Of a stretch of DNA of 28,877 nt, positions 1-28,877 are shown in pieces. The translations under genes were made by a program, and so were the position numbers. The stretch lies in IMG/VR virus record IMGVR_UViG_3300030390_001271, positions 1 through 28,877 of that record; one strand, 5' to 3'. Position 1 is the stretch's first letter. Every line of letters starts with the position of its first letter. The notes under the pieces are model-generated. The model was given only the letters and a program-made list of their open reading frames with translations, was not told the origin of the DNA and made no database searches. Origin of the DNA: a virus.

Positions 1-79
1 TAATACCATTCATTCAAATAATCTAATGCTTTATTATAATCTATATCAAATTCTTTTAGATAAAAGTCTTTATATGTAG
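1..79. repeat. Left copy of 79-bp terminal overlap
   Basis: These 79 bases are identical to the last 79 bases of the window (28799-28877), and the polymerase-like reading frame runs straight through the join. The simplest reading is a circular assembly of 28,798 bp whose ends overlap by one assembly k-mer. A genuine short direct terminal repeat is possible but less likely, because the repeat lies inside a gene. Confidence 0.9.
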
Positions 80-482
80 TTAAAGCTTTTTTAGCTTCAT
101 CATTTCTTTTATTCTTGTTTTTTATTATCTTCTTTTTAATAGTTGTCTTTTGTATTGTAACCTCTTTTAATAAAGATATGTAGTTTTCATTGAATCTATA
201 ACCTAAACTCTTACCAGCTTCTTTAGAATAGAATCCATCACACTCTATAATGTTATTATCTTTAAGGAAATCAATAGGTGTTTTATATTCAGTAATAATA
301 TCTCTGAAATAATAAGAAGGTATATCAATATATTTGTTAGAATAATCAGTATCTTCTTTTTTAAATATAGATGAACGGAATACCATATCACAAACAACAT
401 ATAATTGTTCAATGTTTTTAAAATCTAATTCTTGTAATTTGTCATATACCAGTGTAGGTATATATCTCTTTAAGTTTTTCAT
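1..482 (-). CDS. Palm-domain polymerase-like protein, N-terminal part (continues across junction)
   Basis: N-terminal 160 codons of the 409-aa protein whose remainder is at 28051-28798. It starts with ATG at 482-480, beginning MKNLKRYIPTLVYDKL. Residues about 60-105 have a pattern (FLKDNNIIECDGFYSKE, then SLGYRFNENY) that resembles the winged-helix-like region of some replication proteins; this is a weak impression. Residues 111-131 are very basic, with many Lys and some Arg. The catalytic motifs are all in the other part. The ATG overlaps the second copy of a 12-bp direct repeat (AAAGAGAGATAT on the coding strand), which may serve as a purine-rich ribosome site. The gene has a long leader (483-730) with hairpins. 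It is partial here only because the circular genome was cut within it. Confidence 0.8.
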   Translation of the reverse strand, partial: MKNLKRYIPTLVYDKLQELDFKNIEQLYVVCDMVFRSSIFKKEDTDYSNKYIDIPSYYFRDIITEYKTPIDFLKDNNIIECDGFYSKEAGKSLGYRFNENYISLLKEVTIQKTTIKKKIIKNKNKRNDEAKKALTTYKDFYLKEFDIDYNKALDYLNEWY

Positions 483-730
483 ATCTCTCTTTCTATTTTA
501 TATCTCTCTTTGTTTTTAAGTGGGTGAGAGTGTGAAGGCTAATTACTTCCTTCACGACCCACTAAGAAGATTAACTTCTTAATAGTATATATAAAGTTTG
601 AAAACTCTCTTTTGTGTTTTTTCAATCTTTTTTTTTAATATTGAAAATATTCGTATATTATAAATAATTCCATACATACTAATATTGTAAATGTGTCTAA
701 TCTCATAATTCTTTTTTCTTTTTTATAATG
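483..730 (-). other. Structured leader / possible origin region upstream of polymerase-like gene
   Basis: About 250 bases without a credible gene, between the class E element at 731-761 and the ATG at 482. It holds a two-part hairpin: outer stem 519-525 with 557-563 (AGTGGGT/ACCCACT), inner stem 532-538 with 549-555 (GTGAAGG/CCTTCAC), with an asymmetric internal loop. A second small hairpin is 564-569 with 575-580. The 12-mer ATATCTCTCTTT occurs at 481-492 and 500-511. TTGAAAA (598-604) pairs with TTTTCAA (619-625). The GC-rich stem stands out in very AT-rich surroundings and has no U-tract on either side, so it is not a normal terminator. A 5' UTR control structure or a replication origin are the main options. 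Confidence 0.45.
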
Positions 731-761
731 TATATATTAAGTTTAAAATACCGTTTTTTGT
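731..761 (-). promoter_or_regulatory. Class E element, copy 1 (putative promoter for polymerase-like gene)
   Basis: One of three 31-bp elements with constant ends and length. On the coding strand it reads ACAAAAAACGGT, then about 9 variable bases, then TTAATATATA. It is identical to the copy at 2145-2175 over all 31 bases and similar to 27736-27766. It lies just after the terminator pair at 767-845 and before the long leader, which is where a promoter would be expected. It does not fit the classical Bacteroidota -33/-7 pattern well. Confidence 0.5.
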
Positions 762-766
762 CGCAT

Positions 767-802
767 AAAAAAAGGTCACAAACTATGGCTTAATCTGTGA
801 CC
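767..802 (-). terminator. Rho-independent terminator after the 154-aa gene
   Basis: On the minus strand a perfect 7-bp stem GGTCACA/TGTGACC (796-802 with 774-780) closes a 15-base loop and is followed by seven T residues (773 to 767). It lies about 110 bases after the stop of the gene at 913-1377 and directly before the class E element that starts the next transcription unit. Confidence 0.85.
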
Positions 803-810
803 TCAAACAT

Positions 811-845
811 AAAAAAAAACATTAATTAATTATGACTTAATTAAT
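811..845 (-). terminator. Possible upstream AT-rich terminator
   Basis: Nine-base inverted repeat ATTAATTAA (821-829) and TTAATTAAT (837-845) with a 7-base loop, followed on the minus strand by nine T residues (819 to 811). All-AT stems are weak, so this may act only together with the GC-containing terminator just downstream. Confidence 0.4.
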
Positions 846-912
846 TTTATACTATATATATAAAAAGTATTCTCTTCCCTTTGACGTTTTTGTCATTTTT
901 TTTCATTTTTTT

Positions 913-1377
913 TTAAAATATTCTTTTATATTTATGTGACTTGTGTTTTCTATGTAATCTATACTTTTCTATTCTTTTATGTATTTTAATAAAATCACCT
1001 TTCTCTTTCATAGGTTTTAATACATAATATAATTCTTGTAATCTTTTAAACATTATATAGATTTGTTTACCTGGTAATAAAGTAGAATCACAACCAACAT
1101 TACTACGTGTTAGTTTAAACCATTCAAAATAATTATCTAACAAATCTGTCATTATCTCTTCTTTATCTACTAAGAAGTTCTTATCTTCTAACATCTCATA
1201 ATATAAAATTAATTCATCTATCTTTTTATGAAATGTTAATAATTCATCAAATTCATAATAAGTATAAAACTTTAATAAGTCTTTACTTGTTTGTCTTTCT
1301 AATTTAGAGTAGAACTCTCTTTCTAATACTAATCTTCCATAGTATCTTGGTATGTTGTTGTATAAATCACTTTTCAT
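913..1377 (-). CDS. Hypothetical protein, 154 aa
   Basis: Not recognised. A mostly helical, charged protein with many Tyr and Leu residues. The C-terminus is strongly basic (residues about 125-154, including HKRIEKYRLHRKHKSHKYKR), which suggests nucleic-acid binding. Its ATG at 1377 lies inside the end of the methyltransferase gene (11-bp overlap), so the two are probably co-transcribed and translationally coupled. Two terminator-like hairpins follow its stop codon. It could be an accessory to the methyltransferase or an unrelated small phage protein; nothing in the sequence decides this. Confidence 0.8.
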   Translation of the reverse strand: MKSDLYNNIPRYYGRLVLEREFYSKLERQTSKDLLKFYTYYEFDELLTFHKKIDELILYYEMLEDKNFLVDKEEIMTDLLDNYFEWFKLTRSNVGCDSTLLPGKQIYIMFKRLQELYYVLKPMKEKGDFIKIHKRIEKYRLHRKHKSHKYKRIF

Positions 1378-2140
1378 TTTCTTTCTTTATTTTTATTTTT
1401 TCTTCATTTAATCTAATATTTGCTATATCAAAATGTTCTTTATCTAATTCACTACCTAAATATAAACATCCTTTATTTAAACAACTCAATTGTGTAGTAC
1501 CTATACCAGTGAAAGGGTCGTATATTAAACTTCCTTTAGTAAAATAAATATCTATTAATTGGTCACATAATTTCTGTGAATAAGATGCTTTTAATTTACA
1601 CTTATATCCATCATTGTTTTTAGCTTCAATAAAGTTTGTGTAATTTTTATAGAATTTTTGTTTAGTTTTTTCATTTACTGAACTTACTTCTTTGTTTGTT
1701 TTAAATGTGTGTAATTGTTCTTTCTTAACAAAGATATAAATCAATTCAGTTATTCTACTTAATTTAGTAGGTGATGTTTGAAATGGTATAGAGTTTGATT
1801 TCTTCCAACAGATTATATCTGCTAATGTTAAATCAGTTTCGTTATGTATTTTAGAAACAAGTAAAGTTGGTAATATAGGATTCTCTTTAGCGTAACTTAT
1901 ATTGTAACATATAACACCTTTATCTTTAATAACTCTACTAAACTCTTTAAATTCATTTGTTCTTATTTCTAAGTAATCGTTTTCACTTAAATCATCTAAC
2001 TCTGAATAACCATTGTTATAATAAGAATCACTTCTTTCAGTGTTTATGTTATATGGTGGTGATGTTATAATACCATCAATAAAGTTATCTTGTAATTTAT
2101 TTAATGTTTCTATACAATTTTCGTTATATAATGTTTTCAT
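1367..2140 (-). CDS. DNA methyltransferase (N4-cytosine/N6-adenine type, beta-class order)
   Basis: S-adenosylmethionine-dependent DNA methyltransferase. Catalytic motif IV is TSPPYN at residues 26-31. The AdoMet-binding motif I is DPFTGIGTT at 208-216, with the acidic motif II residue in GSELD (about 229-233). Motif IV before motif I is the beta-class arrangement. SPPY is common in m4C enzymes but also occurs in m6A enzymes, so the modified base is open. The size, 257 aa, is normal for a single-domain enzyme. No restriction endonuclease lies nearby, so it is an orphan enzyme, most likely protecting phage DNA from host restriction or affecting phage regulation. Both a class E and a class L element lie directly upstream, which suggests expression throughout infection. 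Confidence 0.9.
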   Translation of the reverse strand: MKTLYNENCIETLNKLQDNFIDGIITSPPYNINTERSDSYYNNGYSELDDLSENDYLEIRTNEFKEFSRVIKDKGVICYNISYAKENPILPTLLVSKIHNETDLTLADIICWKKSNSIPFQTSPTKLSRITELIYIFVKKEQLHTFKTNKEVSSVNEKTKQKFYKNYTNFIEAKNNDGYKCKLKASYSQKLCDQLIDIYFTKGSLIYDPFTGIGTTQLSCLNKGCLYLGSELDKEHFDIANIRLNEEKIKIKKENEK

Positions 2141-2144
2141 AAGT

Positions 2145-2175
2145 TATATATTAAGTTTAAAATACCGTTTTTTGT
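2145..2175 (-). promoter_or_regulatory. Class E element, copy 2 (before methyltransferase)
   Basis: Identical over 31 bases to the copy at 731-761 and only four bases upstream of the methyltransferase ATG. So close a position means either that the transcript starts within it or that part of the element works in the 5' UTR. The class L element lies immediately upstream, making a tandem arrangement. Confidence 0.5.
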
Positions 2176-2189
2176 AGGTGGTGTTTTAG

Positions 2190-2295
2190 GTGTTTTAAAA
2201 CCGAAATATATATATTCTCTACTATCTATACTCTTCTTATGTGGCAAGTTTTGATTTAAAGTCAATAGAACCAGTTACTTACAGAGGCGATTTTT
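2190..2295 (-). promoter_or_regulatory. Class L element, copy 1 (106 bp)
   Basis: One of three intergenic copies with identical spacing of conserved blocks. On the minus strand the blocks are CCTCT, an AACTTGC-CACATAAGA block, then 26-30 variable AT-rich bases, then ATATATATTTCGGTTTTAAAAC. This copy also has TTGACT, 17 bases, CACATA, a sigma-70-like -35/-10 pair. GTTTTAAAAC is a perfect palindrome. The copy lies in the divergent region between the methyltransferase (minus) and the HNH-like gene (plus), so it could serve either; the other two copies point to minus-strand function. Confidence 0.6.
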
Positions 2296-2380
2296 ACACC
2301 TTTTTAGACAATTGACGATAAACAACCTTACCTTTCTTAAATTTATATTGTCTAATAATATATAAAAGAAAACAATTATT

Positions 2381-2755
2381 ATGGCTATTAAACTTTACAC
2401 AACACATTACGAAAGAATTATAACTGGTGAAGACCCGATATATAGATTTTCTAGAGATATTAGAGAAAACATTCAACACTCTTTTAGAAACAACGATATT
2501 AAAATAGAAGGTTCTACTATGGAATCATTAGGATGTTCTTTTAAATCGTTTAAAAAACACATAGAAAGTCAATTTGAAGACTGGATGAATTGGAATAACT
2601 ATTGTTCTGACTGTTCTACAACAATAATTAATAGTTCTTGGTGTATTCACTATAAAGAAATATTTAAAATAGAAACAAAAGAAGACTTATATAAACAAAA
2701 TCACTATTCAAATATAGTTATTAAATGTTTTAGTGAGATAAATATGTATAATTAA
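2381..2755 (+). CDS. HNH-like protein with altered catalytic motif, 124 aa
   Basis: The only plus-strand gene. Residues about 21-75 match the N-terminal part of a common phage HNH endonuclease family, notably LGCSFKSFKKHIESQFEDWM and then NWNNY. Residues 87-124 align to the HNH core, where such proteins usually have W-D-I-D-H followed by an NHYTN block. Here the core reads WCIHY (87-91) and NHYSN (107-111), so the metal-binding Asp and general-base His appear replaced by His and Tyr. The downstream block is also altered (KCFSEIN). Cys75 and Cys78 (CSDC) with Cys88 and His90 could form a new metal site. Loss of nuclease activity and reuse as a DNA-binding or regulatory protein is inference. 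It has its own upstream region after the class L element. Confidence 0.75.
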   Translation: MAIKLYTTHYERIITGEDPIYRFSRDIRENIQHSFRNNDIKIEGSTMESLGCSFKSFKKHIESQFEDWMNWNNYCSDCSTTIINSSWCIHYKEIFKIETKEDLYKQNHYSNIVIKCFSEINMYN

Positions 2756-2776
2756 TATTATTTAATTTTTCTAGAT

Positions 2777-2815
2777 AATATTCTATACTCAAAGAAATAA
2801 ACTTTAGAGAATATT
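2777..2815. terminator. Possible bidirectional terminator between convergent genes
   Basis: AATATTCT (2777-2784) is complementary to AGAATATT (2808-2815), with a nested AAAG/CTTT pair inside. It lies between the stop of the plus-strand HNH-like gene (2755) and the stop of the minus-strand gene at 2846, where a shared terminator would be expected. The stem is AT-rich and the U-tracts are poor, so the call is weak. Confidence 0.3.
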
Positions 2816-2845
2816 CTTATTTTAAACTTAATATGTAACATCATT

Positions 2846-3523
2846 TTAATAATTTATTTCTTTAAATCTACCATTTAAGGATTCAAATGTTGTTTGCATA
2901 TCTCTAGGTAACATATCAATACCGAAAGCCCACATCTCGAATATAGCTAGTAATCTACGTGTATTGTTCTTATGACTTGTGCTTGAAAAAATAGAGTTTA
3001 TTCTATATTCAAAAGCTTGAACAACATCATATCTAAAAGTTTCGAATAAATCTACAACATATCTTATATCTACTTCTGATATACCTTTACTTCTCCAATC
3101 TTCTGTTATCTTATTAATATAATTAACGTGCATTTTAGTTTGTTCTTTTAAGATATACCTTTTAAACTCATCAGGACTCATCTTTTCTATATCAACTTCT
3201 AATATTTGTTCAAATGAATTATAACATACTTCAATTTTATGTTTAGTAAAGTCTTTACACATCTTACTTTTAGTAACATCATAAACACCGTGAGTGTAAA
3301 ACTTCATTAAAGACACTTCTGTTCTAACTCTTACACAAGTATTAAATAAATCGTGGTGTTTTAAATCTTCTATCTTTAATTTATTCTTTAAACTGAATAA
3401 TCTATTAATCCAAGAAGGTATTTCTTTTCTAAATATAAACATAAATGTTAATATGATTAATACAAATGCTGATACTGAACTACCATCTAAATTTTCTGCT
3501 AGTGTTTTTAAAACTCCTTCCAT
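2846..3523 (-). CDS. Membrane-anchored hypothetical protein, 225 aa
   Basis: Not recognised by function. A single hydrophobic segment lies near the N-terminus (about residues 17-32, AFVLIILTFMFIF), followed by basic residues and a soluble, helical, charged domain of about 180 aa. This points to an N-terminal membrane anchor with the C-terminal domain in the cytoplasm. It is the last gene of the structural block and directly follows the connector gene. The end of the late region often holds lysis genes, so a holin-like or membrane-disrupting role is possible, but no peptidoglycan hydrolase motif is visible. A superinfection or assembly-related membrane protein is equally compatible. Confidence 0.75.
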   Translation of the reverse strand: MEGVLKTLAENLDGSSVSAFVLIILTFMFIFRKEIPSWINRLFSLKNKLKIEDLKHHDLFNTCVRVRTEVSLMKFYTHGVYDVTKSKMCKDFTKHKIEVCYNSFEQILEVDIEKMSPDEFKRYILKEQTKMHVNYINKITEDWRSKGISEVDIRYVVDLFETFRYDVVQAFEYRINSIFSSTSHKNNTRRLLAIFEMWAFGIDMLPRDMQTTFESLNGRFKEINY

Positions 3524-3541
3524 TAATAATTAATATTATTT

Positions 3542-4099
3542 TTAATCACAACACTCATCATCATTGTTTGTGTTATTGTTATTATTACTTAAATATATAC
3601 CACTGAAAAAGTTATTCTTAACTGGTTTTATATCATCATAGTCTGAATTGTTCGTATCATACTCTGGAAAGACATCTAAAGACGCTTGTAGGTATTTAGT
3701 TAATCTATCACTAAGATACTCGGCATCGTCTCTTATATCTTGTCTAAGAAAGTTTACTTCGTTTAACTCTGATGGTGTAGAATTATCACTTGACTTCTTT
3801 GCTACAGACTTATTAGTTATCTTAAAATTAAAATAAGGTAAAGCTGTATAAGTAACCCATTCAACAAGAGCAGGTTGTATATAATCTTCTAATAAAGTAA
3901 CCATTCTTGGCTCAACATTAGAAAGTGATACTTGTTCTAATAAAGTATTGAATAGGTTAGAACCTAATACTCTCTCTATATTCATATTTTGAGCTTTGAT
4001 AATCTGTGGATGAATTAATTCTTCATCTACATTTAAATTGACAACTGAGTTTCTTTTATAGTAATCAGCTGTTATTAGTAATATTTTATTATTCGGCAT
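3542..4099 (-). CDS. Head-tail connector protein (DUF6712-like), 185 aa
   Basis: The N-terminus has the pattern typical of Bacteroidota phage head-completion/adaptor proteins, recognised from memory as DUF6712-like: LITADYYKRNSVVNLNVDEE (residues about 8-27), then a PQIIKAQNMNIERVLGSNLF region, then a helical middle. Such proteins sit on the portal ring and join head to tail. The C-terminal 40 residues are rich in Asn and Asp and end in CCD; they look disordered. The start overlaps the end of the portal gene by 11 bp, which agrees with a connector made together with the portal. Confidence 0.75.
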   Translation of the reverse strand: MPNNKILLITADYYKRNSVVNLNVDEELIHPQIIKAQNMNIERVLGSNLFNTLLEQVSLSNVEPRMVTLLEDYIQPALVEWVTYTALPYFNFKITNKSVAKKSSDNSTPSELNEVNFLRQDIRDDAEYLSDRLTKYLQASLDVFPEYDTNNSDYDDIKPVKNNFFSGIYLSNNNNNTNNDDECCD

Positions 4100-5597
4100 C
4101 TTTTTCGATTTGTTTTTCTATTGATTTAATTTTAGCTTCACACCAAGACTTCATTGACTTACCACCCCATAATAAAAATGAAATAGTACCACAAGCATTT
4201 GAGTCAGTCTCATCATAATCTTGCTCAGCTCTTGAAAGGTAACTAAATGTTCTTTTAATGGTGTCAAATGATAAACCACGTTTGTTTGATATATCTTGTG
4301 CTCTATTTTTACCAACACCAGTAGCACACTTATTTCCAGATTTTTCATTTAGTTTGATTCCTCGTTTTGCGTTGTTAATAGCTGACCTTGGATAATCATT
4401 GAAAGTCGTTTTAATCAACTTTAATTCTTCGTCTATGTTATCAGTCTCTTCTTCTTCTACATTATCTAAATTAAAAGTAATTGAGTTATTAAGTTCTAAA
4501 TCACCTTCAATATTATTAAAGTTCATAAGTCTCGTATAAGAGTTTTGAATTAATATCTGATAGTTATCTATAACATTATGTTGAAAGACTGCCTCAGCCT
4601 CTATAATCTCATTAGAAGTACCTAATTTACCAGCTGTAGGAACACCTATTGCTGTAGATGATGCTCTATGGCCAATAATAATTTGTTCTTTAACTTGATT
4701 AGCTAAGTCTTTATATCTTTGGTCTGAATCATTTAAAGAAAGTGGTGTAACAACAGGTATCTGAGTTTCATCTTCTGATAATGTTAATATTACTTTAGAA
4801 GCATTAGCTGAACCAGCATATTGTTGTTCTAATTTCTTTTGAAATACTTTCATCTCTTCATCACTTGGTACTCCTACCATATTAATCATTAATGATGGAC
4901 TAAAACCATTCTTAACTGAATTCAAGTGCCAAGCAGCAATTTCAGTATCTAAAGCTATATAAGTAGATGATGCTTGATAATCAGGTAAAGGATAAGTATC
5001 TTGAGAACCTGGTCTATACATTGATACATAAACTAATTGTGTTGTTTCATCTTTATGTTCTGTAGAAAAACCTTGAACTAATTTAGGCTTATATTTTTCT
5101 TTTCTTTCTTGAGACCAGTCTGAACTAATTAAAAAGAAATCAACACCTTCTTCTTGTAATTTAGACATATCTGAATCATCACATAATTCTTTAACCATTC
5201 TAACACAAGACCAGTCCATATATTGAAATCTAGCAATTGACTTTTTATCTTTAGACCAAGTTACCAAATAACAAAAACCACCATATAATGTTAAGTCATA
5301 TGCGTTTTTATAAGATATTTGGTCTAGTGTTTCTTTACCATTGATATTAGCGATAAATGTCTTTTGTTCAACTGTTTCAAAATCAAAACCTTTACCAGCT
5401 GTCATATCAGATTTCTTCTTTAATATAGCAGAGTGTAAAGAACTTGTATTCATCATATCTTTCAATATAGTAGGGTAATCATTATTTAAACCATAATAGA
5501 TATAGTCTTTATTATTTACCGTTTTAAATACAGGTGATTCTATCTCAACAGCGGGTGCTGCTATCATCTGAACTTTAGTATTGTTATTTTTATCCAT
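4089..5597 (-). CDS. Portal protein with fused C-terminal domain, 502 aa
   Basis: Forms the dodecameric ring at the capsid vertex through which DNA is packaged. Residues 1 to about 390 have portal-like features: an N-terminal arm, the DYPTILKDMMNTSSLHSAIL region, an alpha/beta wing, and a long stem/crown region with IIIGHRASSTAIGVPTAGKL (about 310-330). Residues 399-502 form a separate domain with NNAKRG, GVGKNRAQDIS, LSFDTIKRTFSYLSR, an acidic DYDE, and LLWGGKSMKSWCEAKI. The same arrangement (Asn-Ala-Arg, Thr-x-Val-Gly, Ala-x-x-Leu-Ala, WGG) is a widespread phage domain of unknown function. Position next to the connector and downstream of capsid genes supports the portal assignment. No frameshift separates the parts. 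Confidence 0.8.
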   Translation of the reverse strand: MDKNNNTKVQMIAAPAVEIESPVFKTVNNKDYIYYGLNNDYPTILKDMMNTSSLHSAILKKKSDMTAGKGFDFETVEQKTFIANINGKETLDQISYKNAYDLTLYGGFCYLVTWSKDKKSIARFQYMDWSCVRMVKELCDDSDMSKLQEEGVDFFLISSDWSQERKEKYKPKLVQGFSTEHKDETTQLVYVSMYRPGSQDTYPLPDYQASSTYIALDTEIAAWHLNSVKNGFSPSLMINMVGVPSDEEMKVFQKKLEQQYAGSANASKVILTLSEDETQIPVVTPLSLNDSDQRYKDLANQVKEQIIIGHRASSTAIGVPTAGKLGTSNEIIEAEAVFQHNVIDNYQILIQNSYTRLMNFNNIEGDLELNNSITFNLDNVEEEETDNIDEELKLIKTTFNDYPRSAINNAKRGIKLNEKSGNKCATGVGKNRAQDISNKRGLSFDTIKRTFSYLSRAEQDYDETDSNACGTISFLLWGGKSMKSWCEAKIKSIEKQIEKDAE

Positions 5598-5614
5598 AGT
5601 TTAATATTTATTTA

Positions 5615-6019
5615 TTATTCATACGCTATATACGTATTATCATCATTATCTGTATAAGACGTTCTAACAGGTTTAACATCACCTTTGAAGTATACTTTAC
5701 CTTTTTCTACAATACCATCTGTTAATGATATATCTAAGTTTGTAGGGTCACTCATTTGGTATATGTTATAATGATAGTAACCATTTGGTTCTAAATCAAT
5801 AACTCCGTTAAGTAAATCTTCTACACCACTTGTTTCTTCAATAGAAAATTCATTATATCTACATATGTTATTAGATATATCAGTAGCAGTAAATATTTTA
5901 GATGTTAAAGTATCATCAGATATGAATTCAAATAAGAAATAGACGGGTGCTGCTATAGTAACATTTTCTGTTAATGTAACAACTACTCTATTTACTGAAT
6001 TTTTTTCTAATTTAATCAT
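5615..6019 (-). CDS. Virion-associated structural protein, 134 aa
   Basis: Matches a pattern I know from many Bacteroidota phages: N-V-V-x-T-L-T-E near the start, PVYFLFEF, a DISNNICRYNEFSIEE region, then NGYYHYNIYQMSDPTNLD and a GIVEKGKVYFKG end. It is predicted to be nearly all beta-strand. The function is not established; it usually lies among head and tail genes and is probably a head decoration or tail-associated protein. Here it lies between the tail-tube gene (after a terminator) and the portal gene, 17 bp before the latter. An AT-rich stretch with TATATAATAAT just upstream could be a promoter, but this is weak. Confidence 0.65.
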   Translation of the reverse strand: MIKLEKNSVNRVVVTLTENVTIAAPVYFLFEFISDDTLTSKIFTATDISNNICRYNEFSIEETSGVEDLLNGVIDLEPNGYYHYNIYQMSDPTNLDISLTDGIVEKGKVYFKGDVKPVRTSYTDNDDNTYIAYE

Positions 6020-6070
6020 CTTATTTATTGTTTTGTATTATTATATATAAGTTATTAATGTGTGTTTAAC

Positions 6071-6099
6071 AAAAAAAGACACCTCATTATGAGATGTCC
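6071..6099 (-). terminator. Rho-independent terminator after the tail-tube gene
   Basis: On the minus strand GACATCTC, a five-base loop, then GAGGTGTC form an 8-bp stem with one G-U pair (6091-6098 with 6078-6085), followed by seven T residues (6077 to 6071). It lies about 35 bases after the stop at 6135. Confidence 0.85.
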
Positions 6100-6134
6100 T
6101 TAATTAATTAATATAAAAAAGAAATATTAATATT

Positions 6135-6647
6135 TTATGATACTGGTAATGCATCAAAACCGGCTTGGTCTATTATATATGCCGGATATTGTTCTTTACC
6201 TGTGATACTAATAGTAGTACCATTTAAATCTCCATACGCCTTACCTGCTGATTGAGAAGATGCTGTTAAATCAGCTCCGTTTTCTTTACCAACAACCCAA
6301 TAAGTATCGTTCTGGTCTTTTACAATTACTAATAAAGCAGATTGTGCTAAAACCTTTAAAGTGTTTCTATCTTCAGAATCGTTCTTTGTAAAGATTAAAC
6401 TAACAACTTGTTCCCAAAAGTTAGTACCATTCTCTACAGAGTGATTTCCAGTCTGTGTAAACTCACCTTGTTCATTTCTTTGTTCGAAAGTAAAGAAGTT
6501 TTCTGTACCTGATATTCCTGTGATTATATCATCACCACCAATAGTATACACTTCATTACCATTAAACGAAGCAATATATGCTTCTTTTATACCTCCTAAT
6601 GAATCTTTACATCCAAGTGAGATACCGTTTCCTAATATACAACTCAT
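6135..6647 (-). CDS. Major tail tube protein-like, 170 aa
   Basis: Probable tail tube subunit. The N-terminal SCILGNGISLGCKDSLGGIK, followed by AYIASFNG, then FFTFEQRNEQGEFTQT, ENGTNFWEQVVSLIFTK and LVIVKDQNDTYWVVGKENGA, match a family of beta-rich tail proteins in Bacteroidota siphoviruses. The size fits a tail-tube monomer. The gene lies between two strong terminators, directly after the capsid gene, an arrangement suited to a highly made virion protein. The assignment rests on recalled family patterns; an alternative is another abundant head protein. Confidence 0.65.
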   Translation of the reverse strand: MSCILGNGISLGCKDSLGGIKEAYIASFNGNEVYTIGGDDIITGISGTENFFTFEQRNEQGEFTQTGNHSVENGTNFWEQVVSLIFTKNDSEDRNTLKVLAQSALLVIVKDQNDTYWVVGKENGADLTASSQSAGKAYGDLNGTTISITGKEQYPAYIIDQAGFDALPVS

Positions 6648-6671
6648 AATTTTTTTAATTTATTTTTATTG

Positions 6672-6703
6672 AAAAAAAAAGGGTGAGGATTAAAACCTCC
6701 CCC
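6672..6703 (-). terminator. Rho-independent terminator after the major capsid gene
   Basis: On the minus strand GGGGGAGG, a 7-base loop and CCTCACCC pair over 8 positions with one mismatch (6696-6703 with 6681-6688), followed by nine T residues (6680 to 6672). It starts 25 bases after the capsid stop codon. Partial readthrough would feed the tail-tube and portal genes while keeping capsid mRNA most abundant. Confidence 0.9.
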
Positions 6704-6728
6704 TTTTAATTTCGTTTACTTTATACTT

Positions 6729-7646
6729 TTATACGTTTGTGTATTCAACAACAAATTCAGGAAATGCTACTTGAACACCAATCTTAAATTTAGCAATGAA
6801 TCTTACTTCGTCATTATCGTTTGAGTAAAAGATTTTGAAGTCTTCAGCATCAGATAATAAATCAGTTCCAGCATATATGTTAGCTGATGTAGATAATACT
6901 AATCTGTTAGTACCATTCAATCCTCTTACTGCAACAACTTTAACATTAGTTCCAGGTACAACTTGAATGAAGTCTGAATTTTCAGCTCCTGTGTAATGGA
7001 ATAAGTTAGCATCTCTTAAAGCTTTAGCATATGTTCTATAAGTATCATATCCAACAAAAAGAACTAAGTCATCTTTATTGATTATGTCTGTTGGTACAAC
7101 ACCAACCATACCATCAACGATATCTACAACGTTAGCTGCAGTAATTGAAGTTTCACCTCCAACATTACCATCAACAACTGTTCCTAAAGAATCAATCAAT
7201 TTAAGTAATCCATCAGCTAATGCTATGTTACCAGCTCCAGCCGTATCACCTTTCCAGATAATGTCTTCTAACATTGCGTTAATCTTACCAGCTTTCTCTT
7301 CAGAGTATAATTGCTCAAAAGGAATTGCTTCGTTATAAGAACCAGGGTTCATCATTTTTTGTGTGTAATAAGACTCTAATGTATTTAAACAAATAGACTC
7401 ATTAATTTTAATTGGTGTTACAGCAATTGCTCTTTGTGTTAAAGCTGTTGTACCATCAGGTGAAAACCCACAAGCTCCAGCTTGACCTACTAATGTAGAA
7501 TCTAAGATATTGATTGTCGCACTTGACTTGATATCAGGTTGAATAGTAATATACTCCATTGTTCTACCTTCTAATATGGACTTCTTGATAAGGTCCATTT
7601 TGTTCTCATCAGTATATACTGATAATCCGCTTACATCTAAACTCAT
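6729..7646 (-). CDS. Major capsid protein (HK97-fold), 305 aa
   Basis: Builds the icosahedral shell. Length and layout fit HK97-fold capsid proteins of Bacteroidota phages: a helical N-terminal part, the acidic-hydrophobic middle with ESYYTQKMMNPGSYNEAIPF (about 91-110), a long helix with YSEEKAGKINAMLEDIIWKG, the P-domain segment DLVLFVGYDTYRTYAKALRD, and a beta-rich C-terminus ending with ARFRIGVQVAFPE-type residues (here AKFKIGVQVAFPEFVVEY). It directly follows the protease and scaffold genes and is followed by a strong terminator. No N-terminal delta domain is evident, which agrees with a separate scaffold gene. I did not find a classical motif that proves the fold. Confidence 0.85.
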   Translation of the reverse strand: MSLDVSGLSVYTDENKMDLIKKSILEGRTMEYITIQPDIKSSATINILDSTLVGQAGACGFSPDGTTALTQRAIAVTPIKINESICLNTLESYYTQKMMNPGSYNEAIPFEQLYSEEKAGKINAMLEDIIWKGDTAGAGNIALADGLLKLIDSLGTVVDGNVGGETSITAANVVDIVDGMVGVVPTDIINKDDLVLFVGYDTYRTYAKALRDANLFHYTGAENSDFIQVVPGTNVKVVAVRGLNGTNRLVLSTSANIYAGTDLLSDAEDFKIFYSNDNDEVRFIAKFKIGVQVAFPEFVVEYTNV

Positions 7647-7667
7647 AATTTAATTATTATTTTTATT

Positions 7668-8354
7668 TTATTTTCTTTTAGAAAGAAATCTAAGTTTTTC
7701 CTCTCTACTATTTAATTTTTGTATTTTACTATTATCCATTTTTGATAATTTAACTTCTTTATCAGCTGGTAAATTAGCTATCTCAGCAACAACCTCACTT
7801 AAATTATCAATAGCTGACATAGATTCTGCAATATTAGCTATAGCTTTTTCTAAAGATTCAATTCTTTTTTCTAAAGGATTTTCTTCATCTTCGTATTTAT
7901 CCTCTTTCTTTTTCTTCTTATCTTTGTCTCCAGCTTCAACGTCTTCATCTTCGTCTTTCTTCTTCTTGTCTTCTTCCTCAGCTTCTACGTCTTCGTCTTC
8001 GTCTTTCTTCTTTTTCTCATCAGCCATTTCTTCTTCAATAACCTCTTCTTTCTTTTCTTCTTCAGCTTCAGTTTTCTCATCAACATCAACTTCTTGAATT
8101 GAAACAATTTTACCTTCAGCATCTGTTGTTATAACTTTACCTTCGATATTATGTTCTCCTTCTGGTGCTGGTGTTTCTTCTCCTTCTTCACCTACTACGA
8201 AAACTTGACAACCAACAGTAATTTCTTCTTCTTTAACTCTAAGAACAATTCCATCAATAGTGGTTACGTCAACAAATTCATCTTTTTTAATCTCATCTTT
8301 CTCAACTTCGGAGAATAATGTCTTAATCTTGTCTATAAATGTTTCTCTATTCAT
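7668..8354 (-). CDS. Capsid scaffold-like protein, highly charged, 228 aa
   Basis: Likely scaffolding protein for procapsid assembly. I chose the ATG at 8354 (MNRETFIDKIKTLFSEVEK); an upstream in-frame start at 8435 would overlap the protease gene by 41 bp and add an unlikely basic stretch. The N-terminal 100 residues include a small beta-rich part. Residues about 100-170 (counted from this start) are almost only Lys, Glu and Asp, with two near-copies of KKKKDEDEDVEA. The C-terminal 60 residues look like a coiled coil (LEKRIESLEKAIANIAESM). Position between protease and capsid supports the role. The charged repeat could be the part removed by the protease. Confidence 0.75.
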   Translation of the reverse strand: MNRETFIDKIKTLFSEVEKDEIKKDEFVDVTTIDGIVLRVKEEEITVGCQVFVVGEEGEETPAPEGEHNIEGKVITTDAEGKIVSIQEVDVDEKTEAEEEKKEEVIEEEMADEKKKKDEDEDVEAEEEDKKKKDEDEDVEAGDKDKKKKKEDKYEDEENPLEKRIESLEKAIANIAESMSAIDNLSEVVAEIANLPADKEVKLSKMDNSKIQKLNSREEKLRFLSKRK

Positions 8355-8394
8355 ACTATAATATATATTTTTTTTATTGTGTTCAACTTTATTT

Positions 8395-9048
8395 TTATTT
8401 AGATAAAATCTTAGAGACTTTATCAAATATTTCATCGTCTGATATACCTTCTATACTTAAAATATCTTGTATCTCTTTAAATGATGTGTCATTGTCTTTT
8501 GATTTCATTTGTATTATATTTTTACTGAATACACCTTCAATAGAGAAACCTTGAACTTCACCAGATTTAACTTTAGACCATAATTCATCATTATCTACTT
8601 TATATGAAACCATCCAAGTACCTTTTGGAATACTAGTGAATCCTAATGCGTTTGATTTATCATTTTTAGGGTCAGTAACTATCCAAGATTCTACTACAGT
8701 AACACCTTTCATATCACCTTCTTGATGTTCAAAGTTAGTTGATTTAGTTTTACCATTTTTAGCGAATATTTCTTGTGATTTAATAATAGTTTCTTCTGTA
8801 AAATATACAAAATAAGCATTATTCTCAGCATCCATTCTTATAATCTCTTGATTAGGTACCATAGCTGGTCCTGTTACTATACGTTTTTCATCATCAGTTG
8901 ATTTAAAACTATATTGACCATTTTTTTTATTGAAATGCATAAAGTTCTTCTCTATTGCTGGAGTAGAAACAAACGATATAATATCTAAAGCGTTATCTTC
9001 ATCATTCTCATCTATAAATAGTTCTATTAATATTTTGTTATTTTTCAT
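8395..9048 (-). CDS. Prohead serine protease (XkdF / S78_2-like), 217 aa
   Basis: Capsid maturation protease that digests scaffold inside the procapsid. It shows the layout of the XkdF-like Peptidase_S78_2 family: an N-terminal DIISFVSTPAIEKNF, then VTGPAMVPNQEIIRMD (about 58-73), NFEHQEG with the probable catalytic His108, SWIVTDPKNDKSNALGF, PKGTWMVSYKV and VQGFSIEGVF with the probable Ser169. The C-terminal 40 residues are helical and acidic and may be removed. It lies directly before scaffold and capsid genes, the usual place. The family assignment comes from memory of motif order. Confidence 0.85.
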   Translation of the reverse strand: MKNNKILIELFIDENDEDNALDIISFVSTPAIEKNFMHFNKKNGQYSFKSTDDEKRIVTGPAMVPNQEIIRMDAENNAYFVYFTEETIIKSQEIFAKNGKTKSTNFEHQEGDMKGVTVVESWIVTDPKNDKSNALGFTSIPKGTWMVSYKVDNDELWSKVKSGEVQGFSIEGVFSKNIIQMKSKDNDTSFKEIQDILSIEGISDDEIFDKVSKILSK

Positions 9049-9083
9049 ATTATGATATATATATTTTTCTAATCTGTTTAATT

Positions 9084-10988
9084 TTAACCTATCTGACTTA
9101 ATTGTTGTATATTACTAGCTGTATTCTGTGATGTTGTTATATCACTTTCAGTTACATAAGCTTTTATAGGTATATTAGCTCCAAATCTTTCTGTACCAGC
9201 ACTTCTACCTTCAAATCCTAAATCAGGTGATGTTTGTTCTGTTGTAGGTGCTGGTCCTGATGCACCACCACCACCATCAGTATCTAATTGAGGTGCTGGT
9301 TTCTTTAATAAAGTATAAGCTTGTGCAAGATTAGCTCCTATCTGTAGAACACCTGCTGCGAATTGTGCTGCTCCAGCCGCACCAAAGGTTACAGCATTGG
9401 CTGGGTTAGCTGATGATGCTGCTACTAATGATGATATAGCTCTTGCTGTATTAACAGCTATCTCACCTAAAGCAACAGCCTTTTGTATAACCATAGCAGC
9501 TTTACTATCTTCATTTAAAGCACCAACTAATGAACTACTTAAATTCTTTATTTGACTATTAAGTTCTTTTTCAATATTTACTTTCATTTTAGCAGAATCT
9601 TTATCATCTTGTTCTTGTTGTGCTTTAGCATCTGCGTTCTGTTCTATCAATAAATCATCTGCTTCTTTTTTAGCATCTAATTTAGCCTTTTCAGCTTCTT
9701 CTTGTGCCATTAATAAATTAAACTGTTGGTCTCTAAATATTTGATTTTCTTGTAATCCTAATTCTTGTAATTTAGCTAATTTTCTTTCTTCAGCCGCTAT
9801 TTTAGCATCAGCTAGTTTAACAGCATTTTCTTCTAATACTGAATCTAATTGTAATTGTTGGTCTACTAAAGCTGCTTCTTTTTCAAATTGTTCTTTACGT
9901 AAATTAACATCATTAACTATTTGTTCAGCTCTAATACCAGCATTCTCATTTCTAAATTCAGCTAGTTCTATTTCTTTCTCAGTAATTTGGTCTAATAATT
10001 CTCCACCAAAACCTACTAAATTACCTCTATCTTTTAATAATTTTAATTCTTTCTGTGCTAAACTAACAGCTTGTGCAACTCTATTAGCTTCTATTTCACC
10101 TATCTTTTTATTAGCTGCTATTCTTTCTTCTAATGATTTACTTTCATCATCTCTAATCACTTTTAATTGTTCTAATTGTGCTAGTGATTTAGCGTTTTGA
10201 ACCTCTTGTTCTCTTTTTGCTCTTGTTAAATCTTGTTCTCTTTTTGTTAATGCAGCTAAAGCACTACCCATTCTATCAGCTTCTTCTACAACTTCTACTA
10301 TTTTTTCAACAACAGCTTCATATGTTTTAGCTATATTTTCACCAGCCTTATCTATTATTTGATTATTTTCTGCTATTTGTTTATTTAAATTTGCTAATCT
10401 TTTTTCTAATATTGGGTCAGGGTCCATACCAAAAAATTCTTTCACTGATTTACCTGCTTCTATAAGTGATATTTTAATTTTTAAGAATATATTCTGAAGT
10501 ATAGCTACACCTGGTTTTAATATATTATCCATTAAAAAATCAAAACCAGTTTCAAAAGCATTAACAACATTATCCCAAGCTTCACCTGGTTTTTCTACAG
10601 CAAATACAATAGCGTCAAATACAGCAAAGAAGGCTTCTTTTAAAGGTAATAATAAACCTTTTATATAAGCAAATCCTTGACCTAGTTTATCAGATGCTTC
10701 TTCGTTAGTAGCGAACATTTCACTTAATAATTTAACTGCTGCTACAACAGCTGCTATAACAGCACCTATAGGATTAGCTATAACAGCATTAAAACCACCT
10801 AATAAACCTTTAACACCACCTTGTGCTGATTGAAAGGCTCCTTTTAAACCACCTGTTTTATTACTTACTTTTTCTACTTTTTTAGAAGCACCTTCAGCTG
10901 ATTCTGCAACACCATCAAAGGACTTTTCTACTTTATCAGCTCCTTTTACTTTTAAATCAAATTCAACTGTTGTTTTCTTTTTCGCCAT
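9084..10988 (-). CDS. Tail tape measure protein, 634 aa
   Basis: Sets tail length and is probably ejected with DNA. Residues 1-60 are basic and helical. A hydrophobic stretch at about 65-92 (NPIGAVIAAVVAAVKLL) could insert in a membrane. Residues about 190-460 are a long coiled coil rich in Ala, Glu, Lys and Gln. Residues 480-560 are Ala-rich and hydrophobic (AAMVIQKAVALGEIAVNT, then GAAGAAQFAAGVLQIG). The C-terminus is Gly/Pro-rich and ends in a Ser/Thr/Gln tail. At 634 aa it would fit a fairly short siphovirus tail. It lies directly upstream of the protease, so the tail module runs straight into the head module. Confidence 0.85.
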   Translation of the reverse strand: MAKKKTTVEFDLKVKGADKVEKSFDGVAESAEGASKKVEKVSNKTGGLKGAFQSAQGGVKGLLGGFNAVIANPIGAVIAAVVAAVKLLSEMFATNEEASDKLGQGFAYIKGLLLPLKEAFFAVFDAIVFAVEKPGEAWDNVVNAFETGFDFLMDNILKPGVAILQNIFLKIKISLIEAGKSVKEFFGMDPDPILEKRLANLNKQIAENNQIIDKAGENIAKTYEAVVEKIVEVVEEADRMGSALAALTKREQDLTRAKREQEVQNAKSLAQLEQLKVIRDDESKSLEERIAANKKIGEIEANRVAQAVSLAQKELKLLKDRGNLVGFGGELLDQITEKEIELAEFRNENAGIRAEQIVNDVNLRKEQFEKEAALVDQQLQLDSVLEENAVKLADAKIAAEERKLAKLQELGLQENQIFRDQQFNLLMAQEEAEKAKLDAKKEADDLLIEQNADAKAQQEQDDKDSAKMKVNIEKELNSQIKNLSSSLVGALNEDSKAAMVIQKAVALGEIAVNTARAISSLVAASSANPANAVTFGAAGAAQFAAGVLQIGANLAQAYTLLKKPAPQLDTDGGGGASGPAPTTEQTSPDLGFEGRSAGTERFGANIPIKAYVTESDITTSQNTASNIQQLSQIG

Positions 10989-10997
10989 ACCTTTATA

Positions 10998-11660
10998 TTA
11001 ATTTATTATTATTCTACGCCTTCTTGTTGGTGGTGTAGAACTTGATTCTTTTATTTCTATACCTCCTGTTCTTGATTGTGCCCAACTAGCTCCACTATAT
11101 GACCTAACTGTTGAACTAGTAACATTTAAAACTGGACTTGTTGCACCCCAGAACCATCCACTAACATTATTTCTCCATTCTCTTGTTATTGTTGTTCCTG
11201 TTGGTATTTGAATTCTAGCGTTAGCTGTTGAGTTTGTTGACATACCATAACCTTGTATAATAGAACCAGTTGTTAAACCACTTAATGTTGTTGTGTTATT
11301 AACAGCGTTTGTTAAGTTTTGATTTCTAACACCAAAACCACTTGAACCACTAAAAGAGGTCACTATAACTGAAGCTGGATTCCACTGACCTGAAGCTGCT
11401 TGAAAAAATTGATTAGTGCCACTTGCTGGATTTAATAATCCAAAAACAGCTACTCTAAAATTATTATTATCATATTGAAAAAATTGATTCATAGCATCAC
11501 CACCATAAGTAGGTTGTGGAATAGCTGTTGTTCTATTTTTAAACATAACTAAAGCCATTATAAATTCATCACCTCCACCTAAATTATTAAAATTGAAACT
11601 TATGTTACTATTACCTGGTGTGCCAGAGTAAAATCCTTGATTTGTTTTTACTAAAGCCAT
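10998..11660 (-). CDS. Adhesin-like beta-sandwich tail protein, 220 aa
   Basis: Residues about 20-110 follow a pattern seen in surface-exposed beta-sandwich domains of bacteria and phages: GGGDEFIMALVMF, PQPTYGGDAMNQF, then VAVFGLLNPASGTNQFF and VIVTSFSGSSGF. Such domains usually bind surfaces or sugars. The second half is rich in Ser, Thr, Asn, Gly and Trp and ends in a basic RRRRIIIN. It lies between the side fibre and tape measure genes, so it is probably a receptor-binding or fibre-associated virion protein. The ligand is unknown. No catalytic motif is visible. Confidence 0.6.
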   Translation of the reverse strand: MALVKTNQGFYSGTPGNSNISFNFNNLGGGDEFIMALVMFKNRTTAIPQPTYGGDAMNQFFQYDNNNFRVAVFGLLNPASGTNQFFQAASGQWNPASVIVTSFSGSSGFGVRNQNLTNAVNNTTTLSGLTTGSIIQGYGMSTNSTANARIQIPTGTTITREWRNNVSGWFWGATSPVLNVTSSTVRSYSGASWAQSRTGGIEIKESSSTPPTRRRRIIIN

Positions 11661-11662
11661 AT

Positions 11663-11950
11663 TTATAAATTATTTATATTTATTTTTTCTAATGCCATAC
11701 CAACTATATTTTCTAATTCAATATCAACAATATAACTATATGGTCTCTCATTAAAAAATTCTAATATACTTACTGTACCATCTTGTAAACCTACTCTATT
11801 ATCACTAATAAACATTTCAAAAAAGATTTCCCAGTTTTGTTCTATATATTGTTTATCTTCTAATGTGTCTACATATCCGATTGTATCATATTTCAATACA
11901 CTATCTTTAATATGTTGTTTCTCTACTATATAATATTTCATAATCTTCAA
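11663..11950 (-). CDS. Small hypothetical protein among tail-fibre genes, 95 aa
   Basis: Not recognised. A compact acidic alpha/beta protein starting MKIMKYYIVEKQHIKD; an alternative start at Met4 would also work. It has no signal peptide or membrane segment. It lies 12 bp from the side fibre gene and 3 bp from the adhesin-like gene, so it is co-expressed with receptor-binding proteins and may be a fibre chaperone or a small virion part. This is inference from position only. Confidence 0.65.
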   Translation of the reverse strand: MKIMKYYIVEKQHIKDSVLKYDTIGYVDTLEDKQYIEQNWEIFFEMFISDNRVGLQDGTVSILEFFNERPYSYIVDIELENIVGMALEKININNL

Positions 11951-11961
11951 ATAATATTTTT

Positions 11962-13095
11962 TTAATCTTCTGTGTATCTAATATCTAAACTTAAATATAC
12001 TCCTGTTCCACTTGATGCACTACACTCGAACCATACAAAAGAGTTAGATGGTATATTAACGTTTGTTATTGTTGCTACATTACCATTGGCAGTTCCACTA
12101 GTTGTTGTAGAAGCTACTAAAGTAGTACCAGCAGCACTTCTATCAATACCATAAGATATAGAATATGTTGTGTTTGGTGATGTACCTACTGAAACCGCAA
12201 TTACTTCTTGTATTGTTATAGGAACATCGGTTCTGAAAATTGTAATGTCATCACCAGCAGTTGGCTCTTCTAATGTTAATCCTTTACTTAAAGTTTGGTC
12301 TGTTGTAGCTCCTGTTTCGATAGTATCTAATTTAGTACCATCGTTAGCAACATTCCTACCATCTACAAGTCCTGTCACTTCTAAATTACCAGTTATATCT
12401 ACACCTGCATTTCTTGTTAATAATCTTAAATTGTTATTATGATATAGTTCTACACCAGCATCAGGTAAAGCTCTAACCATTCTTTCGAATGAAGCAACTG
12501 CTCCTTTTCCTAAAATTATTCCATCAGGCCCATCACTTAAAAGTATAAGGTTTCCTTGTCCTTTATCTTCTATAAAAGAAGAAGCACCATCGTGGTATAT
12601 TTCTAAATCACCACCTGTACCAAAAGTTAATTTATTATTATCTGTTATGTTTATATTACCACCAGTAAAGGTTAAACTATTACTGTTTAAGTCTACTATT
12701 CTATTTCCTGTTAATGAATCATCAGCAGTATATATTGTGTTTGTAGAACCTCCACCACTAGAAGCAATAACTCCTGTTGGTGATATAGTTATGTTAGCAC
12801 CTGCTGATATAGAGTCTAAAGTCACATCAGCGTTAGTTGATATAGTATCTAATTTAGTACCATCTGTAGCTATATCTCTACCATCTACAGTTCCTGTTAC
12901 AGAAATATTACCATTTGAAAAAGTTAAAGTATTACTATTTAAGTCTACTATTCTATTTCCTGTTAATGAATCATCAGCGGTATATATTGTGTTTCCACCA
13001 GGGCCACCACCACCAGTAACAACTACACCAACATTTCCATTAGCATCTATGTTAACTTCTTTAAAAAAGTCATATTGATTATTTACATCACCCAT
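11962..13095 (-). CDS. Side tail fibre, marine-phage type, 377 aa
   Basis: Receptor-binding fibre. Residues 3-24 (DVNNQYDFFKEVNIDANGNV) resemble the 59-aa protein encoded just upstream and may attach the fibre to the virion. A Gly-rich linker follows. Two fibre units begin with TIYTADDSLTGNRIVDLNSN, about 84 residues apart. Around residues 163-184 comes LEIYHDGASSFIEDKGQG, a motif well known in marine phage fibres. DGRDIATDGTKLDTI-type segments occur several times. The C-terminal 90 residues (about 288-377) form a beta-sandwich-like domain (ITIQEVIAVSVG, then SYGIDRSAAGT and SFVWFECSA). The fibre lies in the block started by class L copy 2. Confidence 0.8.
   Translation of the reverse strand: MGDVNNQYDFFKEVNIDANGNVGVVVTGGGGPGGNTIYTADDSLTGNRIVDLNSNTLTFSNGNISVTGTVDGRDIATDGTKLDTISTNADVTLDSISAGANITISPTGVIASSGGGSTNTIYTADDSLTGNRIVDLNSNSLTFTGGNINITDNNKLTFGTGGDLEIYHDGASSFIEDKGQGNLILLSDGPDGIILGKGAVASFERMVRALPDAGVELYHNNNLRLLTRNAGVDITGNLEVTGLVDGRNVANDGTKLDTIETGATTDQTLSKGLTLEEPTAGDDITIFRTDVPITIQEVIAVSVGTSPNTTYSISYGIDRSAAGTTLVASTTTSGTANGNVATITNVNIPSNSFVWFECSASSGTGVYLSLDIRYTED
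12679..12994. repeat. Near-identical 64-bp duplication inside the side fibre gene
   Basis: Bases 12679-12742 and 12931-12994 differ at only 2 of 64 positions and are 252 bp apart (84 codons, in frame). They encode the two TIYTADDSLTGNRIVDLNS units. Such high DNA identity suggests a recent duplication or gene conversion that can lengthen or shorten the fibre. Confidence 0.85.
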
Positions 13096-13113
13096 TTTTT
13101 ATTATTTATTTTT

Positions 13114-13293
13114 TTAAGCACTATATATTTTTAGATATCCTTCTGCTGTTAGTTCTAATTTCTTGAAAGTATTATATTGATTAACTCCCTTTTCTACTGG
13201 TAAAGTAGGACCACTTACTAAAACTGCTCTAATATTACCATCAACGTCTAATTGAATATTTTCAAAGAATTCTTTTTGATTATTTACATCCAT
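13114..13293 (-). CDS. Mini-protein resembling the fibre N-terminus, 59 aa
   Basis: ATG at 13293, stop TAA at 13114. The first 26 residues (MDVNNQKEFFENIQLDVDGN and on) closely follow residues 1-24 of the side fibre encoded just downstream: DVNNQ, then FF, then a hydrophobic-Asp-x-Asp/Asn-Gly-Asn pattern. The last third (NTFKKLELTAEGYLKIYSA) is different. It is the first gene after class L copy 2. It could be a stand-alone attachment module, a small fibre tip or a leftover of a fibre duplication. Conserved coding pattern and paralogy make it a real gene rather than a chance frame. Confidence 0.7.
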   Translation of the reverse strand: MDVNNQKEFFENIQLDVDGNIRAVLVSGPTLPVEKGVNQYNTFKKLELTAEGYLKIYSA

Positions 13294-13352
13294 ATCATTA
13301 TATATAATTTAAACTTTTCTGTTTATATATTCTTTTTTTTTCGGTAGTTAAA

Positions 13353-13458
13353 GTGTTTTAAAACCGAAATATATATACTCTATATTCTATATACTCTTCT
13401 TATGTAGCAAGTTTTGATTTAAAGTCAATAGAACCAGTTACTTACAGAGGTCATTTTT
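13353..13458 (-). promoter_or_regulatory. Class L element, copy 2 (106 bp; before fibre/tape/head block)
   Basis: Lies between the stop of the 1279-aa baseplate gene and the 59-aa gene. It is nearly identical to copy 1 from CTCTGTAAGTAACTGG through to the ACATAAGAAGAG block, and again at TTTCGGTTTTAAAACAC. TTGACT, 17 bases, TACATA forms a good sigma-70-like pair. The middle of the 48-bp core differs between copies but has the same length. Downstream, AAAAAAAGAATATATAAAC recurs in copy 3. Confidence 0.65.
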
Positions 13459-13469
13459 GTGTATTTTTA

Positions 13470-16400
13470 TTACCAAGTTAAGTTTAATGGTGTTCTACTC
13501 CAAGCAGTTGGTGTTCTATAATACATATATTGTGTATCAAAGCTTACTTGTCCTACTTCACCATTAGTATCTGTTGAACTTGTAGGTATATAATTATCTT
13601 TAATGATGAATTTAGGTACATAAACAGCGTCATCTTGTGTTCCTATAATACCATTACCACCTAATATAACAGACCTAGTACCACTTAAATCATTATTAGA
13701 ACCACCAACAATAGTAGATAATCCACTACCACCTTCTATAACATTAGTATTACCACCAACAATTACAGAATTATTATCATTAACATTATTATTAACACCA
13801 CTAACTATAGCTGAATTACTACGTGTTGTTGTAGGTGCTCCAGCAGGTGCTTCTATATTATTAAAAGCTCCACCACCAATAAAGTTATTAGTACCAGTAA
13901 TACTATTAGACTGGCCACCATCTAAAATTGAACCTTCACTAGGACTATTAATAGTATTAGATGCTCCAGCTATAATACCAGAGAACATACCATCATTAGT
14001 ATTAGACACACCTGTTGTTATAGAATAACTATTAGAAGACGTGTTATCCTGACCACCTAATATAACAGAAAGAGAACCAGTAACTTGATTATTTATACCA
14101 CCTACTATTGAACTTCTCGCAGCAATTATTTCATTACTTTCACCACCAACAATTACAGAATAGTCATCATTAACATTGTTATTACCACCAGCAATTATAC
14201 CTGAATTTTCTCTTGTTGTGGTAGGTGACCCAGCAGGTGCTTGTATATTATTATTAAAACCACCACCAATAAAGTTATTTACACCAGTTATAGTATTAGT
14301 CTGACCACCAGATAAAACTGAAGCGTCACTAAGAGGATTAATAGTGTTAGCTGCTCCACCTAATATACCAGAGAACATACCATCATTAGTATTCTGCACA
14401 CCTGTTGTTATAGAATATATATTAGAAGCTGTGTTTGGTGCTGTTGAATTAACTTGAACTACACTTTCTAAACCTTCACCTTGTTCCCATAAACCACTTA
14501 AAGGATTATCTTGTGTAAATGTTGTACCATTAATATAACTTGTATTAGATTCATTAATTTCTTGATTATCACCAATAATTGTTACATTTTCTACACCACC
14601 AGCTACAATATTATTATCACCTTGAACATTAATTGAATTAGAATTACTACCGATGAAATTATCATCACCATTAACCACAGCTGTTGTGTCAGTACCAACA
14701 TAATTTCTTGCACCTAACATAGCAACATTAGTAGAACTAGTATTATTAGTAACATTACTTCTATATGGACCATTTCTAACAGTTCCTATGCCAGTTTGTA
14801 ATTGGTCAGTTGAGGTAAATATTGTATAAGATGGTATACTAGCCACTTCTTCTATTTCAGGTTCGAAAGTAGAACCTTCTTTTATATACAATAACTCTAC
14901 TGACGTTAAACCATCTTCTAATGGCTTATAATCGATTATCTTATTAATTATATAATAACTATCTTTAACAAAAATACGACTATTTAAATTGTCTTTAATA
15001 AAGTTTATATCTGTTTCATTTAAATAAAATTTAGACTTTACTAATTTACCAGTGGATATTTGATTAATATAATTTTTCCAATATCTATTGAATAAGTTAT
15101 TATCTGTTACGTTATTAAGTAAAGCTCCATAGTATTCATAACTAACTTCACCATAGTGAATATCTATTGTTGGGTCATAAGGATTATTCCAATGACCAGC
15201 ATAAGGATATGTAGAATAAGGTATTGATGGTAATGTTCCCCATTTAATCTCTAAAGCTTTCGAAGAGCCATCTTTATCTCTCACAGGAACTAAACCACCC
15301 CAATAACACAAAACAGGATTTCTTTTACTTTGTTGAGAAGACACAGATGGTATTACAACATAATTTTTATATATACTTCTCTCTATCAATGGAGCACTTG
15401 AGAAGAAAGATTCTATCTTCTGTGTACCTTGAACAAAATCATTTTCAAAACTAAGAAGTTTCTGACCATAGATATCACCAGTGCTACCAAAATAAGTTTC
15501 ATTTCTTTTATCACCATTACCATCAGTAGCTGAATTATCTTCTTTATATGTAAATAATATTTCTTTATTTTGTAGTTCAGTTAAAAATGATATTCTATCC
15601 TCAGATGAATAATCTTTCTTTTGAGTCCAGTCTAATACAGTTACATTATCACGATAAAACTGGTCTCTAGTTTCTAAGACTAATGTTTTATTTTTTGTTG
15701 GATGTTTTGTAACATAGATATTATATCGTCTTATAATATCACTTAAAATATCTTTTTGTTTGAATTGTTTAGGTAGATAAGCATTTACATTTACCTCATC
15801 ATTATCATTAATATTATCATCTTTAACAGTTGTATTTTTGAAATAACTTGGTATACCACTACTCATAGTTTTATAAACATTCCATTGTATAAAAGCACTA
15901 ACATTAGTAAAGTTAGATGGTGATGAACCAAAATTATTATCTACCTGAAAGTTTAAAACATTTGTGTTAGTACCAGCTGGATTATTTACAGATGGTGTGG
16001 TTATAATATTAAATCTCATTTTGATTTCCTCTCCTGTAACTAACTCTAAATTTTGAAATTCAAAATTAAGGTCATTAGTTATAGAAACTGTTGCATCTGG
16101 TATACTAGGGTCAGCCGTGGTTATATCAGGTGTTAAACCTAACTCTTGAATATCACTACCAATAATACCTTGTAAATTTGATATTATTTCAACTTTAATA
16201 TATATATAAGTTCTTAGTAATCCATATTGATTTCTCATTATACCTTTACCAGTTAGAGTAATTTCGTTTTTAAATTCTGTTTGAAAATCAAATTTACCTG
16301 TATTAGGACTAGTCCATAAACCAAATGGACCTGCTATACCTGAAGCAGGATTATTAAAGGTATAAGCACCTGTGTTATCATAAAAATCTGGTGGTGTTAT

Positions 16401-17309
16401 ATCATCAAAGTTAGCGTTCTTTTTTTGTAAACGAGCTAAACTATCTAAACTTCTACCATTTCCAGCTGAAAAAACATTAACTTCACCAAATGGTATTGGT
16501 AATAAATCACTAGTCAAACCAGCTTTAAATTCTCTAGCACTAGCTTCACTATTTGTTATCAAAGGTGAATCACCATCCCACATAATAAGTTCTTTATGAT
16601 AACTACCAAAGTCTGATGCTGATGGGTCATCATTCTCATTTGTCATAAAAGAACCTTCTAATGTATAACCTGTTCCTGGTATTAAATCACCAGTTGTATC
16701 ATAATCACCAGCTTGTTTAGCTATTTCTAATAATAATCCTTTATGATAAACACAAGGTTTAAAATCTTCTGTAACATAACCTCTAGTATTCTTATCTAAT
16801 AAAGGATATTGATATAAATCAGTATATGTATGATTATACCAAGCGTTTTCAATTGAAGTTTGTGTTAATAAATGATTATAATCACTTAAATCTAAATCAG
16901 TTAATACTTTATCACCTAATGTTTGTATAAATTCTACTGAATCATCAAATACTATAACCTCATAGGATATTAAATTACCTTGTAAATCAGCATTATTCAT
17001 TTTATTAACCTTTGTTAATTGAATATAACCTTCTAAAACAGGTGATGAGTCAACAACTATTCTAGCATCTATCTTTTTGTTTGGGTCATATTGAGTAAAA
17101 TCACTATTAACATCGAATAAATTACCAAAAGATTTATTATTTTTTTTAGTACCTGGTAAAGTTATAGTTTTACTATAGTTACTATTCTTCTTATCTATAT
17201 TTCTTATATCATCAATAGAATATTGTAAAGCTATTGATATACTATCAGTATTTAAATCTAAACTTATCTGTTCGGTACCTTGACCAATGATTACTTCTAC
17301 TTTCTTCAT
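13470..17309 (-). CDS. Baseplate / tail-tip protein fused to beta-repeat fibre domain, 1279 aa
   Basis: Residues 1 to about 850 match the large baseplate protein of Bacteroidota siphoviruses, with the distinctive SIDDIRNIDKKNSNYSKTI (31-49) and LPGTKKNNKSF near the start and a long beta-rich body. From about residue 866 to 1225 there are repeats of the type I-x-G-G-x-N-N-x-I (IVGGESNEI, SILDGGQSN, FIGGG), similar to the head repeats of trimeric adhesins. A block of about 131 residues is duplicated in tandem. The last 55 residues form a cap with TQDDAVYVPKFIIKDN and YMYYRTPTAWSRTPLNL. It is probably the central tail tip carrying its own fibre. No peptidase motif is obvious. Class L copy 2 follows its stop. 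Confidence 0.75.
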   Translation of the reverse strand: MKKVEVIIGQGTEQISLDLNTDSISIALQYSIDDIRNIDKKNSNYSKTITLPGTKKNNKSFGNLFDVNSDFTQYDPNKKIDARIVVDSSPVLEGYIQLTKVNKMNNADLQGNLISYEVIVFDDSVEFIQTLGDKVLTDLDLSDYNHLLTQTSIENAWYNHTYTDLYQYPLLDKNTRGYVTEDFKPCVYHKGLLLEIAKQAGDYDTTGDLIPGTGYTLEGSFMTNENDDPSASDFGSYHKELIMWDGDSPLITNSEASAREFKAGLTSDLLPIPFGEVNVFSAGNGRSLDSLARLQKKNANFDDITPPDFYDNTGAYTFNNPASGIAGPFGLWTSPNTGKFDFQTEFKNEITLTGKGIMRNQYGLLRTYIYIKVEIISNLQGIIGSDIQELGLTPDITTADPSIPDATVSITNDLNFEFQNLELVTGEEIKMRFNIITTPSVNNPAGTNTNVLNFQVDNNFGSSPSNFTNVSAFIQWNVYKTMSSGIPSYFKNTTVKDDNINDNDEVNVNAYLPKQFKQKDILSDIIRRYNIYVTKHPTKNKTLVLETRDQFYRDNVTVLDWTQKKDYSSEDRISFLTELQNKEILFTYKEDNSATDGNGDKRNETYFGSTGDIYGQKLLSFENDFVQGTQKIESFFSSAPLIERSIYKNYVVIPSVSSQQSKRNPVLCYWGGLVPVRDKDGSSKALEIKWGTLPSIPYSTYPYAGHWNNPYDPTIDIHYGEVSYEYYGALLNNVTDNNLFNRYWKNYINQISTGKLVKSKFYLNETDINFIKDNLNSRIFVKDSYYIINKIIDYKPLEDGLTSVELLYIKEGSTFEPEIEEVASIPSYTIFTSTDQLQTGIGTVRNGPYRSNVTNNTSSTNVAMLGARNYVGTDTTAVVNGDDNFIGSNSNSINVQGDNNIVAGGVENVTIIGDNQEINESNTSYINGTTFTQDNPLSGLWEQGEGLESVVQVNSTAPNTASNIYSITTGVQNTNDGMFSGILGGAANTINPLSDASVLSGGQTNTITGVNNFIGGGFNNNIQAPAGSPTTTRENSGIIAGGNNNVNDDYSVIVGGESNEIIAARSSIVGGINNQVTGSLSVILGGQDNTSSNSYSITTGVSNTNDGMFSGIIAGASNTINSPSEGSILDGGQSNSITGTNNFIGGGAFNNIEAPAGAPTTTRSNSAIVSGVNNNVNDNNSVIVGGNTNVIEGGSGLSTIVGGSNNDLSGTRSVILGGNGIIGTQDDAVYVPKFIIKDNYIPTSSTDTNGEVGQVSFDTQYMYYRTPTAWSRTPLNLTW
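13650..14431. repeat. Tandem duplication in baseplate-fibre gene, about 393-bp period
   Basis: Two units of about 130 codons. Each begins with SNxYSITTGVxNTNDGMFSG and contains TTTR and VNDxxSVIVGG blocks. ACACCTGTTGTTATAGAATA occurs at about 14399 and again at about 14006. Identity is high at the protein level and moderate in DNA, so this duplication is older than the 64-bp one in the side fibre gene. Confidence 0.75.
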
Positions 17310-17332
17310 AATTAATTAATTAATCTTTTATT

Positions 17333-18877
17333 TTAACCTCTTTGTGAACCACTATTTTGTGAGTAGTTAAATGTTATTGTATAATTTATCAACTTAGTAT
17401 TGACTTTTTTCTTTTTCTCAAAGGAGTTTGTTGTTATAGTAATAGCTATATAATCACCATTATCATCTTGAATATAAACATTAGGTGAGTTTAACATTTC
17501 TATCACCATATTTACTTCATTCTCTTCTAACCAATCAGATGTGCAAGTAACACTTTCAGTTGATACTAAATCATATGTAGTCGTACCTCTATCGTGTGTG
17601 TTATATCCCCACGTTTCAGACACTGAATTATATGTTCCATAGTTTTGTTTATAATTACTTCTTGAGTTGTTTATATTAGACTTGGACACTCTATCAAATG
17701 TTAAAGGTATATAAGAACCTAGTTTATCCATAAAGAAAAATCTAATCTTTTCATATTTACTACATTTATCTACAATATTTAAAGTAATAGTTTCTGATAC
17801 TGCTGTACCTGTTGGTAATTTACTTTGTATATAAGTGATAAATGTTGTGTTAGCATCTACTACTGGAAAAGAACCTGATAAAACAGCTAAAGTAGTATCA
17901 GTGGTCTCCATTAAATCCTTTGGACCTATCTTATGTTGAACTTGAAAGAACTGACCAGTAGAACTATATTGATTATTAACACCAAAAGTTCCATTATTAG
18001 TTGTGATATAACCTAAAACAACTGGATTACTTGTAGCACTTTGTAAACCATTTAACCATACTCTATCATTTAAAGTAACATCATATGTTCTTGGTATATT
18101 AGTTAAAAACTTAGTTGTATCTGGTGACGTAGAAGACATTTCATAATCATCAGCATCCCAGTTTCTAAAACCTTTAAATGATAAAACACCATTAAACGAA
18201 TAAAATGTTGTATCAGTATAATCTTGTTCTATTTCTCTAATACCACCACCAATTAAAGTTATAGTACCTGGGTCTGCTGGTCCACTACCAACATAAGGTT
18301 CAGCTAATACAATAGTATAATCATCTTGTATAATGTTTATTGCTACATCAGCAAAATTATACTGTGGATATGTAAAACCAGGGTCTTGAACTATTTCTAC
18401 TCTATCAGTAACTATAAAAGGGTGTGGTGTATTTGTACCATAAGGATACCCCCAAGATGGTGGTGGTCCAATAGCAGTCGTATAACCTACACTACCAGCT
18501 ATAGAATTATAATCAACATATCTCCATCTTGGATTTTCAAATTGTTCTGTTAATTTAAAAGACCATTTTAAACCTGATTTATCAATGGGTCTTATTATAC
18601 CATCAATAATATAAGGGTCAAAGTCAGTAGATATATAATTCTCTACGTGTCTATGAACATCAACAATTCCAAATCCTTCTGGATTAGGTAATATTATTAA
18701 TGTTGATATTAACTTATAATCTGAATCGGTTGGTTCTCCTTTATAAAGTTCAAATATCCATTTAAAATTATCTGATATAATATTAGGTGATTCTAAAACT
18801 ATAATAGTTTCATTATAAGTTGGATTTACACCTGATGGTATAACCTTTAATTTTGTTGTTTCACGAATAATTGGCAT
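17333..18877 (-). CDS. Baseplate / distal tail-like protein, 514 aa
   Basis: Probable baseplate component. It is beta-rich throughout, with an N-terminal domain having WIFELYKGEPTDSDYKL and DVHRHVENYISTDFDPY, a middle part with NIPRTYDVTLNDRVWLNG, and a C-terminal part with CSKYEKIRFFFMDKLGSY followed by PLTFDRVSKSNINNSRSNYK (about 371-410). These segments are a recurrent pair with the 1279-aa-type baseplate protein in Bacteroidota phages, and the two genes lie 23 bp apart here. Equivalence to a distal tail protein such as Dit is inference. Confidence 0.65.
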   Translation of the reverse strand: MPIIRETTKLKVIPSGVNPTYNETIIVLESPNIISDNFKWIFELYKGEPTDSDYKLISTLIILPNPEGFGIVDVHRHVENYISTDFDPYIIDGIIRPIDKSGLKWSFKLTEQFENPRWRYVDYNSIAGSVGYTTAIGPPPSWGYPYGTNTPHPFIVTDRVEIVQDPGFTYPQYNFADVAINIIQDDYTIVLAEPYVGSGPADPGTITLIGGGIREIEQDYTDTTFYSFNGVLSFKGFRNWDADDYEMSSTSPDTTKFLTNIPRTYDVTLNDRVWLNGLQSATSNPVVLGYITTNNGTFGVNNQYSSTGQFFQVQHKIGPKDLMETTDTTLAVLSGSFPVVDANTTFITYIQSKLPTGTAVSETITLNIVDKCSKYEKIRFFFMDKLGSYIPLTFDRVSKSNINNSRSNYKQNYGTYNSVSETWGYNTHDRGTTTYDLVSTESVTCTSDWLEENEVNMVIEMLNSPNVYIQDDNGDYIAITITTNSFEKKKKVNTKLINYTITFNYSQNSGSQRG

Positions 18878-18928
18878 ATTATCTTATTATTTTATCTGTT
18901 ATAATATATATTATTATATTATATGTTT

Positions 18929-19270
18929 TTATCGTTTGAAACTATAATTAACACTATCTGATGATTTAAATCCTTTAGGTATATCTACAAATAATTCTTC
19001 TGTTATAGTATCAACTATCTCATTACTAACTTTTTTAAATTCTCTTGTCTTAAATACATCTTCTGACACATCATAAGGCTCATCTAAATACTTGAAATAA
19101 TACATTAACCTAATATCTATCTCTAAGACCTTATTACGTTTAACTAATGATGTATCAACAGACCTTCTTAAAGCACCTGTGTCAATTAAATCTTTGTCAG
19201 TTATTTCTTTCTTAAATAAACTAGTTATCTTTCTTTCTAATCTTCTTTTCTTTTTTCTTAAACTACCCAT
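18929..19270 (-). CDS. HK97-gp10-like neck/tail-completion protein, copy B, 113 aa
   Basis: A small basic protein with the motif LIDTGALRRSV (28-38) that marks HK97 gp10-like tail-completion proteins, followed by a YYFKYLDEPYDVSEDVF segment and a C-terminal helix. These proteins join head connector and tail. The gene starts 2 bp after the stop of the 1035-aa gene. A second protein of this kind is encoded at 22398-22757, so the genome has two related members. One may work at the neck and the other elsewhere. Confidence 0.6.
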   Translation of the reverse strand: MGSLRKKKRRLERKITSLFKKEITDKDLIDTGALRRSVDTSLVKRNKVLEIDIRLMYYFKYLDEPYDVSEDVFKTREFKKVSNEIVDTITEELFVDIPKGFKSSDSVNYSFKR

Positions 19271-19271
19271 A

Positions 19272-22200
19272 TTAAGCTATATTTGTTATTATTCCATTAC
19301 TAACAGTAACTGTATCACCATCACCGTTTGTAAAAGTACCAGTAAAACCTGATGTATTTTGTGTAGCTACAACTTCACATACTTCTAAGAAAGTACCTTC
19401 TGATAATATCTGAACTCCTGATTGAGCATTAATACCACCTACTGACATTATTATTGTAACTATATCATTTTCATTTAAGTCTAATATTAAGTCTAGTTGT
19501 GATGATGATAATTTAGCACTACCTGCGTTTCTAGCATAATGTTCAACACTTTGATAATCTTCACCATTACCATCTACTACTATAACACCATTTACTGCTA
19601 TACTCATAATTGGATTAGCTCTTGGTGTTGTGTTACTATTAATACTTGTAGCACAATTAACTCTATATCTACCATCTTGATTAACTTGAACACCATTACT
19701 AACGACTGTGAATTTAGATGAATCACTATTTTCTGATTCCACTGTTATAGGTATAGTTTGGTCACCTAATGAAACATAAGTAGCATTTGTAACACCAATA
19801 GTTTTAGAACCTCTACAATAATCAGCTGTAAAAGTAGGTATATTAGTTATAGCTGTATCAACATAATCTTTATTAACTAAAGTTAAAGCATCAAATCCAG
19901 CAATAACTGTAGGGTCTGTAGAATATTTAGCTAAACCAGTTTGAACTTCTAAGTTCTGAACATAAGCCATATCATCTTGAGTAGCTGTTATATTCTGACC
20001 ACCTAAGATAACAGAACGTTCAGCAGTGCTTGATATAGCATTAGTATTACCACCAACGATTGTATTATCTGAATTAGTATCAACAGTAATCGTATTATTT
20101 TGTCCACCTAAAATATTATTATGTATTCCATTACTAGCAAAACCAACTCTACTTATTGAACTATCTTTAGAGTTTAAAATCACCGAATATTTATGGTCGA
20201 TGGTATTTCCATCACCACCTATGATTCCACTATTTGCTGGTCCTGGAGCACTACCACCACCAGTTAAACTATTGTTACCGCCAGATATCAGAAAAGAATA
20301 AGAAGAAAAATCAACTTCATTATTAGTACCACCAACAATAACATTATTTGCTGATGGATTTGTTATACTATTATTAACACCACCAAAAACTTCGTTATTA
20401 TTTGCTGGTCCTGATATATCTATATTAACACCACCAAAAAGACTATTAAATTGAGCCGGTGTTGTTATTGTAGCATTTACAGTTCCAAAAATACTATTAT
20501 TTAAACCACTACTACTTATGACATTATTTTCACCACCGACTATAGTAGAATTTTGTGCTGTAGTTATCTCAGAGTCGTTAGATATAATTATTGAACTCAC
20601 ACCACCATTAGTGTTACCACCACCACCTAATATTACTGATTGATTTCCAGTTAATGTATTAGCTGAAGATGAGTTAGGATAATTAATTGAATCAGTTCCT
20701 GTTCCAGGTTCCCAAAGAGTAGGTATAATACTACTTATAGCTGCATCTAAATCACCTTTAGTTATTAAACTAAGTGAAGTATAACCTGCTGAATAATCAG
20801 CTAAGTATTCTATACCTCTTGTTGTTGTTCTAAAATCTTGAAAATATGAATCAGGACCAATAGAAAAGAAACCATAACTATTACTATTAAGAGTAACTTT
20901 ATCTGGCCATATTGTTATAGAACCACCAAAAGGATTACCAGGTGTTTCATAGTTCATTTGAAAGTTATTACTACCTAAGAACATTTGACCTTCATTACCA
21001 TTACTATTAGTATGTTTATATTCAATAAAGTCACCATATATTTGAAAATAACCTTCTTCACTAACAGCTGTATCTTCTCTATACATTTTTAGTTTAGCGT
21101 CATCAATTAAATGATAAGACTCTTTACCACTTGTGTTTGTTTTTTTAAGTTCTAAACTACTTTTACTTGTTACAAAAGAACTCTCATCTACATTATCACC
21201 TACTACTTGTGAGTTTAAATTAGAGTCAAATGTTAAAGTGTTTAATTCATTATTACCTAAATCATCATCAAAAGTAATTAAACCATCATATCTATCTATT
21301 TCAAAGTTACCACTATCTACAGTTAAGTATTCATATAACTCAAAATCAGAATTGTATGTTGTATCAATATCTAATTTAAAACCAGCTGGATTTAAAGAAT
21401 ATGAATTAGTTGTAGGAGATGGTGATGAGAACTCTACATATCTACCACCTGGATTATCTGTTACTTCTAATTTATAACCTGAATCTGAATATGTTTGTAA
21501 TCCTTCAATAGAATTTATATTATGACTACTTAATTTACTAGCTAATGTTCCCATAGTGTAAACTTGATAACCACCACTAACAGTTGTTGTTTTATTTAAA
21601 GTACCTCCTAATTCAACATCATTACCTGTTGATATATTTAAACCATTATCAGCTGTAACTGAACCACCAGCTAATGAAGATAAGTCAGTTGTTATTGTAA
21701 CACCATCATTTCTTGTTAATTCTAAATCTGTGCCGTTTAATATACTTGATATAACGAAAGTATCTGGTAAAGATGATGTATCTATTGATATTGTTTTTAC
21801 AGTACCATCTGTTGTCACTGTTATAGGTGATGTACCTATAACATCTGTAACTAATACAGGACATAATACATTTACATCAGGACAATTAATATCAGGAAAC
21901 TCAAAACCACTTATATCGGTAGCAGGAATACCACAAAATGATGTTAATACAGGTGTCATTAAAGATATCTCACATAACCAACCACTAACCTCTTCATCAA
22001 ACTCTTCAGTAAAGGCTTCAAATGATATATCATCTACTATATTCAATTGACTATTAACATAATAAGGATGACCTCTAAACTCTACTATGATATCTTTTAA
22101 TATATCTATTGTATCACTTAATACATCATTCTCATTTGATTCATCTTTATGAACTAAATCAAATACTCTTACTTCAAAATTGATTTCGAAAGTTTTATAG

Positions 22201-22379
22201 CCAGTATCAGTAGATGGCATATTAGCTGTAACAGGATTAATCCATAATACAGGATGCATATAAGCTTTATCAGCTCCTATTTCCCAAGAATCACCTATAC
22301 CAAATCCATTAATTTGATAGTGTCTTGTAGCTATGTCTTTAAATACACTTACTAACTGATTTATTGTTTGTATCTTCAT
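19272..22379 (-). CDS. Tail-terminator-like domain fused to beta-repeat fibre and C1q-like tip, 1035 aa
   Basis: Residues 1 to about 150 match a small tail-completion protein common in Bacteroidota phages: FKDIATRHYQINGFGIGDSW, then HPVLWINPV, FEVRVFDLVHKDESN, DVLSDTIDILKDI and TEEFDEEVSGWLCEI. That protein usually stands alone. Here the frame continues without a break into a fibre. Residues about 200-555 are beta-rich and Asn/Ser/Thr-rich. About 555-805 carry I-x-G-G-x-N-N-x-I repeats like those of the 1279-aa protein. About 848-1005 look like a C1q/TNF-type jelly roll (DGRYRVNCATSINSN, FLEVCEV). The end has TGTFTNGDGDTVTVSNG. It may be a tail or neck appendage; the fusion is unusual. Confidence 0.7.
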   Translation of the reverse strand: MKIQTINQLVSVFKDIATRHYQINGFGIGDSWEIGADKAYMHPVLWINPVTANMPSTDTGYKTFEINFEVRVFDLVHKDESNENDVLSDTIDILKDIIVEFRGHPYYVNSQLNIVDDISFEAFTEEFDEEVSGWLCEISLMTPVLTSFCGIPATDISGFEFPDINCPDVNVLCPVLVTDVIGTSPITVTTDGTVKTISIDTSSLPDTFVISSILNGTDLELTRNDGVTITTDLSSLAGGSVTADNGLNISTGNDVELGGTLNKTTTVSGGYQVYTMGTLASKLSSHNINSIEGLQTYSDSGYKLEVTDNPGGRYVEFSSPSPTTNSYSLNPAGFKLDIDTTYNSDFELYEYLTVDSGNFEIDRYDGLITFDDDLGNNELNTLTFDSNLNSQVVGDNVDESSFVTSKSSLELKKTNTSGKESYHLIDDAKLKMYREDTAVSEEGYFQIYGDFIEYKHTNSNGNEGQMFLGSNNFQMNYETPGNPFGGSITIWPDKVTLNSNSYGFFSIGPDSYFQDFRTTTRGIEYLADYSAGYTSLSLITKGDLDAAISSIIPTLWEPGTGTDSINYPNSSSANTLTGNQSVILGGGGNTNGGVSSIIISNDSEITTAQNSTIVGGENNVISSSGLNNSIFGTVNATITTPAQFNSLFGGVNIDISGPANNNEVFGGVNNSITNPSANNVIVGGTNNEVDFSSYSFLISGGNNSLTGGGSAPGPANSGIIGGDGNTIDHKYSVILNSKDSSISRVGFASNGIHNNILGGQNNTITVDTNSDNTIVGGNTNAISSTAERSVILGGQNITATQDDMAYVQNLEVQTGLAKYSTDPTVIAGFDALTLVNKDYVDTAITNIPTFTADYCRGSKTIGVTNATYVSLGDQTIPITVESENSDSSKFTVVSNGVQVNQDGRYRVNCATSINSNTTPRANPIMSIAVNGVIVVDGNGEDYQSVEHYARNAGSAKLSSSQLDLILDLNENDIVTIIMSVGGINAQSGVQILSEGTFLEVCEVVATQNTSGFTGTFTNGDGDTVTVSNGIITNIA

Positions 22380-22397
22380 ATCTTTTATTTTATTTAT

Positions 22398-22757
22398 TTA
22401 TCTAACCCCTCTATTTAAGAAATTAAAATCACCTTCTATTTTTTTCCAAGCTCTTGTTCGTTGTGCGTTATTAAATATATCATAATTACCATTTACATAT
22501 TTCCAATAATCAACACCTAATATATTAGTTATCATCTTACCTCTAGAACTTGGTCTAATCTCAACCTTAATCGTTCTAACCATCAATCCTGTATCTACGT
22601 GACCTTGTTTCTCAATTTGTTTTTGTAACACTCTTGTTAAGTCTCTTTCAATTTGTCTAATCTCTCTTTTAGTAATGTCATTAGTCTTACTTCTTGTAGC
22701 AAAGTTATATCTAAGTTTACTTCTTAAAGTTATTATATGTATTAGTTCTTCTTCCAT
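22398..22757 (-). CDS. HK97-gp10-like neck/tail-completion protein, copy A, 119 aa
   Basis: Basic helical N-terminus followed by HVDTGLMVRTIKVEI (53-67), which matches the conserved V-D-T-G-x-L-x-R-S/T-I motif of gp10-like proteins, then DYWKYVNGNYDIF, typical of the second half of that family. The role is probably in joining head and tail. Its start codon overlaps the last base of the stop of the gene at 22757-23539 (TAATG), so translation is coupled. It shares the motif with the 113-aa protein at 18929-19270, but the sequences are otherwise far apart. Confidence 0.6.
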   Translation of the reverse strand: MEEELIHIITLRSKLRYNFATRSKTNDITKREIRQIERDLTRVLQKQIEKQGHVDTGLMVRTIKVEIRPSSRGKMITNILGVDYWKYVNGNYDIFNNAQRTRAWKKIEGDFNFLNRGVR

Positions 22758-23539
22758 TATCTATGTTTACTCATCATTTCTTGTCTCTTACGTAATCGTT
22801 CTTGATAATCATCTCTTTCTTTCCAATATGATAAAGTGTTTAAAGCACTTATATATGATATCTTATATACTTCTTCAAATTTAGTTATATCACCATTAGC
22901 TAATCTTTCTATCATACTAAACCATCTCCATCTACCATCAAATTCAGGTGCTGCTGGACCATCTATTATCACATCTTCTTCATCTTCTTTTTTACCACTA
23001 AACAAACCACTAAAATTATACGTTATTACTTTCCTCCATTCGAAAAAAAAAAGGCTCATCTTAATAACTTGTTCAATATTTAACTCATTTTCAAATAACT
23101 TAATTCTACTATTAACTAAATCAGCATTAAACTCTTCACCTTTAGGTCTTAATATAACAGACAATATAGTTGATATAGCAGATATACTTGTTAATTTATT
23201 TTGTTCAATAAGTGATTCAATAGAAACATATTCACCTACAGTTAATTTATTAAGATTATCTGATAAGTGATATTCTACATCATTTATAATAACTGACTTT
23301 AAATCTAATTGTTTTGGTAAAGTGTTTAAGAAACTCATCTGACCTATGATATCGTTTATATCACTTATTTTAAGAAACTCTTTTATATCATCTAAATTAT
23401 CATTACCAAATATAACTAACATTCTCAAATAGTATTCTATAGCATTATCAAAAGAATTAATATCTAACTCTGATAATTTAATAAATTCACCTAAAGTTAC
23501 ATCTGACCATTCTTGTGGTATTAATATTTCTTTCTTCAT
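22757..23539 (-). CDS. Tail assembly chaperone-like protein, 260 aa
   Basis: Opens the tail block after class L copy 3. Features recalled from the Bacteroidota tail-chaperone-like family: IPQEWSDVTLGEFIKLSEL at the start, a helical body with LNKLTVGEYVSIESLIEQNK, and a C-terminal RWRWFSMIERLANGDITKFEEVY (about 202-224) followed by a helical, basic end. In related phages this gene stands ahead of the tape measure gene; here other tail genes intervene. I see no slippery site that would indicate the programmed frameshift known from lambda G/GT. The assignment is moderate and rests on pattern and position. Confidence 0.55.
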   Translation of the reverse strand: MKKEILIPQEWSDVTLGEFIKLSELDINSFDNAIEYYLRMLVIFGNDNLDDIKEFLKISDINDIIGQMSFLNTLPKQLDLKSVIINDVEYHLSDNLNKLTVGEYVSIESLIEQNKLTSISAISTILSVILRPKGEEFNADLVNSRIKLFENELNIEQVIKMSLFFFEWRKVITYNFSGLFSGKKEDEEDVIIDGPAAPEFDGRWRWFSMIERLANGDITKFEEVYKISYISALNTLSYWKERDDYQERLRKRQEMMSKHR

Positions 23540-23600
23540 ATGATAATATATATTGTATTAATTATTGTTTATATATATATTCTTTTTTTAGTGGTCTATT

Positions 23601-23706
23601 GTGTTTTAAAACCGAAATATATATATTCTACACTATTTAGTTCTCTCTTATGTAGCAAGTTTTTGTTTAAACATAAGTATATCAATAGTTTATAGAGGTC
23701 ATTTTA
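23601..23706 (-). promoter_or_regulatory. Class L element, copy 3 (106 bp; before tail block)
   Basis: Starts within the stop codon of the large terminase gene and ends about 60 bases before the tail-chaperone-like gene. Outer and core blocks are conserved (CCTCT, AACTTGCTACATAAGAG, ATATATATTTCGGTTTTAAAACAC) at exactly the same spacing as in the other copies. The stretch between CCTCT and AACTTGC is diverged and has lost the TTGACT box, yet keeps a TTTAAA-centred dyad (TGTTTAAACA). Confidence 0.6.
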
Positions 23707-25020
23707 AACCATTCTTGTAAAATTACCTTGTGTATATTCGAATATCATCTTATAAGCTAAGGCATCAGCGTAATCAGGTGAGTGACCTAATATCTTTTTC
23801 TGGTCATTTTTAGAATTAATCTCTTGTTTACTTTCACTATGGCCTCTTGTCTTACGTTTAATACTTAATAATTCAGCTTCTATTTCTTTCTTAAATTTAT
23901 TAGTCTTAATCTTAATCTTACCATCTCGTATTAACTCACCTAACTTATAATAAAGTTGTGATTTAAGGTTTATATAGTTTTCACCTTTAAGTACCTTACC
24001 GTTGTTTATAATAGGTCTAGCACTTTTTAAATATTGTTTAATAAATTGACCTACACCATCTGAATCATAACTTATATTTCTAGTCTGAACTTCATATTGT
24101 TGAGCAGTTTCTTTTATCTTATTTAAAACGACTTCTGATATACCAACCTTTATTATATCAATAACATCATTACCTTCCCATACAATAAGAATACAACCAT
24201 CTTGTTTAAAGGCAATATCAGCTGAGATATATCTTGTTGTAGATTCATTTAAATTAATTGAATGGTCATACATTTCTGCTATATCATCAGATGACACTAA
24301 GTTGTCAGGGTCGTCCTGTGTTTCCCAATTACCTAATAATAGTCTACTTACTTCAGAAGGTGATAAAGTTCTTTTAAGGTTCTCTATATAACTCTCAGAT
24401 AAATATGGATTATCAAGTCCAGTAGCATTAACGAACTTTCTATAATAAGGCATTCGTTTTTCTTTATTAGCTAAATAAAAATCATCATATAAGAAATTAC
24501 GTGAAGGATTACAAGTCATTATAAGTAATGGTTTAAGTTTATATGTTTCATTTCTCCATCTACCTATTCTTGATTGTAATATCTCTTTACCAGTAGATGA
24601 TGTTTCACCTGCTTCATCTATAACGGCAAATGTTAATAGAAGACCACCTAAACGAGTATAATTAGGGTCTGATGGTATATGTCTCAATTCTTGAAAGACT
24701 ATCTCAGAACCATTATAAAAGGTTATCTTACCATCAATAGGATTATACTTATAATGTTCATCTTTCTTTAAACCAAAGTTAGGAAAGACTTCTGAGAGTA
24801 ATGTAACAACTGTTGTTTTCTTTAAAGTCGTTAATTCATTTCTACACAGACCTACTCTAATACCTTCATATTGAAGACACTTAATAGTTATCAATGAACC
24901 CATCAGATAAGTTTTAGCAGCACCAACACCACCACCGAAAAGTATCTCAGTGGTTTTTTCATCTTCAAATAGTTTAAAGACTTCGTGTTGTTTCTTTGTA
25001 GGTTTAAAGTTTATTATCAT
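23704..25020 (-). CDS. terL: Terminase large subunit
   Basis: ATP-driven packaging motor with headful or cutting nuclease. The N-terminal ATPase has Walker A FGGGVGAAKTY (Lys36, Thr37) and Walker B FAVIDEAGE (Asp135, Glu136), with a coupling motif near IMTCNPSRNF. The C-terminal RNase H-like nuclease has acidic residues in ISADIAF (Asp268), NISYDSDGVGQF (Asp319/Asp321) and HSPDYADALAY (Asp416/Asp419). At 438 aa it is typical of the Terminase_3/PBSX-like group. The small subunit gene lies upstream, separated by two tiny genes. Its stop codon lies inside class L copy 3, and no terminator is seen between this gene and the tail block. Confidence 0.95.
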   Translation of the reverse strand: MIINFKPTKKQHEVFKLFEDEKTTEILFGGGVGAAKTYLMGSLITIKCLQYEGIRVGLCRNELTTLKKTTVVTLLSEVFPNFGLKKDEHYKYNPIDGKITFYNGSEIVFQELRHIPSDPNYTRLGGLLLTFAVIDEAGETSSTGKEILQSRIGRWRNETYKLKPLLIMTCNPSRNFLYDDFYLANKEKRMPYYRKFVNATGLDNPYLSESYIENLKRTLSPSEVSRLLLGNWETQDDPDNLVSSDDIAEMYDHSINLNESTTRYISADIAFKQDGCILIVWEGNDVIDIIKVGISEVVLNKIKETAQQYEVQTRNISYDSDGVGQFIKQYLKSARPIINNGKVLKGENYINLKSQLYYKLGELIRDGKIKIKTNKFKKEIEAELLSIKRKTRGHSESKQEINSKNDQKKILGHSPDYADALAYKMIFEYTQGNFTRMV

Positions 25021-25180
25021 ACTCTTCTAAATAACTATTATATACATCAATGTAATCTTGTATATTATCAGGACTTTTAAGAAATCTTGGATTTTCATCA
25101 CGTAATTCTTCTAAATATTTAATATATTCTTTTAAATCATCATAATCTTTTTGTGTTTCTATTTTTGTTTTAATTCCCAT
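25004..25180 (-). CDS. Small acidic protein between terminase genes, 58 aa
   Basis: ATG at 25180, stop at 25004, overlapping the start of terL by 17 bp. Sequence begins MGIKTKIETQKDYDDLKEYI and is helical and acidic, with many Tyr, Asp and Glu residues. Not recognised. The position between small and large terminase genes and the overlap support a real, co-translated gene, possibly a packaging accessory protein. Too short for a firm functional call. Confidence 0.6.
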   Translation of the reverse strand: MGIKTKIETQKDYDDLKEYIKYLEELRDENPRFLKSPDNIQDYIDVYNSYLEEYDNKL

Positions 25181-25198
25181 CTTTATTAATTCTTTTTT

Positions 25199-25318
25199 TT
25201 ATTTATTAATTATATTTTTAATACCTTCTATTAGAAACATAATATATTGTAATTCTAATTCATATGAAGAACTTGATTTAATCAATAGTTGTTCAAGTTG
25301 TTTTATTTTATTTCTCAT
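25199..25318 (-). CDS. Micro-protein coupled to terminase small subunit, 39 aa
   Basis: ATG at 25318 overlaps the TGA of the small terminase gene in the arrangement ATGA, a sign of translational coupling. The protein (MRNKIKQLEQLLIKSSSSYE and on) has a short coiled-coil-like start and a hydrophobic middle. No function can be recognised. The coupling is the main reason for calling it. Confidence 0.5.
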   Translation of the reverse strand: MRNKIKQLEQLLIKSSSSYELELQYIMFLIEGIKNIINK

Positions 25319-25824
25319 ATCTCAATATCACATACACATTGACCATCTTCACAGTCAGGACAACCACCAGAGAAAGTATCTTCTACTACATCATCTGGAT
25401 TAACATAATTTATTGTTATACCTTTATGTTCTATTTCACTTTTTTCAGGTGCATAAGAACCTGTAACTCTAGCTAATTGGTCTAAAGCTTTTAAAGCTGT
25501 TGGATATTGTTTTAAATCTTTTGTTAAATACAATATCTCTTTTAATTCGTTCAATATCTTTTCTCTGTTCATAATTATTTTCTTGTCAGTTTTTTCATCT
25601 AATTCTTTATTTCTTCTATTTAGTTCGTATATCACATAAGGATGTCTAACTAATAAATATCCATTTCTTTTATTGGTAGCATCTATATTACCAGGATAAA
25701 CTTTTTTATAAGCCTCAGTCGCATTACAACATATCATATATTCTCTAATGAATTTATCATACTTCATTCTTTGACTTTTAGACTTCATACCAAATCTATT
25801 CAATAAAGGGTCTTTACTTCTCAT
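25315..25824 (-). CDS. terS: Terminase small subunit
   Basis: Recognises phage DNA for packaging. Residues about 22-46 (YDKFIREYMICCNATEAYKK, then VYPG) give the N-terminal helix-turn-helix of Terminase_2-type small subunits, followed by YLLVRHPYVIYELNRRNKEL and a long central coiled coil for ring formation (about 75-125). The QLARVTGSYAPEK region is a common feature of such proteins in Bacteroidota phages. The last 17 residues (GGCPDCEDGQCVCDIEI) hold four Cys in C-x2-C and C-x-C pairs, unusual for this family and able to bind a metal. Its start overlaps the stop of the 39-aa gene upstream (TAATG). Confidence 0.85.
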   Translation of the reverse strand: MRSKDPLLNRFGMKSKSQRMKYDKFIREYMICCNATEAYKKVYPGNIDATNKRNGYLLVRHPYVIYELNRRNKELDEKTDKKIIMNREKILNELKEILYLTKDLKQYPTALKALDQLARVTGSYAPEKSEIEHKGITINYVNPDDVVEDTFSGGCPDCEDGQCVCDIEI

Positions 25825-25943
25825 TACTCTCCTTTAGCTATTTTTATAGCTTTACTTACATACATATAAGGTAACATAAATGGTAATGTTAAAGGTGTTA
25901 TTATTAAAAATAACAAAACCTTAATTATTCTTTTTCTAATCAT
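25824..25943 (-). CDS. Single-span membrane micro-protein, 39 aa
   Basis: ATG at 25943, stop TAA at 25824 in a TAATG junction with the small terminase gene. Sequence: a basic start (MIRKRIIKVLLFLIIT), a hydrophobic stretch with several prolines (PLTLPFMLPYMYV), then a basic tail. An A/G-rich AAAGGAG sequence near its end could serve as ribosome site for terS. Topology suggests one membrane span. It may be a holin-like or single-peptide lysis factor, or an unrelated small membrane protein; position among packaging genes does not decide. Confidence 0.55.
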   Translation of the reverse strand: MIRKRIIKVLLFLIITPLTLPFMLPYMYVSKAIKIAKGE

Positions 25944-26130
25944 AGTTTGTTTCATAATATTTTTTTACTTTATTAAATATACCTCTTATTACAGAAGGAC
26001 ATTTACTACAGTGTCTTTGGTTTGATTTACTTATTATACTATAAGCTTCATATAACCTTGTTATTCTGTCTTTACTCATAGTTGTCCAAGTAACTATTTC
26101 TTTTAATTCCTTTTCTAATTCATCTTTCAT
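25936..26130 (-). CDS. Small protein with CxxC motif, 64 aa
   Basis: Begins MKDELEKELKEIVTWTTMSK, is helical, and has RHCSKCPSVIRGIFNKVKKYY near the C-terminus (Cys42 and Cys45). The pattern of an acidic helix followed by a C-x2-C and a basic helix recurs in small proteins of Bacteroidota phages near a DUF1360-like gene, as here. Possibly DNA-binding. Its start overlaps the preceding gene's stop (ATGA). Confidence 0.65.
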   Translation of the reverse strand: MKDELEKELKEIVTWTTMSKDRITRLYEAYSIISKSNQRHCSKCPSVIRGIFNKVKKYYETNYD

Positions 26131-26378
26131 AATTCAATATCTGTTTTTATTAAATACTTATCTAATAAGTAAAATAACATACTAATGAAACCAGAGAAGT
26201 ATATATCTTTAGTTAGTATTAAAGTTACCCAGAACGAGCAACACATCATACAACTTAATATCTTCTTTGGTATCAATATTATTGTCTTAGGTCTTTTTAA
26301 AACTTGATTAAATTCTTCTATAAAATCGTTATAGTGTGTGAGTAACCAAGTTATACCTATTATCTTTATTATAATCAT
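26127..26378 (-). CDS. Small membrane protein, DUF1360-like, 83 aa
   Basis: Two or three hydrophobic stretches (MIIIKIIGITWLL; FWVTLILTKDIYFSGFISMLF) and the motif ILSCMMCCSFWVTLI (about 40-54), which recalls the L-x-C-x2-C-x-x-FW motif of DUF1360-type proteins common in phages. The function of that group is not known; a membrane role during infection or lysis is possible. It is coupled to both neighbours by 4-bp ATGA overlaps, so it belongs to the same operon as the sigma factor and the terminase genes. Confidence 0.7.
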   Translation of the reverse strand: MIIIKIIGITWLLTHYNDFIEEFNQVLKRPKTIILIPKKILSCMMCCSFWVTLILTKDIYFSGFISMLFYLLDKYLIKTDIEL

Positions 26379-26989
26379 ATCGTATTAAAATATATAATTT
26401 TATCGTTGATGTTTTTAATATCGTCTTTAAACACCTTAATAATCTTATCTTTGGTTTTTTGTATATTGTTAAAAATAGAGGTTACAGGTATATCTAAAAT
26501 TGAACCTACGTCTCTATAAGTGTTGTCTTGATTAAAATATAAATCAAATATACCTTTATCATAAAACGACCTTGGATTAGATTTTAATTCTGAATCAAAG
26601 TATTTATTTATCTTAACCATTAATTCAGTGTAATCTTTTTCTATCTCTTCTAATAGAATAAATTTCTCTTCTTTGTCAATACTACCTATTTCATATTTAA
26701 CTTCATCATAATCAACACCAATAGGTTTTCTATACGTATAGTAATATCTACTATTAACAGATTTTAAATTGTTCTTAATAATGATATAAACATATCTCAT
26801 CATTTCATTATTCTTTTCTGTTGTTCTTTCTAATATCTGATTTAGTTTAACTTCATCTTTATTAGACATTATAATGAATAGGTCTTGGTAAAAGTCTTCA
26901 GCGTCTCTTCTATTAGGTACCATATTGTAAATAAACTTATTCATCAATTCTTCTTTATTATTTATTAACCAATTATAAATATTGTTCAT
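26375..26989 (-). CDS. Sigma-70-family (ECF-like) transcription factor, 204 aa
   Basis: Two-domain sigma factor layout. Region 2-like residues about 24-40 (PNRRDAEDFYQDLFIIM) correspond to the D-A-E-D-x-x-Q-D segment that binds the core enzyme and the -10 element. Region 4-like residues about 152-180 (NQDNTYRDVGSILDIPVTSI, then FNNIQKTKDKI) form the helix-turn-helix for the -35 element. A longer linker lies between them. Length is near that of ECF sigma factors. It should direct host RNA polymerase to phage promoters. The class L elements, upstream of late blocks, are the obvious candidate targets, and its own operon begins near class E copy 3. Anti-sigma activity is a less likely alternative. 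Confidence 0.75.
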   Translation of the reverse strand: MNNIYNWLINNKEELMNKFIYNMVPNRRDAEDFYQDLFIIMSNKDEVKLNQILERTTEKNNEMMRYVYIIIKNNLKSVNSRYYYTYRKPIGVDYDEVKYEIGSIDKEEKFILLEEIEKDYTELMVKINKYFDSELKSNPRSFYDKGIFDLYFNQDNTYRDVGSILDIPVTSIFNNIQKTKDKIIKVFKDDIKNINDKIIYFNTI

Positions 26990-26992
26990 ATT

Positions 26993-27454
26993 TTATATTA
27001 TTTTTTTACCATCTTGTATTTTAAAATGAACTAACTTCTTATCTACATAATTATTATTACCATTCGATGCTGTGTGTTTAGGACACCTCTTAATAGAAGT
27101 CGTGGTTTCTGTTCTTGTTAAATCAAAGAAATACATACCATTTGTAAACTGAACTAAAAAACCAGCTCTTATTTCCATATCAACCTTTTTGATTTTATTG
27201 GCTTCTTTAATTTCTTCATTTATCTTATCTATTTTCATTTGTTCTAATATCGTATCAGGATATTGAGTGTCTTTAACACTTCTTGTTTTAACTTCAGTGA
27301 AATAGATATAATCTTCTTTATAAGTAAAAACAAAATCATATGAACTAAATGATTCATTAAATATCTTTCTTACTTTTATGTTATTACTATTTACTGCTAA
27401 TTCAAATGTCTTAATTGTTTCTGTTTCTTTGTTTATATGTTCTTTAAAATTCAT
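26993..27454 (-). CDS. PD-(D/E)XK nuclease-like protein, 153 aa
   Basis: Residues 38-57 show the motif: Asp40 in SSYDFVF, then 13 residues, then EVK (Glu54, Lys56) in YFTEVKTR, with Gln72 (LEQMK) and a following helix, as in small restriction-like or resolvase-like nucleases. The family often occurs in phage early regions and may act on branched DNA, in host DNA breakdown or in recombination. The C-terminal part (ETTTSIKRCPKHTASNGN) is a conserved-looking extension. It stands 3 bp before the sigma factor gene. The substrate cannot be told from the sequence. Confidence 0.7.
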   Translation of the reverse strand: MNFKEHINKETETIKTFELAVNSNNIKVRKIFNESFSSYDFVFTYKEDYIYFTEVKTRSVKDTQYPDTILEQMKIDKINEEIKEANKIKKVDMEIRAGFLVQFTNGMYFFDLTRTETTTSIKRCPKHTASNGNNNYVDKKLVHFKIQDGKKII

Positions 27455-27561
27455 AGTTTACTTTATTTTTGTCTGTCATTATCTCAGTATTATAAAAATA
27501 TGTGTTTATTATTTAAATTAATTAAACTTTTTACACACATTAACGTATAATTATTATAGAT

Positions 27562-27717
27562 TTATGATTTAGATTTTCTTCTTTCTTCTAAAATCTCTTC
27601 AATCATAGAATCTAACTTCTCTTTAGAAATAAGAGTTGTATTAGATTTAGGATTTTTTAATTTTTCTTGAGTTAATTCATCAGATATAGATAATATCTTC
27701 TTTAATTTGTCGGACAT
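27562..27717 (-). CDS. Small helical protein heading the early operon, 51 aa
   Basis: ATG at 27717 (MSDKLKKILSISDELTQEKL and on), stop at 27562. It is highly charged and helical, ending in EERRKSKS. It lies 19 bp after class E copy 3, so it is the first gene of the block leading to nuclease, sigma factor and terminase. Not recognised. About 107 bases without a gene follow before the nuclease gene; they are AT-rich with no clear signal. Confidence 0.6.
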   Translation of the reverse strand: MSDKLKKILSISDELTQEKLKNPKSNTTLISKEKLDSMIEEILEERRKSKS

Positions 27718-27735
27718 AATAGTTTTCTTTTTCTT

Positions 27736-27766
27736 TATATATTAAATAAAAAAAACCATTTTTTGT
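27736..27766 (-). promoter_or_regulatory. Class E element, copy 3
   Basis: Same 31-bp length as the other two. On the coding strand ACAAAAAATGGT, then about 9 T-rich bases, then TTAATATATA. One base differs in the first block (TGG for CGG) and the middle is different. It lies just after the stop of the 86-aa gene and before the 51-aa gene. Confidence 0.5.
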
Positions 27767-27772
27767 GTTTTA

Positions 27773-28033
27773 CTATTTATTCTGTTTTTCTTTGATAATA
27801 CCACTAATAATACTATCTATATTAATACTTTTCTTTAATAATACTATATTTTTACCATTATTTCTTAATTCAATGAATTGTTCTAATATTAAGTTTTTAG
27901 CTTCATCATAAGTTAATCTATCACATTCATAAGCTAATATAATCTTATTATTTATTTCATCATCGGTTCTTAACCATTCTATACTTTTCTTTCTACCTCT
28001 TTTCTTTGGTTTATTATCTAATTCATCAAACAT
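27773..28033 (-). CDS. Small basic hypothetical protein, 86 aa
   Basis: Starts MFDELDNKPKKRGRKKSIEW; PKKRGRKK (8-15) is a basic patch resembling an AT-hook or DNA-contacting tail. Residues about 25-60 could form a helix-turn-helix-like unit (ILAYECDRLTYDEAKNLILE), but this is uncertain. It is encoded 17 bp after the polymerase-like gene and probably on the same transcript, so a replication or regulatory partner is plausible. Class E copy 3 follows its stop. Confidence 0.65.
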   Translation of the reverse strand: MFDELDNKPKKRGRKKSIEWLRTDDEINNKIILAYECDRLTYDEAKNLILEQFIELRNNGKNIVLLKKSINIDSIISGIIKEKQNK

Positions 28034-28050
28034 AATTTTAATTGTTATTT

Positions 28051-28877
28051 TTACATAGACACCTTTTCTATTGATAATGAAGGTTGACTATCATACTTAT
28101 CTTCAAAGTTGTTTAGAATACTTTGTTTAGTGTCATATAAGTCTTTCTTATCAATAATAAAACTATCGTGTATAGTATAATATGATATACCTTTAGTATC
28201 TAATTCTCTAGCTATAATATCTAAACATATTTGACTTTCTACTTTCTGCATTTCAATAGCAAATTGATTATGTTGTCTTTTCTTCTTTGATTCAATATGT
28301 TCTAATATAGATGGAAAGATATCTTTGAATATGTTCTTTTGTTTACAATAAGATGTGTTCTTAGAATAGAATATACAAAACATTAAGTTCTTTATTTCTT
28401 TTCTTGTAATCTCTTTACCTGTTCTTGTATAAACAGACCTACCAAAGTTCTCATAGAACTGACCCATTGATGTCCAGTCTTTGTATTTCTGAACTTCTTC
28501 TTTATCTTTTACATCATCTAAGAGAAGACTTAACATATAAGGTTGACTATTTACTATATCAATAGAATAAAGTTCTTTATCTGTCTTAATAAACTGTTTG
28601 TATTCTGATTTAAGTGATGTTAGATTAGTATCTATTCTACCATTCGTTTTATTCTTCTTAAAAAACAAGTCACCATCTTTAATAGCGTTTAATGAAATGA
28701 ATATAGAGTTATATTTATTAACAACTTTAACATATTGTTTCATAAACTCAGTTGTTTTATTATTTTTAATAGTGTTATTTAATCTTTCTATAGATATATA
28801 ATACCATTCATTCAAATAATCTAATGCTTTATTATAATCTATATCAAATTCTTTTAGATAAAAGTCTTTATATGTAG
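28051..28877 (-). CDS. Palm-domain polymerase-like protein (Pol A / T7 RNAP superfamily), C-terminal part
   Basis: C-terminal part of the 409-aa protein that begins at 482. Numbering in the full protein: motif A is SIDIVNSQPYML (Asp241), motif B is RKEIKNLMFCIFYS (Arg293, Lys297), and motif C is YYTIHDSFII (His371-Asp372). The order and spacing match the palm/fingers of family A DNA polymerases and T7-like RNA polymerases. The 'HDSF' form of motif C recalls T7 RNA polymerase. The segment GRIDTNLTSLKSEYKQFI upstream of motif A is also typical of this group. At 409 aa it is far smaller than Pol I or T7 RNAP, and no exonuclease domain is visible. It is the only candidate replication enzyme in the genome, so a role as replicative polymerase, primer-making enzyme or phage RNA polymerase is inferred. 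The apparent start near 28815 is a TTG inside the gene. Stop is at 28051. Confidence 0.75.
   Translation of the reverse strand, partial: TYKDFYLKEFDIDYNKALDYLNEWYYISIERLNNTIKNNKTTEFMKQYVKVVNKYNSIFISLNAIKDGDLFFKKNKTNGRIDTNLTSLKSEYKQFIKTDKELYSIDIVNSQPYMLSLLLDDVKDKEEVQKYKDWTSMGQFYENFGRSVYTRTGKEITRKEIKNLMFCIFYSKNTSYCKQKNIFKDIFPSILEHIESKKKRQHNQFAIEMQKVESQICLDIIARELDTKGISYYTIHDSFIIDKKDLYDTKQSILNNFEDKYDSQPSLSIEKVSM
28799..28877. repeat. Right copy of 79-bp terminal overlap
   Basis: Exact copy of bases 1-79. Joining the copies gives one continuous 409-codon reading frame on the minus strand, from 482 down to 1 and on from 28798 to 28051. This supports circular closure rather than a random duplication. 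Confidence 0.9.

Follow-up and report, generated by a model that had tools for sequence, protein, structure and literature searches.

The TV-Pol family was described by Iyer, Abhiman and Aravind in 2008, with a predicted role as primase-polymerase, and a TV-Pol element is present in phage Ma-LMM01 (PMC2579912). The divPolA2 proteins of barbaviruses and other tailed phages have been proposed to act as repair polymerases or RNA polymerases, and swapping of polymerases has been reported in tailed phages (PMC11348598). CCPol of SCCmec is an A-family enzyme that makes DNA primers de novo together with MP, and it performs only primer extension when MP is absent (PMC7581432). In Pol I, E710 and F762 are the residues that exclude ribonucleotides (PMC7581432). 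Here, we describe a compact polymerase from a small marine virus of bacteria, which belongs to a family common to small Bacteroidota phages, Bacteroidota integrative elements, and jumbo phages.

Polymerase gene and circular genome

The window, by which we mean the whole stretch of DNA analysed, corresponds to a 28,877-base virus record, both ends of which carry an exact 79-nt direct repeat (positions 1-79 are identical to 28799-28877). Because this repeat sits within a coding frame, the most plausible reading of the window is a circular phage genome, 28,798 bases long, whose ends overlap through assembly. When the ends were joined in silico, the 28,798-nt circle contained a single uninterrupted frame of 409 codons on the minus strand, running from 482 to 1 and then from 28798 to 28051. 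A contiguous 411-aa homologue, which is 78% identical over the full length, is encoded on another contig (L001:876-2108). Because this homologue spans the gene without a break, we consider the circular join, and with it the 409-aa protein that the earlier note had pieced together across the record ends, to be real. Motifs A, B, and C, which the earlier note had read in this protein, were found in place, with D241 encoded at 28558-28560 and D372 at 28165-28167 (Table 1). A chance ORF is ruled out by the 115 homologues described below. A 42-nt intergenic repeat occurs at 720-761, 2134-2175, and 27725-27766, and one of the copies lies upstream of the polymerase gene.

Table 1. Positions of the polymerase, its motifs, and associated genes (window coordinates unless a contig is named)
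Feature	Position	Strand	Evidence
Polymerase, N-terminal part (start codon at 482; residues 1-160 plus two bases of codon 161)	1..482	-	Frame across the join; covered by L001 at 78% overall
Predicted N-terminal domain, residues 1-110, winged-helix order of elements	153..482	-	Secondary structure of the confident L001 model
Polymerase, C-terminal part (residues 161-409 and stop): part of thumb, R215 hairpin, palm, fingers	28051..28798	-	Frame across the join; L001 homologue; model with family A matches
R215, invariant Arg of the hairpin preceding motif A	28636..28638	-	115/115
Motif A, IDIVNSQPYML: catalytic D241, steric-gate position Q246	28531..28563	-	Both residues 115/115
Motif B, RKEIKNLMFCIFYS (R293, K297, F301, Y305; RxxxKxxxFxxxY)	28363..28404	-	K297 115/115; R/K at 293 114/115; F/Y at 305 114/115
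Motif C, TIHDSFII: catalytic D372	28153..28176	-	D372 115/115; H371 113/115
Sigma-factor-like protein, retained close to the polymerase gene in near relatives	26375..26989	-	Match to PHROGs sigma factor (E 5e-4); L001 and L008 encode homologues
PDDEXK-like nuclease, neighbour conserved on the downstream side of the polymerase	26993..27454	-	Pfam PDDEXK_14 above cut-off; in most TerL-selected relatives
Overlapping polymerase pair of jumbo phages	L002:7968-10414, L016:9995-12444, L018:8768-11217, L021:9968-12438		

Family members and conserved residues

Searches of Pfam, PHROGs, and PDB with the single polymerase sequence gave no meaningful match. A tblastn search against phage genomes detected a match in a 595-kb phage (E = 3e-16, 98% of the protein covered) and further matches in phages of 634-735 kb, and a homologue is also found in a Hymenobacter plasmid. 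With an alignment of the phage members as the query, 80 viral loci and 80 bacterial-genome loci were obtained, the latter mostly from Bacteroidota with a few from Planctomycetota, Verrucomicrobiota, and Ignavibacteriota. The family is widespread, yet none of Pfam, PHROGs, and NCBIfam gives it a name. When 79 members were scanned against these three collections, they had no named family in common, although one PHROG of unknown function matched 12 of the 79, and Pfam DNA_pol_A gave no match above the cut-off in the window or in these members. A literature search on the NSQP motif returned nothing relevant.

Conservation was counted in 115 non-redundant long members. R215, D241, Q246, Y276, K297, E348, and D372 are invariant in all of them, which include the two aspartates that the earlier note had expected to be conserved in homologues. 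The search pattern IDIxNSQP is present in 102 of the 115 members, and the search patterns can bias only motif A and the HTN motif. The 13 members without IDIxNSQP still have D241 and Q246, and the other five invariant residues (R215, Y276, K297, E348, and D372) fall outside both patterns. A reverse transcriptase was rejected because motif C contains HD, not YxDD.

Predicted structure

The structure was predicted by AlphaFold2 from an alignment of 110 members in which L001 served as the query (the window protein, its 78% homologue, is split by the record ends). In the resulting model (pLDDT 95.2, pTM 0.91), the N-terminus has the order helix-strand-helix-helix-strand-strand, which is that of a winged helix. 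It is followed by long helices (thumb), a hairpin carrying R215, a strand carrying D241, a fingers helix carrying R293 and K297, and a hairpin carrying D372. The model thus contains the elements by which superfamily A is recognised, namely an RRM-like palm with two catalytic Asp residues, an RxxxKxxxFxxxY fingers helix, and a hairpin Arg, and motif B in the fingers aligns with motif B of Pol I and T7 gp5 in the profile comparison. We regard a polymerase fold as nearly certain.

The 50 best Foldseek matches of the L001 model in PDB are all family A DNA polymerases, which include the apicoplast polymerase, Bst, Klenow, Klentaq, and the Aquifex and mycobacterial Pol I enzymes (E values from 4.5e-7, TM-scores near 0.5 when scaled by query length). 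The top match among viral models is a 409-aa UniProt entry with 78% identity to L001, which is probably the window's own protein. The next is a 'Putative DNA polymerase I' of an uncultured marine phage (TM 0.74), and lower matches include a barbavirus DNA polymerase (divPolA2 group) and the Zamilon virophage replication protein.

The earlier note had proposed a palm-domain polymerase of about half the usual size, without an exonuclease and with a possible winged-helix N-terminus. The palm in the predicted structure is of the family A polymerase type, the compact superfamily A architecture agrees with the model, the PDB matches, and the invariant residues, and the exonuclease is indeed missing. 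For the N-terminus, a winged helix is indicated by the way helices and strands follow one another in the model, and we retain this assignment as putative.

Other genes of the phage and its close relatives

The polymerase is the sole recognisable replication enzyme of the genome, as the earlier reading of the letters had suggested: profile searches recognised no helicase, primase, other polymerase, or SSB elsewhere in the window. By Pfam, no PolA, Pol III alpha, DnaB, or SSB was found in the window or in nine small-contig records (L008-L014, L019, and L020); as a control, the same DnaB search was positive in 9 of 11 jumbo-phage records. Contigs L001, L008-L014, and L019 have virion or packaging genes as well as the polymerase in common with the window, which clusters in the tree with most of them and with Flavobacterium chromosomal copies. 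The sigma-like protein encoded by the phage (Table 1) could steer the host RNA polymerase to phage promoters.

The small contigs carrying the polymerase were found via the polymerase itself, which biases statements on its presence, and most of the contigs compared may be incomplete. Further contigs were chosen by terminase and portal. Two of these start with the C-terminus of another polymerase variant, which reads ALTIHDSVLV in L349 (TerL 92%, family-profile E about 1e-5) and FFITIHDSILV in L369 (TerL 85%, E about 2e-10). No polymerase gene was seen in the terminase-selected contigs L372 and L363/L364, which may be incomplete, and the polymerase-locus region of L372 encodes a protein with a sub-threshold HTH_36 match. 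These phages, whose terminases are 74-92% identical to that of the window, have a variant polymerase or none at the same locus (L349:2-154, L369:3-569, and L372:13680-14333). The replication gene is possibly swapped among close relatives, and in some of them the polymerase gene is exchanged or, where contigs are perhaps incomplete, absent, in keeping with the swapping of polymerases reported in tailed phages (PMC11348598). A polymerase in every phage of the group was rejected because two lineages show none among the terminase- and portal-selected contigs, which may again be incomplete.

Several other features of the window were observed. The 225-aa product of 2846-3523 is hydrophobic over a stretch at its N-terminus and matches the replication-initiation models Pfam DnaB_2 and phrog_4016 weakly (E about 1e-3), matches that we think are spurious. 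Because an amidase is encoded two genes away from its counterpart in L373, a lysis role appears likelier. An intergenic element of 159 nt is present in three copies (2136-2294, 13299-13457, and 23547-23705) that are 71-77% identical and located directly upstream of minus-strand genes; they look like promoter or leader regions and possibly correspond to the element classes of the earlier note. Two large virion proteins (13470-17309 and 19272-22379) contain many short repeats of the NNxIxGGxxN type, which we take to resemble the head repeats of trimeric autotransporters. A small plus-strand ORF amid minus-strand genes (2381-2755) is related to HNH-like proteins of the relatives, its C-terminal half being degenerate, and similar ORFs are found in L001 (L001:2366-2737) and L371.

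Bacterial elements, plasmids, and jumbo phages

The bacterial copies are located near tyrosine integrases (39 loci), DUF3871 proteins (13), HTH_17 excisionase-like proteins (12), and AAA_24 ATPases (12). Given these neighbours, we consider most of them to be parts of integrative elements. The copies often adjoin DNA methyltransferases and other cargo. In two Bacteroidota integrative elements (L098:5363-7613 and L106:5765-7598), the polymerase and AAA_24 ATPase genes are divergently oriented, the ATPase is followed by a DUF3871-type gene, and the three may form a functional unit. We take the AAA_24 ATPase beside the polymerase to be of the Sak4-like recombination type. Plasmids were rejected as replicons run by such a polymerase, since those of Hymenobacter and Polaromonas encode Rep proteins of their own.

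Jumbo phages with a family member (up to 735 kb) also encode PolB or Pol III alpha, DnaB, and often a Toprim protein. A family-wide role as the main replicase was rejected because these phages possess PolB or Pol III; in them and in the Hymenobacter plasmid with its own Rep, the polymerase is taken to be an addition. In one jumbo clade (L002, L016, L018, and L021), there is a 4-nt overlap between the family member and a gene for a PolA-like protein of 425-430 aa with a Pfam DNA_pol_A match (Table 1). The two are family A-type polymerases in tandem, and their translation is probably coupled; Pol III alpha is encoded separately in two of the records checked.

Possible function

We tentatively interpret the protein as a minimal superfamily A polymerase of the mobile-element type, with an intact catalytic site, no exonuclease, and TV-Pol and divPolA2 as relatives, which most likely serves as a DNA primase-polymerase that starts phage replication; we give this interpretation as a whole slightly less than an even chance. 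It is based on the fold, the conserved residues, the failure to recognise further replication genes in the small phages, and the precedent of CCPol-MP. The profile link to TV-Pol and divPolA2, which exceeds all shuffles, and the primase-polymerase role predicted for TV-Pol (PMC2579912) also speak for it, as do the DNA-type residues at the ribose-selecting positions. The winged-helix N-terminus would hold the phage DNA at the origin, the palm, with D241, D372, and two metals, would start a DNA strand without a primer and extend it with dNTPs, leaving completion of replication to the host helicase and Pol III. The odds for the priming step itself are roughly even. CCPol primes only with MP, and no SSB-like partner was recognised in the window, which argues against priming. 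A starter role is also opposed by the other replication enzymes of the jumbo phages and the Hymenobacter plasmid and by the close relatives without a visible polymerase gene, the contigs of which are perhaps incomplete. Of the functions raised in the earlier note, a minimal replicase or primer-making enzyme stays plausible.

The main rival is a primer-dependent accessory DNA polymerase that would fill gaps or copy from nicks and recombination intermediates, while the host or an unrecognised phage protein runs replication. The full replisome alongside it in jumbo phages and its position beside the presumed Sak4-like AAA_24 ATPase in Bacteroidota elements are consistent with such a role, as are the limitation of CCPol to primer extension without MP (PMC7581432) and the repair or RNA polymerase function proposed for divPolA2 (PMC11348598). 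However, the polymerase is the sole recognised replication gene in the small phages and has, in the model, its own winged-helix-like putative DNA-binding domain, and we consider the accessory role somewhat unlikely. A more far-reaching form of the primase-polymerase reading would be a distinct minimal family, marked by the DIxNSQP motif A, the winged-helix N-terminus, and the Gln gate, in which one protein of about 400 residues recognises the origin and both primes and polymerises DNA, freeing a 29-kb phage from the need for any further replication gene; in jumbo phages it would be an extra polymerase, translationally coupled to a mini PolA in one clade. We hold this extended form to be unlikely.

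The nature of the product bears on a further alternative raised in the earlier note, a miniature single-subunit RNA polymerase that would transcribe phage genes from the intergenic repeat elements. R215 presumably occupies the position of Pol I R668 and of T7 DxxGR, as placed by motif order. By motif spacing, we take Q246 to correspond to Pol I E710 and T7 RNAP G542, F301 to Pol I F762, and Y305 to Pol I Y766 and T7 RNAP Y639. The steric-gate position is Gln in all 115 members and the T7-like Gly in none, position 301 is Phe or Tyr in 97, and position 305 is Phe in 90 (78%) and Tyr in 24. In T7 RNAP, Y639F weakens NTP selection. The bulky Gln gate, the aromatic residue at the F762 position, and the frequent loss of the Y639 hydroxyl suggest DNA synthesis, as judged from the aligned sequences. 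Signs in the opposite direction are weak: motif C has IHDS, like T7 RNAP, many family members have a DxxGR-like motif, and a single member matches Pfam RNA_pol (E = 0.001). The window protein is half the size of the T7-like enzymes, its family profile matches that of T7 RNAP in motif C alone, none of these enzymes is among the 50 best structural matches, in which DNA polymerases are found instead, and the phage encodes a sigma-like protein. Transcription by this polymerase is therefore disfavoured, and we regard it as improbable. A polymerase for competition, such as defence or counter-defence by template-poor or untemplated synthesis, might account for the variants exchanged or missing at one locus and for the frequent methyltransferases and other cargo beside bacterial copies, but it is highly improbable given the complete template-using family A motif set retained across great divergence.

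If the primase-polymerase reading is correct and the protein starts and copies DNA alone, it would rank with the smallest complete DNA-starting enzymes described so far, and a 29-kb phage would replicate with one recognisable replication gene. It would also provide a function for a large unnamed family of Bacteroidota mobile elements and giant phages and test the 2008 primase prediction for TV-Pol beyond the sole biochemically studied case. Beyond the view from a single sequence, the family appears related to TV-Pol and divPolA2 and occurs also in integrative elements and in jumbo phages with another replicative polymerase.

Comparison with known polymerases

In hhalign comparisons, the family profile scored 34.8 against divPolA2, 31.3 against three TV-Pol-like proteins, 26.1 against T7 gp5, 25.4 against T7 RNAP, and 24.1 against E. 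coli Pol I, a ranking that is rough because the profile depth is unequal among the targets. Each score exceeded those of all 120 column shuffles of its own target. The TV-Pol-like comparison (0/120 shuffles as high) involves just three sequences and has a probability value of only 9%. These sequences are Ma-LMM01 gp030, picked as TV-Pol-like from its site beside transposase genes and its motifs, and two plasmid relatives found with it. Scans for relatives found none for divPolA2 and near-copies only for gp030, and those profiles are therefore shallow. On this rough scale, the nearest relatives by sequence appear to be divPolA2 and TV-Pol, the known minimal exonuclease-free superfamily A polymerases.

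The family A DNA polymerases (Pol I, apicoplast Pol, and Pol theta) share the fold and the order and spacing of the motifs with the window protein, whereas the latter is about half their size, has no exonuclease and no Pfam DNA_pol_A match, and carries another motif A. CCPol-MP (PMC7581432, PMC10061031) is likewise an exonuclease-free A-family polymerase of a mobile element and works in the way proposed here. However, CCPol is close to Pol I (E710 is kept, and it is annotated as PolA) and needs the OB-fold partner MP for priming, whereas no partner was recognised for the window polymerase. The divPolA2 proteins (PMC11348598) are similar in size (AUR84708, 430 aa), lack an exonuclease, have an N-terminal domain unlike those of other polymerases, and accompany another polymerase in larger phages. 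They gave the top profile score among the targets compared and a structural match, with the palm aligned over all motifs. In contrast, their motif A is DFKAFE rather than DIxNSQP, their motif C has FDE in place of IHDS, and the N-terminal domains show no notable match.

TV-Pol (PMC2579912) resembles the window family in its 400-600 aa, its minimal superfamily A core with the invariant Arg hairpin, the two palm Asp residues, and the RxxxK fingers, the absence of a nuclease fusion, and its virus or mobile-element context, including Bacteroidetes. The thumb coiled coil, Arg hairpin, palm, and RxxxK fingers follow one another in the same order in the L001 model, and the TV-Pol-like proteins have a motif A of the YDIENCH or YDVVKCH form, an LLQ..E helix like that of the window family, and an N-terminal block with weak similarity to it. 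On the other hand, the D5 helicase linkage of TV-Pol was not seen for the window family, motif A D+5 is His in TV-Pol and Gln here, and the N-terminus appears to be alpha/beta and winged-helix-like, whereas an all-helical N-terminal domain was predicted for TV-Pol (PMC2579912). TV-Pol has a conserved Asp in the fingers, and no fingers column has Asp in at least 60% of the 115 members, which is a possible further difference. We therefore place the family beside TV-Pol and divPolA2 on the basis of sequence, rather than as a proven member of either; the Bacteroidetes TV-Pols of PMC2579912 may belong to the same family as the window polymerase.
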